Below are positions 1 to 64,000 of a stretch of 64,000 nt of DNA, piece after piece. The translations under genes and the position numbers were made by a program. The stretch is from Albibacterium bauzanense (GTDB lineage: Bacteria > Bacteroidota > Bacteroidia > Sphingobacteriales > Sphingobacteriaceae), in the NCBI RefSeq assembly GCF_004339765.1, contig NZ_SMGO01000003.1:124001-188000 (forward strand), written 5' to 3'. Position 1 is the stretch's first letter; the number at the start of each line of letters is the position of its first letter. The notes under the pieces are model-generated. The model was not told the DNA's origin. It searched no databases and was given only the letters and a program-made list of their open reading frames with translations.

Positions 1-290
1 ACCTTAGGTGAAGCAAACAACAAAGCATTATGTGCTATATCAATAACTTTATCCGCATATTCTGCTCTATTCTTACCTCGTATCAGACTAATTTTGTAGT
101 AGGCCCTCCGATTGTAAGGCATCGCTTGCTTTTGCTTTAACTGCCTGATAGTTTCAAAAATATCAAACACGTTAAAATGGCCAATCTCTTTATGAATGCC
201 TGGCGGCAATAGCATATGAATCTCTTTACCTGTAAAAGCCACTGCTTGCTGATAAAACTCATCAAGCGATGTGTTTTCAATGTTCTTCAT
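1..290 (-). CDS. AraC-family-like transcriptional regulator, N-terminal part (cut by window edge)
   Basis: The reverse strand opens with ATG at 290 and stays open to base 1, so only the first 96 or so residues are present. The translation starts MKNIENTSLDEFYQQ and contains the stretch YYKISLIRGKNRAEYADK. This resembles the N-terminal cupin-like region of Bacteroidota AraC regulators, where a short linker precedes the sensing domain. The helix-turn-helix would lie outside the window, so the assignment rests on N-terminal resemblance only. It is divergent from the Pr6Pr gene at 410, with about 120 bases between the two starts. Confidence 0.5.
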   Translation of the reverse strand, partial: MKNIENTSLDEFYQQAVAFTGKEIHMLLPPGIHKEIGHFNVFDIFETIRQLKQKQAMPYNRRAYYKISLIRGKNRAEYADKVIDIAHNALLFASPK

Positions 291-409
291 GGTGAGCTTC
301 TGTTTGTAAAATTCAAAGGTAAGAAATATTCATAAACTGATGATAGACAAACAACTTAACTATCATGAAGCTGCTGTTTATATAAATAGATTTTACATTA
401 TATTTGTAA

Positions 410-1048
410 ATGGATCAACACAAAACAGTACGCGTTATTGCTACTCTCTGTGCCCTTCTTGTGTGGGCAACAGTAATTCTGCAGTTTATCCTTATTATTC
501 AAAACCGCACCTACCCCGTTCCAGAAACCATTATCCAGTTCTTCAGTTACTTTACAATTCTTACAAACATCCTGGTTGCCTGTTGCTTTACAACGATAGC
601 GATAAAGCGAGAACCATATAAAACTACATTTTTTGCTAATCCAGGAGTATTGGCTGCCACGGTTGTTAATATAACTATCGTTGGAAGTGTTTACAACCTC
701 ATATTACGTGCGTTATGGACGCCTACTGGCCTACAACTTCTTGCAGATGAATTCCTTCATACTATTATCCCTATATTATATATAACATTCTGGCTGATAG
801 CCGTCCCAAAAATTCATTTGCACTGGAGCAGGATATTCAACTGGTTGTACTATCCGCTCGGTTATTTTATTATTATACTTTTTTCAGGTTCTTTATCCGG
901 ATTTTACCCCTACCCTTTTATCAATGTAACAGAGCTAGGATGGTCACAGGTAATCATAAACAGCATCTTCATAACCGCTGCATTTATCTTTTTATCTCTA
1001 CTCATAGTTTTCATTTCAAGAATGATGCAGCGAAACAAGCACTCTTAA
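410..1048 (+). CDS. Pr6Pr family integral membrane protein
   Basis: This 212-residue protein is almost entirely hydrophobic. Roughly six membrane segments are visible, near residues 7-28, 41-63, 75-95, 115-133, 143-165 and 180-205. The short motif YPFINVTELGW between the last two segments is typical of the Pr6Pr / FAR-17a-AIG1-like family of bacterial membrane proteins, which have no firmly established reaction. The start at 410 has no Shine-Dalgarno sequence. A TAnnTTTG-like sequence at 399-406 lies too close to the ATG to be a normal -7 box unless the message is nearly leaderless. Its stop codon shares the bases TTAA with the stop of the convergent gene at 1045. Function is inferred from family resemblance only. 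Confidence 0.7.
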   Translation: MDQHKTVRVIATLCALLVWATVILQFILIIQNRTYPVPETIIQFFSYFTILTNILVACCFTTIAIKREPYKTTFFANPGVLAATVVNITIVGSVYNLILRALWTPTGLQLLADEFLHTIIPILYITFWLIAVPKIHLHWSRIFNWLYYPLGYFIIILFSGSLSGFYPYPFINVTELGWSQVIINSIFITAAFIFLSLLIVFISRMMQRNKHS

Positions 1049-1356
1049 TTTTCGTATCCGCCCATACAACTCATACAGGCATTAGCATATAAATCATACT
1101 CATCGTAGGCAGCACCTATCTTACCAAACAGAGTTATTATTCTGTCTATCCTTATTTTAGCTCCGGTATTTAGAATTAGATAGACTCCGGCATTCTTTTC
1201 CTCTACCATCTCAAGAACGATACCTTTTTCATCAGCAACTTGACCGTTATTATCAAAAAAGAAAACTTTACCCTCGTTCTTTTTATTTATTGCTTCTTCT
1301 ATTGCCTCTTTAAATTCCCAAGAGACAGGAAGATATGATATGTTTTTTGAACTCAT
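1045..1356 (-). CDS. Small protein resembling Rho-binding antiterminator (Rof/YaeO-like)
   Basis: This 103-residue protein has the pattern YLPVSWEFKEAIEEA near residues 8-22. Alternating strands and the segment GAKIRIDRIITLFGKIG follow near residues 65-81. That layout (P-V/I-x-C/W near the start, then strands ending in IRxDRI) resembles the Sm-like fold of the Rof/YaeO family, which binds Rho and blocks termination. Assignment is by pattern only, and a plain hypothetical protein remains possible. The extra C-terminus ANACMSCMGGYEN holds a CxxC pair that classical Rof lacks, which could bind metal or be redox-active. It overlaps the convergent Pr6Pr gene by four bases. Confidence 0.45.
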   Translation of the reverse strand: MSSKNISYLPVSWEFKEAIEEAINKKNEGKVFFFDNNGQVADEKGIVLEMVEEKNAGVYLILNTGAKIRIDRIITLFGKIGAAYDEYDLYANACMSCMGGYEN

Positions 1357-1430
1357 GACTTATTAAATTTCTTTACTATTATATCCTTTACTATATAATA
1401 TATTGAAATAGCTTTTTGTTTTACATCAAG

Positions 1431-1787
1431 CTATATATTCTGACCAAAAGTTAGTAGATTACTATCCGGGTCCAACATCGAAAATTCCCTTTGTCCCCAA
1501 GGTTTTGTTTGCAAATGCCCGTTCGGATGTATACTTAATTTCTTATCAAGCATCGACTGATATAAGGCATCAATATCATCTGTTCGGATATACACCTGTC
1601 CATAATTTTCTTTTGGATCAAGTTCCCTAAATTCAAAGAAATGGATTTGAATGCTATCCTTTTGCACCATTAAATAGCCATCATAGTCAGCATTCCCAAA
1701 TTCCTGAAACCCTAATTTATTTAAGTAAAACTCCCTTGTTGCGGCTTTATCCCGCATTGGTATTTTTGGATTAATATCTGTCAACAT
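1431..1787 (-). CDS. VOC-superfamily (glyoxalase/bleomycin-resistance-like) protein
   Basis: This is a soluble protein of about 118 residues with the paired beta-alpha-beta-beta-beta layout of the VOC fold. The first half starts INPKIPMRDKAATREFYLNK and continues LGFQEFGN, and the second half has VYIRTDDIDALYQSM. It ends FSMLDPDSNLLTFGQ, the usual closing strand of bleomycin-resistance-like members. An earlier in-frame ATG at 1832 would add 15 residues of non-family sequence. The ATG at 1787 is preferred because the family fold starts immediately after it. The substrate cannot be told from the sequence. Members include antibiotic-binding proteins, lyases and many of unknown role. Confidence 0.7.
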   Translation of the reverse strand: MLTDINPKIPMRDKAATREFYLNKLGFQEFGNADYDGYLMVQKDSIQIHFFEFRELDPKENYGQVYIRTDDIDALYQSMLDKKLSIHPNGHLQTKPWGQREFSMLDPDSNLLTFGQNI

Positions 1788-1891
1788 ATTCTTTGAGCTT
1801 TTGTTAAAATTACTAATACTAAAAATATACACAACAAATAAATTGTATATATTTTACCAAACTTCTAACTTTAAGCTTAAGACTAAAGAGA

Positions 1892-2512
1892 ATGAATAAC
1901 CAATTGGCAGCTAACGGTATCGAATTTGCAAATAAATATCATCCTTTATTTCAAAACAATTCTTCATATTTAAATGGAGTAAATAGTATTTCTATAATAG
2001 AGATCCTTACTCCATTAGGTCCTATGTTAGCTGGTGCCACATCAGAAGGCATTTGTTTATTAGAATTCGTTAACCGGGTTAAATTGGGAAAAGAATTTAT
2101 TGAACTACAAGAATTGCTTAATGCAGCGATATTGCCTGGAAGAAACAAACACCTGGATCAATTAGAAAGTGAGCTCAATGAGTATTTCAAAGGAGAGCTA
2201 AAAGCATTTTCTGTACCATTACATACACCCGGCAATGAATTCTCGAAATCAGTTTGGAAAACTTTACAAGAGATCCCCTATGGAAAAACCATCTCTTATA
2301 AAGAACAGGCAGAGATGATGAATAACCCAAAAGCGATCCGTGCAATTGCATCAACCAATGGTCGAAACAGATTAGCAATCGTCATTCCCTGCCATCGCGT
2401 AATCGGCAGCAATGGAACCATGACGGGTTATGCTGCAGGAGTAGAAAAGAAAAAATGGTTACTTAGATTTGAACTGGAACATTCAGAAAAAGAAGAGGGC
2501 TACCTATTTTAA
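1892..2512 (+). CDS. ogt: Methylated-DNA--protein-cysteine S-methyltransferase (O6-alkylguanine repair)
   Basis: This suicide repair protein transfers the alkyl group from O6-alkylguanine in DNA to its own cysteine. The active-site motif PCHRV is at residues 166-170, so Cys167 is the acceptor. The helix-turn-helix DNA-binding segment precedes it: IPYGKTISYKEQAE, then ASTNGRN at about residues 154-160. The usual trailing glycine-rich segment is GYAAGVEKKKWLL. The length of 206 is about 30 residues longer at the N-terminus than a minimal Ogt. The extra piece has no recognisable domain and is not the AraC helix-turn-helix of Ada fusions. The start is supported by AAAGAGA just before the ATG. The gene converges with the 2556-5273 gene. 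Confidence 0.9.
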   Translation: MNNQLAANGIEFANKYHPLFQNNSSYLNGVNSISIIEILTPLGPMLAGATSEGICLLEFVNRVKLGKEFIELQELLNAAILPGRNKHLDQLESELNEYFKGELKAFSVPLHTPGNEFSKSVWKTLQEIPYGKTISYKEQAEMMNNPKAIRAIASTNGRNRLAIVIPCHRVIGSNGTMTGYAAGVEKKKWLLRFELEHSEKEEGYLF

Positions 2513-2555
2513 ATGGCAGCCCTCAAATACATATCTTTATCACTCTCTTAGCCTC

Positions 2556-5273
2556 TTATTCAACCTGATAGCGATAAACAGACCTTCCAATGTGGCCATC
2601 TTCATCAATACCTTCAACCACTACACGAAAAGTTCCCTTACCGTCAGAGTTAAAATATTCAAAAGTTAAATCCCCTTTTTCATCTGTTAAAAGGTAAGGA
2701 TTCCAATAAATAGTGGTTCTGTTATCTCTTGATTGCAAAGTAGTTTGAGGACCACTATATTTCGGCACATAAAATTGTCTTTCAGCACTATATCCATTCG
2801 GCATAAAGGTCATTATATTAGTTGGAGGAAAAAGATCAGCTAAATCCTGTGCACTCACCTTCGTCTTCTTAATCTCCTTCATATTTATTACCAATACCCC
2901 ATTTGTCCTATTTCTAGAATTGATCCCACTCACACCATCATTCATAAAAACCTCTATAGATTCAATTCCCTCTACCTGTATACCCATGAGGTAATTAACG
3001 TCTACCTGCAAACCATTCGCATAAATTTCTATTGGAAGTCTATTCCCAGTATTATAAGATCTACTTAAATATAATAATCTATCCACATAGGTGAGTCCCA
3101 TACTTCCCGTCAAACAACCTATTAATTCATTACAACCTTTAAGTTGATCGCCCTTATAAAGATAATCTGCCTGCATACTTAAGCCCGTAAGTGCTCCATA
3201 ATCAGCATGACTCGGTGCTCTTGCAGCTCTTCCTTCAATGGTCACTTCTCTTAACAAAAAGCCTGAACTATTTTGAAGCTTACTATTTTGAAGATAAGTT
3301 TCCAATGCACTGTCAATATTTATAATCTCATCGGGCGCACTTGCACTTATATCTGGTTGAGGAAAAGGTTCTCCATCCGTCATGATCATTAAATTCTCAG
3401 AATTCAAATTATTACGGGCATTAATAACCACTTCAACTGAATCTTGAAAAGCCAGATCCGTAAAACTAAAACGTCCTTTATCATCAGTCTTTCCATCCTT
3501 ATAAAATGATCTTTCAGGAATTTGTAAAAGCAACCTTCCATTCGTTAAGGGCATTCCATCTTTCCTTCTAATCATTCCCGAAACGGCTAAGCTTTTCTCT
3601 GGCAAATATGAAATAGCTGGTGGCTTATTAGTCAATACATCATTGTAAGTATACCTCCGATAACCCTGAGTTAGCATTAATAAATCTAAATCCGATAGCT
3701 TTTTACTATTTACATCATGAAAATAGTAATTAGGCTCTTCAATATAGCCCTCAATATCAGAACTTAAAAGCAAACTACTTAATATGGTTGTTTCCTTATC
3801 TTCATTAACCGGCACTTTGCTTTCATCAATAACTGCTACAGAAAAACTTCCTAAAGAAGGTTCTCCTGCTGAACTTGTATTCAATTTCATTTGAACTTTC
3901 TGCCTTTGAGTATACTTTGGAAGATCCGAAGTCAGATTCATAGTAAGAGAATCGGCCTGCTTAATAAAAGCAATCCGCTCACTAAGAATATTTCCAGAAG
4001 ACGATAAAATGCTTAACTGAGCAATACCCGTTGGAAAGTTTTTCTTTGGAATAGAGCCTGAATATTCTTGGTTTCGCAATACACTCTGCGCTGCATAATA
4101 AACAATGCCTCCATTCCGGCCAATAATATAAAACCCTGAATTATAGTTCTTCTCAAGATAGGAACGATTAGCACGTATAACAAACTTCAAATTCGTTAAA
4201 TCACTATTATCAACCGAAACACTAATGCCCTCTGCTTTCACAGTTGGCAACTTAAAGGTCCCTTTAGTTCCGTCTGCAAATTCAACATTTGCAAAATAAG
4301 TCTTATTGCTCCCAGGGGTAAACAAGAACTTACCCATACCTAAATGCTGAGAAGATATCTCAGCAACCGAGTTTCCTTCTGCATCCACAACCGTACCCTT
4401 CAATTCAACACCCAAACCATCCGAACGTAAAGCTTTAAAAGCCACTTCAGATGGTAAGTCAGCAATCAAATCGCCGCCTTCTGGAAAGAATTGAATATCA
4501 TTCTGTAAAACAGCTGTCTTCAACGGAAAACTAACATTTACAGGTTTCGCTTTCCCTATTTCAACAGTTGCCACAAGCTGCCCGCTTCTCAAATCCACAT
4601 CTTTAGAACTACTAAACTCAATATTCAATAAACCCTTAGCATCCGTATCTCCTCTTCCCCTGCTTATACGTTCATAATCAACAATAACCTCCCAGTTTAC
4701 TCTACGGTTACTTAAAGGCACATTATCTTCGTTTTTAAATAAAACCTGAGCATTCACCTTTACATTCTTATCAGTAGCGGTACTATTAAATGTTATATTT
4801 GTACTTATATCCTTATTAATCGCATTCCCAACAAGCAAATTTTTGGAAAAGAAATAATTCGAATTAAAGTTTAACATCCATCTCGTATAAGCTCTAATGT
4901 GGTAGTTACCTTGTTTAAAAGATGCATCAGAAATCGGAATACTACCTGGTGCAACACCATTCATTACTGGGATCTTAATACTTTCAACGATCGAATCCTT
5001 GCTACTTAATATATCTACGTAAACAATCTTGCTTAATTCTGATGGTATATTTTGAATTGAAGTCAAATATGCCTTAAACCAAATGGTATCACCCACAGCA
5101 TAATAAGGCTTATCAAAATGAAGGTATACTTTCTCTAAAGGGATATCTGTAACCTGCTTATTAACTTTTTCAACAATAGTAGTTACCGGAATACTGTCCT
5201 GCTGTGAAAATGCGGGAAGCCAAAAAACAGTAAGTAAGGATAAAATCGAAAACAGTCTAATATACTTCATCAT
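2556..5273 (-). CDS. Large exported protein with MG2-like and TonB-plug-like domains
   Basis: This 905-residue protein begins with a signal peptide ending near AFSQQ (residue 24). Residues about 40-150 hold LEKVYLHFDKPYYAVGDTIW, the opening strand pattern of MG2 domains in alpha-2-macroglobulin-like proteins. Around residues 560-620 is a carboxypeptidase-regulatory-like beta sandwich (LAVSGMIRRKDGMPLTNG). Around 690-800 is a segment like the TonB receptor plug (IEIYANGLQVDVNYLMGI, then IESIEVFMNDG). The C-terminus, about 840-905, looks like another macroglobulin-type domain. No barrel is present, so it is not a transporter. Bacteroidota carry many such proteins with no settled role, probably at the cell surface. 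It starts 5 bases after the AraC regulator stop, so the two are one operon. Confidence 0.75.
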   Translation of the reverse strand: MMKYIRLFSILSLLTVFWLPAFSQQDSIPVTTIVEKVNKQVTDIPLEKVYLHFDKPYYAVGDTIWFKAYLTSIQNIPSELSKIVYVDILSSKDSIVESIKIPVMNGVAPGSIPISDASFKQGNYHIRAYTRWMLNFNSNYFFSKNLLVGNAINKDISTNITFNSTATDKNVKVNAQVLFKNEDNVPLSNRRVNWEVIVDYERISRGRGDTDAKGLLNIEFSSSKDVDLRSGQLVATVEIGKAKPVNVSFPLKTAVLQNDIQFFPEGGDLIADLPSEVAFKALRSDGLGVELKGTVVDAEGNSVAEISSQHLGMGKFLFTPGSNKTYFANVEFADGTKGTFKLPTVKAEGISVSVDNSDLTNLKFVIRANRSYLEKNYNSGFYIIGRNGGIVYYAAQSVLRNQEYSGSIPKKNFPTGIAQLSILSSSGNILSERIAFIKQADSLTMNLTSDLPKYTQRQKVQMKLNTSSAGEPSLGSFSVAVIDESKVPVNEDKETTILSSLLLSSDIEGYIEEPNYYFHDVNSKKLSDLDLLMLTQGYRRYTYNDVLTNKPPAISYLPEKSLAVSGMIRRKDGMPLTNGRLLLQIPERSFYKDGKTDDKGRFSFTDLAFQDSVEVVINARNNLNSENLMIMTDGEPFPQPDISASAPDEIINIDSALETYLQNSKLQNSSGFLLREVTIEGRAARAPSHADYGALTGLSMQADYLYKGDQLKGCNELIGCLTGSMGLTYVDRLLYLSRSYNTGNRLPIEIYANGLQVDVNYLMGIQVEGIESIEVFMNDGVSGINSRNRTNGVLVINMKEIKKTKVSAQDLADLFPPTNIMTFMPNGYSAERQFYVPKYSGPQTTLQSRDNRTTIYWNPYLLTDEKGDLTFEYFNSDGKGTFRVVVEGIDEDGHIGRSVYRYQVE

Positions 5274-5278
5274 AAATA

Positions 5279-6190
5279 TTAAAAATCACTCTCTCGAAAA
5301 GATTTGGGAGAAAGCCCGGTTTGTCTTTTAAAATATTTCCCGAAAAAAGATTGATCACTAAAATGGAGCCGTTCAGCAATCTGACCAATACTTAATTGAG
5401 ATTTGCTCAATAAAAACTTTGCCTCCAAGATAACAAGATCATTTATAATTTCACTAGCATTTTTTCCAGAATATTCTTTAACCACCTCCGTTAAGTACTT
5501 GGCAGATACATTTAATTGGTCTGCATAGGTCTTAACCGTACGAATTTCTCTAAACTGATGCTGTGCAAGGTTACTGAATTTAATTACCAAACTTTCCTGG
5601 CGAGAGAAGCTTAAACGCGTCATTTGTGTATACTTTTGTGCCAAGGCCCCTATCTCAAAGAGAAAAATATAAAACCCATGGATAAGTATTTCCTTTCCAT
5701 AAGGATGAATTGCATATTTCTTAGTACGTTCAACTAATAGTCTGATCTGTCGCTTAACAAGAGCTGCATCTTCAGGTATCAAGTCCCATACCGGAAAGAA
5801 TTTCGAAGAAAAATAACTAAATACTTCAGAGGTACCTTCAGGCAAGCCAATTTCTGCAATAAAATCGCTTGTAAAACTAAGCCCGGAAATAGATAAGGAT
5901 TGATTCTCAGGTAAAGGCCCTAATAACATATTAGGAGATATATGGATCAAACTGTTCTCTTTGATTGCTATATCTTCCATATTTAAGCTAATTTCTCCCT
6001 GCCCTTCGGTTACCACAAAAATGGACATAAAGTCTGAACGAAAATTCCCTTTTAAATCAGCTCCTCTACAAACATTAAACTCTTCAATAACTGAAAAGCC
6101 ATTCATAACCGTATGTCCAAACTTTACCCTAGTATGGTTCAAGTCCGCCATCTGGTATACTTCGTTCATAATCTTAGTGCTATCATTCAT
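5279..6190 (-). CDS. AraC-family transcriptional regulator
   Basis: This protein is about 303 residues from the ATG at 6190. The last 95 residues form the double helix-turn-helix. The first helix pair is KTYADQLNVSAKYLTEVVKE and the second is SIGQIAERLHFSDQSFFGKY, ending FKRQTGLSPKSFRES. The N-terminal 180 residues look like the cupin-type sensing domain of Bacteroidota AraC proteins. An in-frame TTG at 6217 could extend it by nine residues. The ATG at 6190, preceded by GAGAG, is preferred. It is co-transcribed with the MG2/plug protein downstream and divergent from the efflux operon at 6715. It is therefore the natural candidate to bind the motifs in the shared upstream region. The effector is unknown. 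Confidence 0.88.
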   Translation of the reverse strand: MNDSTKIMNEVYQMADLNHTRVKFGHTVMNGFSVIEEFNVCRGADLKGNFRSDFMSIFVVTEGQGEISLNMEDIAIKENSLIHISPNMLLGPLPENQSLSISGLSFTSDFIAEIGLPEGTSEVFSYFSSKFFPVWDLIPEDAALVKRQIRLLVERTKKYAIHPYGKEILIHGFYIFLFEIGALAQKYTQMTRLSFSRQESLVIKFSNLAQHQFREIRTVKTYADQLNVSAKYLTEVVKEYSGKNASEIINDLVILEAKFLLSKSQLSIGQIAERLHFSDQSFFGKYFKRQTGLSPKSFRESDF

Positions 6191-6447
6191 AAATCTCTCA
6201 ATTAGACCATCATTCAATCTCGCAAAAATACTTTAATCTTCTTCAATAGATCTAAAAAAACAACTCTTTAAATTAATTTACATTATATTAACAATGTTAA
6301 TTCAATATCAAATTGGTCATTTATACCTATCAAAGCTTTAACAATACAATATACCTTTACTCAAAAAAATATTTTTGGTAGACTGTTAATTTTCATTACT
6401 TTTACCCAATCATTAATATAATTAACTATTATACTCTTTTTTAGGTG

Positions 6448-6455
6448 CAAAGATA
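6448..6455 (-). promoter_or_regulatory. Possible -7 box toward the AraC operon
   Basis: The reverse strand reads TATCTTTG, matching the Bacteroidota -7 consensus TAnnTTTG. No clear TTTG lies 19-20 bases upstream. Instead the upstream side runs through the inverted repeat at 6454-6485, with an operator-like motif beyond it. If used, the message would have a leader of about 255 bases. A second reverse-strand TAnnTTTG (TATTTTTG, 6224-6231) also lacks a -33 partner. Confidence 0.35.
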
Positions 6456-6485
6456 TCAACTAACTTTTCCACTAAAAGGTTGATA
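6454..6485. repeat. Bulged inverted repeat upstream of efflux operon
   Basis: TATCAAC-taa-CTTTT at 6454-6468 is complementary to AAAAGGTTGATA at 6474-6485. This makes twelve pairs with a three-base bulge and a five-base loop. It overlaps the reverse-strand TATCTTTG box and has no following T-run. An operator dyad is as likely as an RNA hairpin. Confidence 0.5.
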
Positions 6486-6488
6486 ATT

Positions 6489-6515
6489 CGTATAAGTTGG
6501 TCTATATAACTTATT
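6489..6515 (-). promoter_or_regulatory. Operator-like motif, copy 2 (inverted)
   Basis: Read on the reverse strand from 6515 this gives AATAAGTTATATAGACCAAC. It matches copy 1 at 6568 (AATAAGTCAAATAGACCAAA) at 17 of 20 positions. The two face each other across about 52 bases. This copy is itself partly dyadic (ATAAGTT ... AACTTAT). Such paired sites are typical of AraC regulators, and the neighbouring gene is one, but the link is inference. Confidence 0.5.
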
Positions 6516-6567
6516 TTTTCAATTATAGTCTATTTCTCCTATGTCACCCGAAACTAATTTTAGTTAA

Positions 6568-6600
6568 AATAAGTCAAATAGACCAAAACAACCGACAAGC
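6568..6600 (+). promoter_or_regulatory. Operator-like motif, copy 1
   Basis: The sequence AATAAGTCAAATAGACCAAA is followed by ACAACCGACAA. The same layout recurs at 16091-16122 with about 22 of 30 matching positions. It ends 12 bases before the TAATTTTG box at 6612, occupying the place where a -33 element would be. That is the usual position for an activator that replaces a weak -33 element. Confidence 0.55.
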
Positions 6601-6611
6601 AAGCCTTTTTT

Positions 6612-6619
6612 TAATTTTG
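6612..6619 (+). promoter_or_regulatory. Probable -7 box of the tolC-adaptor-RND operon
   Basis: TAATTTTG fits TAnnTTTG. No TTG lies 17-23 bases upstream, because operator-like copy 1 covers that stretch. This is consistent with an activator-dependent promoter. The leader to the ATG at 6715 would be about 90 bases. Confidence 0.45.
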
Positions 6620-6714
6620 ATTTTTAGCGTTCTTTGCGCTTCATTTTTAGCAAAACAATATAGGAAGGCTAGTAGTTTATAGTCTCATTACATCTAAAGA
6701 AACAAATCATATTA

Positions 6715-8058
6715 ATGAAAAATCGTAAAGAAATCTTCGTATATATAGGACTAATTGCACTTCTATTACCCGGTCTGGCGCAAGCACAAGTCAACAGCCC
6801 AACTCTTCAAAATGCAACGCTACCACAACTTGTAGAATATGCCTTAAAAAACAAACCTGAAATTAAACAAGCTTTAATCGATGAAGAGATTGGAGAACGC
6901 GATATCAATTCAGCTCTTTCGGGTTGGTTACCGCAGATCACGGCAAATGCTGATCTTAATCATACATTAAAGCAACAAGTTAGTCCGCTTACCATTGGTG
7001 GGGAGACCTCCTATATAAGTATGGGTTCTAAAAACTCATCCAATATTACTTTGCAGGCTGATCAAAAAATCTTAGACGCCGGACTAATCCAAGCTTCTAA
7101 ATCGGTTAAATACTACCGTCAGCAGTATGATTTAAATACTGAAAAGCAAGTCATCAATACCATTGTCGGTGTAAGTAAAGCTTATTACGATATTTTAACA
7201 AGCCAGGAACAGCTTAAAATAGTTTCTGAAAATATCAATCGCTTAGAAAAGCAATTCCAAGACGCAAAAGCACAATACGAAGTTGGTTTAGTAGATAAAA
7301 CTGATTTTCAACGTGCTCAAATTAGCTTAAGCAATTCAAAAGCAGATCTAAGAAGAACAGAAGAGCTTTTGAAATATAAATATGCTTACTTAAAAGCACT
7401 TATAGGCTACGATGCAGATAAAGACTTAAGCTTATCGTTCAACGGACAAGAAATGGAACAAAATGTATTGTTAGATACGACCGATATACTGAATTATCAA
7501 AATCGGGTTGAATTCCGCGAGCTTCAAACTCAAAAACAACTTCAACAAATCAATACCAACTATAATAAGTTACAGTTCTTACCAAGCCTATCGGGTTTTG
7601 TTAATTATAGCTGGGCTTTTAATAACAACGATTTTGGAAATCTATATGATCAATCTTATCCAGGATCCATTGTTGGATTAAGGTTGTCTATTCCAATCTT
7701 TCAGGGAACAAAACGAATTCAGGAAATTAAGAAATCACAACTTCTCGAAGAGCGCATCGACTTAGATCTGATCAATACCAAAAATCAAATCAATAGCCAA
7801 TACGAACAAGCCATGGCTTCTTACAAAGCAAACTTAAACGACTGGAGAACAGCAAAAGAAAATGTTGAGATCTCAGAAGAAGTTTACAACACCATTAAAT
7901 TACAATATGATGAAGGTATAAAAGCATATTTAGATCTAATGACCTCTGAAACCGATCTTAGAACGGCTCAGCTAAATTATCTAAATACATTATACAGCTT
8001 ACTTTCAGCAAAACTAGACGTACAACAAGCATTAGGCACCATTTCATTAAATCAATAA
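6715..8058 (+). CDS. TolC-family outer-membrane efflux protein
   Basis: This 447-residue protein has a signal peptide ending at AQAQ (residue 25). Two similar halves follow, rich in long amphipathic helices (LPQLVEYALKNKPEIKQALI near residue 38, AQLNYLNTLYSLLSAKLDVQ near the end). This is the trimeric outer-membrane channel of an RND tripartite pump, joining the periplasm to the outside. It has no lipobox cysteine, unlike the OMF of the second pump at 34772. It is the first gene of a three-gene operon, followed by the adaptor after 9 bases. The upstream region contains operator-like motifs shared with the AraC gene. Confidence 0.9.
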   Translation: MKNRKEIFVYIGLIALLLPGLAQAQVNSPTLQNATLPQLVEYALKNKPEIKQALIDEEIGERDINSALSGWLPQITANADLNHTLKQQVSPLTIGGETSYISMGSKNSSNITLQADQKILDAGLIQASKSVKYYRQQYDLNTEKQVINTIVGVSKAYYDILTSQEQLKIVSENINRLEKQFQDAKAQYEVGLVDKTDFQRAQISLSNSKADLRRTEELLKYKYAYLKALIGYDADKDLSLSFNGQEMEQNVLLDTTDILNYQNRVEFRELQTQKQLQQINTNYNKLQFLPSLSGFVNYSWAFNNNDFGNLYDQSYPGSIVGLRLSIPIFQGTKRIQEIKKSQLLEERIDLDLINTKNQINSQYEQAMASYKANLNDWRTAKENVEISEEVYNTIKLQYDEGIKAYLDLMTSETDLRTAQLNYLNTLYSLLSAKLDVQQALGTISLNQ

Positions 8059-8067
8059 CATATAGCA

Positions 8068-9204
8068 ATGAATCTCAACTCAATAAAATCAGGTTTTACA
8101 ATATTAACAGGTTCTATACTTCTTGCAGCTTGCGGAGGTTCAGAACAACAGGCTCAACAAACTGCTCCTCCTCCAACAGCTGTTTCTACTTACACCGTTG
8201 AAAAGGAAAATGTAACAACAACCGATGAATATCCCGGAGTTGTAGTTGCTTTAAATGAAGTTGAGCTTCGTGCAGAAGTTGGTGGTTACATTACAGCTAT
8301 CTATGTTAAAGATGGTCAAAAAGTAACAAAAGGGCAACGTCTATATGAGATTGATCGCACCAATTATCAGGCGGCTTACAACTCTGCTAAAGCAAATTTA
8401 GAAGTTGCACTAGCTAATAAAGCCAAAGCAGAAAAAGATGCTCAACGCTATACAGCTTTGGCAGAAAAAGAAGCGATTGCTAAACAACGTGTCGACTATG
8501 CTTTAACAGACCTAGCAAATGCATCTTCACAAGTAGCAGCCGCTCAAGCTAGCCTTGCAACAGCACAAGCTAATTTAAATCGTTCGATAATCACATCTCC
8601 TTTAACAGGAACGATCGGGATTTCGCAGGTAAAATTAGGTGCTCTTGTTAGTCCGGGAACAACATTATTAAATACTGTATCAACAGATAATCCAATGGCA
8701 GTTGATATATCCGTTAATCAGAAAGATATACAACGATTCTTAGAGTTGCAGAAAAACCCGGCTCAAAGCATCAGCGATTCTATCTTTAGCATCGAGCAAA
8801 ATGGCATTTCGTATTCACTAAATGGCAGCATTGTTGCTATCGACAGAGCTGTTGATCCAGGTACAGGAACTATTAAAGTAAGGATCAGCTATCCAAATCC
8901 TTCCGGCATTTTAGTCTCAGGAATGACTTGCAATGTGAAGGTTTTAAACAAATCAAGCGTTCCTCAAATAGTTATACCGCATAAAGCAGTAACCGAACAA
9001 CTCGGCAAATACTCTGTATTTGTGGTGGGCGACAGCAGTAAAGTGGAGCAGCGGATTATACAAACGGGAAGTACAGTTCAAGACCAAATTGTAGTTACAG
9101 AAGGTTTAAATGAAGGGGAAGTAATTGTTTCTGAAGGAACCATGAAACTCCGTCCGGGTGCAACCATTCAAGTTACACCAGATACTGCAGCTGCAACAAA
9201 CTAG
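8068..9204 (+). CDS. RND efflux periplasmic adaptor (membrane fusion lipoprotein)
   Basis: This 378-residue protein has a lipoprotein signal sequence with lipobox LAAC (Cys22), so it is probably lipid-anchored facing the periplasm. A barrel-sandwich half (VELRAEVGGYITAIYVKDGQ) is followed by an alanine-rich coiled-coil hairpin around residues 95-165. The second sandwich half is LNRSIITSPLTGTIG, and the beta-barrel and membrane-proximal domains follow. It links the inner-membrane pump at 9227 to the TolC channel at 6715. Gene order channel-adaptor-pump with short gaps (9 and 22 bases) marks one transcription unit. Substrate cannot be deduced. Confidence 0.92.
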   Translation: MNLNSIKSGFTILTGSILLAACGGSEQQAQQTAPPPTAVSTYTVEKENVTTTDEYPGVVVALNEVELRAEVGGYITAIYVKDGQKVTKGQRLYEIDRTNYQAAYNSAKANLEVALANKAKAEKDAQRYTALAEKEAIAKQRVDYALTDLANASSQVAAAQASLATAQANLNRSIITSPLTGTIGISQVKLGALVSPGTTLLNTVSTDNPMAVDISVNQKDIQRFLELQKNPAQSISDSIFSIEQNGISYSLNGSIVAIDRAVDPGTGTIKVRISYPNPSGILVSGMTCNVKVLNKSSVPQIVIPHKAVTEQLGKYSVFVVGDSSKVEQRIIQTGSTVQDQIVVTEGLNEGEVIVSEGTMKLRPGATIQVTPDTAAATN

Positions 9205-9226
9205 TCTTATTTAATTCACAAAGAAT

Positions 9227-12200
9227 ATGATATCAGAAATTTTTATCAGACGACCGGCCATGGCCATCGTTATCTCTATACTAATTGTCTTGGTTGGTAC
9301 CATCGTTTTAACAGGTCTGCCAATCAGTCAATACCCAACTATTGCTCCTCCTACTGTTACAGTATCAGCGACCTATACAGGTGCCGATGCTCAAACCGTA
9401 GAACAAACAGTTACCACACCTATTGAAAGTCAGATCAACGGTACGCCGGGAATGAAATACATAAGTTCCTCAAGTACTGCCGATGGCCGTTCAACCATTA
9501 CAGTAACTTTTGAAGTAGGAACCGACATTGATATTGCAGCACTGGATGTTCAGAATAGAGTAGGAATTGCAGAACCTTCCTTGCCAGAACCTGTAAGGCG
9601 TCTGGGTGTTACAACCAAAAAGGCCAATACAGATATGCTAATGGTACTGGGTCTGGTTTCTCCAAATGGAACTTACGACGAACAGTTTCTTGCAAATTAT
9701 GTAAACATCTATGTAAAAGATGCGATGCTGCGTGTTCCCGGAGTTGGGGATGTAATGGCATTCGGACAGCCTTTTAGTATGCGTATTTGGATGGATGCAA
9801 CCAAAATGGCAAGTCTTGGAATTACGCCGGCACAGGTAACAGCAGCCGTTCAAGAGCAAAATACACGTATTCCAGGAGGTAGCGTAGGTGGCGCCCCACA
9901 ACAGAGCAACCAAACCTTCGAATATTCTGTAATCTTAGATGGTGCTCTTAGTACCGAAGAAGAGTTCAGAGAAATTATCGTAAAAACTAATCCAGACGGA
10001 TCAGCAGTTTATTTAAAAGACATTGCTCGTGTAGAATTAGGTCAATTTGCCTATAACATTGCTGCTAAAGTAAACGGAAAAACATCTGCCATGATGGGTA
10101 TCTATCAAACCCCGGGAGGTAATGCTGTTGAAACTGCCGATGGTATCTACAAAGCACTTGACGAATTAAAAGCTTCATTTCCAAATGATATAGATTATGT
10201 AATTGGTTACGAAACCGTATCGGTAGTAAACGCCTCCATCAATTCGGTTGTTAAAACTCTTATTGAAGCCATACTTTTGGTTACTCTGGTAGTATTTATC
10301 TTCCTTCAAAGCTGGAGAGCAACTTTAATTCCGGTTTTAGCTATTCCGGTATCTATTATTGGTACGTTTATCTTCTTTACTCTACTGGGCTTCTCAATTA
10401 ACGTTCTAACCATGTTTGGTTTCGTACTGGCAATTGGTATCGTGGTAGATGATGCCATCGTCGTCGTAGAGGCCGTCCAGCATTACATTGATCAGGGTTT
10501 CTCACCTAAAAAGGCAACGAAAAAGGCCATGAAGGATATCTCTGCTCCGGTAATAGCAATTGCTTTAATACTAGCAGCCGTATTTATACCAGTGGGCTTT
10601 ATCCCCGGAATGGTAGGTCAATTATACCAACAGTTTGCAATTACAATCGCAATCTCAGTATTGATCTCTGCATTCGTGGCTCTTTCTTTAACACCTGCTC
10701 TTTGTGCACTTTTACTAAGACCAACTACCTTAAATAAAGAATCGAAGGGATTAAGCGGAATGTTCTATAAGTTTAACACCTGGTTTGCCAGAGTTACTTC
10801 TAAATATTCAGAGAATGTTAGGTGGTGTTTAAAAAGATCGCCATTGGTAATTGTATTCCTAATCTGTATCTATGTAGGCACACTCGCTTTATTTGCAGCA
10901 AAACCTTCTGGATTTATTCCTTCTGAAGATGCAGGTATATTTATTATTGGTGCTTCACTTCCCGAAAACTCGTCGACCGTTCGTACGCAAGCTTTCGTTG
11001 ATCGTGTATCCGAAACTATTCGTGAAAAGAACCCTGAAATAGAAAACGTAACTTCCATCACAGGTATCAACCTGTTAAGTGGTGCATTTGTATCAAATGC
11101 AGCAACATTCTTTGTTCAGTTAAAACCATGGGAACAAAGAGAAAGAGGAGTCGTTGATATAATAACCAACGTCTCTCAAGAGTTCGCAAACGACAAAGAC
11201 GGAAGCGTTCAAGCTGTACAACCCCCTCCTATTCCCGGATTAGGTATAAGTGGTGGTTTTACCTTAGAAATTCAAGAACACCAGGCTGGCGATATCAATA
11301 ACTTTGCAGGTGTTATAGGTCAATTCCTGGGTGCTGCTAATCAAAGACCTGAAATTGGCATGGCTTATACACTTTTCAATCCAAGAACACCTAGTTACCG
11401 GGTAAGCGTAAACCGCGATCAGGTTAAGAAAATGGGTGTATCGATTGGTAGCGTATATAGCACCATCGCCTCTAATTTCGGTAGTAGCTATATCAATGAC
11501 TTTACCCGGTACGGACGTAACTTCAGAGTGGTAGCACAAGCCGATACGAATTATAGAAGTTCTATTGAAAGCTTAAACAACCTGTATGTTCCAAATATAT
11601 CAGGTACAGAAGTGCCTTTGAATACCATGGTTTCTTATAAAAAAGAAGAAAATCCGGCTATTATAAATCACTTCAACCTATTTAGGTCCATACAAGTAGG
11701 TGGAGCAGCAATGCCTGGCTATAGTAGTGGCGACGCTTTAACTGCTTTAGAAGAAACAGCCGCTCAGGTATTGCCTGATGGTTATAGCTATACTTTCTCA
11801 GGTCTGAGTAATCAGGAGAAAGAATCAGGAGATGCAACAGCTAGTATTTTCACATTGATCATCGTGGTAGTATTTCTATTATTGGTTGCTCTTTATGAAA
11901 GCTGGTCAGTACCTTTCTCAATCTTACTAAGTGTTCCATTAGGTTTATTCGGAGCTATATTGGCACTCACGTTCTTGCCATATCTGGATAATAACATCTA
12001 TGCACAAGTCGGGTTAATTACGCTGATCGGACTATCTGCAAAAAATGCAATCCTGATCGTTGAGTTTGCAAAAGAACGTGTTGATATGGGAATGGAAATA
12101 ATTGCAGCAACAATCGAAGCAGTAAAACTTAGGTTAAGACCGATCGTGATGACATCTCTTGCATTCATCTTAGGTGTTATTCCTTTAATTTTCTCTTCAG

Positions 12201-12391
12201 GAGCCAGTGCAATTTCACGTCAAACCATCGGTTGGACAGTAGCATCAGGTATGACTGTAGCCACCATATTAGCAATATTTGTAGTACCGGTTCTGTTTGT
12301 AGTAATAACAAGAATAGCTTATGGCAAGAAGAAACTTGCTGAACTTCAGGCAAACTACAATCCGGAAGACCACAAAGACATGCTGCATTAA
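9227..12391 (+). CDS. RND efflux transporter, HAE1 type (AcrB-like)
   Basis: This 1054-residue inner-membrane proton/drug antiporter has full family length. A first transmembrane helix (residues about 10-30) is followed by a large periplasmic loop and a helix bundle. The proton-relay acidic pair is visible as Asp408-Asp409 in IVVDDAIVVVEAV. The partner lysine is Lys939 in LSAKNAILIVEFA. A second periplasmic loop and helix bundle follow. The start MISEIFIRRPAMAIVISILI is typical of HAE1 pumps. It forms a tripartite pump with the two preceding genes. A stem of 16 pairs follows at 12401-12465. Hydrophobic compounds or drugs are likely substrates, by family. Confidence 0.95.
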   Translation: MISEIFIRRPAMAIVISILIVLVGTIVLTGLPISQYPTIAPPTVTVSATYTGADAQTVEQTVTTPIESQINGTPGMKYISSSSTADGRSTITVTFEVGTDIDIAALDVQNRVGIAEPSLPEPVRRLGVTTKKANTDMLMVLGLVSPNGTYDEQFLANYVNIYVKDAMLRVPGVGDVMAFGQPFSMRIWMDATKMASLGITPAQVTAAVQEQNTRIPGGSVGGAPQQSNQTFEYSVILDGALSTEEEFREIIVKTNPDGSAVYLKDIARVELGQFAYNIAAKVNGKTSAMMGIYQTPGGNAVETADGIYKALDELKASFPNDIDYVIGYETVSVVNASINSVVKTLIEAILLVTLVVFIFLQSWRATLIPVLAIPVSIIGTFIFFTLLGFSINVLTMFGFVLAIGIVVDDAIVVVEAVQHYIDQGFSPKKATKKAMKDISAPVIAIALILAAVFIPVGFIPGMVGQLYQQFAITIAISVLISAFVALSLTPALCALLLRPTTLNKESKGLSGMFYKFNTWFARVTSKYSENVRWCLKRSPLVIVFLICIYVGTLALFAAKPSGFIPSEDAGIFIIGASLPENSSTVRTQAFVDRVSETIREKNPEIENVTSITGINLLSGAFVSNAATFFVQLKPWEQRERGVVDIITNVSQEFANDKDGSVQAVQPPPIPGLGISGGFTLEIQEHQAGDINNFAGVIGQFLGAANQRPEIGMAYTLFNPRTPSYRVSVNRDQVKKMGVSIGSVYSTIASNFGSSYINDFTRYGRNFRVVAQADTNYRSSIESLNNLYVPNISGTEVPLNTMVSYKKEENPAIINHFNLFRSIQVGGAAMPGYSSGDALTALEETAAQVLPDGYSYTFSGLSNQEKESGDATASIFTLIIVVVFLLLVALYESWSVPFSILLSVPLGLFGAILALTFLPYLDNNIYAQVGLITLIGLSAKNAILIVEFAKERVDMGMEIIAATIEAVKLRLRPIVMTSLAFILGVIPLIFSSGASAISRQTIGWTVASGMTVATILAIFVVPVLFVVITRIAYGKKKLAELQANYNPEDHKDMLH

Positions 12392-12400
12392 TTTATATCC

Positions 12401-12465
12401 ATGAAAACTATCATGAGTTTACATAATTCACAAAAAAGAAAAATAAACGCTCATGATAGTTTCAT
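12401..12465. repeat. Inverted repeat after the first RND operon
   Basis: ATGAAAACTATCATGAG (12401-12417) pairs with CTCATGATAGTTTCAT (12450-12465), with one extra A in the left arm and a 32-base AT-rich loop. There is no T-run after the right arm, so it is not a classical intrinsic terminator. The stem could end the efflux message or protect its 3' end. Confidence 0.55.
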
Positions 12466-12537
12466 CACCTTTAAAAACAACTGCGTAGCACTCATTAATT
12501 CAATTAAAAGTGAATAGCGCATTAATAATTTATTCTG

Positions 12538-13359
12538 ATGAAAACTTTAATTGTTGCGACAGACTTTTCGAAAGAGGCTGAAAATGCTGTGGAATTTGCT
12601 GGAGCAGCTGCACAATATACGCAGACCAAGGTTGTTTTGTTTAATTCATTTAACATTCCCTTGCATGCGTCCAACGCTCGCTTACCGGCAACGGTATTCA
12701 AAGAACTTCTTGACAATAATAGTTTGATGTTAAAGAAGAGAGCCTTAGAACTTTCTGAAAAATACTCAATAGAAGTTGAATATGATTCAAGCTTTTTAGA
12801 GCTAAATGATGAATTGGAAAATCTGTTTTTAAAGTTCGATGCTGAAATGGTTATTATGGGTACTGCTGCTTATTCATTAGAGCAGGAACTTTTTGGTAAC
12901 TCTACAACGTCTGCAATCATGAAACAAAAGTTTCCGGTACTTGCCGTGCCAATGGGAGTTAAATTTAAAGCCATTAAGAAAATACTATATGCCTGCGATG
13001 TATTGAGAGGAATCAATGTCCGGATTTTAAATACGATTAAAGAGTATGCCAAATTAACGGATGCTGAAGTCGAAATATTTCACGTTCAGAATAATTTAAG
13101 AAAACTTGAAAATAATGTAACAGAATCCGAAAATTCTTCTCAAATAAGCGAAGGTTTAGAAGGTATTTCACACTCTTATAAGAACATACAATCAGAAATG
13201 ATAATTGAAGAGATAAAGAAGGAAGTAAAACGTACTCAGGCAGATTTACTTATTATGGTTCCACAACGATATGGCTTTTGGCAATCGCTTGTTCATAAAA
13301 GTAAAACCCGGGTAATGGCATCTCAAAGCGAGATCCCCCTTCTCTCAATTCCTATATGA
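12538..13359 (+). CDS. Universal stress protein, tandem Usp domains
   Basis: This 273-residue cytoplasmic protein has two Usp folds. Domain 1 begins MKTLIVATDFSKEAENAVEF and has a nucleotide-loop-like end, MGTAAYSLEQELFGNSTTSA. Domain 2 starts near residue 144 (IKKILYACDVL) and ends LLIMVPQRYGFWQSLVHKS. There the glycine-rich ATP-binding pattern is not evident, so domain 2 is probably a non-binding partner. Single-gene unit with no Shine-Dalgarno sequence. Proteins of this type are induced in stress or stationary phase, and the exact role is unknown. Confidence 0.88.
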   Translation: MKTLIVATDFSKEAENAVEFAGAAAQYTQTKVVLFNSFNIPLHASNARLPATVFKELLDNNSLMLKKRALELSEKYSIEVEYDSSFLELNDELENLFLKFDAEMVIMGTAAYSLEQELFGNSTTSAIMKQKFPVLAVPMGVKFKAIKKILYACDVLRGINVRILNTIKEYAKLTDAEVEIFHVQNNLRKLENNVTESENSSQISEGLEGISHSYKNIQSEMIIEEIKKEVKRTQADLLIMVPQRYGFWQSLVHKSKTRVMASQSEIPLLSIPI

Positions 13360-13415
13360 TATAATAAATCAATATACTTGCAGAATTTTTAAGCAAGGTT
13401 AAGCATAAATATGCA

Positions 13416-15983
13416 ATGACAAAGTCAATAATATTCAAATCCATTACTTTCATCTGTTTCGTTCTTCTACAAACTGGTTTTGTTTTTGGACAGACCACCA
13501 GTGTACGAGGAATAATTACAGACCTCGTAACAGGTGAAACACTTCCCTATGTTACTGTAACAGTGCCTGGTACAACCATCGGCACTTCTGCAGATGATGA
13601 TGGTCGCTATACAATTAAACTATCAGGAAGCCAAACTAAGCTAAAATTCAATTTTATCGGCTATCTTCCGGTCGAAGTAGACGTTAAACCAGGCATAGAT
13701 CAGGTTATTAACATCGAAATGGATGTTAATGAAGATATGCTGGATGCTGTAGTAATTACAGGAAAAAGAGGAAGATATAGAAACCGCGATAATCCGGCTG
13801 TTGAATTGATCAAAAAGGTAATTGAGCATAAAGCCGAGAACCAAATGGGCGCTCATGAATACGTTCAATACGAACAATATGAAAAGATCACCTTTGCTCT
13901 AAGCAATCTAAGCGAAAAATTTAAGAACAAAAAGATCTTTCAAAACTATCAATTCCTCTTCAACGAACAGGATTCAACCGACATGGGAGGAAGAATTACA
14001 CTTCCGGCCTATATGGAAGAGAAACTATCAAACGTATATTATAGAGGAGACCCGGAAAAGAAGAAACAATATGTACTAGCGAATAAAAAGGCTGAGTTTG
14101 ATCCAAGATTTATTGATAACGACGGACTATCTGCTTATTTTAACCGTCTGTATGAAGATATCAATATCTACGACAACAATATTTCTATTGCAACCAACCT
14201 ATTATTGAGTCCAATAGCAAATAATTCGCCTACTTTCTATAAGTTCTTTATTACCGATACCATCAAAACCAATGATCCATGGCTGGTGGAACTAAGCTTT
14301 ATTCCACGTAATAAAGCAGATCTGTTATTTGAAGGAAAATTATACATCACTTTAGAAGGCAATTATGCAGTAGAAGGTGCTTACTTAACTGTTAATAACG
14401 ATATCAACCTTAATTTTATGCGCGGCTTAGAGGCCGATCTTGAATTCGACAAGAATGATGATGGTCGCTACTCTTTAAGCAAAAGTACACTCGCAATGGA
14501 ATTCGCCATTACAGAAAAAGGTGGAGGAATGTACGGCGAGCGTACTGTCGACTATCAAAACTATGTTTTCGGCAAGCCGCAGCCCGACAGTATTTATTCA
14601 GGCCCGGCAGAAGTAATCGCTTATAATGTAGAAGAAAAGAAAGATGAAAATTACTGGAATGACATCCGCCCTCTCCCATTAAGTGCTGACGAAGTTTCCA
14701 TCTATAGAAATGTCGATACGCTTCAAACCATCAAATCTTTCAGGCGGTTTATGGATATCAGCACCCTGGTTTTAGCGGGCTATAAGAGTTTCGGCAAGTT
14801 TGAAATGGGACCAGCTAACACTTTTTATAGCTTTAACCCGGTAGAAGGTTTCAGATTACGCATAGGAGGAAGAACAACTCCTGAGTTTAATAAACGTTTC
14901 TATGCAGAAACCTATGCGGCTTATGGCTTCAGAGATGAAAAATGGAAATACTTTTTAAGCGGTACTTACTCATTCAATAAGAGATCTATCTACAAGTTTC
15001 CAGGCAATTACCTGCGAGCAAGTTTCCAGCGTGATACAAAAATACCCGGACAAGAATTACGCTTTGTTCAGGAAGATAACTTCCTGTTATCCTTTAAACG
15101 TGGTGATAACCAGCGTTGGCTTTATAACGATATCTATCGTTTAGAATACGTTCGCGAGTTTGAAAACCATTTATCATTTAATGCCGGATTTACCAAATGG
15201 AAACAAACCCCGGCTGGGATCTTAACGTACCAACGGTTAAATACTGCAGGCAACAGCGTTAATGTAGAATCACTAAATACCAGCGAGTTAAACTTCCAGA
15301 TACGTTATGCACCAAATGAGCAGTACTATCAAGGAAAACTGTACCGCACACCTATCTTTAATAAATACCCCATCTTTACATTAAATTATGATATGGGTAT
15401 GAAGGGATTCTTGGACGGTGAATATAACTATCACAAATTAAGTGGAAGCATTTTCAAACGTATATACTTATCGCAATTGGGTTATGCAGATGTAACTGCT
15501 GAAGGAGGCTATATCTTTGGAAAGAATATTCCTTTCCCTTTATTAACCATACACCGTGCAAACCAAACTTATGCATATCAGCTCAACTCTTATAACCTGA
15601 TGAACTTCATGGAATTTATGAGTGATAAATATGCTGCCATCGATGTTCAGTATTATATGAATGGCTTTTTATTCAACAAGATACCTTTGATCAAAAAACT
15701 AAAACTCAGAGAGGTTTTCAGCTTTAAATCACTGTGGGGTAGCTTAAGAAATGAGAACAACCCAACATACAATACAAACAATAATTTATTCTTGTTTCCA
15801 TTAGATGAGAACGGCATGCCAATCTCTTATACACTTAACAAAGAGCCTTATATTGAAGGTAGTGTAGGGATCGCCAACATCTTCAAACTCTTCCGGGTAG
15901 ATCTGGTAAAAAGATTCTCTTACCTGGATAATCCGGGCGTTTCTGAGTGGGGAGTAAGAGCTCGTTTCAAATTAGACTTTTAA
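13416..15983 (+). CDS. DUF5686 family outer-membrane protein with carboxypeptidase-like N-terminal domain
   Basis: This 855-residue exported protein has a signal peptide ending near VFGQ (residue 26). Residues about 28-110 form the CarboxypepD_reg-like sandwich (SVRGIITDLVTGETLPYVTV ... DAVVITGKR) typical of Bacteroidota surface proteins. The remaining roughly 740 residues match the DUF5686 layout: NPAVELIKKVIEHKAENQMG near residue 125, then a long series of beta strands rich in aromatic and charged residues. The C-terminus WGVRARFKLDF ends in phenylalanine, as in outer-membrane barrels. Role unknown; it is not a TonB receptor because no plug is seen. A strong hairpin terminator follows at 16001. 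Confidence 0.82.
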   Translation: MTKSIIFKSITFICFVLLQTGFVFGQTTSVRGIITDLVTGETLPYVTVTVPGTTIGTSADDDGRYTIKLSGSQTKLKFNFIGYLPVEVDVKPGIDQVINIEMDVNEDMLDAVVITGKRGRYRNRDNPAVELIKKVIEHKAENQMGAHEYVQYEQYEKITFALSNLSEKFKNKKIFQNYQFLFNEQDSTDMGGRITLPAYMEEKLSNVYYRGDPEKKKQYVLANKKAEFDPRFIDNDGLSAYFNRLYEDINIYDNNISIATNLLLSPIANNSPTFYKFFITDTIKTNDPWLVELSFIPRNKADLLFEGKLYITLEGNYAVEGAYLTVNNDINLNFMRGLEADLEFDKNDDGRYSLSKSTLAMEFAITEKGGGMYGERTVDYQNYVFGKPQPDSIYSGPAEVIAYNVEEKKDENYWNDIRPLPLSADEVSIYRNVDTLQTIKSFRRFMDISTLVLAGYKSFGKFEMGPANTFYSFNPVEGFRLRIGGRTTPEFNKRFYAETYAAYGFRDEKWKYFLSGTYSFNKRSIYKFPGNYLRASFQRDTKIPGQELRFVQEDNFLLSFKRGDNQRWLYNDIYRLEYVREFENHLSFNAGFTKWKQTPAGILTYQRLNTAGNSVNVESLNTSELNFQIRYAPNEQYYQGKLYRTPIFNKYPIFTLNYDMGMKGFLDGEYNYHKLSGSIFKRIYLSQLGYADVTAEGGYIFGKNIPFPLLTIHRANQTYAYQLNSYNLMNFMEFMSDKYAAIDVQYYMNGFLFNKIPLIKKLKLREVFSFKSLWGSLRNENNPTYNTNNNLFLFPLDENGMPISYTLNKEPYIEGSVGIANIFKLFRVDLVKRFSYLDNPGVSEWGVRARFKLDF

Positions 15984-16000
15984 GACAAAACAGACTTGAA

Positions 16001-16055
16001 TAATAACAATAGGCCTAACACTCTTTTAATAAGAATGTTAGGCCTATTGTTATTA
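16001..16055. terminator. Long perfect hairpin terminator after DUF5686 gene
   Basis: TAATAACAATAGGCCTAACA at 16001-16020 pairs perfectly over 20 bases with 16036-16055, leaving a 15-base loop. The stem end is AT-rich on both sides, so it could stop transcription from either direction. Here only the forward gene needs it. Confidence 0.8.
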
Positions 16056-16090
16056 TAACGCGAATTGTCATTGAATTCTCAACTTATCAA

Positions 16091-16122
16091 GATAAGTCAT
16101 ATTGACCAATCTAACCGATAAT
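16091..16122 (+). promoter_or_regulatory. Operator-like motif, copy 3, upstream of outer-membrane protein gene
   Basis: GATAAGTCATATTGACCAAT is followed by CTAACCGATAA. It shares ATAAGTCA, GACCAA and AACCGA, in the same spacing, with copy 1 at 6568. Immediately before it the bases form a dyad, ACTTATC-AA-GATAAGT (16082-16097). A weak GATATTTG at 16152-16159 is the nearest -7-like sequence. This suggests that the gene at 16235 shares a regulator with the efflux operon at 6715. Confidence 0.5.
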
Positions 16123-16234
16123 CCACCCTTGTATACCCTCCCATTTAGCAGGATATTTGTTCTAATCAAAAGGCAAAAAATGTATTGCCGATGAGATAAT
16201 TTCAATTATTTAAAAACACATAACAACAAAAAAA

Positions 16235-16852
16235 ATGAAAAAGATTTTCTTATCAATTGCACTATTAGGAGGTATCGTTTTAACATCTCAAGCACAAACA
16301 GACAAAGGTCAATTTATCGTAGGTGGTAATGTACAATATAGCACTTCCAAATCAGATGCAGATAATGCAAAAGCATCACACAGTTTTTCAATCGTTCCAA
16401 ATGTTGGTTATTTCGTAGATAATAACATAGCAGTCGGTACTGGCATAGGATACCAATCAGCAAAATCTGCTAACCCTGGTAATTATGGCAAAAGAGAAGC
16501 TTTTGTAATCTCTCCTTTCGGTCGTTACTATGTTCCTGTTGCTGAAAAATTCAAATTCTTCGGACAACTTTCTGTACCAATGGCATTTGGAACTACAAAA
16601 GCAACGGATGCTGACTTAGAAGTTGGTGATAAAACAGGATCATCTACTTCCATCGGAGTAGCTTTATCTCCTGGTTTTGCTTACTATCCAAGCAAGAAAA
16701 TTGGAATTGAGTTTGCATTAAACGGTGCATCTTATAACCACTACACATTGGAAGATGCTGATGGAAATGAAATCAAAGGACAAGGTTCAGAAGATTTCTC
16801 TATCGGAACTGACTTCTTCTCTCCTAGCATCGGAATCCAATTCCATTTCTAA
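16235..16852 (+). CDS. Outer-membrane beta-barrel protein
   Basis: This 205-residue protein has a clear signal peptide (MKKIFLSIALLGGIVLTSQA, cleavage near residue 20). Alternating strands typical of an eight-strand or similar small barrel follow (FIVGGNVQYSTSKSD, FSIVPNVGYFVDNNIAVGTG, RREAF-like turns). It ends in the aromatic signature SIGIQFHF for barrel assembly. The fold resembles the porin-like outer-membrane beta-barrel family of Bacteroidota. Function is not known. The upstream region carries copy 3 of the operator-like motif, and an intrinsic terminator follows at 16877. Confidence 0.8.
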   Translation: MKKIFLSIALLGGIVLTSQAQTDKGQFIVGGNVQYSTSKSDADNAKASHSFSIVPNVGYFVDNNIAVGTGIGYQSAKSANPGNYGKREAFVISPFGRYYVPVAEKFKFFGQLSVPMAFGTTKATDADLEVGDKTGSSTSIGVALSPGFAYYPSKKIGIEFALNGASYNHYTLEDADGNEIKGQGSEDFSIGTDFFSPSIGIQFHF

Positions 16853-16876
16853 GAGATAATTACTTTCAATTATAGC

Positions 16877-16914
16877 AGAAGCCACCTTGATCATTCAGGG
16901 TGGCTTCTCTTATT
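16877..16914 (+). terminator. Intrinsic terminator
   Basis: AGAAGCCACC (16877-16886) pairs with GGTGGCTTCT (16899-16908) across a 12-base loop, followed by CTTATT. It ends the outer-membrane protein message just before the DUF488 gene. Confidence 0.85.
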
Positions 16915-16982
16915 AAGAAAGGATGAGCAAGCCTTTAAACAAAAAGTTACGTACCTTGTTATTCAAGAAACATCAAATAAAA

Positions 16983-17339
16983 ATGACCGTTAAGATCAAA
17001 AGGGTCTACGAAAAACCTGATAAAGAAGATGGTGTACGCATATTGGTAGACCGACTATGGCCCAGAGGGCTGACAAAAGAAAAAGCAGGTGCTGACCTGT
17101 GGCTAAAAGACATTGCGCCCAGCACCGAGCTTCGTAAATGGTTCGACCATGACCCTGAAAAATGGGGAGAGTTTAAAAAACGTTACTTATCTGAACTTCA
17201 AGAAAATAAAGATGCCGTATCACAACTGAAAGAGCAGATCAGGAAGCATCCGGTTACGCTCCTTTACGGTGCCAAAGATGAAGAACACAATGAAGCACTG
17301 GTTCTAAAAACCTATTTAGCCAATGATCTTACTCGCTGA
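16983..17339 (+). CDS. DUF488 family protein
   Basis: This cytoplasmic protein is about 118 residues from the ATG at 16983. Conserved DUF488 stretches are plain: [20 protein letters not shown], then [20 protein letters not shown], then [10 protein letters not shown]. The function of the family is not established. An upstream in-frame ATG at 16923, with AAGG beside it, would add 20 basic residues. The inner start is preferred because it gives the usual family length (about 115-120). Its 3' end overlaps the convergent pgl gene by 24 bases, an unusually deep tail-to-tail overlap, and no hairpin separates them. Confidence 0.85.
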
Positions 17340-18047
17340 ATCTTTATCCAAAAACCAGGAAGTTTGGTTATCCTGACGGATTAACTGAGCCGGGTATTTT
17401 TCAGTATCGCGAACTTCACCAAAAATAGTTTCAACAGCTGCTGCTTTATCTTTTCCGTATACTAAAAAGGCAATGCGTTTTGCCTGATTAATCAAAGCTG
17501 CTGTTAAAGTGATGCGATCAGTATTTAGCTTATCAACAAAAACCGACTTTACAGAAGCTTCCTTCTCCTTCAAAACAGTTGTATAAGGAAACAACGATGC
17601 TGTATGTGAATCATCACCCAGACCCAATAAAATTAAATCGAAATGAATAGGTTTTTTTGTAAATTGTTTCTTAATGGTTTCCATGTAAGCCTCCGCAGCT
17701 TTATCCGGAGCTAACGATGTATCTATAGCGTGTATATGAGCTTCTGGAACCAATAGAGGCTCAAACAATGCCTTTCTCGCCATCAACGCATTGTTTTGTG
17801 GATCATTTGCAGGGACATTACGTTCATCTCCAAAAAAGAAATGTACCTTACTCCAGTCCAGCTTATTCCGATATGCCGGAGACGCCAGCAATTCGTATAG
17901 CTTCTTAGGTGAACTACCTCCCGAGAGCACTACATTAAAATGGCCATTATCTTCAACTGCTTCATTCCCGATCTCAACAAATGAATCAGCCAATGAGAAA
18001 AGAAGATTATCAACAGTTTCAAAAACTTTCAAATTCGGTTTATTCAT
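17316..18047 (-). CDS. pgl: 6-phosphogluconolactonase (DevB/SOL type)
   Basis: This enzyme hydrolyses 6-phosphoglucono-1,5-lactone to 6-phosphogluconate, the second step of the oxidative pentose phosphate pathway. Length 243 is normal. Family motifs are visible in order: [20 protein letters not shown] near residues 33-52, [20 protein letters not shown] near 69-88, and [17 protein letters not shown] near 141-157. The usual G-x-D-G-H is here G-D-D-S-H. It lies downstream of zwf and gnd on the same strand, but 236 bases after zwf. The gap holds an 11-bp tandem repeat and a hairpin, so it may be expressed partly on its own. Confidence 0.93.
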
Positions 18048-18132
18048 GATTATGCATTTAATAAAATATCAATTAAAAAGCCAAGTTCTAACAATCTAAC
18101 AAAGTTAAAGAATTAAAGATACTTTATTTTAA

Positions 18133-18198
18133 TCAAACAGTGGTCAAACAGTGGTCAAACAGTGGTTGAACAGTGGTTGAACAGTCCTCAAGCAGTGG
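18133..18198. repeat. Six-copy 11-bp tandem repeat between zwf and pgl
   Basis: Six head-to-tail units run without spacers. Three are exact TCAAACAGTGG (18133, 18144, 18155), then TTGAACAGTGG (18166), TTGAACAGTCC (18177) and TCAAGCAGTGG (18188). The period of 11 bases is close to one helical turn, so all units present the same face. The last two units form the left arm of the hairpin at 18181-18221. Not CRISPR: units are short and there are no unique spacers. Confidence 0.9.
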
Positions 18199-18221
18199 TA
18201 AATTGACTGCTTAAGGACTGT
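18181..18221. terminator. Hairpin in the zwf-pgl gap (terminator or attenuator)
   Basis: ACAGTCCTCAAGCAGT (18181-18196) pairs with ACTGCTTAAGGACTGT (18206-18221) over 16 positions, with one mismatch (G-U when read as RNA on one strand) and a nine-base loop. Read leftward, the zwf message meets this stem before pgl. The bases after the stem on that strand are the repeat units rather than a T-run, so it may attenuate or process the message rather than end it. Confidence 0.55.
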
Positions 18222-18283
18222 TTAAATACTATTTATTCACAGTTTGGCTCATATAAAGCTTAAACTAAGATGAAATAAGTTAA

Positions 18284-19798
18284 TTATTCGTTATCAAATG
18301 GCAGAGTAAACCAGTGGAAACCATCTTGAGCAATCAAAGCTTCAGCAAGCTCTGGCCCCCAAGAACCAGCTTGGTAATTCGGGAAACTGAGGCTTTTACG
18401 GTTACCCCATGCATTCAAGATTGGCATCAACAATTCCCAGGCAGCTTCAACCTGATCACCACGCATAAACAAGGTTTGATCGCCTTCCATGATATCAGTC
18501 AACAGCGTTTCGTAGGCTTCAGGCTCACCGTGTTTGTAGGTTCCTTTGTAATTGAAAAGCATATCTACTGTATTAAGAACCATATCCAATCCAGGTCTCT
18601 TAACCTGTAATTGCAAACGGATGCTCATTTCGGGCTGAATGCTGATAACCAAGCGGTTTTGTTGCCAATTGTCGGTAACTTGAGTTGGGAAAACGCAATG
18701 TGGAACATCTTTAAACTGGATAATAATGGTCGAAGTATTTTGATGCATCCGTTTTCCAGACCGTACATAAAACGGTACGCCTTGCCAGCGCCAGTTGTCT
18801 ACAAAAAATTTAACTGCAGCAAAGGTTTCTGTATTAGATTGCGGATCAACCCCTTTTTCTTTGCGATAACCTTCTACATCTTCGCCTTCAAGCCATCCTT
18901 TTGCATATTGTCCTCTTACAACATACTTCTGAACATCATCTGGCTCAAACTTACGCATGGCATGCAATACATCCACCTTACGGTTTCGTATTTCATCGGC
19001 CTCAAAGTTAATAGGAGTTTCCATCGCAACCAAACAAAGTAATTGCAACAGGTGGTTTTGGATCATATCTCTCATCGCACCTGCGCCTTCATAATAGCCT
19101 CCGCGGTTTTCAACTCCTAATTGTTCAGTAACTGAAATTTGCACATGCTCTATGTAATTGCGATTCCAGATAGGCTCTAAAATAGAGTTTGCAAAGCGGA
19201 AAGCCATGATATTCTGTACGGGCTCTTTTCCCAAATAATGGTCGATGCGGTAGATTTGCTCTTCCTGAAATAAAGTCGACAATAAAACATTTAAATCTTT
19301 TGCCGATTCAAGGTCATGTCCAAATGGTTTTTCGATAACTACTCTACTAGTCTTAGGATCGGTCGCTAAATTGTTTTCAGCAAGCTTAGACGCAATAATC
19401 GGGAAAAAGCGAGGTGCTACTGCAAGGTAATAAATTACTCTTGCTTTACTTTTATGCTTTGTTTCAAACGCTTCAATGAAATCGGCAAATGATTTATAAC
19501 TGGCATTATCTTGCACATCAGAGCTTTGATACGAGATGTGTTGTGCAAATTCTTTCCAAAGTGTTTTATCTGCTTTTCCATTTCTAGAAAACTGATTTAC
19601 TCCTTCAAGCATTTTGCCTTGAAATTCTTCATCCGTCATTTTAGCTCTTGCATTTCCAATAATTGCAAAATTATGCGGCATGAATTTATCTACAAATAGA
19701 TTGTAAAGTGCTGGTGCTAATTTCCGCCAGGCTAAGTCGCCTGTTGCACCGAAAATAATGAAAATAGTAGGTTGTTCGTGAACAATTTTTGAAGCCAT
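18284..19798 (-). CDS. zwf: Glucose-6-phosphate 1-dehydrogenase
   Basis: This NAD(P)-dependent enzyme oxidises glucose 6-phosphate to the lactone, the entry step of the oxidative pentose phosphate pathway. Length 504 is typical. The nucleotide-binding turn is IFGATGDLAWRKL near residue 14. The substrate and catalytic signature YRIDHYLGKEPVQNI near residue 183 includes the family lysine and histidine. The segment RNYIEHVQISVTEQLGVENR follows. It lies 29 bases downstream of gnd on the same strand, in the order HAD-gnd-zwf-(repeat)-pgl, so the oxidative branch is one leftward unit. Confidence 0.97.
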   Translation of the reverse strand: MASKIVHEQPTIFIIFGATGDLAWRKLAPALYNLFVDKFMPHNFAIIGNARAKMTDEEFQGKMLEGVNQFSRNGKADKTLWKEFAQHISYQSSDVQDNASYKSFADFIEAFETKHKSKARVIYYLAVAPRFFPIIASKLAENNLATDPKTSRVVIEKPFGHDLESAKDLNVLLSTLFQEEQIYRIDHYLGKEPVQNIMAFRFANSILEPIWNRNYIEHVQISVTEQLGVENRGGYYEGAGAMRDMIQNHLLQLLCLVAMETPINFEADEIRNRKVDVLHAMRKFEPDDVQKYVVRGQYAKGWLEGEDVEGYRKEKGVDPQSNTETFAAVKFFVDNWRWQGVPFYVRSGKRMHQNTSTIIIQFKDVPHCVFPTQVTDNWQQNRLVISIQPEMSIRLQLQVKRPGLDMVLNTVDMLFNYKGTYKHGEPEAYETLLTDIMEGDQTLFMRGDQVEAAWELLMPILNAWGNRKSLSFPNYQAGSWGPELAEALIAQDGFHWFTLPFDNE

Positions 19799-19827
19799 GA
19801 GCTATTATTAATATTTAACGTGTTTTA

Positions 19828-21258
19828 TTATTTTTCTTCCCAATTAGTATGATAAGTTCCTTCGCTACCTATAAGCTCATAGGTATGTGCGCCGAAGAAA
19901 TCTCGTTGTGCTTGTATAAGGTTATCTGGCATAGTTTCACTCCGTAAAGTATCAAAGTAGCTTAAGGAAGCTGCGTAAGCCGGCATGGCGATGCCTTGTT
20001 CTGCAGCTTTCGATACTACGGAACGAATATATGGCAAACTTTCCTGAATAAAAGATTCTATTTGGCTGTCAAGCAGCAAATGTGGTAAAGTTGGTTGTTT
20101 TTGAAAAGCCTTATAGATTGCGTCTAAGAAATGAGCACGGATAATGCATCCTCCCCGCCATATTTTAGCAATCTTAGCCAGATCTAATCCATAAGCGTAC
20201 TCTTCTGATGCCTGCATCAATAAATGCATGCCTTGGGCATAGGTAATAATCATGCTGAAATAAAAGGCCTCTTCTAGCTTTGCGATAAATGCCTGCTGAT
20301 CTTCAGATTGTAACCCGTTGGATTCATCCTTTGAATAAATGGCTGCAGCCTGAATTCTCAATTCTTTATATCTTGATAAATCACGCATGGCTACAGCGGT
20401 ATCGATCACCGTTATAGGCAGCATTAAATCCATTGATATCTGCGAGGTCCATTTACCGGTTCCCTTTGCTTTTGCCTGATCTTTAATTAAATCTAAAAGT
20501 AGTTCACCTGTTTGTTTATCTTTAAAAGCAAAAATATCTCGTGTAATTTCTAACAGGTATGACTGTAATTTACCTTCATTCCATTCTTTAAAAACCTGAT
20601 GGATCGCTTCATTATCTAACTTCAATCCTTTTTTCAAAACCTCGTAGGTTTCAGCAATTAATTGCATTAAGCCGTATTCAATGCCATTGTGCACCATTTT
20701 TACGAAATGACCTGATGCACCCGGACCAATATAGGTTACGCAGGGTTCGCCATTAACTTTAGCTGATATAGCTTCTAAAATTGGTTCAACTACTTTATAG
20801 GCTACTTTATCTCCTCCAGGCATCATGCTTGGGCCTCGGCGTGCGCCTTCTTCACCGCCTGATATACCCATTCCGAAGAAGTGAAAGCCTTTGCTTTCCA
20901 AATCCTCTACCCGGCGATTGGTGTCGGTAAAATGAGAGTTTCCTGAATCAATAATGATATCACCTTGATCTATTAAGGGTAATAATTCTTCAATAACACT
21001 ATCAACGATCTTTCCGGCAGGTACAAGCATCATGATCGTTCTTGGACTTTTTAGGCTTGCAACGAAATCTTTGATAGTCGAAAAACCCTTTACCTTATTT
21101 CCAGCACCCTCTTCCTCTAATTGAGCAGCCTTCTGTGGGTCTAGGTCGAAACCTGCCACAGGGAATCCATGATCAGCCATATTGAGCAATAGGTTTCGAC
21201 CCATTGTTCCCAGACCAATCATTCCTAATACATACTCTTTATTATCTGAATTACTCAT
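19828..21258 (-). CDS. gnd: 6-phosphogluconate dehydrogenase, decarboxylating
   Basis: This enzyme converts 6-phosphogluconate to ribulose 5-phosphate and CO2 with reduction of NADP. Length 476 is the long (E. coli-like) form. The dinucleotide-binding start is MIGLGTMGRNLLLNMADHGF. The substrate loop GISGGEEGARRGPSMMPGG lies near residue 130, and the catalytic lysine region GHFVKMVHNGIEYGLMQ near residue 182. The arginine/histidine tail segment is DFFGAHTYE near the C-terminus. The ATG at 21258 shares its A with the TAA stop of the HAD gene (TAATG), so the two are translationally coupled. Confidence 0.97.
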   Translation of the reverse strand: MSNSDNKEYVLGMIGLGTMGRNLLLNMADHGFPVAGFDLDPQKAAQLEEEGAGNKVKGFSTIKDFVASLKSPRTIMMLVPAGKIVDSVIEELLPLIDQGDIIIDSGNSHFTDTNRRVEDLESKGFHFFGMGISGGEEGARRGPSMMPGGDKVAYKVVEPILEAISAKVNGEPCVTYIGPGASGHFVKMVHNGIEYGLMQLIAETYEVLKKGLKLDNEAIHQVFKEWNEGKLQSYLLEITRDIFAFKDKQTGELLLDLIKDQAKAKGTGKWTSQISMDLMLPITVIDTAVAMRDLSRYKELRIQAAAIYSKDESNGLQSEDQQAFIAKLEEAFYFSMIITYAQGMHLLMQASEEYAYGLDLAKIAKIWRGGCIIRAHFLDAIYKAFQKQPTLPHLLLDSQIESFIQESLPYIRSVVSKAAEQGIAMPAYAASLSYFDTLRSETMPDNLIQAQRDFFGAHTYELIGSEGTYHTNWEEK

Positions 21259-21884
21259 TACTCATTGTGTGATTGTATTGTAAAACTATCGAAAATCTTC
21301 TTTGTCGACTCAAAATCCTGATGGTGAAAGCTATGAATGCCATGCTTTGCAGCTGCATTAACTAGCATGATCCGATCATCAAAATAAGCACATTCATGTG
21401 GCTGCATCTGCACAATACCTCTCGCTAATTTATACATCTCCGGGTCAGGTTTTCGCATGCCTACTTCGCATGAAGAAATAAAGCCGTCGAAACAACGATG
21501 CAATCCAAACTTCTCTATCCGATAATTATTCAATTCCTTTCCTTCATTATTCAGTGAAAAAACAGGGATCTTATATTTCGCTTTCCATTCAATTAACCAC
21601 TGTAACATATTGGGTAACAGAACAGACTGAGAAAACATAAATTCTCTTACTTCCTCTTTATCAAAAGTTCTTGGATGGTTAAAAACTGTTGTTTCGATAT
21701 ATTCATCCAAAGAAATTTTGCCAATTTCATACAAATTAAAGACAAATTGATGTAATACTTCGAATTCTTTGTAATTAAGATTAAAATTTTGACAAAATAC
21801 TGTTCTAGATTCATGCCCCCAAGCATTATTTAAGAGGACACCACCGACATCTAGGAAAATTACTCTTGGAGATAAAACATTCAT
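21258..21884 (-). CDS. HAD-superfamily hydrolase, class IA-like
   Basis: This is a 208-residue soluble protein. Motif I is VIFLDVGGVLLNN near residues 8-20, with the first catalytic Asp present but the usual second Asp (DxD) replaced by Gly. Motif II, with Ser/Thr, is in VFSLNNEG. The Lys of motif III is in MRKPDPEMYKLA. The acidic motif IV is AYFDDRIMLVNAAAKHG. The cap pattern fits the haloacid dehalogenase / alpha-D-glucose-1-phosphate phosphatase (YihX) branch. The DxG first motif may mean a changed activity. It is the first gene of the leftward gnd-zwf-pgl unit, so a sugar-phosphate substrate is plausible. Confidence 0.8.
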   Translation of the reverse strand: MNVLSPRVIFLDVGGVLLNNAWGHESRTVFCQNFNLNYKEFEVLHQFVFNLYEIGKISLDEYIETTVFNHPRTFDKEEVREFMFSQSVLLPNMLQWLIEWKAKYKIPVFSLNNEGKELNNYRIEKFGLHRCFDGFISSCEVGMRKPDPEMYKLARGIVQMQPHECAYFDDRIMLVNAAAKHGIHSFHHQDFESTKKIFDSFTIQSHNE

Positions 21885-21994
21885 GATATTCTAAGCATTT
21901 TCAAAACAATGTAAAGTATAAAATGTTTATAAAAAAGAAAATGTCCTAAATAAAAAGAAAAAGGAGATCGGGACTCCCCGCATTAATTAAATCA

Positions 21995-23011
21995 ATGAAA
22001 TCGAAAGAACTTACCGAAATAGCACTCGCCCTGGTTGCTAAAGATGGTGGCATTTTAGCAATGGACGAAAGCATTGCCAGTTGTAATAAACTCTTTGCTA
22101 AATTAAATATACCGCAGACTGAAGAATACCGTCGGGCTTACCGCCAATTACTAATTACTACACCTGGCTTAGCACGTTTCATTAACGGTGCAATCTTAAG
22201 TGATGAAACCATTCATCAACAAACAGAAGATCATATACCTTTCACAGAAATATTATCGAAAGCAGAAATCTTAGTGGGTATCAAAGTAGATTTGGGTACT
22301 ATAGATTTACCTGGTTTTCCCGGTGAAAAAATCACTGAAGGGTTAGATGGATTGGGAGAACGCATGGCTAACTATTATAACATGGGTGCTCGCTTTGCAA
22401 AATGGCGAGCTGTTATAACCATTGGCGAGAACATTCCAAGCTGGGGATGTATTGAAGCAAATGTTCACTTATTGGCTCGTTATGCTGCTATTTGTCAGGA
22501 ATACGGTATTGTACCTATGGTAGAGCCAGAGGTATTAATGGAGGGCGATCATAGCATTGAAAAATGCAGGGAGGTTACAGCAAAAACCTTATATGCCTTG
22601 TTCAATGAACTTTACAAACAACGTGTTGATCTTCGCGGGTTGATCTTAAAACCGAATATGATTGTTCCGGGTGTAGATTCTCCGGTACAAAAAGACATAG
22701 AAACAGTTGCTGATTTTACTGTCAACTGCTTATTAGAATCTGTTCCGGCTGCTGTACCTGGTATTACCTTTTTATCGGGTGGACAATCGGGCAAATTAGC
22801 TTCCCAACATTTAAATGCAATGCATTCCAATTTCGGACCGCTGCTACCCTGGAAACTTAGCTTTTCTTATGGAAGGGCCCTTCAATACCCTGCAATAGAA
22901 ATATGGGGCGGCAAAAAGGAAAACACCGAAGCCGCTCAACAGGCTTTGCTTCATCGCGCTTCTAATAATAGTGCGGCAAATCGGGGCGATTACAGCGAAA
23001 GTCTGGAATAG
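21995..23011 (+). CDS. Fructose-bisphosphate aldolase, class I
   Basis: This Schiff-base aldolase cleaves fructose 1,6-bisphosphate to dihydroxyacetone phosphate and glyceraldehyde 3-phosphate. Its 338 residues read like the class I family found in animals and some bacteria. Landmarks are GGILAMDESIASCNKLFAKL near residue 18, KWRAVITIGENIPSW near 132, and LRGLILKPNMIVPG with Schiff-base Lys219. GITFLSGGQSGKLASQHLNA lies near 255 and PWKLSFSYGRALQYPA near 286. It is the first gene of the rightward unit aldolase-tkt-rpiB-tal/pgi-HAD, and is divergent from the gnd-zwf-pgl unit across about 110 bases. Between them the bases GGAG-atcggga-CTCC could form a small stem. Confidence 0.93.
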   Translation: MKSKELTEIALALVAKDGGILAMDESIASCNKLFAKLNIPQTEEYRRAYRQLLITTPGLARFINGAILSDETIHQQTEDHIPFTEILSKAEILVGIKVDLGTIDLPGFPGEKITEGLDGLGERMANYYNMGARFAKWRAVITIGENIPSWGCIEANVHLLARYAAICQEYGIVPMVEPEVLMEGDHSIEKCREVTAKTLYALFNELYKQRVDLRGLILKPNMIVPGVDSPVQKDIETVADFTVNCLLESVPAAVPGITFLSGGQSGKLASQHLNAMHSNFGPLLPWKLSFSYGRALQYPAIEIWGGKKENTEAAQQALLHRASNNSAANRGDYSESLE

Positions 23012-23055
23012 TTCAACAATAAAAACAATAAATAATTACAATTGTAATTTAAATA

Positions 23056-25083
23056 ATGAATCTTAATAAAACTCTCATGAACATAAATGAAAAATGTGTT
23101 AATACCATCCGATGTTTAGCAATGGACGCAGTGCAAAAGGCAAATTCTGGCCATCCGGGAACACCCATGGCACTGGCTCCTGCAGCATTTGCATTGTGGA
23201 TGAACCATCTTCGCTTTAATCCAACAAATCCACAATGGCTAAACAGAGATCGCTTTATTCTTTCAAACGGGCATGCATCGATGTTACAATATGCTATGCT
23301 ACATTTATGTGGCTATGATATTTCACTCGATGATCTAAAGAATTTCAGGCAATGGGATAGCAAAACCCCGGGGCATCCTGAATTTAGACTAACTCCAGGA
23401 ATAGAGACCACTACCGGGCCTTTAGGACAAGGAATTATGAATGCCGTTGGAATGGCCATGGCCGAAGCTCACCTTGCAGCAATTTATAATAAGGAAGAGA
23501 AAATAATTGATCATTTTACTTATGTGTTTTGCAGCGATGGAGACCTTATGGAAGGAGCATCTCATGAAGCAGCATCCATTGCTGGTCATTTGGGATTGGG
23601 AAAACTAATTTGTTTATACGATAATAATCACATTACGATTGAGGGAAATACTTCAATCAGCTATTCAGATGATGTAGCTAAACGCTTCGAGAGTTATCAT
23701 TGGAATGTTCAGGAATTAACGGATGGCGGAAACAATATAGGGCTTATATCCAGCGCTTTTGAACATGCAAAGCAAGTAACGGATAAACCTTCAATCATTA
23801 TTCTTAAGACGCATATTGGTTATGGATCGCCCAATAAACAAGATACGCCTGAAGCGCATGGATCTCCTTTGGGTGAAGACGAAATAAAGCTGGTTAAAAA
23901 GTTTTATGGCTGGCCTGAAGATGCAAAATTTCTTGTGCCGGATGATGTAAAGGCGCATATGGATACTCTGATAGATAAAGGACGACAATTGGAAAAAGAA
24001 TGGAATAACTTGCGTGATAGCTACCAGGTAAAACATCCGGAACTTTATCAACAATTAAAAAACAGTATACGACAAGAGTTACCCGATGGATGGGATAAGC
24101 ATTTACCTGTTTATTTACCGAAAGACGGCCCTAAAGCAACACGAGAAATTAACTCGAGCTTTATTAATGCAATCGCAGATGAAATACCCTGGCTGATTGG
24201 AGGTAGCGGTGATTTGGAACCTTCTACTTTAACCATGATTAAAAGTTCGGGATATTTTGAAAAAGGAAACTATGGAAATCGAAATATAGCTTGGGGAATC
24301 AGAGAGCATTTAATGTGTGCAGCGAGTTCCGGATTAGCCTTACATGGCGGTCTTCGGCCGTTTGCATCAACCTTCTTTATTTTTACAGATTATGCACGAC
24401 CAGCTATACGCCTGGCCTGTATTATGAAGTTGCCGGTTATTTATGTGATGACACATGACTCAATCGGGCTCGGAGAAGATGGAACAACTCATCAGCCTGT
24501 CGAGCATTTGGCATCTCTCAGAGCCATGCCAAATATGTGTGTAATTCGTCCGGCAGATGCCAATGAAGCAATGATGGCATGGAAATATGCACTGGAAAAA
24601 ACAGACGGTCCGACGCTGTTAGTGTTGACTCGACAAAAGTTGCCAATTTTTGACAGGAAGGTAGTTTCTAATGCTAATGGGGTATCGAAAGGTGCATATA
24701 TTTTGTTGAAAGAGCAGGAAAATAAACTTGATGCTATTTTAATTTCAACAGGTTCTGAAGTTCAACTTATTCTGGAAGCGCAAAAAGAACTTCACAATCA
24801 GGGAATCAATGCCCGCATTGTTAGTATGCCAAGCTGGGAAATTTTCAGAAAGCAATCGCAGACTTATCAGGATTCAGTACTCGACCCTGTTTGTAAGTTA
24901 CGCCTTGCGGTAGAAGCCGGCTCTGCACAAGGCTGGGAAGAATGGGTTGGCGAAGAGGGTGATGTAATTGGCATTTCAATATTTGGAGAGAGTGCGCCCG
25001 CTAAGGAATTATTTAAACATTATGGATTTACGGTTGAACATGTTGTTCAAAAAGTAAAGGAAATGACTAAAAAGAAATCATGA
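23056..25083 (+). CDS. tkt: Transketolase
   Basis: This thiamine-diphosphate enzyme moves two-carbon units between sugar phosphates in the non-oxidative pentose phosphate pathway. Length 675 is normal. Signatures are ANSGHPGTPM near residue 29, then the diphosphate/Mg region CSDGDLMEGASHEAASIAGH and LYDNNHITIEG near 160-195. HGSPLGEDEIKL and the substrate loop HDSIGLGEDGTTHQPVEHL near residue 475 follow. An in-frame ATG at 23077 also fits the family start and would give 668 residues. The stop overlaps the rpiB start as ATGA, so the two are coupled. Confidence 0.96.
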   Translation: MNLNKTLMNINEKCVNTIRCLAMDAVQKANSGHPGTPMALAPAAFALWMNHLRFNPTNPQWLNRDRFILSNGHASMLQYAMLHLCGYDISLDDLKNFRQWDSKTPGHPEFRLTPGIETTTGPLGQGIMNAVGMAMAEAHLAAIYNKEEKIIDHFTYVFCSDGDLMEGASHEAASIAGHLGLGKLICLYDNNHITIEGNTSISYSDDVAKRFESYHWNVQELTDGGNNIGLISSAFEHAKQVTDKPSIIILKTHIGYGSPNKQDTPEAHGSPLGEDEIKLVKKFYGWPEDAKFLVPDDVKAHMDTLIDKGRQLEKEWNNLRDSYQVKHPELYQQLKNSIRQELPDGWDKHLPVYLPKDGPKATREINSSFINAIADEIPWLIGGSGDLEPSTLTMIKSSGYFEKGNYGNRNIAWGIREHLMCAASSGLALHGGLRPFASTFFIFTDYARPAIRLACIMKLPVIYVMTHDSIGLGEDGTTHQPVEHLASLRAMPNMCVIRPADANEAMMAWKYALEKTDGPTLLVLTRQKLPIFDRKVVSNANGVSKGAYILLKEQENKLDAILISTGSEVQLILEAQKELHNQGINARIVSMPSWEIFRKQSQTYQDSVLDPVCKLRLAVEAGSAQGWEEWVGEEGDVIGISIFGESAPAKELFKHYGFTVEHVVQKVKEMTKKKS

Positions 25084-25541
25084 AAGTTGTTTTAAGTTCT
25101 GATCATGCGGGCTTTGCATACAAAGCTGTTTTAATAAAAATGCTAACCGAAGAAGGTTATTCTATTCAAGACTTAGGAGCTTATACTGAAATAGCTGAAG
25201 ATGACTACCCTGATTATGCAGCCAAGGTTGCGGAAGCTCTTCAAAATAAAGAAGCTGAGCGAGGGATTCTAATTTGCGGAAGTGCTGTTGGAGTAAGTGT
25301 GGCGGCCAATAAATTTAAAGGAATAAGAGCGGCTGTTTGCCACGACACTTATTCTGCGCATCAATCTGTAGAGCATGATGATGCAAATATTCTATGCATA
25401 GGCCAACGTGTAGTTGGTATCGCCTTAGCGCAGGACATTATTCGTTCATTTCTGAATGCGAGATTCTCAGATGAGCCTCGTCATAAAAGAAGATTAGCGA
25501 AAATAACTGCTATAGAGGATATAAATATGAAGGAGAATTAA
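25080..25541 (+). CDS. rpiB: Ribose 5-phosphate isomerase B
   Basis: This enzyme interconverts ribose 5-phosphate and ribulose 5-phosphate. It has 153 residues, with the family start VVLSSDHAGFAYK (Asp8, His9). The active-site cysteine is in ILICGSAVGVSVAANK (Cys66), followed by AAVCHDTYSAHQSVEHDDAN. The classical ICGTGIG is here ICGSAVG, within family variation. It lies between tkt and tal/pgi, with ATGA overlap upstream and a stop-start junction with no gap downstream. The three genes are therefore probably translated together. Confidence 0.95.
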   Translation: MKVVLSSDHAGFAYKAVLIKMLTEEGYSIQDLGAYTEIAEDDYPDYAAKVAEALQNKEAERGILICGSAVGVSVAANKFKGIRAAVCHDTYSAHQSVEHDDANILCIGQRVVGIALAQDIIRSFLNARFSDEPRHKRRLAKITAIEDINMKEN

Positions 25542-28310
25542 ATGAAAAATACAGTTAGCTTGCTAGATTATGGACAGAGCTATTGGCTTGATAATTTAAC
25601 AAGAGGAAAAATAATTAATGGTGAAATCAAGGAGAGAGTAACAGAACAGGGACTTCGAGGTATTACTTCCAATCCCAGTATTTTCAGTAAGGCATTTACC
25701 AGTGGCGATGAATACGACAACCAGATTGAAAAACTAGCTAAAGAAGGTAAAACCAGTCAGGAAATTTATGAAGCGCTGACTGTAAGCGACGTTCAGAATG
25801 CTTGCGATATATTATTACCCGTATTTGATGCATCAATGGGTACGGACGGTTTTGTTAGTTTAGAAGTCTCCCCTTATCTTGCAAGAGACACACAGGGCTC
25901 TATGATTGAGGCCAGAAGACTTTACCAAGCTGTTAACAGAGTTAACTGTTATATAAAAATTCCCGGCACAAGAGAAGGGGTACCAGCAATTGAGGAAATG
26001 CTTTACGAGGGAGTCAATATCAATATTACCCTTCTATTCTCTATAGAAAACTATGAAGCAGTGGCTCTGGCCTACCTAAGGGCGCTTAAAAGAAGATTGA
26101 AAGAAGGAAAGTCTTTATCGAACATTGTTTCTGTAGCTAGTTTTTTCCTAAGTAGAATTGATGTTCTTGTCGATCAGATCTTAAGTCATTATATCATCTC
26201 ATCCGATAATCCGGACGCAGATTCGCGTCCTGATCTACTCATGGGTAAGGCAGGTATTGCCAGTGCAAAGTTAGCTTATAAACGCTTTAAAGAGATCTTT
26301 CAGGGTAAGGATTGGGAAGAACTCGTAGAAAAAGGGGCCAATATACAACGCGTTTTATGGGCAAGTACAAGTACGAAAAACAAACTTTATAAGGATGTTT
26401 TGTATGTTGATTCATTGATTGGCAAAGATACAGTTAACACGCTTCCAGAAGAAACAATAGAAGATTTCAACGATCATGGCAGTTTAAAAAAGGATGCTAT
26501 TGAAGAAAATATTGAAGAGGCCTACCAGGTATTCGATCAACTAGAAAGAATGCATATTGATCTTAAGTTTGTAACTCAGCAACTTGAGAATGAAGGCATT
26601 CAAAAATTCATGGATTCTTACAATAGTCTTATAGAAGGCCTGGAGGTAAAAAGATTAAAAGCATTGGGAGATCATGTGCCTACACAAGAAATTGCTCTTG
26701 CTGGCTTGGATGCAAAACCTGTTTATGCTTCTTTAGATGAATTACATTTTGGCAAACGCTTGTTTAAACAGGATCCTAATCTGTGGAAAAAAGATAAAGA
26801 ACAAATAAAAGAAATTAGTGAACGTTTGGGCTGGCTTAGTTTGCCGGAAGATTCGATGAAAAAGCTGGATGAATTGAATGCTTTTGCACAGCAGATAAAA
26901 ACAGAAGGTTTTAAGCATGTGGTTTTATTGGGAATGGGAGGCAGCAGCCTTTGTTCTGAAGTTGTTAAAGAGAGTTTTGGAACTGCAGATGGCTATATGG
27001 AACTGATAGTTCTTGACAATGTAGATCCGATGGCGATTTTAGAAGTAGAGAAAAACATTGACATGGTTAAAACTCTTTTCATTGTGGCTTCAAAATCCGG
27101 TACTACAACGGAAACTTTAAGCTTCTGTAAATACTTTTTTGAAAAACTAAAAGCAACAGGAAAAGTAAAACCTGGCAATAACTTTATTGCCATTACAGAT
27201 AATGAAACTGCCTTGGTTAAAACGGCCAAAGAATATAAATTCCGGAAGATCTTTGTCAATCCATCTGACTTGGGTGGTCGTTACTCTGTTTTATCCGATT
27301 TTGGCTTGGTACCTATGGCTTTAACGGGAATAGATATTGGAGCACTTCTTCAAAGTGCACAAAGAATGCAAACAAGCTGTAATCCTACGATTCCAGCTAA
27401 TAAAAATGTCGGGATATCTTTGGGAACTATACTTGGATTGAGTTCAAAGGCTGGTCGTGATAAAGTAACTTTTGTACTCTCAAATTCTATTAAATCTTTC
27501 GGTTTATGGCTTGAGCAATTACTGGCTGAAAGTACAGGAAAAGAAGGTAAAGGTTTGATTCCAATTCAAGGAGAGAGTCTTGGTACGCCTGAGGTTTATG
27601 GAAAAGATCGAATATTTGTACATATCATATTAACCTCGGATGATAATTCAGAAGATACAAAGAAAATAAGCCTGCTTGAAAAAGCAGGACACCCGGTTAT
27701 AAGGATTAGTCTGCATGACAAATTAGATTTGGGAGGAGAATTCTATCGTTGGGAAGTAGCTGTTGCCAGCGCAGGAATTGTAATGGGTATTAATCCGTTT
27801 GATCAACCCAATGTAGAAGAAAGTAAGGAGAATACTCGGAAACTACTTAAAATTCAAGTGTCAAAAGGCGATTTAAAAAACACGGCTCCTACAAGGGAAA
27901 CAGAAGACATTCGGGGTTCTATCCATACATTTCTTTTGCAAGCCAAAGCAAACGACTACATCGCTATACTACCCTATTTTTTGTTAACAGAATCAAGAAA
28001 AGAGCTTTTACAATCGTGGAGAAAAAAAATAAGAGATAGCTTTAAAGTTGCTACTACTCTACTTGAAGGCCCACGTTATCTTCACTCTACCGGACAATTG
28101 CATAAAGGAGGCCCTGATTCAGGACTTTATATTCTGTTTACCGGAGAAAGTGAAGAAGATGTATTAATTCCGGATGAGGAATATAGTTTTGCAACGCTGG
28201 GTTTAGCTGAGGCTATAGGCGACCTTAAGTCTTTAAACGATAAAGGAAGACGTACAATCCATATTCAATTAGGAAAAAACATAGATAACAAGCTCATTAA
28301 GTTAGCTTAA
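25542..28310 (+). CDS. Bifunctional transaldolase / glucose-6-phosphate isomerase fusion
   Basis: This 922-residue protein holds two complete enzymes. Residues about 1-370 are transaldolase: GLRGITSNPSIFSKAF near residue 38, VNCYIKIPGTREGVPAIEEM with Schiff-base Lys139, then NITLLFSIENYEAVALAYL. Residues about 400-922 are phosphoglucose isomerase: VVLLGMGGSSLCSEVV near 464, FIVASKSGTTTETLSFCKYF near 512, and GGRYSVLSDFGLVPMAL near 579. Transaldolase makes fructose 6-phosphate, which the isomerase turns into glucose 6-phosphate, the substrate of Zwf. The fusion thus closes a pentose phosphate cycle. Such fusions are known in several phyla. It starts directly after the rpiB stop. Confidence 0.93.
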   Translation: MKNTVSLLDYGQSYWLDNLTRGKIINGEIKERVTEQGLRGITSNPSIFSKAFTSGDEYDNQIEKLAKEGKTSQEIYEALTVSDVQNACDILLPVFDASMGTDGFVSLEVSPYLARDTQGSMIEARRLYQAVNRVNCYIKIPGTREGVPAIEEMLYEGVNINITLLFSIENYEAVALAYLRALKRRLKEGKSLSNIVSVASFFLSRIDVLVDQILSHYIISSDNPDADSRPDLLMGKAGIASAKLAYKRFKEIFQGKDWEELVEKGANIQRVLWASTSTKNKLYKDVLYVDSLIGKDTVNTLPEETIEDFNDHGSLKKDAIEENIEEAYQVFDQLERMHIDLKFVTQQLENEGIQKFMDSYNSLIEGLEVKRLKALGDHVPTQEIALAGLDAKPVYASLDELHFGKRLFKQDPNLWKKDKEQIKEISERLGWLSLPEDSMKKLDELNAFAQQIKTEGFKHVVLLGMGGSSLCSEVVKESFGTADGYMELIVLDNVDPMAILEVEKNIDMVKTLFIVASKSGTTTETLSFCKYFFEKLKATGKVKPGNNFIAITDNETALVKTAKEYKFRKIFVNPSDLGGRYSVLSDFGLVPMALTGIDIGALLQSAQRMQTSCNPTIPANKNVGISLGTILGLSSKAGRDKVTFVLSNSIKSFGLWLEQLLAESTGKEGKGLIPIQGESLGTPEVYGKDRIFVHIILTSDDNSEDTKKISLLEKAGHPVIRISLHDKLDLGGEFYRWEVAVASAGIVMGINPFDQPNVEESKENTRKLLKIQVSKGDLKNTAPTRETEDIRGSIHTFLLQAKANDYIAILPYFLLTESRKELLQSWRKKIRDSFKVATTLLEGPRYLHSTGQLHKGGPDSGLYILFTGESEEDVLIPDEEYSFATLGLAEAIGDLKSLNDKGRRTIHIQLGKNIDNKLIKLA

Positions 28311-28321
28311 ATATTTAGATC

Positions 28322-29116
28322 ATGAAAAAGCTGATTATCTTCGACCTCGACGGCACTCTTGCTGATAGTAAATTATCAATTGACGAAGAGATGTCTGCTC
28401 TTTTAAACGAACTTTTAAAGATATTGAAAGTGGCAGTGATCTCTGGAGGCGATTGGTCACAGTTTAAAAAGCAAGTTGTTGATAAGCTACCCAAAGAAGC
28501 AAATTTTAATAACCTAACAATCTTACCTACCTGCGGAACTAAATTTTATGGCTATGAAACAGAGTGGAAAGAGCTTTATTCTGATGTTCTAACAAAAGAA
28601 GAAAAGGCAAAAATACTTAGTTCTCTAAAACAAGCCGTAACGCAAGCAAACTTAACGATTAAAAAAACCTGGGGGGAACAGATTGAAGATCGGGAAAGCC
28701 AGATCACTTTTTCTGCTTTAGGCCAACATGCACCTTTAAGCGAGAAAACAATGTGGGACCCTAACTTTGTTAAGAGAGAAAAAATTAAAGAGATCCTGGA
28801 TACTTTAATCCCTGATTTTTCTGTTCGTTTAGGAGGTACTACCTCCATAGACATTACAAAACCCGGTATTGATAAATCATATGGCATTAAGAAACTTCAG
28901 GATATTCTTAAGATCCATCTTTCTGAAATGATCTTTATAGGAGATGCTATATTCCCCGGCGGAAATGATTATCCGGTTAAAGAAATGGGTGTAGCTTCCA
29001 TACATATTGCTAATCCTACAGAAACTAAACGAGTTGTAGAAGCTATTATAGCATGTATGGACGATAGGCAGCTAACGACCTTTAGGGATATAGAAAAGCT
29101 GTTAGGCGGGCGTTGA
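28322..29116 (+). CDS. HAD-IIB hydrolase resembling eukaryotic-type phosphomannomutase
   Basis: This 264-residue protein has motif I IIFDLDGTLADSKLSID with the DxD pair. The cap matches the PMM2-like family unusually well: ITFSALGQHAPLSEK near residue 130, then LGGTTSIDITKPGIDKSYGI near 178, then the acidic motif IV FIGDAIFPGGNDYPVKEMG. That family includes phosphomannomutases and sugar-phosphate phosphatases, and bacterial members are mostly uncharacterised. Activity could be hexose-phosphate mutase or phosphatase. It is the last gene of the aldolase-tkt-rpiB-tal/pgi unit, 11 bases after the fusion gene, which favours a sugar-phosphate role. A weak hairpin follows at 29125. Confidence 0.8.
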   Translation: MKKLIIFDLDGTLADSKLSIDEEMSALLNELLKILKVAVISGGDWSQFKKQVVDKLPKEANFNNLTILPTCGTKFYGYETEWKELYSDVLTKEEKAKILSSLKQAVTQANLTIKKTWGEQIEDRESQITFSALGQHAPLSEKTMWDPNFVKREKIKEILDTLIPDFSVRLGGTTSIDITKPGIDKSYGIKKLQDILKIHLSEMIFIGDAIFPGGNDYPVKEMGVASIHIANPTETKRVVEAIIACMDDRQLTTFRDIEKLLGGR

Positions 29117-29124
29117 TCTGAGAA

Positions 29125-29155
29125 AGATTACAATCATGTGATTGCAAATCTATTT
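29125..29155 (+). terminator. Probable terminator of the rightward pentose phosphate operon
   Basis: AGATT-a-CAATC pairs with GATTG-ca-AATCT around a four-base loop (29125-29151), with TTTT just after. Short and bulged, but correctly placed after the last gene and before the thiol peroxidase promoter. Confidence 0.5.
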
Positions 29156-29181
29156 TAGAGCCTGTATAGTGCAGTTCTTAA

Positions 29182-29212
29182 TTGGAAAGGGTTTGTAATT
29201 ATTATATATTTG
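29182..29212 (+). promoter_or_regulatory. Promoter of tpx-idi
   Basis: TTG at 29182-29184, a spacer of 20 bases, and TATATTTG at 29205-29212 fit the Bacteroidota TTG-N19/20-TAnnTTTG promoter. Transcription would begin about 40 bases before the tpx ATG. Confidence 0.5.
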
Positions 29213-29259
29213 AAAAACAATCTTTCTATACATAAACTAAAAATTCAAAATATTATATC

Positions 29260-29754
29260 ATGGCTACAATAACATTAAAAGGGAGTGATGTTAAAACTGT
29301 TGGAAACCTACCTGCTGTAGGTACTAAAGCAAAAGATTTTACTTTAGTTGGAACCGACTTGTCTGATAAAAGCTTATCAGACTATAAAGGAAAAAACGTA
29401 ATCCTTAATATATTTCCAAGTGTAAACACGGGTGTTTGTGCAACTTCTGTAAGAAAATTCAATGAAGAAGCAGCAAAATTAGAAAACACTGTAGTGCTTT
29501 GTATTTCAAAAGATCTACCATTTGCACAAGCAGAATTTTGTGCTGCTCAAGGAATAAAGAATGTAGAAATGCTATCCGATTTCAGAACTAACTTTGGTGA
29601 AGAATACGGTGTTCAAATGGCAGACGGACCTTTAAGAGGTTTATTAAGTCGTTCTGTAATAGTGGTTAATAGCAATGGGGATATTGTTTACGAAGAACAA
29701 GTTCCTGAAATTACACAAGAGCCAAACTATTCTGCAGCCTTAAAAGCAATTTAA
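29260..29754 (+). CDS. tpx: Thiol peroxidase, atypical 2-Cys peroxiredoxin (Tpx)
   Basis: This enzyme reduces peroxides with thioredoxin as electron donor. It has 164 residues, close to the usual 165-170. The peroxidatic cysteine is Cys60 in FPSVNTGVCATSVRKFN. The resolving cysteine is Cys94 in FAQAEFCAAQGIKNVE. The tail GLLSRSVIVVNSNGDIVYEE is typical of Tpx. It is preceded by a good promoter (29182-29212) and followed 9 bases later by idi. Confidence 0.96.
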   Translation: MATITLKGSDVKTVGNLPAVGTKAKDFTLVGTDLSDKSLSDYKGKNVILNIFPSVNTGVCATSVRKFNEEAAKLENTVVLCISKDLPFAQAEFCAAQGIKNVEMLSDFRTNFGEEYGVQMADGPLRGLLSRSVIVVNSNGDIVYEEQVPEITQEPNYSAALKAI

Positions 29755-29763
29755 ATTTAAAAA

Positions 29764-30282
29764 ATGGATGAGTATGTAATCCTCGTTGATGAGGAAGACA
29801 ATCCAATTGGAACGATGGAAAAAATAGAAGCTCACCAAAAGGGAGCTTTACATCGTGCTTTTTCCATTTTTATTTTTAACAAACAGGGTGAATTACTTCT
29901 CCAACAAAGAGCATTTGATAAATATCATTCTGCCGGGAAGTGGAGCAATACCTGTTGCAGCCATCCTCGCAGCAATGAAAAGACTAAGGATGCTGCAAAT
30001 AGAAGATTAATGGAAGAGATGGGTTTAAGTTGTGACTTAACCCATCGCTTTCGATTTCAATATAAGGCTTCATTTGAGAATGGGCTAATTGAACATGAGA
30101 TCGATCATGTATTTTTCGGAGTCAGCGACTCCTTACCAATTATAAACCATCACGAAGTCGCTGATTTTAAGTATATCAATCCAACTGATTTAGAGCTTGC
30201 AATAGAAAATAAACCTGAGGATTTTACTCCCTGGTTTAAAATATGCCTTGATCGTGTGATTGAAATCATTAGAGAACGGTAG
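29764..30282 (+). CDS. idi: Isopentenyl-diphosphate delta-isomerase, type I
   Basis: This Nudix-fold enzyme interconverts isopentenyl and dimethylallyl diphosphate for isoprenoid and quinone synthesis. It has 172 residues. The active-site cysteine region is KWSNTCCSHPRSNE (Cys65 aligns with the family cysteine; Cys64 beside it is extra). The Nudix-like helix is AANRRLMEEMGL near residue 78. The metal-binding histidine and acidic segment is GLIEHEIDHVFFG near residue 114. It lies 9 bases after tpx and may share its promoter, although no functional tie is obvious. A polyprenyl diphosphate synthase that uses its product is at 57126. Confidence 0.95.
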   Translation: MDEYVILVDEEDNPIGTMEKIEAHQKGALHRAFSIFIFNKQGELLLQQRAFDKYHSAGKWSNTCCSHPRSNEKTKDAANRRLMEEMGLSCDLTHRFRFQYKASFENGLIEHEIDHVFFGVSDSLPIINHHEVADFKYINPTDLELAIENKPEDFTPWFKICLDRVIEIIRER

Positions 30283-30345
30283 ACTTGTAACACAATATTT
30301 ACCTATCGGTATTTGTTTTAAACGCATTTACTACCTGTTTTATTG

Positions 30346-30353
30346 TACATTTG
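30346..30353 (+). promoter_or_regulatory. Candidate -7 box of the second RND operon
   Basis: TACATTTG fits TAnnTTTG 37 bases before the ATG at 30391. No TTG lies 17-23 bases upstream, so the promoter may be weak or activated. A near-palindrome TACCTATCGGTA (30300-30311) lies further upstream and could be a repressor site. Confidence 0.35.
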
Positions 30354-30390
30354 AATTCATCAGATATTAACTATACCAACCAGTTCATTT

Positions 30391-31557
30391 ATGTTTAATA
30401 GGATAAAACCACTATCAGCCTTTATTATCCCGGCCTTGCTATTACTTTCTTCATGTGGTGAAAATAAAGGCGCAGGTAATGCAGCGGATAATCAAGTCAT
30501 GGACTTCCCTGTAATTACTATAGAGCCTCAATCAATTACATTAAATAGCAAGTACCCGGCAACCATTGAGGGTGAGCAGAATATTGAGATCCGGCCTAAG
30601 GTGGATGGCTTTATCGAAAAAATATACGTCGACGAGGGTGCAACTGTAAGAAAGGGGCAGCCTCTTTTTTTAATTAATGCACCACAGTATGAACAAGGTG
30701 TAAGATCTGCACGCGCTGCTATTCAAATAGCAGAAGCTGGTGTAAATTCTGCACAAATGGAAGTAAATAAGATACGTCCTCTTGTAGATAAAAAAATTAT
30801 AAGCAGCTATCAGTTAGAGGGTGCTCAGTTTGATCTTGAATCTCAGCAGGCTCAATTGGCCAGAGCAAAAGCAGATTTAGTAAATGCTACAACCAATTTA
30901 GGATATACTCAGATTACCAGCCCGGTAAATGGAGTGATTGGTACATTGCCTTATAAAATCGGAAGTTTAGTAAGCAGTAATACTGCTCAGCCATTAACTG
31001 TTGTTTCAAATATTACCAATATTTATGCATACTTCTCTATCAATGAAAAAGAAGTTCTTGAACTGGCTGGCCGATTCAATGGCCCATCAACCAATGCAAG
31101 TTTAGCGGCAATGCCTCCAGTTTCACTTATTTTAGCAAATGGAGTTGAATATTCCTATCCAGGAAAGATTGAGACCACCAGTGGTCTGATTAATACTTCA
31201 ACGGGTTCAATCAGTGTAAGAGCAAATTTCCCAAATCCGGAGAATACGATTAGAAGTGGTAGCAGCGGTGTTGTAACCATCCCGGTTACTTATGATTCAG
31301 CGATTGTTATTCCCCAGAAATCAACTTATGAAATACAGGGAAAAAGATTTGTTTATAATGTTCAGGATGATGGATCAGTTGTAAGTAAACCCATTACAGT
31401 TTTGAGCAATAATGATGGACAGTTTTATATCGTGACAGAAGGCTTAGCTGCTGGTGATAAAATTGCGATGGAAGGCCTGGCAACATTAAGAGATGGTTTA
31501 GTTATTAAACCCGTTATGGTAAATACAGACAGCTTATATCAATCAATTAACAAATAA
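30391..31557 (+). CDS. RND efflux periplasmic adaptor (second system)
   Basis: This 388-residue membrane-fusion lipoprotein has lipobox LSSC near residue 22. The first barrel-sandwich half is IEIRPKVDGFIEKIYVDEGA, followed by the coiled-coil hairpin around residues 100-170. The second half is LGYTQITSPVNGVIG, and the beta-barrel and membrane-proximal domains follow. It is the first gene of an adaptor-pump-channel operon. Gene order differs from the first system (channel-adaptor-pump at 6715), and the two adaptors share only family-level motifs, so they are separate pumps rather than a recent duplication. Confidence 0.92.
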   Translation: MFNRIKPLSAFIIPALLLLSSCGENKGAGNAADNQVMDFPVITIEPQSITLNSKYPATIEGEQNIEIRPKVDGFIEKIYVDEGATVRKGQPLFLINAPQYEQGVRSARAAIQIAEAGVNSAQMEVNKIRPLVDKKIISSYQLEGAQFDLESQQAQLARAKADLVNATTNLGYTQITSPVNGVIGTLPYKIGSLVSSNTAQPLTVVSNITNIYAYFSINEKEVLELAGRFNGPSTNASLAAMPPVSLILANGVEYSYPGKIETTSGLINTSTGSISVRANFPNPENTIRSGSSGVVTIPVTYDSAIVIPQKSTYEIQGKRFVYNVQDDGSVVSKPITVLSNNDGQFYIVTEGLAAGDKIAMEGLATLRDGLVIKPVMVNTDSLYQSINK

Positions 31558-31602
31558 CCAAATTCTCTTTTTTTAGGGATTTAAGATATTTAATAATAAA
31601 TT

Positions 31603-34600
31603 ATGTTTAATCACTTTATTGAACGGCCGGTTCTAGCCACAGTAATATCAATTATGATTGTATTGCTGGGGATATTAGGGCTGATAAGTTTACCTGTTAG
31701 TCAATATCCGGTTATTGCACCTCCAACAGTGGTAGTATCTGCTTCTTACCAAGGGGCAAACGCTGATGTTGTTCTAACAAGTGTTATTGTACCGCTGGAA
31801 GAACAAATTAATGGTGTTGAAGACATGGATTATATGAGTTCTTCTGCAGGTAATAATGGAAGTGCTCGTATTTCAATTGTTTTTAAAACAGGTACCGATC
31901 CGGATATAGCAGCTGTTAACGTACAAAATCGTGTTGCTCGTGCTACCAGCCAGCTTCCACAGGAAGTTACCCGATCAGGGGTATCTACCTTTAAATCACA
32001 GAGTAGCAACTTGGTTATCTTTTCTTTATACAGTGATGATCCTACTTATGATCAAACCTTTTTACAAAATTATGCCGAGATAAACCTCGTTCCATTAATG
32101 AAGCGGGTTTCAGGAGTGGGAGAAGCTAGAGCATTTGGACAAATGGATTATACCATGCGTATCTGGTTAAAGCCCGATATTATGTCTACTTATGGCTTAA
32201 TTCCAAGTGATATTAGTGCAGCCCTGGCAGAACAGAATATAGAGGCAGCTCCCGGCCAATTTGGTGAACAAGGCCTGCAATCCTTTCAATACACGATTAA
32301 ATATACCGGGCGATTAAAAAATGTTACTGAGTTTGAAAACCTGGTGATCAGAGCAGGTGGAGATGGGCAATTTCTACGTCTGAAAGATGTGGCTAAAGTT
32401 GAATTAGGAGCAATGAATTATGCAACCTCTTCAACTACCAATGGTAAACCAAGTGTGGGTGTTGCCGTTAGTCAAACAGCCGGATCAAACGCACAGGAAG
32501 TTATTGAAGGAAGTTTAAAAGTACTGGAAGAAGCTTCTCTATCGTTTCCAAAAGGCATACAATATACGATTCTGGTAAATGCGAACGATTTCTTAGATGC
32601 TTCAATAAGCAAGGTTATTACAACTTTAATTGAAGCATTTATTTTGGTATTCCTTGTTGTATTCATTTTCCTGCAGGATTTCCGATCTACACTGATACCT
32701 GCAATTGCAGTGCCTGTAGCTATTATTGGTACTTTCTTTTTCCTGAATTTATTTGGGTTCACGATTAACTTACTTACCCTCTTTGCACTCCTTTTAGCAA
32801 TTGGTATTGTGGTGGATGATGCCATCGTCGTCGTCGAGGCGGTCCACGCCAAGTTGGACGAAGGTTATACCTCTTCCCTTGCTGCAACAAAAGATGCAAT
32901 GGGTGAAATTACAGGCGCTATCATCTCTATTACCTTGATTATGGCTGCCGTATTTGTTCCGATCAGCTTCATTACCGGGTCTGCAGGGGTATTTTACCAA
33001 CAATTTGGGTTAACTCTGGCTGTAGCTATTATTATATCTGCTGTTAATGCCTTAACATTAAGTCCGGCTCTTTGTGCACTCTTTTTAAAACCTCATGCAG
33101 AAGAGCATAAAAAGCAAAACTTTATTGAACGGTTCTACGCTGCTTTTAATGTAGCTTTTGATGCAACTACTCACAAATACAAGAAATCTGTTTCTGCATT
33201 AATTAAAAGAAAATGGATCGCTGTAGCAGGAATCGCTGTTTTTGGAGGAATATTCTATTACCTCACATTAGTAACGCCTACTGCATTCGTTCCTACTGAA
33301 GATACCGGTTCTATCAACGTAGATATCGCCTTACCTGCTTCATCCTCTTCCGAGCGGACAGAAGCTGTTGCAATTCAAGTAGAAGAAATTGTACGCTCCA
33401 TACCCGAAGTAGAGAATGTTTTAAAAGTAACCGGAAATGGGCAAATTAGCGGACAAGGCAGTAGCTATGCCATGTTAATTGTTAAGCTAAAAAGCTGGGA
33501 TCAACGTAAGGGTGAAGGGCAAGATGTTCAATCAATTATCGGGAAATTGATTGCTAAAACAAAAGATATCAAAGAAGCCCGGGTTATTTTCTTTACCCCT
33601 TCTCCTATTCAAGGCTTTGGTAACTCACAAGGTTTTGAATTCCAATTACAAAATCGAACAGGTTCTGATATAACAACTTTTAGCAAAGTAGGTAGTGATT
33701 TTATCTCTGCACTAAGCGAACGGCCAGAAATACAGTCAGCAACCACTTCTTTTGACCCTAACTTTCCTCAATACGAAATTGAAGTGAACGTTGAGAAAAC
33801 CAAAGAAGCTGGCTTTACTGTGAATGATATTCTTGGTACTATGCAAGGCTATTATGGAGGATCTTATGCTTCTAACTTTAACCAATTTGGAAAACAATAC
33901 CGGGTAATGTATCAGGCAGAACCTGAATATAGAGCTAATCCGGAAGGTTTAAACACCATCTTCGTAAGAAACAAAAATGGAGATATGGCTCCTATAAGTA
34001 GTTTCATTACACTTAATAAAGTATACGGACCGCAGTCGATTTCACGATTTAACCTTTACACATCTATCCGGATTCAAGGTTCACCTAATCCTGGATATAG
34101 CTCTGGAGATGCAATTAGAGCTATTGAAGAAGTGGCTGCAACATCCTTACCAGTAGGATATGCCTTTGAATTTTCAGGATTAACGCGGGAAGAAATTTCT
34201 GCTGGTAGTCAAACTGTCTTTATCTTCTTACTAGTTATTGTATTTGTGTATTTACTTTTAAGTGCGCAATATGAAAGCTACATATTGCCATTTGCTGTAC
34301 TGCTATCACTACCAATGGGGTTAGCAGGGACTTATATTTTTGCCAATCTATTCGGTGTTACAGATAATATTTATCTCCAGATCAGTTTAATAATGCTCGT
34401 GGGATTACTATCAAAAAATGCAATTTTGATAGTAGAGTTCTCGATAGCTAGAAGAAGAAATGGAATGCCGATTGTTCAGGCAGCATTAGAAGGAGCGCAA
34501 GCTCGTTTAAGACCTATCTTAATGACTTCTTTTGCGTTTATATTTGGTTTGGTTCCATTGGCTCTATCAAGTGGTGCAGGTGCTGTAGGTAACCGGGCAA

Positions 34601-34761
34601 TTGGTACTGGTGCAATAGGTGGAATGCTCATCGGAACTATTTTTGGTGTATTTGTGATTCCTACCCTATTTGTTATTTTTCAAGGTTTGCAAGAACGTAT
34701 TAGTGGAAAACCGCAAGCAGCAATTGAAGACACCTCAAACAGTAATACGGATTATGTTTAA
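31603..34761 (+). CDS. RND efflux transporter, HAE1 type (second system)
   Basis: This 1052-residue AcrB-like proton antiporter has a family start, MFNHFIERPVLATVISIMIV. The proton-relay Asp405-Asp406 pair is in IVVDDAIVVVEAV, and Lys938 is in LLSKNAILIVEFS. The two periplasmic loops and two six-helix halves are complete. It works with the adaptor 45 bases upstream and the lipoprotein channel just downstream. It is clearly related to the pump at 9227 but diverged throughout, so substrates may differ. Confidence 0.95.
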   Translation: MFNHFIERPVLATVISIMIVLLGILGLISLPVSQYPVIAPPTVVVSASYQGANADVVLTSVIVPLEEQINGVEDMDYMSSSAGNNGSARISIVFKTGTDPDIAAVNVQNRVARATSQLPQEVTRSGVSTFKSQSSNLVIFSLYSDDPTYDQTFLQNYAEINLVPLMKRVSGVGEARAFGQMDYTMRIWLKPDIMSTYGLIPSDISAALAEQNIEAAPGQFGEQGLQSFQYTIKYTGRLKNVTEFENLVIRAGGDGQFLRLKDVAKVELGAMNYATSSTTNGKPSVGVAVSQTAGSNAQEVIEGSLKVLEEASLSFPKGIQYTILVNANDFLDASISKVITTLIEAFILVFLVVFIFLQDFRSTLIPAIAVPVAIIGTFFFLNLFGFTINLLTLFALLLAIGIVVDDAIVVVEAVHAKLDEGYTSSLAATKDAMGEITGAIISITLIMAAVFVPISFITGSAGVFYQQFGLTLAVAIIISAVNALTLSPALCALFLKPHAEEHKKQNFIERFYAAFNVAFDATTHKYKKSVSALIKRKWIAVAGIAVFGGIFYYLTLVTPTAFVPTEDTGSINVDIALPASSSSERTEAVAIQVEEIVRSIPEVENVLKVTGNGQISGQGSSYAMLIVKLKSWDQRKGEGQDVQSIIGKLIAKTKDIKEARVIFFTPSPIQGFGNSQGFEFQLQNRTGSDITTFSKVGSDFISALSERPEIQSATTSFDPNFPQYEIEVNVEKTKEAGFTVNDILGTMQGYYGGSYASNFNQFGKQYRVMYQAEPEYRANPEGLNTIFVRNKNGDMAPISSFITLNKVYGPQSISRFNLYTSIRIQGSPNPGYSSGDAIRAIEEVAATSLPVGYAFEFSGLTREEISAGSQTVFIFLLVIVFVYLLLSAQYESYILPFAVLLSLPMGLAGTYIFANLFGVTDNIYLQISLIMLVGLLSKNAILIVEFSIARRRNGMPIVQAALEGAQARLRPILMTSFAFIFGLVPLALSSGAGAVGNRAIGTGAIGGMLIGTIFGVFVIPTLFVIFQGLQERISGKPQAAIEDTSNSNTDYV

Positions 34762-34771
34762 TAATAAGATT

Positions 34772-36121
34772 ATGACTAAGCGAGTTTTAAGCTCAATACT
34801 CTTCGTGTCTTTCATCGGCATTTTATCTTCATGCTCGGTAACTAAACGCTACCAGTCGCCTGAAATTAGCACGGATAGCCTTTATAGAGATGTAACTACA
34901 ACAGATACCAATACAATTGCTCATTTAAGCTGGGATGAAGTATTTACCGATCCTGCCTTACAAAACCTGATTCAAAGAGGTTTAGATTATAACCTGGATC
35001 TATTATCAGCTTATACCCGTATCCAACAAGCACAAGCATATTTTGATCAAAGTAAGGCTGCTTTACTACCTAGCCTGAGTTTAGGTGCAGGAGCTACCAG
35101 TGCGAAAACTCAATATACATTAGGTGCGTCATCGGCTTGGGAACTTGATATCTGGGGTAGACTCAGCAGTAGTAAAAGAGCAGAATTTGCCAATTTACTT
35201 CAAACTGAAACAGCTGCAAAAGCTATACAAACAGGTCTGATATCATCCATTGCAAATTATTATTATCGTTTATTAGCAATGGACCAGCAACTGCAAATTA
35301 CTCAGCAAACAGTTATAAACTGGGATACGACAGTAGCAACGATGAAAGCTTTGAAAGAAGCAGCAACTGTTACTGAAGCCGCTGTTGTACAAAGTGAAGC
35401 GCAGCGCTATGCAGCCGAAGTTACTATTCCTGATCTTAAACAATCTATTAAAGAAATAGAAAATGCATTAAGTATATTGATAGGTTCTGTGCCAGGAGGT
35501 ATAGAAAGAGGTCAGTTAATCAATCAACAAACATTAAGTTCTCTTAATACTGGAGTACCTGCTCAACTGCTAGCCAACCGTCCGGATGTAATGCAGGCAG
35601 AACTAAATTTCAGATCACAATTTGAATTAACCAATGTAGCAAGAGCATCATTCTACCCTACTCTTTCTATTACCGGCACTGCAGGTTTTAGTTCAGATGT
35701 ATTAAATACTTTATTGGATCCAGGTTCATGGCTAGCCAGCATAAGCGGAAGTTTAACGCAGCCTATTTTTAATAAACGCGCTAACAGAACTCGTTTAGAA
35801 GTTGCATTAGCTCAACAAGAAGAAGCTAGATTAAATTTTAAAAATACCCTTTTGGTGGCCGGACAAGAGGTTTCAAATGCTTTATCATCATTTGAAACAG
35901 CTAAACAAAAAATAGCGATTCGTTCAAAGCAAACGGATGCCCTTCAAAAATCAGCTGATTATTCTCAGGAGTTACTTGAGAATGGTTTTGCGAATTATAC
36001 GGAAGTAATTACCGCCAGACAAAGTTTATTACAAGCCCAGCTTTCAAGTGTTAATGATCGTTTGCAACAGCTAACAGCCATTGTAAACCTTTATCGTTCA
36101 CTAGGCGGTGGATGGAAATAA
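34772..36121 (+). CDS. NodT-family outer-membrane efflux lipoprotein
   Basis: This protein is about 449 residues from the ATG at 34772, with a lipoprotein signal sequence and lipobox LSSC (MTKRVLSSILFVSFIGILSS then Cys21). The channel signature is YNLDLLSAYTRIQQAQAYF near residue 80. Typical NodT elements PAQLLANRPDVMQAELNFRS and LTQPIFNKRANRTRLEVALA are present. It is the outer-membrane exit duct of the second tripartite pump. An ATG at 34754, overlapping the pump stop by eight bases, is an alternative start that would put six extra residues before the signal peptide. The later start is preferred because it begins the lipoprotein signal directly. Confidence 0.9.
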   Translation: MTKRVLSSILFVSFIGILSSCSVTKRYQSPEISTDSLYRDVTTTDTNTIAHLSWDEVFTDPALQNLIQRGLDYNLDLLSAYTRIQQAQAYFDQSKAALLPSLSLGAGATSAKTQYTLGASSAWELDIWGRLSSSKRAEFANLLQTETAAKAIQTGLISSIANYYYRLLAMDQQLQITQQTVINWDTTVATMKALKEAATVTEAAVVQSEAQRYAAEVTIPDLKQSIKEIENALSILIGSVPGGIERGQLINQQTLSSLNTGVPAQLLANRPDVMQAELNFRSQFELTNVARASFYPTLSITGTAGFSSDVLNTLLDPGSWLASISGSLTQPIFNKRANRTRLEVALAQQEEARLNFKNTLLVAGQEVSNALSSFETAKQKIAIRSKQTDALQKSADYSQELLENGFANYTEVITARQSLLQAQLSSVNDRLQQLTAIVNLYRSLGGGWK

Positions 36122-36193
36122 AGTTTCTTAGATTGGTCTCGATGTTTATTATATGCTTGAAATAAACGGTTGATTATTCTATCTTTGCGCACC

Positions 36194-36265
36194 GTCCCCG
36201 TAGTTCAATGGATAGAATGTCAGATTCCGGTTCTGATGATATGAGTTCGAATCTCGTCGGGGACA
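36194..36265 (+). tRNA. tRNA-Arg (anticodon CCG)
   Basis: The 72-base cloverleaf has acceptor arms GTCCCCG and CGGGGAC with discriminator A. The D-arm is GTTC...GAAT and the anticodon stem is TCAGA/TCTGA with loop TTCCGGT, giving anticodon CCG (codon CGG). The T-arm is ATGAG-TTCGAAT-CTCGT. The CCA end is not encoded. A strong terminator follows. Confidence 0.93.
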
Positions 36266-36271
36266 CATATA

Positions 36272-36320
36272 ACCCGTATAAGTAGCTTTAAAACAACTAC
36301 TTACACGGGTTTATTTTTTT
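36272..36320 (+). terminator. Intrinsic terminator after tRNA-Arg
   Basis: ACCCGTATAAGTAG (36272-36285) pairs with CTACTTACACGGGT (36297-36310) with one mismatch and an 11-base loop. It is followed by TTATTTTTTT. Textbook Rho-independent terminator for the tRNA transcript. Confidence 0.9.
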
Positions 36321-36342
36321 AATACTTCTTTGATAGAATACC

Positions 36343-37239
36343 CTATTTCGACTTATTCAGGAACCAATCCCAAACTAATTTTGAAACATCAGCAATAATT
36401 TCTTCATTAACTTCCTGACTCTCTTTCGAATTGGAAACGAGAACACTTATTGCAACCTTTTCTCCAGTAGGTAGGACAACAATCCCCACATCGTTTATTG
36501 CAGCAGTTATTCCTTCTTCATTTGTACCGGAGGTACCTGTTTTGTGGGCAACTACTGTACCGGTTGGCAGTTTCCCTTTTATTCTCTTCTCCCCTGTTTT
36601 AGTTTCTACCATTGTATTCCACAGAAAATCATAACTTTCTTTCGACAGAATATTGCCTGTATTAAATTTACGCAACACGTCAATAGTTGATGTTGGTGTG
36701 GTCCAGTTCAAAAACTGAATGTTCCATTCTCTATGCATATCTTCTTCATTAACCTGAATGGAAAAGTCTTTAACACCAATTTTATGTATATAATTATTTA
36801 CTACTTCTGCACCTCCAATCAGTCTTAAAAGAATATCACATCCATTATTATCACTTTGCGCAATGGTATATTCAAGGATCTTAGCTATTGTAAGCTGAAC
36901 ATTACCATTTGGATAATCATCCCGGATAGGACTCCAGGTATCAGGCAATAGGTCACTTTTCTTAATTAATATTTTTTGATTCAATGATAATTCTCCCTTA
37001 TCTACTTTATCCAATACTGCTAAAGCAATATGAAATTTAAAAACACTTTGTAAAGGATAATGGATCTGATTATTAACACTTAATGTGTCTCCCTTTTCAA
37101 AACCAAAAACAGCAACTCCCACAGTTGCCTTTTTTGATATAAGAATTTGTTCTATTTGTTGTCTTAGTAAATCTGTCTGTGCAAAGGCAGCAAAGGATAA
37201 GAAGGAAAACAACATTACACTTATGAATTTCTTTATCAT
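36343..37239 (-). CDS. Class A beta-lactamase, subclass A2 type (PER/VEB/CepA-like)
   Basis: This 298-residue periplasmic serine hydrolase opens the beta-lactam ring. The signal peptide ends AAFAQ (residue 21). The catalytic elements are complete: Ser65-x-x-Lys68 in QSVFKFH, the SDN triad Ser129-Asp130-Asn131, the omega-loop Glu165 in VNEEDMHREWN, and Lys233-Thr-Gly in HKTGTSGTN. The omega-loop pattern NEExMH matches the A2 group found in Bacteroidota (CfxA, CepA, PER, VEB, CME). Substrate range cannot be told from the sequence. It is a single gene facing tRNA-Arg with no insertion sequence or integrase nearby, so it is probably a resident chromosomal gene. Confidence 0.93.
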   Translation of the reverse strand: MIKKFISVMLFSFLSFAAFAQTDLLRQQIEQILISKKATVGVAVFGFEKGDTLSVNNQIHYPLQSVFKFHIALAVLDKVDKGELSLNQKILIKKSDLLPDTWSPIRDDYPNGNVQLTIAKILEYTIAQSDNNGCDILLRLIGGAEVVNNYIHKIGVKDFSIQVNEEDMHREWNIQFLNWTTPTSTIDVLRKFNTGNILSKESYDFLWNTMVETKTGEKRIKGKLPTGTVVAHKTGTSGTNEEGITAAINDVGIVVLPTGEKVAISVLVSNSKESQEVNEEIIADVSKLVWDWFLNKSK

Positions 37240-37598
37240 AATACTTGAATTGTCTTTTAGAAATCAATGTAATAAAATTAATAAAACTTCGATGCATTGT
37301 ATTCCTTTTAAAAATGATCCCTCTCTTTTAAAACTAATAGACAACTCTTTTGTTGAGGTTTAGGAAAGTGCATTGGACACTCTGTATAAAACAGTATGAA
37401 TTAAAATAATCCGTTAGATTTAATTAACAAACATTGAATGAATAAACAACTACTATTCAAACCTTTATATAACAATTTCCACAAGCAGTTCGTAGAACTT
37501 ATTACTTTCTATTCCTTAATAGTGAACTTTCAATTTCATTTCACAAGTTTTTTTATGTAGTATTATATTACGTAGTACTCTAACCTGAATTAATAAAT
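37240..37598. other. Intergenic region between beta-lactamase and AI-2E permease genes
   Basis: These roughly 360 AT-rich bases lie between divergent genes. No convincing gene, RNA or terminator is seen. The direct repeat GTAGTA (37557 and 37573) near the permease start could be a regulatory site, but support is thin. No MecI/BlaI-type dyad was found. Confidence 0.4.
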
Positions 37599-38756
37599 AT
37601 GGAGCAAAACCCTCTCTCACAAACTTCTGTCTTTACAGTAGCTGCACGGTTAATTAGCATCGTTTTAATTATTTTAATTATGTACTGCTTACAAGGCGTC
37701 CTGGTACCCTTGCTCTTTAGTATGTTAATTGCCATTACATTATATCCTTTAGCAAGAAGAATGGAGATGTGGAAATTCCCACGCTTACTATCTTCAATTA
37801 TTGCTGTTATCATTGGCATTATTGTGATTGCAGGACTTATTTACCTAATTGTGAATCAGGCTCTTAATATTGGAAAGAATGGTGATGACATGGCCGATAA
37901 GCTTCAGGGTATACTTACCGTCATTTTAAACTGGGCAAACACGAAATTAGGGGTGACCGATGTAATGATATCCCAGAAATTCCATGAGTTTACAGACAAT
38001 GCATTATCGAATGCAACAACCTATTTGCAAACAGCATTTAGTTCAATAGGAGGAATTTTATCAAGCGTGGTTTTAGTTCCATTATTTGTATTCTTTATGC
38101 TTTACTATCGCGATTTCTTTCGTGAGTTCTTCTTAATTTCATTTAAATCTACAGGAAAGGAACGCGTACACACTATTCTGAATAATATCTATAGCGTAGT
38201 TCAAAATTACCTGGTAGGCTTAATTACTGTCATGGGTATTGTTGCAATATTAAATACAATAGGCTTACTGGTAATGGGGATTGGTTACGCATGGTTTTTC
38301 GGTATATTAGCTGCTCTATTAATGCTCATCCCTTATATTGGTATAGCAATCGGCTCTATTTTACCTGCATTATTTGCCATCGCTACAAAGGACAATGCAT
38401 GGTATTCAATAGGTGTAATTGTTTGGTTTCAAGTCGTTCAGTTTCTAGAAGCCAATTTAATAACACCCAATATAGTGGGCAGTAAAGTAAGTATTAACCC
38501 ACTAATGTCTATCGTTGGACTACTATTAGGTGGGATGCTATTCGGTTTGGCTGGTTTGATCCTGGCTCTTCCATTAATTGCTATTACGAAAGTGATCTTG
38601 GATTCTATTCCATCCCTTTCACACTTCGGATTTCTAATTGGCGAACCTGATAAAATCCATTTAAAGCCCCAAGCTAGTTTTATTAACATAAAAAGAAAGC
38701 AAACAAAGGCACCTAAGATTGAGAAAAAACAAGGAAATATTCCACCTAAAGAATAA
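37599..38756 (+). CDS. AI-2E family transporter (PerM/UPF0118)
   Basis: This 385-residue inner-membrane protein has about eight hydrophobic segments. Two are near the N-terminus (IVLIILIMYCLQGVLVPLLF), a periplasmic/amphipathic stretch runs from 100 to 150, and the rest follow. The family motif region VQFLEANLITPNIVGSKVSI lies near residue 288, followed by NPLMSIVGLLLGGMLFG. Members include the AI-2 exporter TqsA and sodium-dependent exporters, but most have no known substrate. The C-terminal 30 residues are lysine-rich (KRKQTKAPKIEKKQ) and outside the domain. Single gene. Confidence 0.87.
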   Translation: MEQNPLSQTSVFTVAARLISIVLIILIMYCLQGVLVPLLFSMLIAITLYPLARRMEMWKFPRLLSSIIAVIIGIIVIAGLIYLIVNQALNIGKNGDDMADKLQGILTVILNWANTKLGVTDVMISQKFHEFTDNALSNATTYLQTAFSSIGGILSSVVLVPLFVFFMLYYRDFFREFFLISFKSTGKERVHTILNNIYSVVQNYLVGLITVMGIVAILNTIGLLVMGIGYAWFFGILAALLMLIPYIGIAIGSILPALFAIATKDNAWYSIGVIVWFQVVQFLEANLITPNIVGSKVSINPLMSIVGLLLGGMLFGLAGLILALPLIAITKVILDSIPSLSHFGFLIGEPDKIHLKPQASFINIKRKQTKAPKIEKKQGNIPPKE

Positions 38757-38783
38757 TTCTGCTCGTTTTACAAATCAAAGATT

Positions 38784-38791
38784 TATCTTTG
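38784..38791 (+). promoter_or_regulatory. Probable -7 box of the lepA-folD-queE unit
   Basis: TATCTTTG fits TAnnTTTG and lies 30 bases before the lepA ATG. The -33 element is not evident. Confidence 0.4.
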
Positions 38792-38821
38792 CCTTTTAAA
38801 ACGCATTTCTTATTCCCTTAA

Positions 38822-40609
38822 ATGAAGCATATTCGCAATTTTTGTATTATTGCCCATATCGATCATGGTAAAAGTACCCTCGCTGATCGCTTATTGGAAC
38901 ATACACAGACAGTAACTCAACGTGAGTCTCAAAACCAGGTATTGGATAATATGGACTTAGAAAGAGAACGTGGTATTACCATTAAGAGTCATGCAATTCA
39001 GATGGACTATATCTTTGAAGGTCAAAAATATATTTTCAATTTAATTGATACTCCCGGACACGTCGATTTTTCATACGAAGTTTCACGTTCAATAGCTGCC
39101 TGTGAAGGTGCCTTATTGATTGTAGACGCTTCTCAAGGTATTCAAGCACAAACCATTTCCAATCTTTATCTGGCTATGGAGCATGATCTTGAAATAATTC
39201 CTATTTTAAACAAAATGGACTTACCTGGTGCTATGCCAGAAGAAGTAAAAGACCAGATTATTGAATTAATAGGTGGAAGCAGAGAAGATATTATTCCGGC
39301 ATCCGGAAAAACCGGATTAGGTGTAGATAAGATCTTAGAAGCCATTATAAAAAGGGTTCCGGCACCTGTGGGTGACCCGGAGGCTCCGTTGCAAGCTCTG
39401 ATATTTGATTCGGTGTATAATTCCTTCCGTGGAATTATGGCTTACTTCAAAGTTCAGAATGGAGAAATAAAAAAAGGGGACCGCGTAAAATTCATCGCTA
39501 CCGGCAAAGAATATTATGCAGATGAAGTAGGGACGTTAAAGCTTACTCAAGCACCTAAGGATAAAATATCAACTGGTGATGTTGGTTATATCGTTTCTGG
39601 TATTAAAGAAGCTCGGGAAGTAAAAGTTGGAGATACCATCACCAATGTAGCAAGGCCCAGCACTGTAGCTATTCAAGGTTTTGAAGAGGTGAAACCCATG
39701 GTGTTTGCAGGAATATATCCTGTAGATACAGAAGATTATGAAGAACTCAGAGAAAGTATGCATCGTTTGCAATTGAATGATGCATCGCTTGTATTTGAAC
39801 CTGAATCTTCTGCAGCTTTAGGTTTTGGATTCCGTTGCGGCTTCCTTGGTATGCTTCACATGGAGATTATTCAGGAAAGGCTGGAACGAGAGTTTGATAT
39901 GACGGTAATAACTACCGTACCTAACGTTTCTTACATTGCACACACAACAAAAGATGGTGAAATAAAAGTCAACAACCCATCTGATTTACCTGATATAAGT
40001 AAAATTCAATACATTGAAGAACCTTACATTAAGGCTAGCATTATTACAAAATCAGATTATGTTGGCCCGGTAATGTCTTTATGTATTCAAAAAAGAGGGA
40101 TGATTATAAATCAGTCCTATCTGACTTCTGATCGGGTTGAATTAATTTTCGAAATGCCAATGGGAGAAATTGTTTTTGATTTCTATGATAAATTAAAAAC
40201 AATTTCAAAAGGTTATGCATCTTTTGACTACCATCAAATTGGCTATCAGCAATCTGACCTGGTTCGTTTAGATATTCGTTTAAACTCAGAGCCTGTAGAT
40301 GCTCTTTCTTCACTGATACATAGAAGCAACTCGTATGATTTCGGGAAAAGGATCTGTGAGAAATTAAAAGAATTAATTCCACGTCAGCAATTTGAAATTA
40401 TCATTCAAGCATCTATCGGTGCTAAAATTATAGCGAGAGAAAGTGTTCGGGCATTACGTAAAGATGTAACTGCTAAATGTTATGGTGGTGACATTTCCAG
40501 AAAACGTAAACTTCTTGAAAAACAAAAAAAGGGTAAGAAGAGAATGCGCCAGGTAGGGAATGTGGAAATTCCACAATCCGCTTTCATGGCAGTATTAAAA
40601 TTAGACTAA
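38822..40609 (+). CDS. lepA: Elongation factor 4 (ribosome back-translocating GTPase)
   Basis: This 595-residue GTPase has G1 AHIDHGKST near residues 11-19, switch [12 protein letters not shown]3 DTPGHVDF, and G4 NKMDLP. The C-terminal domain characteristic of LepA, not EF-G, is [20 protein letters not shown] followed by [16 protein letters not shown]. It acts on stalled ribosomes and in initiation. It is the first of three closely packed forward genes, with folD 8 bases after its stop. Confidence 0.98.
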
Positions 40610-40617
40610 AAGATACA

Positions 40618-41496
40618 ATGGAATTATTAGACGGTAAACTTGTTTCAGCAAAAATAAAAGAGGATATTGCTGCGGAAGCTCTTGACTTTTTTAATAAGAA
40701 TGGCAGAAAACCACATCTGGTAGCTATTCTTGTTGGTAATGACGGTGGAAGTGAAACCTACGTTGCCAGTAAAATGAGAAATTGTGAAAAAGTAAACTTT
40801 CAATCTTCTCTGGTGCGATACGATGATCATGTTTCTGAAGAAGAGGTTCTTCAAAAAATAAGAGAAATTAATGCCGATGAGACTGTAGATGGATTAATTG
40901 TACAGCTTCCTTTACCTAAACATATCGATCCTGAAAAAGTCACAGAAACAATAGACTATAGAAAAGATGTGGATGGTTTTCACCCAATCAACTTAGGTAG
41001 AATGATGCGGAACTTACCATGTTTTATTCCTGCTACTCCCTATGGTATTATGTTAATGCTTGAATACTACCAAATAGAAACCTCTGGCAAACATGCGGTA
41101 GTAGTTGGCCGAAGTAATATTGTTGGCAGCCCAATGAGTATTTTACTTGCTCGTAATAGTCAGCCCGGCAATTGTACGGTTACACTTACACATAGCAGAA
41201 CAAAAAATCTTCCTGAGTTTATAAAACAAGCTGATATTATTGTTGCAGCTATAGGAAAAAAGAACTTCGTCACTGCTGATATGGTAAAAGATGGCGCTAT
41301 CATAATTGATGTTGGAATCAATAGAGAACAATCTTCTGAAACAAAATCAGGCTATAAACTGTTCGGAGATGTTGATTTCGAGAATGTTGCATCTAAAAGT
41401 TCATGGATTAGTCCGGTACCAGGCGGCGTTGGGTTAATGACTATTGTTGGATTATTAAAGAACACATTAAAGTCAGCAAAAAAGGAAATCTACTAA
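40618..41496 (+). CDS. folD: Bifunctional methylenetetrahydrofolate dehydrogenase/cyclohydrolase
   Basis: This 292-residue cytoplasmic enzyme converts 5,10-methylene-THF to 10-formyl-THF in two steps. Signatures are ETYVASKMRNCEKVNF near residue 46 (with the catalytic Lys), DGLIVQLPLPKHID near 93, and the NADP segment VVVGRSNIVGSPMSILLARN near 160. The end is SSWISPVPGGVGLMTIVGLL. Length is normal. The TAA stop shares its last base with the queE ATG (TAATG), indicating translational coupling. Confidence 0.97.
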   Translation: MELLDGKLVSAKIKEDIAAEALDFFNKNGRKPHLVAILVGNDGGSETYVASKMRNCEKVNFQSSLVRYDDHVSEEEVLQKIREINADETVDGLIVQLPLPKHIDPEKVTETIDYRKDVDGFHPINLGRMMRNLPCFIPATPYGIMLMLEYYQIETSGKHAVVVGRSNIVGSPMSILLARNSQPGNCTVTLTHSRTKNLPEFIKQADIIVAAIGKKNFVTADMVKDGAIIIDVGINREQSSETKSGYKLFGDVDFENVASKSSWISPVPGGVGLMTIVGLLKNTLKSAKKEIY

Positions 41497-42119
41497 TGAA
41501 TAATTCAGTCCCAGAAGATGGCACTTTACTTCCTTTAATGGAAGAATTTTATACAATCCAGGGCGAAGGTTATAATACAGGCAAAGCTGCCTATTTTATT
41601 CGTCTCGGAGGTTGTGATGTTGGTTGCCACTGGTGTGATGTAAAAGAAAGTTGGGATGCTTCTATTCATCCTTTAACTGCTGCTGACAAGATTGTTGAGC
41701 ACGCAAAACAGCATCCTGCAAAAACAGTAGTCGTAACGGGTGGAGAGCCCCTCATTTACAATATGGATTACCTTACCAGGAAGTTAAAAGAAAATGGGAT
41801 ACAAACCTTTATCGAGACTTCCGGAGCATATCCACTTTCAGGAGAATGGGACTGGATCTGTTTGTCTCCTAAAAAATTCAAATCACCCCGTCCAGATATT
41901 ACTCCCTTTGCTCACGAATTAAAGATCATTGTCTTCAATAAAAGTGATTTTCAATGGGCAGAAGATTATGCGAAATTGGTTTCTCCCGGTTGTAAGCTTT
42001 ATTTACAACCAGAATGGTCAAATGCTGCTAAAATGACCCCACTCATCATTGAGTATGTAATGAACAATCCTAAATGGGAAGTTTCATTACAGACCCATAA
42101 GTTTATGAATATTCCTTAA
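41496..42119 (+). CDS. queE: 7-carboxy-7-deazaguanine synthase (radical SAM)
   Basis: This enzyme catalyses the ring contraction of carboxy-tetrahydropterin on the route to queuosine. The family C-x3-C-x2-C cluster is Cys40, Cys44, Cys47 in GGCDVGCHWCDVKESW. MEEFYTIQGEGYNTGKAAY before it and VVTGGEPLI near residue 85 are diagnostic. Length is 207. No other queuosine genes (queC, queD, queF) are in the window. It converges with the Mla operon, leaving only four bases between stops and no hairpin. Confidence 0.95.
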   Translation: MNNSVPEDGTLLPLMEEFYTIQGEGYNTGKAAYFIRLGGCDVGCHWCDVKESWDASIHPLTAADKIVEHAKQHPAKTVVVTGGEPLIYNMDYLTRKLKENGIQTFIETSGAYPLSGEWDWICLSPKKFKSPRPDITPFAHELKIIVFNKSDFQWAEDYAKLVSPGCKLYLQPEWSNAAKMTPLIIEYVMNNPKWEVSLQTHKFMNIP

Positions 42120-42123
42120 TTCC

Positions 42124-43128
42124 TTATTGATTACTGTTTTCAATAGAATCCTTTAAAGCTGCTTCAGCTTTCTTTGCTTCCCTTCTAAAGAAACCACGAA
42201 ATAGAAAGTTAGATTGTAAAGCTTCCATATTTCTATCTAGTTTATAAGTGCTTGACTCTAAATTACCCATGGTTTGTTTTAACTGATCGGCTGTTTCAGG
42301 ATCATTCAATAATAGTCCTAAGGCATTATCACTATCATTAAGCTTACTACTTGCATCACTTAGATTCTTAGTTAATTCAGAGGTATTTTGAGTAACGCTT
42401 TCTAACTGCGCAACAGATGCCTTAAGACTTTTGAAAACAACAGTATCCGTTAACAGTTCATTTGTTAAACCACCCTTATTATTTAATTGAGCAGTAAACC
42501 TTTCCAGGTTCTCTGAAACTCTCTTGGAGTTCAAAGCAGCCTGATTTAAGTTCAACATCATCGCCTTCATATTTACAGCCATCATAGAATCTGTAAAAAA
42601 CGCACCGATAGTACCCTCTCCTCTTCTAACTCTTTCACTAAGATTCTTAATATCATCTGTTATTGAAACCAGGTTCTGATTATTTACCTGTAAAGTTGCC
42701 ATCATGGCTTCTGTATCATTTCCTTCTTTTGAACGCAGCTGATCTCCATTTTCGATATAAGCCATATCGCTGCTTCCTCCTTCAATGACAATCATTTTAT
42801 TACCAATAAAGCCTTCTGAGCTAATAACAGCAACAGCATCCTTACGAACATATTCTTTCGATGCTTCATTAATAACCATATCAATTTCTACACGGCTATC
42901 TTCTGTGAAGTTCACTTCTCTGATCGTTCCTATTTTAACACCTGAGAACCAAACATTTCCACCTTTTTTCAATCCGCCAACATTGTCAAAAACTGCTGTC
43001 ACATGTACTACGTTGCCAAATCGGTTCTGTTGTCCTCCCATTATAAAGATTCCTGCAAGTAGAATAGCAATGCCTAAAAAGACAAATAAACCTACAATAA
43101 TCGAACGTTTTCTTTCTGCTGAATTCAT
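42124..43128 (-). CDS. MlaD-like MCE-domain lipid transport protein
   Basis: This 334-residue protein has one N-terminal membrane anchor (IIVGLFVFLGIAILLAGIFI, residues about 10-30). An MCE domain follows at about 36-120 (NVVHVTAVFDNVGGLKKGGN then VWFSGVKIGTIREV). A long helical C-terminal part with repeated leucine/asparagine-rich segments fits a periplasmic helical tube. It binds phospholipid in the ABC system with the ATPase and permease directly upstream (gaps 1 base and overlap). Homologues maintain outer-membrane lipid asymmetry. A substrate other than phospholipid is possible. Confidence 0.9.
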   Translation of the reverse strand: MNSAERKRSIIVGLFVFLGIAILLAGIFIMGGQQNRFGNVVHVTAVFDNVGGLKKGGNVWFSGVKIGTIREVNFTEDSRVEIDMVINEASKEYVRKDAVAVISSEGFIGNKMIVIEGGSSDMAYIENGDQLRSKEGNDTEAMMATLQVNNQNLVSITDDIKNLSERVRRGEGTIGAFFTDSMMAVNMKAMMLNLNQAALNSKRVSENLERFTAQLNNKGGLTNELLTDTVVFKSLKASVAQLESVTQNTSELTKNLSDASSKLNDSDNALGLLLNDPETADQLKQTMGNLESSTYKLDRNMEALQSNFLFRGFFRREAKKAEAALKDSIENSNQ

Positions 43129-43129
43129 A

Positions 43130-43903
43130 TTATTCTATAAAATTATAATCACGAAACGGTTTAACCCTTGGATCATCGGTATCGAAGATATCATTGAAGT
43201 TGCCTTGTCTCTCAAAAGTTCCGTCAAGTAACATTACAATACGATCGCCAACACTCTTTGCGCAAGCTAAATCATGGGTAATAATTATGGATGAAGTCTT
43301 GAAGCGATCTTGAACTTCATTTATTAATTTGTTAATTTCTATACAAGTTATGGGATCAAGCCCGGCAGTAGGCTCATCATAAAGCATAATTTGAGGCTGT
43401 AAAATCAATGTTCTGGCAATACCAATCCGTTTTCGCTGTCCACCGGAAAGTTCAGAAGGCATTTGATCAATAGATTGTAATAAATCTACCGCCTCAAGTA
43501 CAGTTGTTACTGCTGTGTTTATTTCTTTACGTGTTAAATGTCGATTTACACGCACCAACGGAAACTCTAAGTTTTCTCGAACGGTCATACTATCATAAAG
43601 CGCACTACTTTGAAATGAAAATCCTACTTTCAAACGCAATGCTTGTAAATCTTTTACAGGGATATCTTTCAAAGAATGCCCTAAAACCTCAACTAATCCA
43701 CTATCTGCCTGCAGTAAACCAACGATGATCTTAATCAACACAGACTTTCCTGTTCCCGATCTACCTAAAACTACTAAATTCTCGCCCTGATACAAGTCCA
43801 GGTTTACGCCTCGCAAAATATGCAAATCACCAAAAGATTTATAGAGGTCCCGAATCGTAATAACCGGTTCATCGTATTTTATAAACTCTTTTACCTTCTT
43901 CAT
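43130..43903 (-). CDS. MlaF-like ABC transporter ATPase
   Basis: This 257-residue cytoplasmic ATPase has Walker A GRSGTGKSVLIK near residue 48, a Q-loop in FSFQSSALYDSMTVREN, signature LSGGQRKRIGIARTL near 148, and Walker B IMLYDEPTAGLDP. The switch His is in IIITHDLACAKSVGDR. It powers lipid movement through the MlaE-like permease and MlaD-like partner. It starts as its upstream neighbour ends, with the base of the ATG shared (TAATG). Confidence 0.95.
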   Translation of the reverse strand: MKKVKEFIKYDEPVITIRDLYKSFGDLHILRGVNLDLYQGENLVVLGRSGTGKSVLIKIIVGLLQADSGLVEVLGHSLKDIPVKDLQALRLKVGFSFQSSALYDSMTVRENLEFPLVRVNRHLTRKEINTAVTTVLEAVDLLQSIDQMPSELSGGQRKRIGIARTLILQPQIMLYDEPTAGLDPITCIEINKLINEVQDRFKTSSIIITHDLACAKSVGDRIVMLLDGTFERQGNFNDIFDTDDPRVKPFRDYNFIE

Positions 43904-44667
43904 TATTGAGGTATTAACTGTAATATTTGAACAATTAGCAGCTCTTCTATAAAAATCAAGAACATAGACATTACCACTGCCCAGTTTGCTGCCCGTCCTA
44001 CACCTTCTGTTCCTTTAGAAGAAGTATAACCTTGAAAACAACCTACTATCCCAATAGTGAATCCAAACACAAAAGACTTAATCAAGGATGAGAAAACATC
44101 TCTAAATGTTATAGCATCAAATACTTCTGTAAAAAAGACGGTTATAGTAGTCGCTTCATTTTGAGCAATATTCATTTGTGCACCCATCAGGGCTACAAAA
44201 GCAGTATAGAACATCAAAACTGGTATCATTATAGATGTAGCCACTACCCTGCTAACAACTAAAAATTTAAAAGGATTTGTCCCAGATACTTCCATTGCTT
44301 CAATTTGTTCTGAAACTTTCATGGATCCTAATTCTGCTCCAATCTGAGAACCAACTTTACCGGCAGCAATTAAGGCAGTAACCAAAGGAGCCAGAGCTCT
44401 GATAACAGCAATGGCAATTAATGCAGGCAGCATTGCTTGAGCTCCAAAGTCTGCTAAAGAAGGGCGAGATTGTTTCGTAAAAACTACCCCGATAATAAAA
44501 CCTGTTAAAGAAATTAAAGGAAGGGATTTAACACCTATTTCATAGCACTGGCGAATAATCTCCTTAAACTCAAAAGGTCCTACAAAAACCTCTCTAAAAA
44601 AGCGCATTACAAAACGGTGTATTTCAGCTAGCTCTACAAGGTATTTATCAATCGTTTTTGAAATCAT
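43903..44667 (-). CDS. MlaE-like ABC lipid permease
   Basis: This 254-residue membrane protein has the MlaE family core: GVKSLPLISLTGFIIGVVFT near residue 45, then GAQAMLPALIAIAVIRALAP, then the cytoplasmic segment VGSQIGAELGSMKVSEQIEA and MEVSGTNPFKFLVVSRVVAT. About five to six hydrophobic segments are visible. It is the first gene of the permease-ATPase-MCE operon. No MlaB or MlaC homologue is next to it, so this is a reduced Mla-type set. Confidence 0.93.
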   Translation of the reverse strand: MISKTIDKYLVELAEIHRFVMRFFREVFVGPFEFKEIIRQCYEIGVKSLPLISLTGFIIGVVFTKQSRPSLADFGAQAMLPALIAIAVIRALAPLVTALIAAGKVGSQIGAELGSMKVSEQIEAMEVSGTNPFKFLVVSRVVATSIMIPVLMFYTAFVALMGAQMNIAQNEATTITVFFTEVFDAITFRDVFSSLIKSFVFGFTIGIVGCFQGYTSSKGTEGVGRAANWAVVMSMFLIFIEELLIVQILQLIPQ

Positions 44668-44713
44668 TTATCTATATTAGAAATGATAATTTTTGCTCTA
44701 CAGCAATATCTGG

Positions 44714-44748
44714 CAAAATTAAAAGTTATATTATTAAAACAGCACAAA
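44714..44748 (-). promoter_or_regulatory. Candidate promoter of the Mla-type operon
   Basis: The reverse strand reads TTTG (44748-44745), 23 bases, then TAATTTTG (44721-44714). The spacer is at the upper limit for Bacteroidota promoters. The box lies about 47 bases before the permease ATG at 44667. Confidence 0.4.
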
Positions 44749-44891
44749 TTATAAACTTATTTAACCTTATCTATTAATAAATACTTAACAAATATTAATT
44801 ATTATTTTAAATTAAAATTAAACCTTAACCAGGTGAACTTTGTCATAGTGGCATAAACTTTGAATAAAATTGAATAATAATCGACAAAGAC

Positions 44892-46145
44892 ATGAAAAAC
44901 ATAAGCAATAAAATAATACTTAGCCTTTCGTTTATCTTCCTCTTTCTAGCTACGGGCCTAAAACAGGTTCAGGCACAAAACGATCAAGTTTCGTTCCAAC
45001 TTTTCTATGACGAACTTTCTCCTTACGGACAGTGGATAGATGATTCTCAATACGGATATATTTGGATACCCGATGTGAGAGGAGATTTTAGACCATATGC
45101 TACAAATGGACATTGGATCAATACAGAATACGGAAATACCTGGTATTCTGATTATGACTGGGGATGGGCTCCGTTCCACTATGGCAACTGGGTATATAAC
45201 AACAATTATGGTTGGGCCTGGGTTCCTGGATATGAATGGGGACCGGCATGGGTATCCTGGCGCCAAGGAGGTGGACAATATGGCTGGGCTCCTCTAGGAC
45301 CTGGAGTAAGCTTTGGTATTAGCATTAATATACCTTTAAGTCACTGGATATTCGTACCGCAACGTTACTTCTTTAGTCCAAGGATCTATAGCTATTACAC
45401 ACCATTTAATAGATACAATAGCTTCTACAACCGAACTACCATTATAAACAACGTTTATGTTTATAATAACCGCAACTATTATGGCGGACCAGGAAGGAAC
45501 GATTTAGCCCGCGTAACCCGTACACCTGTAAGAGTCTATAATGTAAATAATAGCAATCGTCCCGGCAGAGCAACTATTGATTCAAGATCGGTTTCAATTT
45601 ACCGTCCGCAGATCAATCAGGCTACTCGTACAACAAGCAGACCATCTCGTGTTGCAAATACCAGCGATATTAGAAATGAACGCCCAACAGCAGTAGCACC
45701 AAGAAGTTCTAACAGACCGAATGCAACGAATAACACAGGAAGACCAGCAGCTACCCGGCCAGAACAAGGCCGTGCAACTACTGTACGAGGCAACTCTGGA
45801 AACTCAAATAACAATCAAGGTTCTTCAGCTACAGCTCGTCCAACAACGCAACGTCCTGTACGTTCAACCGCTCCTGTACAGCGTCAGAACAATAATAACA
45901 ACAATACCCAAGGAAGGGCTACTGCTCCTGCCAGACAAACTACAGCACGAAATTCTTCTGCAACACAGCAGAGCCGTGCTACAACACAAAGAAGTACGCC
46001 TGCTCGTCAGGCTACACAAGCAGCTCGTCCATCAGTAACAAGAGTAACAAGTTCGAGTCCGTCAAAGGGTTCATCAGCTGCTGCTTCTGGAAGAAGTGCA
46101 CAGCCGAGCCAAAGTAGAGCTCGTAGTGATAGGAATAGCAGATAA
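44892..46145 (+). CDS. YXWGXW-repeat / DUF6600-like exported protein with low-complexity tail
   Basis: This 417-residue protein has a signal peptide ending VQAQ (residue 29). Residues about 35-155 are packed with tryptophan/tyrosine/glycine motifs (SPYGQWIDDSQYGYIWIPDV, then NTWYSDYDWGWAPFHYGNWV and YGWAWVPGYEWGPAWVSW), the YXWGXW repeat pattern. From about residue 210 the chain becomes a long arginine-, serine-, threonine-, asparagine- and glutamine-rich tail with almost no hydrophobic residues. It is strongly basic and probably disordered. Role unknown; the aromatic repeats suggest binding to cell wall or carbohydrate. Single gene ended by a bidirectional hairpin. Confidence 0.85.
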   Translation: MKNISNKIILSLSFIFLFLATGLKQVQAQNDQVSFQLFYDELSPYGQWIDDSQYGYIWIPDVRGDFRPYATNGHWINTEYGNTWYSDYDWGWAPFHYGNWVYNNNYGWAWVPGYEWGPAWVSWRQGGGQYGWAPLGPGVSFGISINIPLSHWIFVPQRYFFSPRIYSYYTPFNRYNSFYNRTTIINNVYVYNNRNYYGGPGRNDLARVTRTPVRVYNVNNSNRPGRATIDSRSVSIYRPQINQATRTTSRPSRVANTSDIRNERPTAVAPRSSNRPNATNNTGRPAATRPEQGRATTVRGNSGNSNNNQGSSATARPTTQRPVRSTAPVQRQNNNNNNTQGRATAPARQTTARNSSATQQSRATTQRSTPARQATQAARPSVTRVTSSSPSKGSSAAASGRSAQPSQSRARSDRNSR

Positions 46146-46159
46146 ATTATATATAATAT

Positions 46160-46206
46160 TAAAACAAGGAGGGGGATTGCTAATAGCAATCCCCCTCCTT
46201 GTTTTA
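46160..46206. terminator. Bidirectional terminator between convergent genes
   Basis: AAAACAAGGAGGGGGATTGC (46161-46180) pairs perfectly with 46186-46205 around the loop TAATA, extended by a T-A pair outside. The A/T tracts on both arms give a U-run in both directions, serving the YXWGXW gene and the B12 uptake unit. Confidence 0.93.
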
Positions 46207-46218
46207 GCACCTTAAAGA

Positions 46219-47322
46219 TTATCTTTTGAAAGCAAATACAGAAGGGAAAGCTCCTGCAGTATAAGTAAGATCAACTTTATTCAGTTTCTTATTATAACGG
46301 CGAACCTTACCTAACTCTGAATAATTAGCATCTGAAAGCCAGATATTTCCATTATCAGAATCGATTGCCAAACCGTAAATATGATTCAGTTCGATTCCTT
46401 TAAAAATGTCAGATTCCTTTAAAGTCTCAGTTGTCAAATCCATTTCTAAAAAGGTATCTTTATCTGCTTTATAATTACTACTTACCAGATAAGCCTTATC
46501 TTCATAAAATGTCATCAGGTGTGCACCAAATTCATAGGTTTTATCTACTTTATTAGTCTTGGTATCTATTCTATATAAACGAGAAGGCACTGCAATAGTC
46601 CAATCAATTGTATTGTAAATATCTGCTGAACTTACATATATTTTATCCTTTCCATCGGCAAATATATTATCAATATTATCAGCAACAGTAATCGTAGTTT
46701 CTACCTTTAATGAAACAGGATCAATTACTGAAACCGTATTATCGTATTCTCCTCCTGTTATCGCATCTGCCCACCCGGCATTTGCAACATATAATTTGTT
46801 TCCTGATGCCACAATACGTTCTGGTGTTCTGCCTACAGCAATTTCCGCTACTACCGTTTTACTAAGAGTATCCAAAACAAACACATCGTTTTTATACGAA
46901 GTAATGAAAGCTTTCCCACTATGAAAAGCTATATTACGAGGCTGATCAACATTAATCGTTTTTACAATTTTAGCATTGGAAGCATTTAATATTTCAATTT
47001 TATTAGACTCATTAACAACAACATATAACAAACTTCCATAAATACCCATGTCATTAGCTATGTCACCCAATGCTTTAGGCTTAGTTGGATCTGAAGAGTT
47101 TGCTGTTCCATAAATATCAAGTGTAATATTACCTGTTAAGAAATCAATATAAGAAAGGCTGGCATTGTTTGCTTGAAAATCTCCTTCATTAAGCACATAA
47201 ACTCCACTTATCGGATCCGACTGCTCATCCGGAGTAAAAGGCTTATCTTTTGAACAAGAAGTAAGAAAAGCAGACAGCAACACAAAAGCTGCTAAACGGG
47301 AAATATTAAAATTAATTTTCAT
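46219..47322 (-). CDS. YncE/DUF5074-type beta-propeller lipoprotein, BtuG-like
   Basis: This 367-residue lipoprotein has lipobox FLTSC (Cys23), followed by SKDKP. Repeated blades of the YncE type follow: VYVLNEGDFQANNASLSYID, then NKIEILNASNAKIVKTINVD, then DVFVLDTLSKTVVAEIAVG and NTVSVIDPVSLKVETTITVA. In Bacteroides, BtuG proteins of this fold sit on the BtuB receptor and capture vitamin B12 with very high affinity. The gene lies 19 bases downstream of a BtuB-like receptor that is itself under a cobalamin riboswitch. That context supports a BtuG role, although sequence alone does not prove it. Confidence 0.78.
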   Translation of the reverse strand: MKINFNISRLAAFVLLSAFLTSCSKDKPFTPDEQSDPISGVYVLNEGDFQANNASLSYIDFLTGNITLDIYGTANSSDPTKPKALGDIANDMGIYGSLLYVVVNESNKIEILNASNAKIVKTINVDQPRNIAFHSGKAFITSYKNDVFVLDTLSKTVVAEIAVGRTPERIVASGNKLYVANAGWADAITGGEYDNTVSVIDPVSLKVETTITVADNIDNIFADGKDKIYVSSADIYNTIDWTIAVPSRLYRIDTKTNKVDKTYEFGAHLMTFYEDKAYLVSSNYKADKDTFLEMDLTTETLKESDIFKGIELNHIYGLAIDSDNGNIWLSDANYSELGKVRRYNKKLNKVDLTYTAGAFPSVFAFKR

Positions 47323-47341
47323 GGTGATATATATATATTAT

Positions 47342-49342
47342 TTAATAAGAAATTTGAAAACTGATACGATAATTTCTACCCGGCATCGGATAATTTCTAA
47401 TGACGGTATAGTTGATATTTGTAATATTATTTGCTTCAGCTAAAAGCTTGTAATTCAGTTTAGCCAATTTATTTTGATACGAAACAGATAGATTCTGAAT
47501 AAACCAATCCTCCATTTGATTCCCAGCAATATTGGTTCTCAAACTATAACGCTCTCCTGTATAAAGCACATTATAATTCAAACCGAATGCCTTATAAGAA
47601 GCTGCAATAAAACCAGACCCACTATTTCGCGGAGCATATGGTATAAACTGATTAAAATTAGCACCATTAGGTGTCTTATCTAAAGCTTTTTGGTAGGTAT
47701 AGTTAACCCCTAAATCAAGATTAATATTCGCATCCATAGCCACATTACCTGATACGCCAAGATCAAGGCCATTAATCTCTACCCGACCTAAATTAACCAT
47801 TGACCACCTGAATAAATTCGCTAAAGGAATGGCTGTGATTCGATCTTTAATACGATTATGATAAGCGTCAGCCTTAAACGTTACTTGTTGAAAACGACTA
47901 TTAAATGCTTTTTGCCAGGTAAAACCAAGATCATATTGATTTACATATTCAGGATTCAGACTGGTAGAACCAATAATGGTATAATACGAGTCATTAAAGG
48001 TTGGAGCTCTGAAAATAGACTTAAAAAATGAGCGAACATATAGGTTCTGATCAGCAAACGGTTTCCATGATGCAGAGATAGAAGGACTTAATATCTGCTT
48101 CGTTCCTGCACTATTGCCAACGCGCACATTTTCTTTTAATATTGCTGTTAATCCATTAGCTTGAATTTGAAAGTTATTCTTTTTCCATTCAATAGCCGCA
48201 TTAATCAATAAAGTATGTCTTTCCGGATAAGCAAAATCCTTCAAATCGGCATCTAATTTATTGTAGAAGTAATCAACTGATACAGATGATTTTAAAGTAT
48301 TTGATAGAACAAACAGATTAGCTGCTGAAACATAAGCTTCTTTCTGCTTATAGTTGTTTTCCAGAAAGCCCTGTGTATTGTGGAAATCAGGATCTTTGTA
48401 ACGCAAATTTAAGCGATCGTACTTTGCATTAATTAATAAACTATAGATATCATTGTACTTCTTCTCCCATCTTCCCTGAACAAAGAAATCTTTATCCCAT
48501 TGCCGGTCGTTAGAATAGTATTTATTATCAACTGCAGCTCCTGGCAGCCCTCGTTCTGATGTATAATTATAAAGACGAATTTCCCATATACTACTATCTT
48601 TTAATGTACCCATCAGTGCTGCTTCTAATCGCAAAGCATCAACATCAGAGTTTTGTCGATTAATCAGTGTATCGGTATCACCTTTTGCATAATAAAAATC
48701 ATAACGGCCATTAGCCTTAACCCATTCTGTATTAAAACTCACACTTGTATTTTTTGAAAGCTTTTGCTGCCATAAAAGGGATGGATTAAATAAGCCAAAA
48801 TCTCCAACTCGTGCACCTACTTTAAGATGACTAGTTTTTCCTTCCTCAAACACAGGCTTTTGTGATTCTAATAATAAAGTTGACGCTGATGAAAAAGCTT
48901 TTGCAGGAATGAGTAGTTTAGTTTGTTGCCCATTAAATAAGGTAATCGACTCAATATTGTCTAACGAGAACTTCCCTAAATCAACTTGTCCATTCTGAGC
49001 ATTATTAATAGCTATACCATTATAAAAGATCGATGTATGATTTGAGCTTAGGCTCCGAACATCAATTGTTTTCATACCCCCAATTCCTCCATAATCCAAA
49101 ACCTGAACACCTGAGAAAAATTTTATAGCATCTGAAACAGAGATACTGTTTAAATTATCCAGATCTTTTTTAGACAAATGCTGTACAGGCATCGTAGAAG
49201 CCTCCTCTTTGTAGAAAGTTGGCCGGGTTATTTCAACCCTCCTCAAGGTATCCCCATAATGCACAGTATCCACCTGAGCTTTGAGCAAAGAAGGAATAAA
49301 GAGAAGAATTAAATACAAATAAACTCTAGACACAAAAATCAA
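47342..49342 (-). CDS. TonB-dependent receptor, BtuB-like (cobalamin uptake)
   Basis: This 666-residue outer-membrane receptor has a signal peptide ending LLKAQ (residue 23). The plug domain spans about 35-150 (VQHLSKKDLDNLNSISVSDA, then IDVRSLSSNHTSIFYNGIAI, then LDNIESITLFNG). A 22-strand barrel region follows and ends in the aromatic signature YRISFQISY. There is no N-terminal carboxypeptidase-like domain, and the size matches BtuB rather than SusC. The cobalamin riboswitch in its leader (49440-49582) marks vitamin B12 or a related corrinoid as the ligand. It is the first gene of the unit with the BtuG-like lipoprotein. Inner-membrane BtuCDF genes are not in this window. Confidence 0.88.
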   Translation of the reverse strand: MIFVSRVYLYLILLFIPSLLKAQVDTVHYGDTLRRVEITRPTFYKEEASTMPVQHLSKKDLDNLNSISVSDAIKFFSGVQVLDYGGIGGMKTIDVRSLSSNHTSIFYNGIAINNAQNGQVDLGKFSLDNIESITLFNGQQTKLLIPAKAFSSASTLLLESQKPVFEEGKTSHLKVGARVGDFGLFNPSLLWQQKLSKNTSVSFNTEWVKANGRYDFYYAKGDTDTLINRQNSDVDALRLEAALMGTLKDSSIWEIRLYNYTSERGLPGAAVDNKYYSNDRQWDKDFFVQGRWEKKYNDIYSLLINAKYDRLNLRYKDPDFHNTQGFLENNYKQKEAYVSAANLFVLSNTLKSSVSVDYFYNKLDADLKDFAYPERHTLLINAAIEWKKNNFQIQANGLTAILKENVRVGNSAGTKQILSPSISASWKPFADQNLYVRSFFKSIFRAPTFNDSYYTIIGSTSLNPEYVNQYDLGFTWQKAFNSRFQQVTFKADAYHNRIKDRITAIPLANLFRWSMVNLGRVEINGLDLGVSGNVAMDANINLDLGVNYTYQKALDKTPNGANFNQFIPYAPRNSGSGFIAASYKAFGLNYNVLYTGERYSLRTNIAGNQMEDWFIQNLSVSYQNKLAKLNYKLLAEANNITNINYTVIRNYPMPGRNYRISFQISY

Positions 49343-49439
49343 TTAAATACAGGGGTTCGAACGCAACGAAATTAAGCATGATGAATATATCAAGCTGAAT
49401 CTGGCTTCAATCCCCGAAAGCCTTTATACAATTCATTTC

Positions 49440-49582
49440 ATTAGGCAGGTTTTCTGACTTGCTCCTCCCGATCTAGCCTTCCCATTCATTTTGAGAAACA
49501 AACAGTGGCAATAATTAGATCTGATTAATAGAGCTTACAGCTGCGGGACAGTTTTGGATTTTCACCAAATTCCCTTTTAATA
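49440..49582 (-). promoter_or_regulatory. Cobalamin (B12) riboswitch
   Basis: On the reverse strand the conserved core is present in order: AAAGGGAA and GGTGAAAATCC, then GTCCCGCAGCTGTAA, the B12-box side GCCACTG (49503-49509), GGGAAGGC, and the closing element GTCAGAAAACCTGCCT (49443-49458). This order is diagnostic of the AdoCbl-type riboswitch. It sits about 98 bases before the BtuB-like start. A stem GGCTT/AAGCC in the interval could be part of the expression platform. Binding of cobalamin is expected to turn the uptake unit off. Confidence 0.95.
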
Positions 49583-49619
49583 AAGTATGATATTTAATCA
49601 TCTTTAACCAAATGCAATG

Positions 49620-49646
49620 CAAATATAGAATAAAGAAAGACACAAA
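49620..49646 (-). promoter_or_regulatory. Probable promoter of the B12 uptake unit
   Basis: The reverse strand reads TTTG (49646-49643), 15 bases, then TATATTTG (49627-49620). The -7 box is perfect; the spacer is shorter than the usual 19. It lies about 40 bases before the riboswitch core. Confidence 0.5.
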
Positions 49647-49760
49647 GCTTAAACTCAGACATTTTTTCATTCACTACTGAGTTCTATCAGCCATTATTTC
49701 AGCTAATTTCAAACTATCCATGATGGTATATGTTTTGATATTAGAAAAGAAAAAGATACT

Positions 49761-52352
49761 ATGAATCTTAATAACTTCACAATAAAAGCACAGGAAGCTA
49801 TTCAAAAAGCCTCCGAAATAACAATAGGAAATCAACAACAGGCAATTGAACCGGCGCACCTTTTGAAAGCTTTACTTATTGTAGATGAAAATGTTATTAA
49901 TCATTTACTAAAGAAACTTAATGTTAACGTTAATCACTTAAGTGATTTGTTAGACACACAAATTAATAGCTATCCAAAAGTAAGCGGAAGCAATGTTTAT
50001 TTGTCCAATTCAAGCAATTCCATTCTTCAAAAGGCTCAGTCCTATTTAAAAGAATTTAAAGATGAATTTGTATCCGTAGAGCATTTACTTCTTGCTATAC
50101 TGGATTCAAACGATAAAGTCTCTGGTTTATTAAAAGATCAGGGAGCAACGGAAAAGGATTTAAAGACGGCAATTACTGAATTAAGAGGAAATAGCAGAGT
50201 AACCAATCAGAACGCCGAAGCTACTTATAACGCTTTAAATAAATATGCTCGTAATTTAAATGAGTATGCAGAATCAGGTAAGCTTGATCCTGTCATTGGG
50301 CGCGATGAAGAAATAAGGCGCGTCATGCAAATCTTATCACGCCGTACAAAAAACAATCCCATATTAGTGGGTGAACCCGGTGTTGGTAAAACAGCTATAG
50401 CAGAAGGCATAGCGCATAGAATCATCAAAGGCGATGTACCGGAAAATCTAAAAACCAAAACTGTATACTCCTTAGATATGGGCGCATTAATTGCCGGAGC
50501 CAAGTATAAGGGTGAATTCGAGGAACGATTAAAATCAGTTGTAAAAGAAGTAGCTGAAAGCGATGGAGAGATTATCCTGTTTATTGACGAGATTCATACT
50601 CTTATAGGTGCTGGTGGTGGAGAAGGTGCCATGGATGCAGCAAACATTTTAAAGCCTGCATTGGCCAGAGGTGAGCTTAGGGCAATTGGAGCTACCACTT
50701 TAAACGAATATCAAAAGTATTTTGAAAAAGATAAAGCTTTAGAACGTAGGTTCCAGATCGTTATGATTAATGAACCTGATACACAAGATGCAATATCGAT
50801 CCTAAGAGGTCTGAAAGAACGCTATGAAACGCATCACAAAGTTCGTATCATGGACAGTGCCATTATAGCTGCTGTAGAGCTCTCTCAACGCTACATTACA
50901 GACCGTTTCTTGCCAGATAAAGCAATTGATTTAATGGATGAAGCTGCTTCTAAATTGCGTATAGAAATGGATTCAGTTCCAGAAGCTGTTGATGAAATCG
51001 AGCGTAAGATTATGCAGCTCGAAATAGAAAGGGAAGCTATTAAGCGTGAAAAAGATGAGAAAATGGTTAAAGAACTAAGCCAGGAGATCTCAGACTTAGT
51101 TGGCGAACGCGATTCCTTAAGAGCTGCCTGGCAAAGCGAGAAATCTCTTGTTGATCAGATCAACCAGGAGATGCAGAAAATTGAAGATTATAAATTGGAA
51201 GCAGAACAGGCTGAACGTGCAGGTGATTATGGCCGTGTTGCTGAAATTCGTTATGGCAGAGTTAAAGAAGCTCAAGACAACGTAACAAAATTCAAAAAAG
51301 ACCTGGAAGAATACCAATCAGAAAACAGGATGCTGAAAGAAGAAGTAACTGCAGAAGATATTGCTGGAGTTGTTTCTCGCTGGACGGGAATTCCTGTGAC
51401 CAGAATGGTTGAAAGTGAACGTGAAAAGCTTCTTAAACTAGAAGAAGAGCTGCATAAAAGAGTTGCAGGGCAATCGGAAGCTATTGATGCAATTGCCGAT
51501 GCTATACGCCGCTCCCGGGCCGGACTGAGTGACAAACGCAGACCCATTGGTTCATTTATATTTCTAGGAACAACGGGTGTTGGTAAAACAGAATTAGCGA
51601 AAGCATTAGCGGAGTTTCTATTTAATGACGAGCATTTAATGGTTCGTATAGACATGAGTGAATACCAGGAAAGACATTCTGTTTCAAGGTTAATTGGAGC
51701 CCCTCCAGGATATGTGGGCTATGAAGAAGGTGGTCAACTGACTGAAGCTGTTCGAAGACACCCTTATTCAGTAATTTTACTCGATGAAATAGAAAAAGCA
51801 CACCCGGATGTTTTCAATATCTTACTTCAAGTGCTGGATGATGGTCATTTAACTGATAATAAAGGGCGATTCGTCAATTTTAAAAATACCATCATAATAA
51901 TGACTTCTAATATCGGCTCTCACCTTATTCAGGATAATTTTACCGATTTAAATGAGTTTAATCGTGAAGAAGTAATCGCTAAAACCAGAAATGAAGTATT
52001 TGAACTCTTAAAGAAATCCATTCGACCAGAGTTTCTCAATAGAATTGATGAGGTAATTATGTTTACTCCGTTAAGCCGTGATGAAATTGCAGAAATAGTT
52101 GCTTTACAATTCAACAACCTACAAAAGCAATTAGCTGAGATGGGAATCACAATTGAGGCAAGTCCGGAAGCTTTAGACTGGTTAGCACAATTAGGTTACG
52201 ATCCTCAATTTGGGGCCAGACCGCTTAAACGGGTGATACAGAAAAGAGTATTAAACGAATTATCGAAAGAAATATTAGCCAATAAAATAAATAAGGATAG
52301 CAACATAAAACTGGATGTATTTGATAATAAATTCGTTTTCCTGAATAATTAA
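49761..52352 (+). CDS. clpB: ATP-dependent disaggregase ClpB
   Basis: This 863-residue cytoplasmic chaperone rescues aggregated proteins with DnaK. It has the N-domain (residues 1-150), AAA+ module 1 with Walker A GEPGVGKTAIAEG near residue 204, and Walker B ILFIDEIHTLIGAG. A long coiled-coil M-domain lies at about 405-525. AAA+ module 2 has Walker A GTTGVGKTELAKALAEF near residue 604, the pore loop GAPPGYVGYEEGGQLTEAV, and Walker B VILLDEIEKAHPD. The M-domain separates it from ClpA and ClpC. Single gene ended by a terminator at 52379. No CIRCE or similar heat-shock operator was recognised upstream. Confidence 0.97.
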   Translation: MNLNNFTIKAQEAIQKASEITIGNQQQAIEPAHLLKALLIVDENVINHLLKKLNVNVNHLSDLLDTQINSYPKVSGSNVYLSNSSNSILQKAQSYLKEFKDEFVSVEHLLLAILDSNDKVSGLLKDQGATEKDLKTAITELRGNSRVTNQNAEATYNALNKYARNLNEYAESGKLDPVIGRDEEIRRVMQILSRRTKNNPILVGEPGVGKTAIAEGIAHRIIKGDVPENLKTKTVYSLDMGALIAGAKYKGEFEERLKSVVKEVAESDGEIILFIDEIHTLIGAGGGEGAMDAANILKPALARGELRAIGATTLNEYQKYFEKDKALERRFQIVMINEPDTQDAISILRGLKERYETHHKVRIMDSAIIAAVELSQRYITDRFLPDKAIDLMDEAASKLRIEMDSVPEAVDEIERKIMQLEIEREAIKREKDEKMVKELSQEISDLVGERDSLRAAWQSEKSLVDQINQEMQKIEDYKLEAEQAERAGDYGRVAEIRYGRVKEAQDNVTKFKKDLEEYQSENRMLKEEVTAEDIAGVVSRWTGIPVTRMVESEREKLLKLEEELHKRVAGQSEAIDAIADAIRRSRAGLSDKRRPIGSFIFLGTTGVGKTELAKALAEFLFNDEHLMVRIDMSEYQERHSVSRLIGAPPGYVGYEEGGQLTEAVRRHPYSVILLDEIEKAHPDVFNILLQVLDDGHLTDNKGRFVNFKNTIIIMTSNIGSHLIQDNFTDLNEFNREEVIAKTRNEVFELLKKSIRPEFLNRIDEVIMFTPLSRDEIAEIVALQFNNLQKQLAEMGITIEASPEALDWLAQLGYDPQFGARPLKRVIQKRVLNELSKEILANKINKDSNIKLDVFDNKFVFLNN

Positions 52353-52378
52353 CGGCTCAACTATTCGTTAAAATTAAT

Positions 52379-52405
52379 AAAGGCACATTTATTGTGCCTT
52401 TTGCA
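52379..52405 (+). terminator. Intrinsic terminator after clpB
   Basis: AAAGGCACA (52379-52387) pairs with TGTGCCTTT (52393-52401) around TTTAT, then TTGCATTT. A compact stem 16 bases before the next gene. Confidence 0.85.
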
Positions 52406-52416
52406 TTTACAACAGA

Positions 52417-54888
52417 ATGGATAATAACACAAAAAATCAATCCGGCTCCAATGTATATCAAAAGGTAGTATTTGTTATCATCTCCTGCGGTATCGCATTG
52501 GGTTTAGCATATTTTATCAGCAAAGTTGCTTTCGATGAAATGCTAAATAAGGTGAATATAATTTCTACACCAAACGAAAAACTTCGCTTGGTGAGCCGTA
52601 TCTCGCGTGATATATTACAAATAGATCAGGTGCAGAGAGCTCAGGTTTTAAATCATAAAGACTATAGCGGCTTTGCAAACGAATCTAACTTTATACTCCA
52701 ATCGCTAGACACACTAAAAGGTCTGTATTCTATCAATAGTTTACAGAGTAAACGTATTGATTCCATTCGAGTTTTACTAAATGAACGAGATAAACTATTC
52801 AATTCTTACATCCAGGTAAGAAGAAACTTAGTAGATAATCAAGCTTTCTCAAATCAAATTAAAAACATTAGTTCCTTAATTCAAGAGGTCCCTAAGAGCG
52901 ATAGTAAGATCATTACTACTGAAAAAAAGGTTACAACAAAAACGATAGACCCTTCCACTCAAGTCGATGACCGCGGATTCTTTGCCAAGCTTTTTGGTGT
53001 TAAGAACAAACCTGAAAGCAATGCTCAAGCAGACGTTCCACAAACGGTTCACGAAGAATTAAATGTTAAAATAGATACGATAGAGAATGTTCGTGATGAA
53101 AATACGGAAGCTAAAATAGATCAGGCCATTCAGGCCCTGGAAGCTAAACAAAGACAAAAAAGTGCAACATTTATAAACCACGAAACGGAATTAACCCTGG
53201 CAGGAAATATCCTGGTAAGTGACATGTTCAATATCCTGCATGAAGTAGAACAGGAAGCTATGCACCAAATGGAGTTTGAGAACCTGGAGGCCAGAACCGT
53301 GGTAAATCAAAGTGTAAGACGGATTAGCTTTATCTTACTATCTTTCTTTCTGATCTCTGCGGTATTGATCTATTTCATATTAACCGACTTAAGAAAAGGA
53401 ACCAATTACCGTCTGGCGCTCGAAAATGCCAAGAATGCGGCCGAATACCATGGTGCTGCCAAGCAACGCTTTCTATCAAACATGAGTCATGAATTGCGTA
53501 CGCCCCTACAATCGATAATTGGATATGCCGAACAATTAAAATACGCCAATAAAGACGCAGAGAAGATCAATGTTATATACCAATCGTCACAACACTTATT
53601 GCAAATTGTAAATGAAGTACTGGATTACAACCGCATTAATTCAGGTAAATTTAATTTTCAGAAAGAAGTACTCAACCTACAGGATCTTGCAGAGGAAGTA
53701 GCTACAGCCATGCGTCCGCAAGCCAAACAAAAGAATATAGAACTTAATCTTTCAACACGGATCGCGGGTGATGGATTGGTACTAGGTGATGCATTCCGTT
53801 TAAAACAGATCTTATTTAACCTGGTTGGGAATGCAATAAAATTCACAGACCATGGAGAAGTTCTATTACAGGTTACATCCACAGATTACGGTACAAATAC
53901 TGATATTAATTACCGCATTCAAGATACCGGTCCAGGAATCCCAGCGGAAGATATTGATAAAATATTTGATGAATTTGAGCAATCCACGAACTCAGACTCA
54001 GGCATTCATTTTGGTAATGGATTAGGACTATCTATTGTAAAAACCTTAGTTAAGGCAATGAATGGCCAAATAGATGTAAAAAGTATTTTAGAAAAGGGTT
54101 CTGTTTTCACAGTAACCTTTAGTTTACCAACAGCCTCATTAGATCAAATTGCTCTTCCTGCCCTTCCAACATTAAAACCGGCATCTTCTTTCAAAAATAC
54201 AGTCTGGTTGATAGACGATGATAACTTTATCCTGGATCTCTGCCATAGTATCTTAAGCAAGTATGGTATTGATCATCGGTATTTCCAATCACCTAAAGAT
54301 GCATTGGATCACTCCTTTGATGAAAACCTGAGTCATATTTTCACAGATATGCGTATGCCCGAAATTAATGGCAAGGACCTCTATAAAAAACTCCGGGAGA
54401 AATATGATGGCTCAGTAAAAATCATTGCTTTCACAGCTCAGGCACTACCAGAAGAACGAAAAGATATTCTTTCATTCGGGTTTGATGGACTTCTTTTAAA
54501 GCCTTTTAAAGAAGCTGACCTGTTGGAAGCCTTAGGAATATTTGTTAATAGAAACGACTTTGTTATAGATGAAGATCAACTAGTTAAAGATAATCTGGAA
54601 GAACTGGATAAAGAATGGATTATCAAGCTCTTTACAAACGATACTGAAAAAGATTTAAAGGAATTACATGATAGCTTTCATTCTAAGAACCACGATAAAA
54701 CCGAACTACTTATTCATCGCATGGCAGGAAGAACAGCACAATTGGGAGGAGATCATATTGCCTTTAAGCTTAGAAAGATGGAAATCGATCTCAGAAACGG
54801 AGAATCAATCACCTTACATCAAATAAAAGAAATCGATAATCTATTACAGCAGTTCATCTTAGACATTCATAAAAAAGAAATGTCCTAA
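52417..54888 (+). CDS. Hybrid sensor histidine kinase with receiver and HPt domains
   Basis: This is an 823-residue membrane-bound sensor. The first membrane helix is at about 14-33. A periplasmic region of about 260 residues with coiled-coil character and a lysine/threonine-rich stretch follows, with the second helix at about 300-322. The HisKA phosphorylation site is His358 in SNMSHELRTPLQSIIGY. The ATPase domain has the N-box LVGNAIKFTDHGEV and G-boxes IQDTGPGIPAEDIDKIFDEF and GNGLGLSIVKTLV. A receiver carries the acceptor Asp644 in FTDMRMPEINGKDLY. A C-terminal HPt carries His767 in LLIHRMAGRTAQLGG. It forms a complete four-step phosphorelay short of an output protein. No partner gene is adjacent, so target and signal are unknown. 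Confidence 0.92.
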   Translation: MDNNTKNQSGSNVYQKVVFVIISCGIALGLAYFISKVAFDEMLNKVNIISTPNEKLRLVSRISRDILQIDQVQRAQVLNHKDYSGFANESNFILQSLDTLKGLYSINSLQSKRIDSIRVLLNERDKLFNSYIQVRRNLVDNQAFSNQIKNISSLIQEVPKSDSKIITTEKKVTTKTIDPSTQVDDRGFFAKLFGVKNKPESNAQADVPQTVHEELNVKIDTIENVRDENTEAKIDQAIQALEAKQRQKSATFINHETELTLAGNILVSDMFNILHEVEQEAMHQMEFENLEARTVVNQSVRRISFILLSFFLISAVLIYFILTDLRKGTNYRLALENAKNAAEYHGAAKQRFLSNMSHELRTPLQSIIGYAEQLKYANKDAEKINVIYQSSQHLLQIVNEVLDYNRINSGKFNFQKEVLNLQDLAEEVATAMRPQAKQKNIELNLSTRIAGDGLVLGDAFRLKQILFNLVGNAIKFTDHGEVLLQVTSTDYGTNTDINYRIQDTGPGIPAEDIDKIFDEFEQSTNSDSGIHFGNGLGLSIVKTLVKAMNGQIDVKSILEKGSVFTVTFSLPTASLDQIALPALPTLKPASSFKNTVWLIDDDNFILDLCHSILSKYGIDHRYFQSPKDALDHSFDENLSHIFTDMRMPEINGKDLYKKLREKYDGSVKIIAFTAQALPEERKDILSFGFDGLLLKPFKEADLLEALGIFVNRNDFVIDEDQLVKDNLEELDKEWIIKLFTNDTEKDLKELHDSFHSKNHDKTELLIHRMAGRTAQLGGDHIAFKLRKMEIDLRNGESITLHQIKEIDNLLQQFILDIHKKEMS

Positions 54889-54971
54889 GCATTTTATTTT
54901 CATAAAACCTTTTCTAAAATAATTGTTTTTATCTTAGCAGATAAAGCATTCCTACGTCCAATTTAACTCAA

Positions 54972-57095
54972 ATGGCAAAAAATAACACATTTAAAAATAT
55001 TCTCACCCAACTGATTACCGAAGTCTTACAAAAATCCGGTAATCAAGCTTTGAATTACAAGCAAGTAAGTGCAAAACTGAACTTGCCCGATCAAGACTCA
55101 AAGATGGGGATACAAGAAATCCTAAAAGCGGGTACTCGCTCAGGTATATTCAAAGAAGTAGCCAAAGGAAAATATATTCTTAAAGAACTGCGGACTGTAC
55201 TTACCGGCAGAGTGGATATGACTGCTGATGGATCAGCTTATATTGTCACAGACGATGAATTTGAAGACGACATCTACATCGCTCCCAGAAAACTTAGAAA
55301 CGCTCTCCATGGTGATATTGTAAAAATTCATGCCTATGAAAGTAAGCGTATAGGAAAGAAGGAAGGTGAAGTAGTAGAAATCGTAGAAAGAGCTCGAAAA
55401 AGTTTTACAGGAGTGCTCAAAGTGTCTCCACGTTTCGCTTTTCTAATTGCTGATGATCGTAAAATGCTTCATGACATCTTTATTCCTATTGAAGATTTAA
55501 ATGGGGCTAAAGACGGTGAAAAAGTAGTAGTAACTATTACCGACTGGCCTGAAGGAAGTAAAAACCCGGTTGGAAAAGTTACTGACATACTCGGTGCTCA
55601 AGGAGAGAATAACACCGAAATGAATGCTATACTTGCTGACTACGGCTTTCCTTTATCATTTCCTACTGCCGTGGAAAAGGAAGCTGAAGAACTATCTGCA
55701 CAAATACCTGCTGAGGAAATAGCAAAAAGAAAAGATTTTAGAAATAAATTAACCTTCACAATCGATCCATTTGATGCCAAAGATTTTGACGATGCTATTT
55801 CTTTCGTACAACTTGAAAATGGCAACTACGAAATCGGTGTGCACATTGCAGATGTTACGCATTATGTAAACCCGGATACAGCCTTAGATCATGAAGCCTT
55901 TGAACGAGGAACCTCGGTGTACCTCGTGGATCGAGTAATTCCAATGTTGCCAGAAAGGCTTTCAAATAATCTATGCTCTTTAAGGCCCAATGAAGATAAG
56001 CTTTGCTTTTCAGCCGTTTTCGAACTAGATGAAAAAGCAAATATTCTATCTGAGTGGTTCGGAAAAACAGTTATTCACTCTGATAAACGTTTAAGCTATG
56101 AAGATGCCCAAGAGCTGATTGAAAGCAAACAGGGTGAACTAAGCCAAGAATTAGAGCTCTTAAATAAATTGGCCTACATTATGCGTGATAAGCGCTTCAA
56201 AAGTGGTGCTATCAGCTTTGAAACAGCTGAAACAAAATTCCATTTAGATAAAAATGGAAAACCACTAGGAGTATATGTTCGAGAACGCAAAGACGCGCAT
56301 AAACTCATTGAAGATTATATGCTTCTGGCGAACAAAAAGGTAGCTGAATTTATCGGAAAAAATCATAAAGGCAAAAGCAAACTAACTTTCGTTTATCGTG
56401 CTCATGATGTCCCAAAAGAATCCAGCTTGCTTAATTTCGCTCAATTTGCAGCTCGCTTCGGTTATAAAATAAACATGACGTCTAGCAAAGAAACTGCCCA
56501 CTCCTTAAACCATTTAATGGAAGAAGTGGAAGGCACGAAAGAGCAGAATGTTCTTACCCAACTGGCTATCCGTTCCATGGCAAAGGCAATCTATACTACC
56601 AAAAGTACCAGTCATTATGGTTTAGGTTTTGATTACTATACTCATTTCACTTCTCCTATTCGTAGATATCCAGACATGATGGTACATCGCTTGTTAGAAC
56701 ATTATCTCGATAATGGTAAATCCGTAAGCGAGGAAGCCTATGAGAAAATGTCCGTACATGCGTCTCAAATGGAAAAAAGAGCTGCGGATGCAGAAAGGGC
56801 TTCCGTAAAATATAAACAAGCAGAATATCTGTTAGATCAAATCGGAACTGAATATATAGGAATTATCTCGGGTGTCACAGAATGGGGTATGTACGTTGAA
56901 ATTGAAGAGAATAAGTGCGAAGGAATGATTCGACTGCGTGATATGACTGATGACTTCTATGCTCTTGATGAAAAGAACTATGCAATCATCGGCCAACGGA
57001 AAAAGAAAAAATATCAATTAGGCGATGAAGTTCGGGTAAGAGTTAAGAACGTAGATCTAACAAAAAGACAAATAGATTTTACCTTAGTATCATAA
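54972..57095 (+). CDS. rnr: Ribonuclease R
   Basis: This 707-residue 3'-to-5' exoribonuclease degrades structured RNA. An N-terminal helix-turn-helix-like domain (LNYKQVSAKLNLPDQDSKMG) is followed by cold-shock domains (residues about 75-220). The RNB catalytic domain has the metal-binding aspartates in TIDPFDAKDFDDAISF near residue 258, and the C-terminal S1 domain contains GIISGVTEWGMYVEIEENKC. It is shorter than E. coli RNase R (813), as usual in Bacteroidota. It is followed 30 bases later by a polyprenyl diphosphate synthase gene, possibly co-transcribed. Confidence 0.95.
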   Translation: MAKNNTFKNILTQLITEVLQKSGNQALNYKQVSAKLNLPDQDSKMGIQEILKAGTRSGIFKEVAKGKYILKELRTVLTGRVDMTADGSAYIVTDDEFEDDIYIAPRKLRNALHGDIVKIHAYESKRIGKKEGEVVEIVERARKSFTGVLKVSPRFAFLIADDRKMLHDIFIPIEDLNGAKDGEKVVVTITDWPEGSKNPVGKVTDILGAQGENNTEMNAILADYGFPLSFPTAVEKEAEELSAQIPAEEIAKRKDFRNKLTFTIDPFDAKDFDDAISFVQLENGNYEIGVHIADVTHYVNPDTALDHEAFERGTSVYLVDRVIPMLPERLSNNLCSLRPNEDKLCFSAVFELDEKANILSEWFGKTVIHSDKRLSYEDAQELIESKQGELSQELELLNKLAYIMRDKRFKSGAISFETAETKFHLDKNGKPLGVYVRERKDAHKLIEDYMLLANKKVAEFIGKNHKGKSKLTFVYRAHDVPKESSLLNFAQFAARFGYKINMTSSKETAHSLNHLMEEVEGTKEQNVLTQLAIRSMAKAIYTTKSTSHYGLGFDYYTHFTSPIRRYPDMMVHRLLEHYLDNGKSVSEEAYEKMSVHASQMEKRAADAERASVKYKQAEYLLDQIGTEYIGIISGVTEWGMYVEIEENKCEGMIRLRDMTDDFYALDEKNYAIIGQRKKKKYQLGDEVRVRVKNVDLTKRQIDFTLVS

Positions 57096-57125
57096 AAGTT
57101 TAGCTTTGTGCTTTTGACAGAAACT

Positions 57126-58100
57126 ATGCAGGAGGTTAAGCTTTATCAAGATATTATTAATGAAGGTTTAAGAAATATTAAATTTCCAGAAAAGCCGGTA
57201 GATCTATACGAACCCATTCAATATCTATTAAGTATAGGTGGTAAAAGATTAAGACCAGCTTTGACACTTCTATCAGCCGAAATGTTTGATTGTGATGCTC
57301 ATGCAGCTCTTCCTACCGCAATGGCAGTTGAAGTATTTCACAATTTCAGCCTGATGCATGATGATATTATGGATAAAGCTCCTTTACGTCGTGGGAGAGC
57401 AACTGTGCATGAAAAGTGGGGCACGAATACCGCTATTCTTTCAGGAGACTTTATGCTTATTCAGTCCTATCAATTCATTTCACAAAACGACCCTGCAGTC
57501 TTGCCATCCTTATTATCTGTTTTTAATCGCACAGCAGCCGAAGTATGTATGGGGCAACAATTTGATATGGACTTTGAGAAAAGCACCAACATCAATATCT
57601 CAGACTATATTGGAATGATCCGATTAAAAACCGCTGTTCTTATCGGAGCTGCTCTGCAATTAGGTGCTATTGTTGCAAAAACAGATAATAACAATGCAAA
57701 TCTTCTATACCAATGCGGAGAAAACTTAGGAATTGCATTTCAATTACAGGATGACCTCCTAGATGTTTTTGGAGACAGTGCTAAATTCGGAAAACAAATT
57801 GGTGGAGATATCCTCGAAAACAAGAAAACATTCTTACTCCTAAAAGCACTGGAATTAGCAAACGAAGAAGACAGGCTTGAAATTCTATCCTGGTTAAATA
57901 AAAAAGAATATAACCCTGCAGAAAAGATCTCTTCCATCGTTAACCTATACAACAAGCTAAATATACAAAGCTATATTAAGCAAGAAATGAACCGATATAC
58001 AGACATGGCTTTCTCTGCCCTGGCTGAAATCCCGATCGCAGAGAACAAAAAAGAACCTTTACACCGATTGGCTGAAACCTTATTAGTACGTAATCAATAA
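57126..58100 (+). CDS. Polyprenyl diphosphate synthase (trans-type)
   Basis: This 324-residue prenyl chain elongation enzyme has the first aspartate-rich motif LMHDDIMD near residue 78 and the second LQDDLLD near residue 210. GGKRLRPALTLLSAEMF lies near residue 37. It uses isopentenyl diphosphate to lengthen an allylic diphosphate, most likely for the menaquinone side chain or undecaprenyl precursors; the chain length is not readable here. A GTG at 57108 opens the frame six residues earlier, but the ATG at 57126 is the better start. It is ended by the 50-bp palindrome at 58111. Confidence 0.92.
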   Translation: MQEVKLYQDIINEGLRNIKFPEKPVDLYEPIQYLLSIGGKRLRPALTLLSAEMFDCDAHAALPTAMAVEVFHNFSLMHDDIMDKAPLRRGRATVHEKWGTNTAILSGDFMLIQSYQFISQNDPAVLPSLLSVFNRTAAEVCMGQQFDMDFEKSTNINISDYIGMIRLKTAVLIGAALQLGAIVAKTDNNNANLLYQCGENLGIAFQLQDDLLDVFGDSAKFGKQIGGDILENKKTFLLLKALELANEEDRLEILSWLNKKEYNPAEKISSIVNLYNKLNIQSYIKQEMNRYTDMAFSALAEIPIAENKKEPLHRLAETLLVRNQ

Positions 58101-58110
58101 TTCAATTCCT

Positions 58111-58160
58111 ACATAACAGAAAAGGCTCAATTCATATGAATTGAGCCTTTTCTGTTATGT
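58111..58160. terminator. Perfect 50-bp palindrome, bidirectional terminator
   Basis: The 25 bases from 58111 (ACATAACAGAAAAGGCTCAA, then TTCAT) are followed directly by their exact reverse complement to 58160, with no spacer. The stem lies between the convergent polyprenyl synthase and rpmA genes and has a U-rich arm in each direction (CCTTTTCTGTT). It is a terminator by position; the perfection and length are exceptional. Confidence 0.9.
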
Positions 58161-58175
58161 ATAAGCTAGTGCTAC

Positions 58176-58538
58176 TTATTCTGCAACAGGAGCTTCTGCT
58201 TTAGCAGCTTTAGTTTCTTTCTTTACAGCAGCAACTTTAACTTCTTTTTTCGCAGCAGGTGCTGCTTCAACAGTTTCAGGTTGTGCAAAAGGAATTACAG
58301 AAACGTATGATTTATTATCTGCTTTCTTTTTGAAAACAACTTTACCATCAATCATTGCAAAAATTGTATGATCTTTTCCTAAACCTACATTTTTATCAGG
58401 ATGATGCTTAGTACCACGCTGGCGAACAATAATGTTTCCTGCAATAGCATCCTGACCTCCAAAAATCTTAATACCTAATCGTTTACTATGCGACTCACGG
58501 CCGTTCTTAGAACTACCCGCACCTTTTTTATGTGCCAT
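58176..58538 (-). CDS. rpmA: 50S ribosomal protein L27 with extended tail
   Basis: This 120-residue ribosomal protein carries the L27 core in residues 1-84: [61 protein letters not shown]27 proteins usually stop near residue 85-90. Here a tail of about 36 residues follows, made almost only of Ala, Lys, Val, Glu and Pro, with repeated AAxxKE-like units. The N-terminus lacks the extra leader of Firmicutes L27 proteins that are processed, so Ala2 follows the Met directly. It lies 42 bases after rplU on the same strand. Confidence 0.95.
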
Positions 58539-58580
58539 TTTTTATATTTTTTTGGTATAAAATACCCGTTTTACAATCAA

Positions 58581-58892
58581 TTATAATGAAATACCTGTAA
58601 TTTCTATTTTAGAAAATTGTTGGCGGTGACCATTTTTCTTTTTATAGCCTTTACGACGTTTTTTCTTGAAAACGATTACCTTATCTCCTTTTAAATGTGA
58701 CAAAATTTTAGCTGAAACCTTAGCACCTTTTAACGAAGGAGTTCCTACGCTAAATTTGCCACCATCTTCTGCTAACAATACATTGTCAAATTCAATACTA
58801 GCGCCTTCTTCTCCTTGTAAGCGATGTACAAAGATTTTTTGGTCTTTTGCAACTTTGAATTGCTGTCCGGCTATATTTACTATTGCGTACAT
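58581..58892 (-). CDS. rplU: 50S ribosomal protein L21
   Basis: This 103-residue ribosomal protein begins MYAIVNIAGQQFKVAKDQKI and contains the family end segment VIVFKKKRRKGYKKKNGHRQ. It binds 23S rRNA and is paired with L27, encoded just downstream, as in most bacteria. The promoter is at 58928-58958. Confidence 0.98.
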   Translation of the reverse strand: MYAIVNIAGQQFKVAKDQKIFVHRLQGEEGASIEFDNVLLAEDGGKFSVGTPSLKGAKVSAKILSHLKGDKVIVFKKKRRKGYKKKNGHRQQFSKIEITGISL

Positions 58893-58927
58893 TGTTAATT
58901 AATTAAATTGATGAATAAAATGAAGCG

Positions 58928-58958
58928 CAAAGCTAAGAATTTATTCTTCCTCTACAAA
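58928..58958 (-). promoter_or_regulatory. Promoter of rplU-rpmA
   Basis: The reverse strand reads TTTG (58958-58955), exactly 19 bases, then TAGCTTTG (58935-58928). This is a full match to the Bacteroidota consensus, as expected of strongly expressed ribosomal genes. The best promoter in the window. Confidence 0.8.
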
Positions 58959-58987
58959 AAATATTATCGATTTGTTTTTAGGCCTGA

Positions 58988-59485
58988 TTAACGATCTTGT
59001 GCATCGTTTAATAAACGCTGCATCTCCCCTACCAGAGACTTAGCCGCATCCAATAATTTAGGGTTCCCGTTATAATTAACATCCACCAACATCTGCTTAC
59101 TCTTCTCCTTATAATTGAATTCTACATAGAAATGAGTTGATTTCTGAGCATCCTCCGGATTATCTGTCGAGGTCATATCATCCGGGAAATTCCAGAAACC
59201 CAATTCAGCTGCCTTATGGTGAATATAAATAAAGTCATCCTTATTTAAATGCACGGTAGTACTTACCAAAGAGTCACTTGCATTTAAATATTGATAGGTA
59301 TTAGTCCTTGAGTCAAACTGGTTTATTAAATTAGTCCCTTCACCATACTTAAACACGATAGACTCCAGATCATAAGAACGATACGGCGCATTTTGAATCA
59401 TTTTACTGTAGTAATAAACACAATAGATAAAGAACGATCCAAAAATAGATAAACTAAGAAAAATGGTCTTTGCGCGGTTGCTCAT
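58988..59485 (-). CDS. Small membrane-anchored protein of unknown function
   Basis: This 165-residue protein has one N-terminal membrane segment (residues about 8-26, IFLSLSIFGSFFIYCVYY), so it is anchored with the rest outside the cytoplasm. The soluble part has alternating strand-like segments and a few charged turns. The stretch AAELGFWNFPDDMTSTDNPE, followed by THFYVEFNYKEKSKQMLVD, gives it a compact lipocalin- or cystatin-like look, but no family is recognised. The upstream promoter is good (59510-59540). It sits between rplU and rnpB, so its function cannot be read from context. Confidence 0.7.
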   Translation of the reverse strand: MSNRAKTIFLSLSIFGSFFIYCVYYYSKMIQNAPYRSYDLESIVFKYGEGTNLINQFDSRTNTYQYLNASDSLVSTTVHLNKDDFIYIHHKAAELGFWNFPDDMTSTDNPEDAQKSTHFYVEFNYKEKSKQMLVDVNYNGNPKLLDAAKSLVGEMQRLLNDAQDR

Positions 59486-59509
59486 AAAGAAAAATTAAAA
59501 TAATAAACG

Positions 59510-59540
59510 CAAAAATAGCTATTTAACCACAGCTTCACAA
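59510..59540 (-). promoter_or_regulatory. Promoter of the small membrane-anchored protein gene
   Basis: The reverse strand reads TTG (59540-59538), 20 bases, then TATTTTTG (59517-59510), fitting the TTG-N19/20-TAnnTTTG pattern. It lies 24 bases before the ATG at 59485. It is divergent from rnpB. Confidence 0.65.
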
Positions 59541-59598
59541 CAAATCTGTTGAGACTCCATCTCAATTGCAGGTATTACTAAAAATCTCATTAATTTCA

Positions 59599-59606
59599 TA
59601 TCTTTG
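59599..59606 (+). promoter_or_regulatory. -7 box of rnpB
   Basis: TATCTTTG fits TAnnTTTG and lies about 13 bases before the start of the RNase P RNA. A TTG at the standard distance is not seen. Confidence 0.5.
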
Positions 59607-59618
59607 AATAAAACAATA

Positions 59619-59999
59619 AAAAGCAAGCTGAGCTGTCGCCGTAACATCGTGTTAAGGAGGAAAGTCCGGGCAACATAGAGCATCTCGCTTCCTAACAGGA
59701 AGGCAGTTGTAAAAGACTGACGGAAAGTGCCACAGAAAATATACCGCCTGCTTACATGTAAGCAGGTAAGGGTGAAAACGAGAGGTAAGAGCTCCCGGTT
59801 GTGTGTGGTGACACGCATGGCGGTAAACCCCGAGAGTTGAAAGGTCAAATAGGTTTCAAATCGGGAGTTGCTCGCTCCCTTTGCCATCGGCAAATTTGAA
59901 ACGGGTAGACCGTTAGACCTTGCTAGCAATGGCAAGGCTAGATAAATGACAGATAAAGAATCAAATCTAAAACAGAATCCGGCTTATAGGCTTGCTTTT
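59619..59999 (+). ncRNA. rnpB: RNase P RNA, bacterial class A
   Basis: This is the catalytic RNA that removes the 5' leader of tRNA precursors. The conserved P4-side motif GAGGAAAGTCCGGGC lies at 59656-59670, and the distal side is ACAGAATCCGGCTTA near 59972. ACAGAAAATATACCGCC (59732), GGTAAGGGTGAAA (59767) and AGATAAATGACAGATAAAGA (59940) are class A landmarks. The ends AAGCAAGC and GGCTTGCTT pair as P1. A T-rich run (TTTTTATTTT) follows. Ends are approximate by a few bases. Confidence 0.95.
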
Positions 60000-60087
60000 T
60001 ATTTTAATAATATTGTTGCATTCTTACCCATTAATATTTATTCTTGCAAATAGTTTTGTGTAATATAAACCTTAGAATCCTGTATAA

Positions 60088-61512
60088 ATGTCAAACAAGA
60101 AAAGCGGTACTAAAGTCTTAATCATTGATGATGAACGTGCAATTCGTAGTACTTTACGAGAAATTCTTGAATACGAAAATTATATTGTTACCGATGTAGA
60201 TAATGGAATCGACGGTTTAGAAGTTATCAAAAAAGATAATATCAGTTTGGTATTATGCGACATCAAGATGAGCCGAATGGATGGAATGGAAGTTCTGTCT
60301 GAAGCTTTAAAGATCAAACCAGATCTACCCTTCATTATGATTTCCGGTCACGGAACCGTAGAAACAGCTGTAGAAGCAAGCAGAAAAGGCGCTTATGATT
60401 TTATATCAAAACCACCCGATTTAAATCGCTTGTTAATTACAGTACGCAATGCGCTGGAACGTGGCAACCTGGTTACAGAAACCAAAGTTCTTAAACGCAG
60501 AGTTAGCAAAACCCGGGTAATATTAGGAGAGTCTGAACCTATCAACCGAATTAAAGAAACCATTGACCGGGTGGCTCCAACAGAAGCACGTGTTTTAATT
60601 ACCGGTGCAAATGGAAGTGGAAAAGAATTGGTTGCCAGGTGGTTGCATGAAAAATCAAACCGATGCGATGCTCCTCTTATTGAAGTCAACTGTGCTGCCA
60701 TTCCATCCGAACTCATTGAAAGTGAACTTTTTGGTCACGAAAAGGGGTCATTTACTTCGGCTGTTAAGCAACGGATCGGAAAATTTGAGCAAGCTCATAA
60801 CGGAACCCTCTTTTTAGATGAAATCGGAGATATGAGCCTATCTGCGCAAGCAAAAGTATTGCGTGCTCTTCAGGAAAATAAAATCACACGTGTAGGCGGA
60901 GAAAAAGAAATAGAAATTAATGTTCGTGTAATTGCTGCTACAAACAAAGATCTGCTTCAGGAAATAGAGAATGGCACATTCCGAATGGACTTATATCACC
61001 GCCTGAGTGTAATTTTAATTAATGTTCCGCCTCTTGCTGAACGTAGTGATGACATTCCTATTATTGCGAAAGAATTCTGTTCAGAAATATGCTCTGATTA
61101 TGGAATGCCAGAAAAGAAACTGGCACCGGATGCTATAGAAGCTTTAAAGAGTTTACCGTGGACAGGGAATATTCGTGAACTAAGGAACATGATTGAGCGC
61201 TTAATCATATTAAGTGACAAGGTAATTACTCAGAATGATGTAATCATTTATGCAAATCCATCATCTGCACATCATAACAGCAATACTAGTCCAAGTCATA
61301 GCACTCCGCCTTCTCAAAATGGTCAGTCTGAAATCGATTACGATAAATTCGAATCATTTCAGGATTATAAAGACCAAACCGAGAAAAACTACATAAAATA
61401 CAAGTTAGAAAAGAATGCCTGGAACGTGTCAAAAACTGCTGATGATATAGAAATTCAACGCAGTCATCTTTACAGCAAAATAGAAAAATACGGATTAAAG
61501 CGCGACAACTAA
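60088..61512 (+). CDS. NtrC-family sigma-54-dependent response regulator
   Basis: This 474-residue protein has an N-terminal receiver with acidic pair Asp14-Asp15 (LIIDDERAIR) and phospho-acceptor Asp58 (LVLCDIKMSRMDG). A central AAA+ domain follows, with Walker A GANGSGKELVARW near residue 173 and Walker B TLFLDEIGDM. The C-terminal Fis-type helix-turn-helix is AWNVSKTADDIEIQRSHLYS. The sigma-54 contact loop, normally GAFTGA, reads GSFTSA (residues 220-225); the essential Phe and Thr are kept. Between the AAA+ and Fis domains is a serine/histidine/asparagine-rich linker. A TAGTTTTG at 60051 may be its -7 box. No kinase partner is adjacent. It converges with the YqgE gene, overlapping by four bases. 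Confidence 0.93.
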   Translation: MSNKKSGTKVLIIDDERAIRSTLREILEYENYIVTDVDNGIDGLEVIKKDNISLVLCDIKMSRMDGMEVLSEALKIKPDLPFIMISGHGTVETAVEASRKGAYDFISKPPDLNRLLITVRNALERGNLVTETKVLKRRVSKTRVILGESEPINRIKETIDRVAPTEARVLITGANGSGKELVARWLHEKSNRCDAPLIEVNCAAIPSELIESELFGHEKGSFTSAVKQRIGKFEQAHNGTLFLDEIGDMSLSAQAKVLRALQENKITRVGGEKEIEINVRVIAATNKDLLQEIENGTFRMDLYHRLSVILINVPPLAERSDDIPIIAKEFCSEICSDYGMPEKKLAPDAIEALKSLPWTGNIRELRNMIERLIILSDKVITQNDVIIYANPSSAHHNSNTSPSHSTPPSQNGQSEIDYDKFESFQDYKDQTEKNYIKYKLEKNAWNVSKTADDIEIQRSHLYSKIEKYGLKRDN

Positions 61513-62072
61513 TTCCACATTGGATTTTTAGGAAATTGGGCTATATGCGCATATTTAGGACCTAAATTAACAACCACTTCTTTCCATAAGTTCTCTTCAT
61601 CATTCACAAAAATGATGTCGCTGTTAAAACTATTGCTTACTATCCAGGTATTTTCTTGAAGTTCCTGATCCAATTGACCAGCAGTCCAGCCAGAGTATCC
61701 TAAAAAGAATTTAATCTCATCTTCTTTAATGGAATTACTCGCTATCAATACCTTCAGCACTTCAAAATTACCACCCCAATAAATATTATCGCCCAGGTCA
61801 ATACCACTATTCAACCGATCATAACATTTATGAACAAACTGAATAGAATCATGCCCCACCGGTCCGCCAATAAAAACACGGAAGTTGGCATTAGGAATAT
61901 CTTCCATTACATCACTTAAAATTAATTCTGATGGTTGGTTAAGCACCCACCCTATTGTACCTGATGAATTATGTTCGCCTAGAAGAACAACAGAGCGATT
62001 AAAATTAGGATCAAGCATAAACGGCTCCGATACTAATAAACTTCTAATTTGAGGTTGAGTTTTGTTAATCAT
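61509..62072 (-). CDS. YqgE/AlgH family protein (UPF0301)
   Basis: This 187-residue cytoplasmic protein has family landmarks SLLVSEPFMLDPNFNRSVVL near residue 12, GTIGWVLNQPSEL near 38, and FIGGPVGHDSIQFVH near 67. FFLGYSGWTAGQLDQELQEN lies near 122. AlgH/YqgE has been linked to alginate and virulence regulation in Pseudomonas, but its biochemical role is unsettled. It shares its stop codon bases CTAA with the convergent NtrC-type gene. Confidence 0.9.
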   Translation of the reverse strand: MINKTQPQIRSLLVSEPFMLDPNFNRSVVLLGEHNSSGTIGWVLNQPSELILSDVMEDIPNANFRVFIGGPVGHDSIQFVHKCYDRLNSGIDLGDNIYWGGNFEVLKVLIASNSIKEDEIKFFLGYSGWTAGQLDQELQENTWIVSNSFNSDIIFVNDEENLWKEVVVNLGPKYAHIAQFPKNPMWN

Positions 62073-62136
62073 TTAAAGCGATTTATAGGTTGAAGGTATC
62101 ACAATGATCTTATAAAAACAATACACAATAAAAAAA

Positions 62137-63159
62137 TTACAATATACGAACTCCAATCCCGGGTCTTTCAGGAAGTTTTATTTTTCCATCCTCAATCCAC
62201 ATTCCCTCGTACAAGTCATTGGAAATCAATAAAGCCCCATCCAGATCAGCCCAGTCTACCACAGGAGCCAATTGAGCCGCTGCACTAATTGCACACGATG
62301 TTTCTGTCATACAGCCAAGCATAACTTTTAACTCCAATTCTCTGGCAAGCTCTACCATCCTTTTCGCTTCACGTAAACCGGTACACTTCATCAATTTAAT
62401 GTTAATACCTGAGTAAACACCTTTTGCAAAATGAACATCACTTAATCGCTGAATGGCTTCATCTGCAATGGTAGGAATAGGGCTTCGTTCAGTAAGCCAG
62501 GCATTATCATCTACCTGCTCTTTAGGCATGGGCTGTTCTATAAAAACAACTCCCTTCTCTGCCAGCCAATAAGCCATTTCCAAAGCTTGTTCTTTATCCT
62601 TCCAACCTTGGTTTACATCGACACAGATCGGTGTATCTGTCAATTCCCTGATCGTATTAATCATCCTTCTATCACTATCCAAACCTAACTTAACCTTTAA
62701 CAATTTATAAGGCTCCGCTTCGGCTACCTTCTTTCTTACAACCTCTGGCTCATCAATTCCAATTGTAAAAGACGTATTGGGTGTGTTTTCCGGATTATAT
62801 CCCCAGATACGATACCAGGGCTGTCCCACTATCTTACCCAGCAGATCGTGTAATGCAATATCAACAGCTGCCTTTGCAGCTGTATTCCCTGTTTTTATAT
62901 GATCTACATAGGTCAGGATATCATCTGTTAAGAACGGACTATCAAAAGAGGAAAGATCTACCTTTTCCAAAAAGCTTAAAACACTTTCATGACTCTCTCC
63001 CAAGTAAGGAGGCATCGATGCTTCTCCAAAACCAATATAATTTTCAAAAGCCAATGCCACCAAAACCACCGGAGTAGATGTACGAGAATTACTGGCTACT
63101 GTAAATACATGCTTTAATTCAAGAGAATAGGGCTTATAATACAAGGTGAACTTACCCAT
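62137..63159 (-). CDS. Dipeptide epimerase (L-Ala-D/L-Glu epimerase type, enolase superfamily)
   Basis: This protein is about 340 residues from the ATG at 63159. The N-terminal capping domain begins LYYKPYSLELKHVFTVASNS, a pattern typical of dipeptide epimerases. The barrel residues are in place: the KxK pair in LLKVKLGL, metal ligands Asp (ICVDVNQGW), Glu (VFIEQPMP) and Asp (TIADEAIQ), the second catalytic Lys in NIKLMKCTG, and MLGCMTETSC near the C-terminus. It racemises dipeptides such as L-Ala-D-Glu from peptidoglycan turnover; other dipeptides are possible. An ATG at 63222 would add 21 residues absent from relatives, so the inner start is preferred. It lies upstream of the YqgE gene on the same strand. 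Confidence 0.87.
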   Translation of the reverse strand: MGKFTLYYKPYSLELKHVFTVASNSRTSTPVVLVALAFENYIGFGEASMPPYLGESHESVLSFLEKVDLSSFDSPFLTDDILTYVDHIKTGNTAAKAAVDIALHDLLGKIVGQPWYRIWGYNPENTPNTSFTIGIDEPEVVRKKVAEAEPYKLLKVKLGLDSDRRMINTIRELTDTPICVDVNQGWKDKEQALEMAYWLAEKGVVFIEQPMPKEQVDDNAWLTERSPIPTIADEAIQRLSDVHFAKGVYSGINIKLMKCTGLREAKRMVELARELELKVMLGCMTETSCAISAAAQLAPVVDWADLDGALLISNDLYEGMWIEDGKIKLPERPGIGVRIL

Positions 63160-63257
63160 TTTCCGGGTAAAACCATCTTTAAACAAACTCTCTGAATGTG
63201 AATTATCTAACAGATTAACCATCTCTTTTTCGAAGCTATAAACGAAACAATATTACA

Positions 63258-63284
63258 TAAAAAAACACCGAAATATTCGGTGTT
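63258..63284 (-). terminator. Intrinsic terminator of gapA
   Basis: On the reverse strand AACACCGAA (63284-63276) pairs with TTCGGTGTT (63272-63264) around a three-base loop, followed by TTTTTT. It ends the gapA message about 40 bases after its stop. Confidence 0.85.
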
Positions 63285-63323
63285 CTCATTTATACTATTT
63301 AATAATTAAAGAAAAATCAATAA

Positions 63324-64000
<677 letters not shown>

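Follow-up and report, generated by a model that had tools for sequence, protein, structure and literature searches.

Gene neighbourhood of the regulator

The window, that is, the whole stretch of 64,000 nucleotides of Albibacterium bauzanense DNA analysed here, carries on its reverse strand a gene for a regulator of the AraC/XylS family of 303 amino acids, referred to below as araC (5279..6190; PF12833, E 1.8e-19, and PF00165). Six bp 3' of araC, and probably in the same operon, lies a reverse-strand gene for a large secreted protein of the Big_1/MG2/CarboxypepD_reg-like kind (2556..5273), whose domain matches are weak and below cut-off and which has 61% identity in the congener. The forward strand on the other side of araC encodes a TolC-type outer-membrane efflux protein (6715..8058; PF02321, 172.8 against a cut-off of 22), an RND periplasmic adaptor (8068..9204; TIGR01730, 275.9 against 94.9) and an HAE1 RND permease of the multidrug type (9227..12391; PF00873, and NF000282 with 1284.8 against 1250). 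The ACR_tran permease, the adaptor and the TolC partner stand in one operon and place the pump, by curated models, in the HAE1 RND group, with a predicted multidrug role.

The first gene past the pump, here and in the congener, encodes a universal stress protein (12538..13359, forward strand), and is followed on the same strand by a DUF5686/CarbopepD_reg_2 outer-membrane protein (13416..15983) that the congener does not have at the corresponding place. Between this gene and the next promoter lies an unstranded 26-bp inverted repeat (96%; 16000..16056), likely a terminator; a comparable hairpin occupies the corresponding place in the congener. The last gene considered, on the forward strand, encodes an outer-membrane beta-barrel protein (OMP_b-brl, 205 aa; 16235..16852) that is 70% identical to its counterpart in the congener and is called OMP below.

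Operators and promoter spacing

The motif AATAAGTyAwATAGACCAA occurs three times in the window, at 6497-6515 (reverse strand), 6568-6586 (forward) and 16091-16109 (forward), as an earlier note on this DNA had claimed; the three matches at up to three mismatches compare with 0.30 expected by chance, and 0 of 100 shuffles reached three. The repeat, described there as about 30 bases long, is real, and its true extent is larger: the copies are the cores of 38-bp operators, and the distance that separates each operator from a -7 element of the Bacteroidota type is fixed. Scores for these operators were obtained with a profile of 68 positions (R2), trained on seven sites from the genus and from Chitinophaga varians, the three window sites being in the training set.

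The araC-directed operator 1 (6475..6512, reverse strand; AAGTTATATAGACCAACTTATACGAATTATCAACCTTT; 37.2 bits, E 7e-9) is followed on the same strand by a -7 element at 6448..6455 (TATCTTTG) which matches TAnnTTTG perfectly and lies one base nearer to the operator than the other two. The pump-directed operator 2 (6571..6608, forward; AAGTCAAATAGACCAAAACAACCGACAAGCAAGCCTTT; 44.8 bits) has its -7 element at 6629..6636 (forward; GTTCTTTG), with equal spacing in the congener; of TAnnTTTG, this window element matches the TTTG half only. The OMP-directed operator 3 (16094..16131, forward; AAGTCATATTGACCAATCTAACCGATAATCCACCCTTG; 45.6 bits) has a -7 element at 16152..16159 (forward; GATATTTG; GACTTTTG in the congener), with the same spacing as at the pump promoter. 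Counted downstream from the first letter of TWGACCAA, TTTG lies at offset 54 in the promoters of pump and OMP and at 53 in that of araC. The four genus promoters before pump and OMP genes all keep the layout TWGACCAA-N13-9mer-N20-nnnnTTTG to the base.

Upstream alignment with the congener showed conservation of AAGTCA/AAGACA, TWGACCAA, NCNAACCG, a CCTTK box and the -7 TTTG, a set wider than the letters given in the earlier note. Within the operator, the boxes GTCA/GACA, TWGACCAA, (C)CG and nnCCTTK follow one another at steps of roughly one helix turn. Bacteroidota sigma-A promoters have their -7 element, TAnnTTTG, at -12 to -5 (PMC9723704), and the operator therefore covers about -70 to -33. 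The promoters found here resemble that type in the TTTG half, which is at a fixed place in all of them, and differ from it in that the last box of the operator occupies the expected -33 position. A scan for sigma-70 promoters gave fewer promoter-like matches than in shuffles and is uninformative here.

Two details of the araC-pump gap had been read differently before. The two copies in it had been described as facing each other; those at 6497 and 6568 in fact point apart, each toward its own promoter, because the reverse copy makes up an entire operator that has a separate -7 element toward araC and is, judged from its bases, a complete divergent promoter for this gene. The pump -7 element had been placed at 6612-6619 (TAATTTTG), a candidate that is missing in the congener and whose spacing differs from that of the OMP promoter. 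We moved the assignment to GTTCTTTG at 6629-6636 because the spacing is base-exact in the four genus promoters, and the position at 6612 is probably wrong.

A TGTCA box is also common to all four pump and OMP sites of the genus, 28-29 bp 5' of the operators (in the window at 6542..6546, 29 bp from operator 2, and at 16066..16070, 28 bp from operator 3, both forward), and is possibly an additional contact.

Sites in the whole genome

The exact 18-mer was found in the whole genome (3,081,443 bp) at the three window sites only. At up to three mismatches it had 34 matches in total, against 66 for a reversed-pattern control, and the remaining loose matches are therefore at chance level. The AACCGA element that had been pointed out downstream of the copies does belong to the site: GWCAWWTWGACCAANNNAACCG occurs at 0-1 mismatches only 5' of the pump and OMP genes, in this genome and in the congener, and its remaining matches all have three mismatches and are at control level.

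A genome scan of the kind proposed earlier, made with profile R2, gave four high-scoring sites and then a sharp drop to 15.5 bits. The new site, which was outside the R2 training set, scores 33.1 bits (home-made profile E-values are rough) and lies on the reverse strand at G000 C2:599519-599583 (also L267 5520). It is a composite operator-promoter immediately in front of a start codon; the gene in question, almost leaderless, encodes a calcineurin-like phosphoesterase lipoprotein, which this site, from its sequence, probably adds to the regulon. Apart from it, further 18-mers and 58-mers with few mismatches were at chance level across the genome. The congener has no full-length orthologue of the phosphoesterase, and its sites are those of pump and OMP only. 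A 34%-identical homologue from a distant family (G458) has a site 61 bp upstream.

Conservation in the genus and across Bacteroidia

In the one congener genome sampled (G001), the gene order araC, pump, universal stress protein, OMP is kept, AraC is 60-61% identical, and the operators at pump and OMP are present with identical TTTG spacing, which was the conservation in relatives that the earlier note had suggested looking for. The araC-directed site was looked for in this genome and not found, and autoregulation is therefore not a conserved trait of the genus. A pair equivalent to that of the window, with one site before araC and the other before the pump, occurs in Chitinophaga varians. The motif is absent upstream of OMP orthologues in other genera. 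At loci from a number of further genera in the family (L039-L048), the orthologue lacks this operator; a GACTA/TAGTC palindrome lies there across a TAATTTTG -7 element, with an apparent TetR-type gene near it in one case (L047); the OMP gene is apparently under a different regulator in these genera.

We then considered 80 loci retrieved around AraC homologues, using a 38-bp genus matrix built from five own-genus sites, with the -7 element left out. Its best in-locus position was beside araC in 16 of the 80 homologous loci, against 3.7 expected. At the araC-pump loci among the 80, a site was found in the gap facing the pump in 17 of 17 (shuffle p 0.001-0.013), each time with TTTG at offset 54. 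These loci span Flavobacteriia, Cytophagia (Dyadobacter), Chitinophagia (Chitinophaga) and Bacteroidales (Bacteroides, Parabacteroides, Rikenella and Prevotellaceae); some are close relatives, so that they are not 17 independent events. The pump loci L205, L258, L262 and L269 are not independent tests either, because motif searches found them, and at one of these, L262, the genus matrix did not place the site. When R2 was run over 79 loci that had contributed nothing to its training, it gave 12 matches at E<=1, and 11 of these adjoined araC. Many homologous araC loci of Bacteroides and Alistipes among the 80 have no nearby site. Across 395 genomes from the class, the fixed-letter exact pattern did not rise above its control, and a profile is therefore needed.

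The small regulon proposed earlier (the operon of the regulator itself, the RND pump, the beta-barrel protein) is supported by the uniqueness of the sites, by the congener and by the class-wide recurrence of the operator at homologous araC-pump loci and beside related AraC genes; the proposal had missed the fourth site.

In Prevotella-type loci (L142 9756-9823 and L099 2709-2776), this layout is directed at a beta-barrel gene that diverges from araC, with no pump. A MarR gene present in Olivibacter sp. (L091) turns up again next to sites in members of its family.

The regulator and its proposed mode of action

The C-terminal part of the window AraC, about 100 aa, has the double HTH of the AraC/XylS family (PF12833, 70.2 bits; PF00165, 30.9 bits; both above cut-offs). 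An AlphaFold model of the protein (pLDDT 78) gave Foldseek matches to ToxT, Rns and RhaR, and the strands predicted at positions 32-106, in its N-terminal domain, match the sensor domains of RhaR, BgaR and AraC (TM by target 0.6-0.7); the sensor domain is thus predicted to be cupin-like. Compared over its full length, the predicted structure comes closest in fold to ToxT and Rns, which are full-length AraC regulators with fatty-acid pockets, at 14-17% identity and a full-length TM of about 0.4 on a moderate model, which carries little ligand information. To our knowledge few full-length AraC structures exist, and for this reason the match is a mere ligand hint.

The motif very probably serves as control site for a regulator of the AraC type, and we are confident, short of certainty, that it is the binding site of the AraC encoded at 5279-6190 and that the three copies form a compact regulon. 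The geometry of the sites fits the extended asymmetric sites of AraC/XylS proteins by the promoter, with binding predicted from sequence, and the operator lies over the -35/-33 region at a fixed core-promoter spacing, as in class II activation. That this AraC binds there, activates and responds to a ligand is our inference. Two double-HTH AraC monomers would sit side by side on one face of the DNA, each reading two boxes, and the bound protein would most likely recruit sigma-A RNA polymerase from the -33 position (class II activation). It would thereby switch on araC together with the gene for the large secreted protein (its own operon), the pump operon with its TolC, adaptor and RND genes, and the barrel gene that stands apart, and the cupin domain may sense a hydrophobic ligand that is exported or handled by the products of the target genes.

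The overlap of the last operator box with the expected -33 position would also suit a repressor, released by its ligand, that does not activate at all. We regard this as unlikely, since the direct-repeat-like layout, the base-exact -7 spacing in many genomes and the weak resemblance of the pump promoter to the -33/-7 elements all fit an activator-dependent promoter, and AraC/XylS proteins are mostly activators. Slightly less probable again is that the sites are bound by a second AraC of the same genome, or by both proteins, the adjacent AraC being one input only. This paralogue (G000 C2:1123591-1124490; L037 4583-5554) is 53-54% identical to the window AraC, is its sister in a quick tree, has a near-identical HTH2 with almost identical recognition helices, and adjoins a reductase gene and no pump; on the point of a site of its own, no composite site was found at its locus. 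Against its role, operator and neighbouring araC stay paired in distant genomes, and the congener has no second counterpart at the threshold used, though the sites are conserved there. Cross-talk between the two proteins is possible. The idea that the repeats represent a widespread promoter sequence, or a chance likeness, unconnected with AraC would agree with the control-level count of the simple exact pattern in the class, but is highly improbable given that 3.08 Mb contain no more than three exact copies, their retention at corresponding genes in the congener and out-of-sample matches that adjoin araC homologues.

Relation to known pump activators

Both the AraC/XylS regulator and the HAE1 RND pump of the window are parts of known kinds. 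In Proteobacteria, AraC/XylS-family activators of RND pumps include MarA, SoxS and Rob, which act on acrAB-tolC, and MtrA, which acts on mtrCDE. If the assignment of adjacent AraC to the operators is right, the window system would by analogy work like such a class II pump activator: it shares with these systems an AraC-type double HTH, an RND pump and an operator near -35/-33. It differs from them in phylum, in the -33/-7 promoter type, in operator sequence and in target set, and also in that its AraC is full-length, with a sensor domain of its own, and is encoded beside the pump. None of the NCBIfam models for MarA, SoxS and Rob was among the matches of the window AraC at E 0.001, which, by the models tested, leaves it outside that group. 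A search of open-access papers, which is weak evidence of absence, gave nothing relevant on AraC/RND operators in Bacteroidota, and no description of the operator, of its base-exact tie to the -7 element or of a target set of pump and lipid genes was found in that literature.

Sites before lipid genes

A second profile (R1), with 23 training sites of which none came from lipid clusters, was run over 151 genomes of the family and gave 23 matches outside the genus at E<=0.001, 22 of them outside coding sequence and 17 with an AraC homologue within 1.5 kb. Downstream genes encode FadL, a GDSL lipase, acyl-CoA dehydrogenase, ETF and serine palmitoyltransferase (an equivalog match, 740 bits against 640), or DUF2147 followed by 3-hydroxyacyl-CoA dehydrogenase. 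Clusters bearing serine palmitoyltransferase also contain myo-inositol-phosphate synthase, and another homologue of the phosphoesterase lies in a lipid cluster (G255) that bears a site as well. In a class-wide scan the top-scoring matches were pump or lipid loci; weaker ones were mostly within genes and are therefore put down to chance. Some lipid-type sites have TTTA in place of TTTG, or neither.

The target genes are the reason to suppose that these regulators sense amphipathic lipids. More tentatively, and with rather less than even confidence, we propose that a Bacteroidia-wide AraC subfamily may use one operator-promoter grammar to couple RND efflux, barrel proteins, fatty-acid uptake and beta-oxidation, and sphingolipid and inositol-lipid synthesis, its members sensing fatty-acid-like or other amphipathic molecules, which would make it a general system of the phylum for the control of envelope lipids. 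A base-exact code linking AraC to the Bacteroidota promoter would make pump and lipid regulons predictable in many genomes, and with an operator common to pump, FadL/beta-oxidation and serine palmitoyltransferase genes the question of the regulator's ligand becomes directly testable. The AraC locus of L256 and L257 has three operators, for FadL and lipase, for acyl-CoA dehydrogenase or ETF, and for the DUF2147-beta-oxidation genes.
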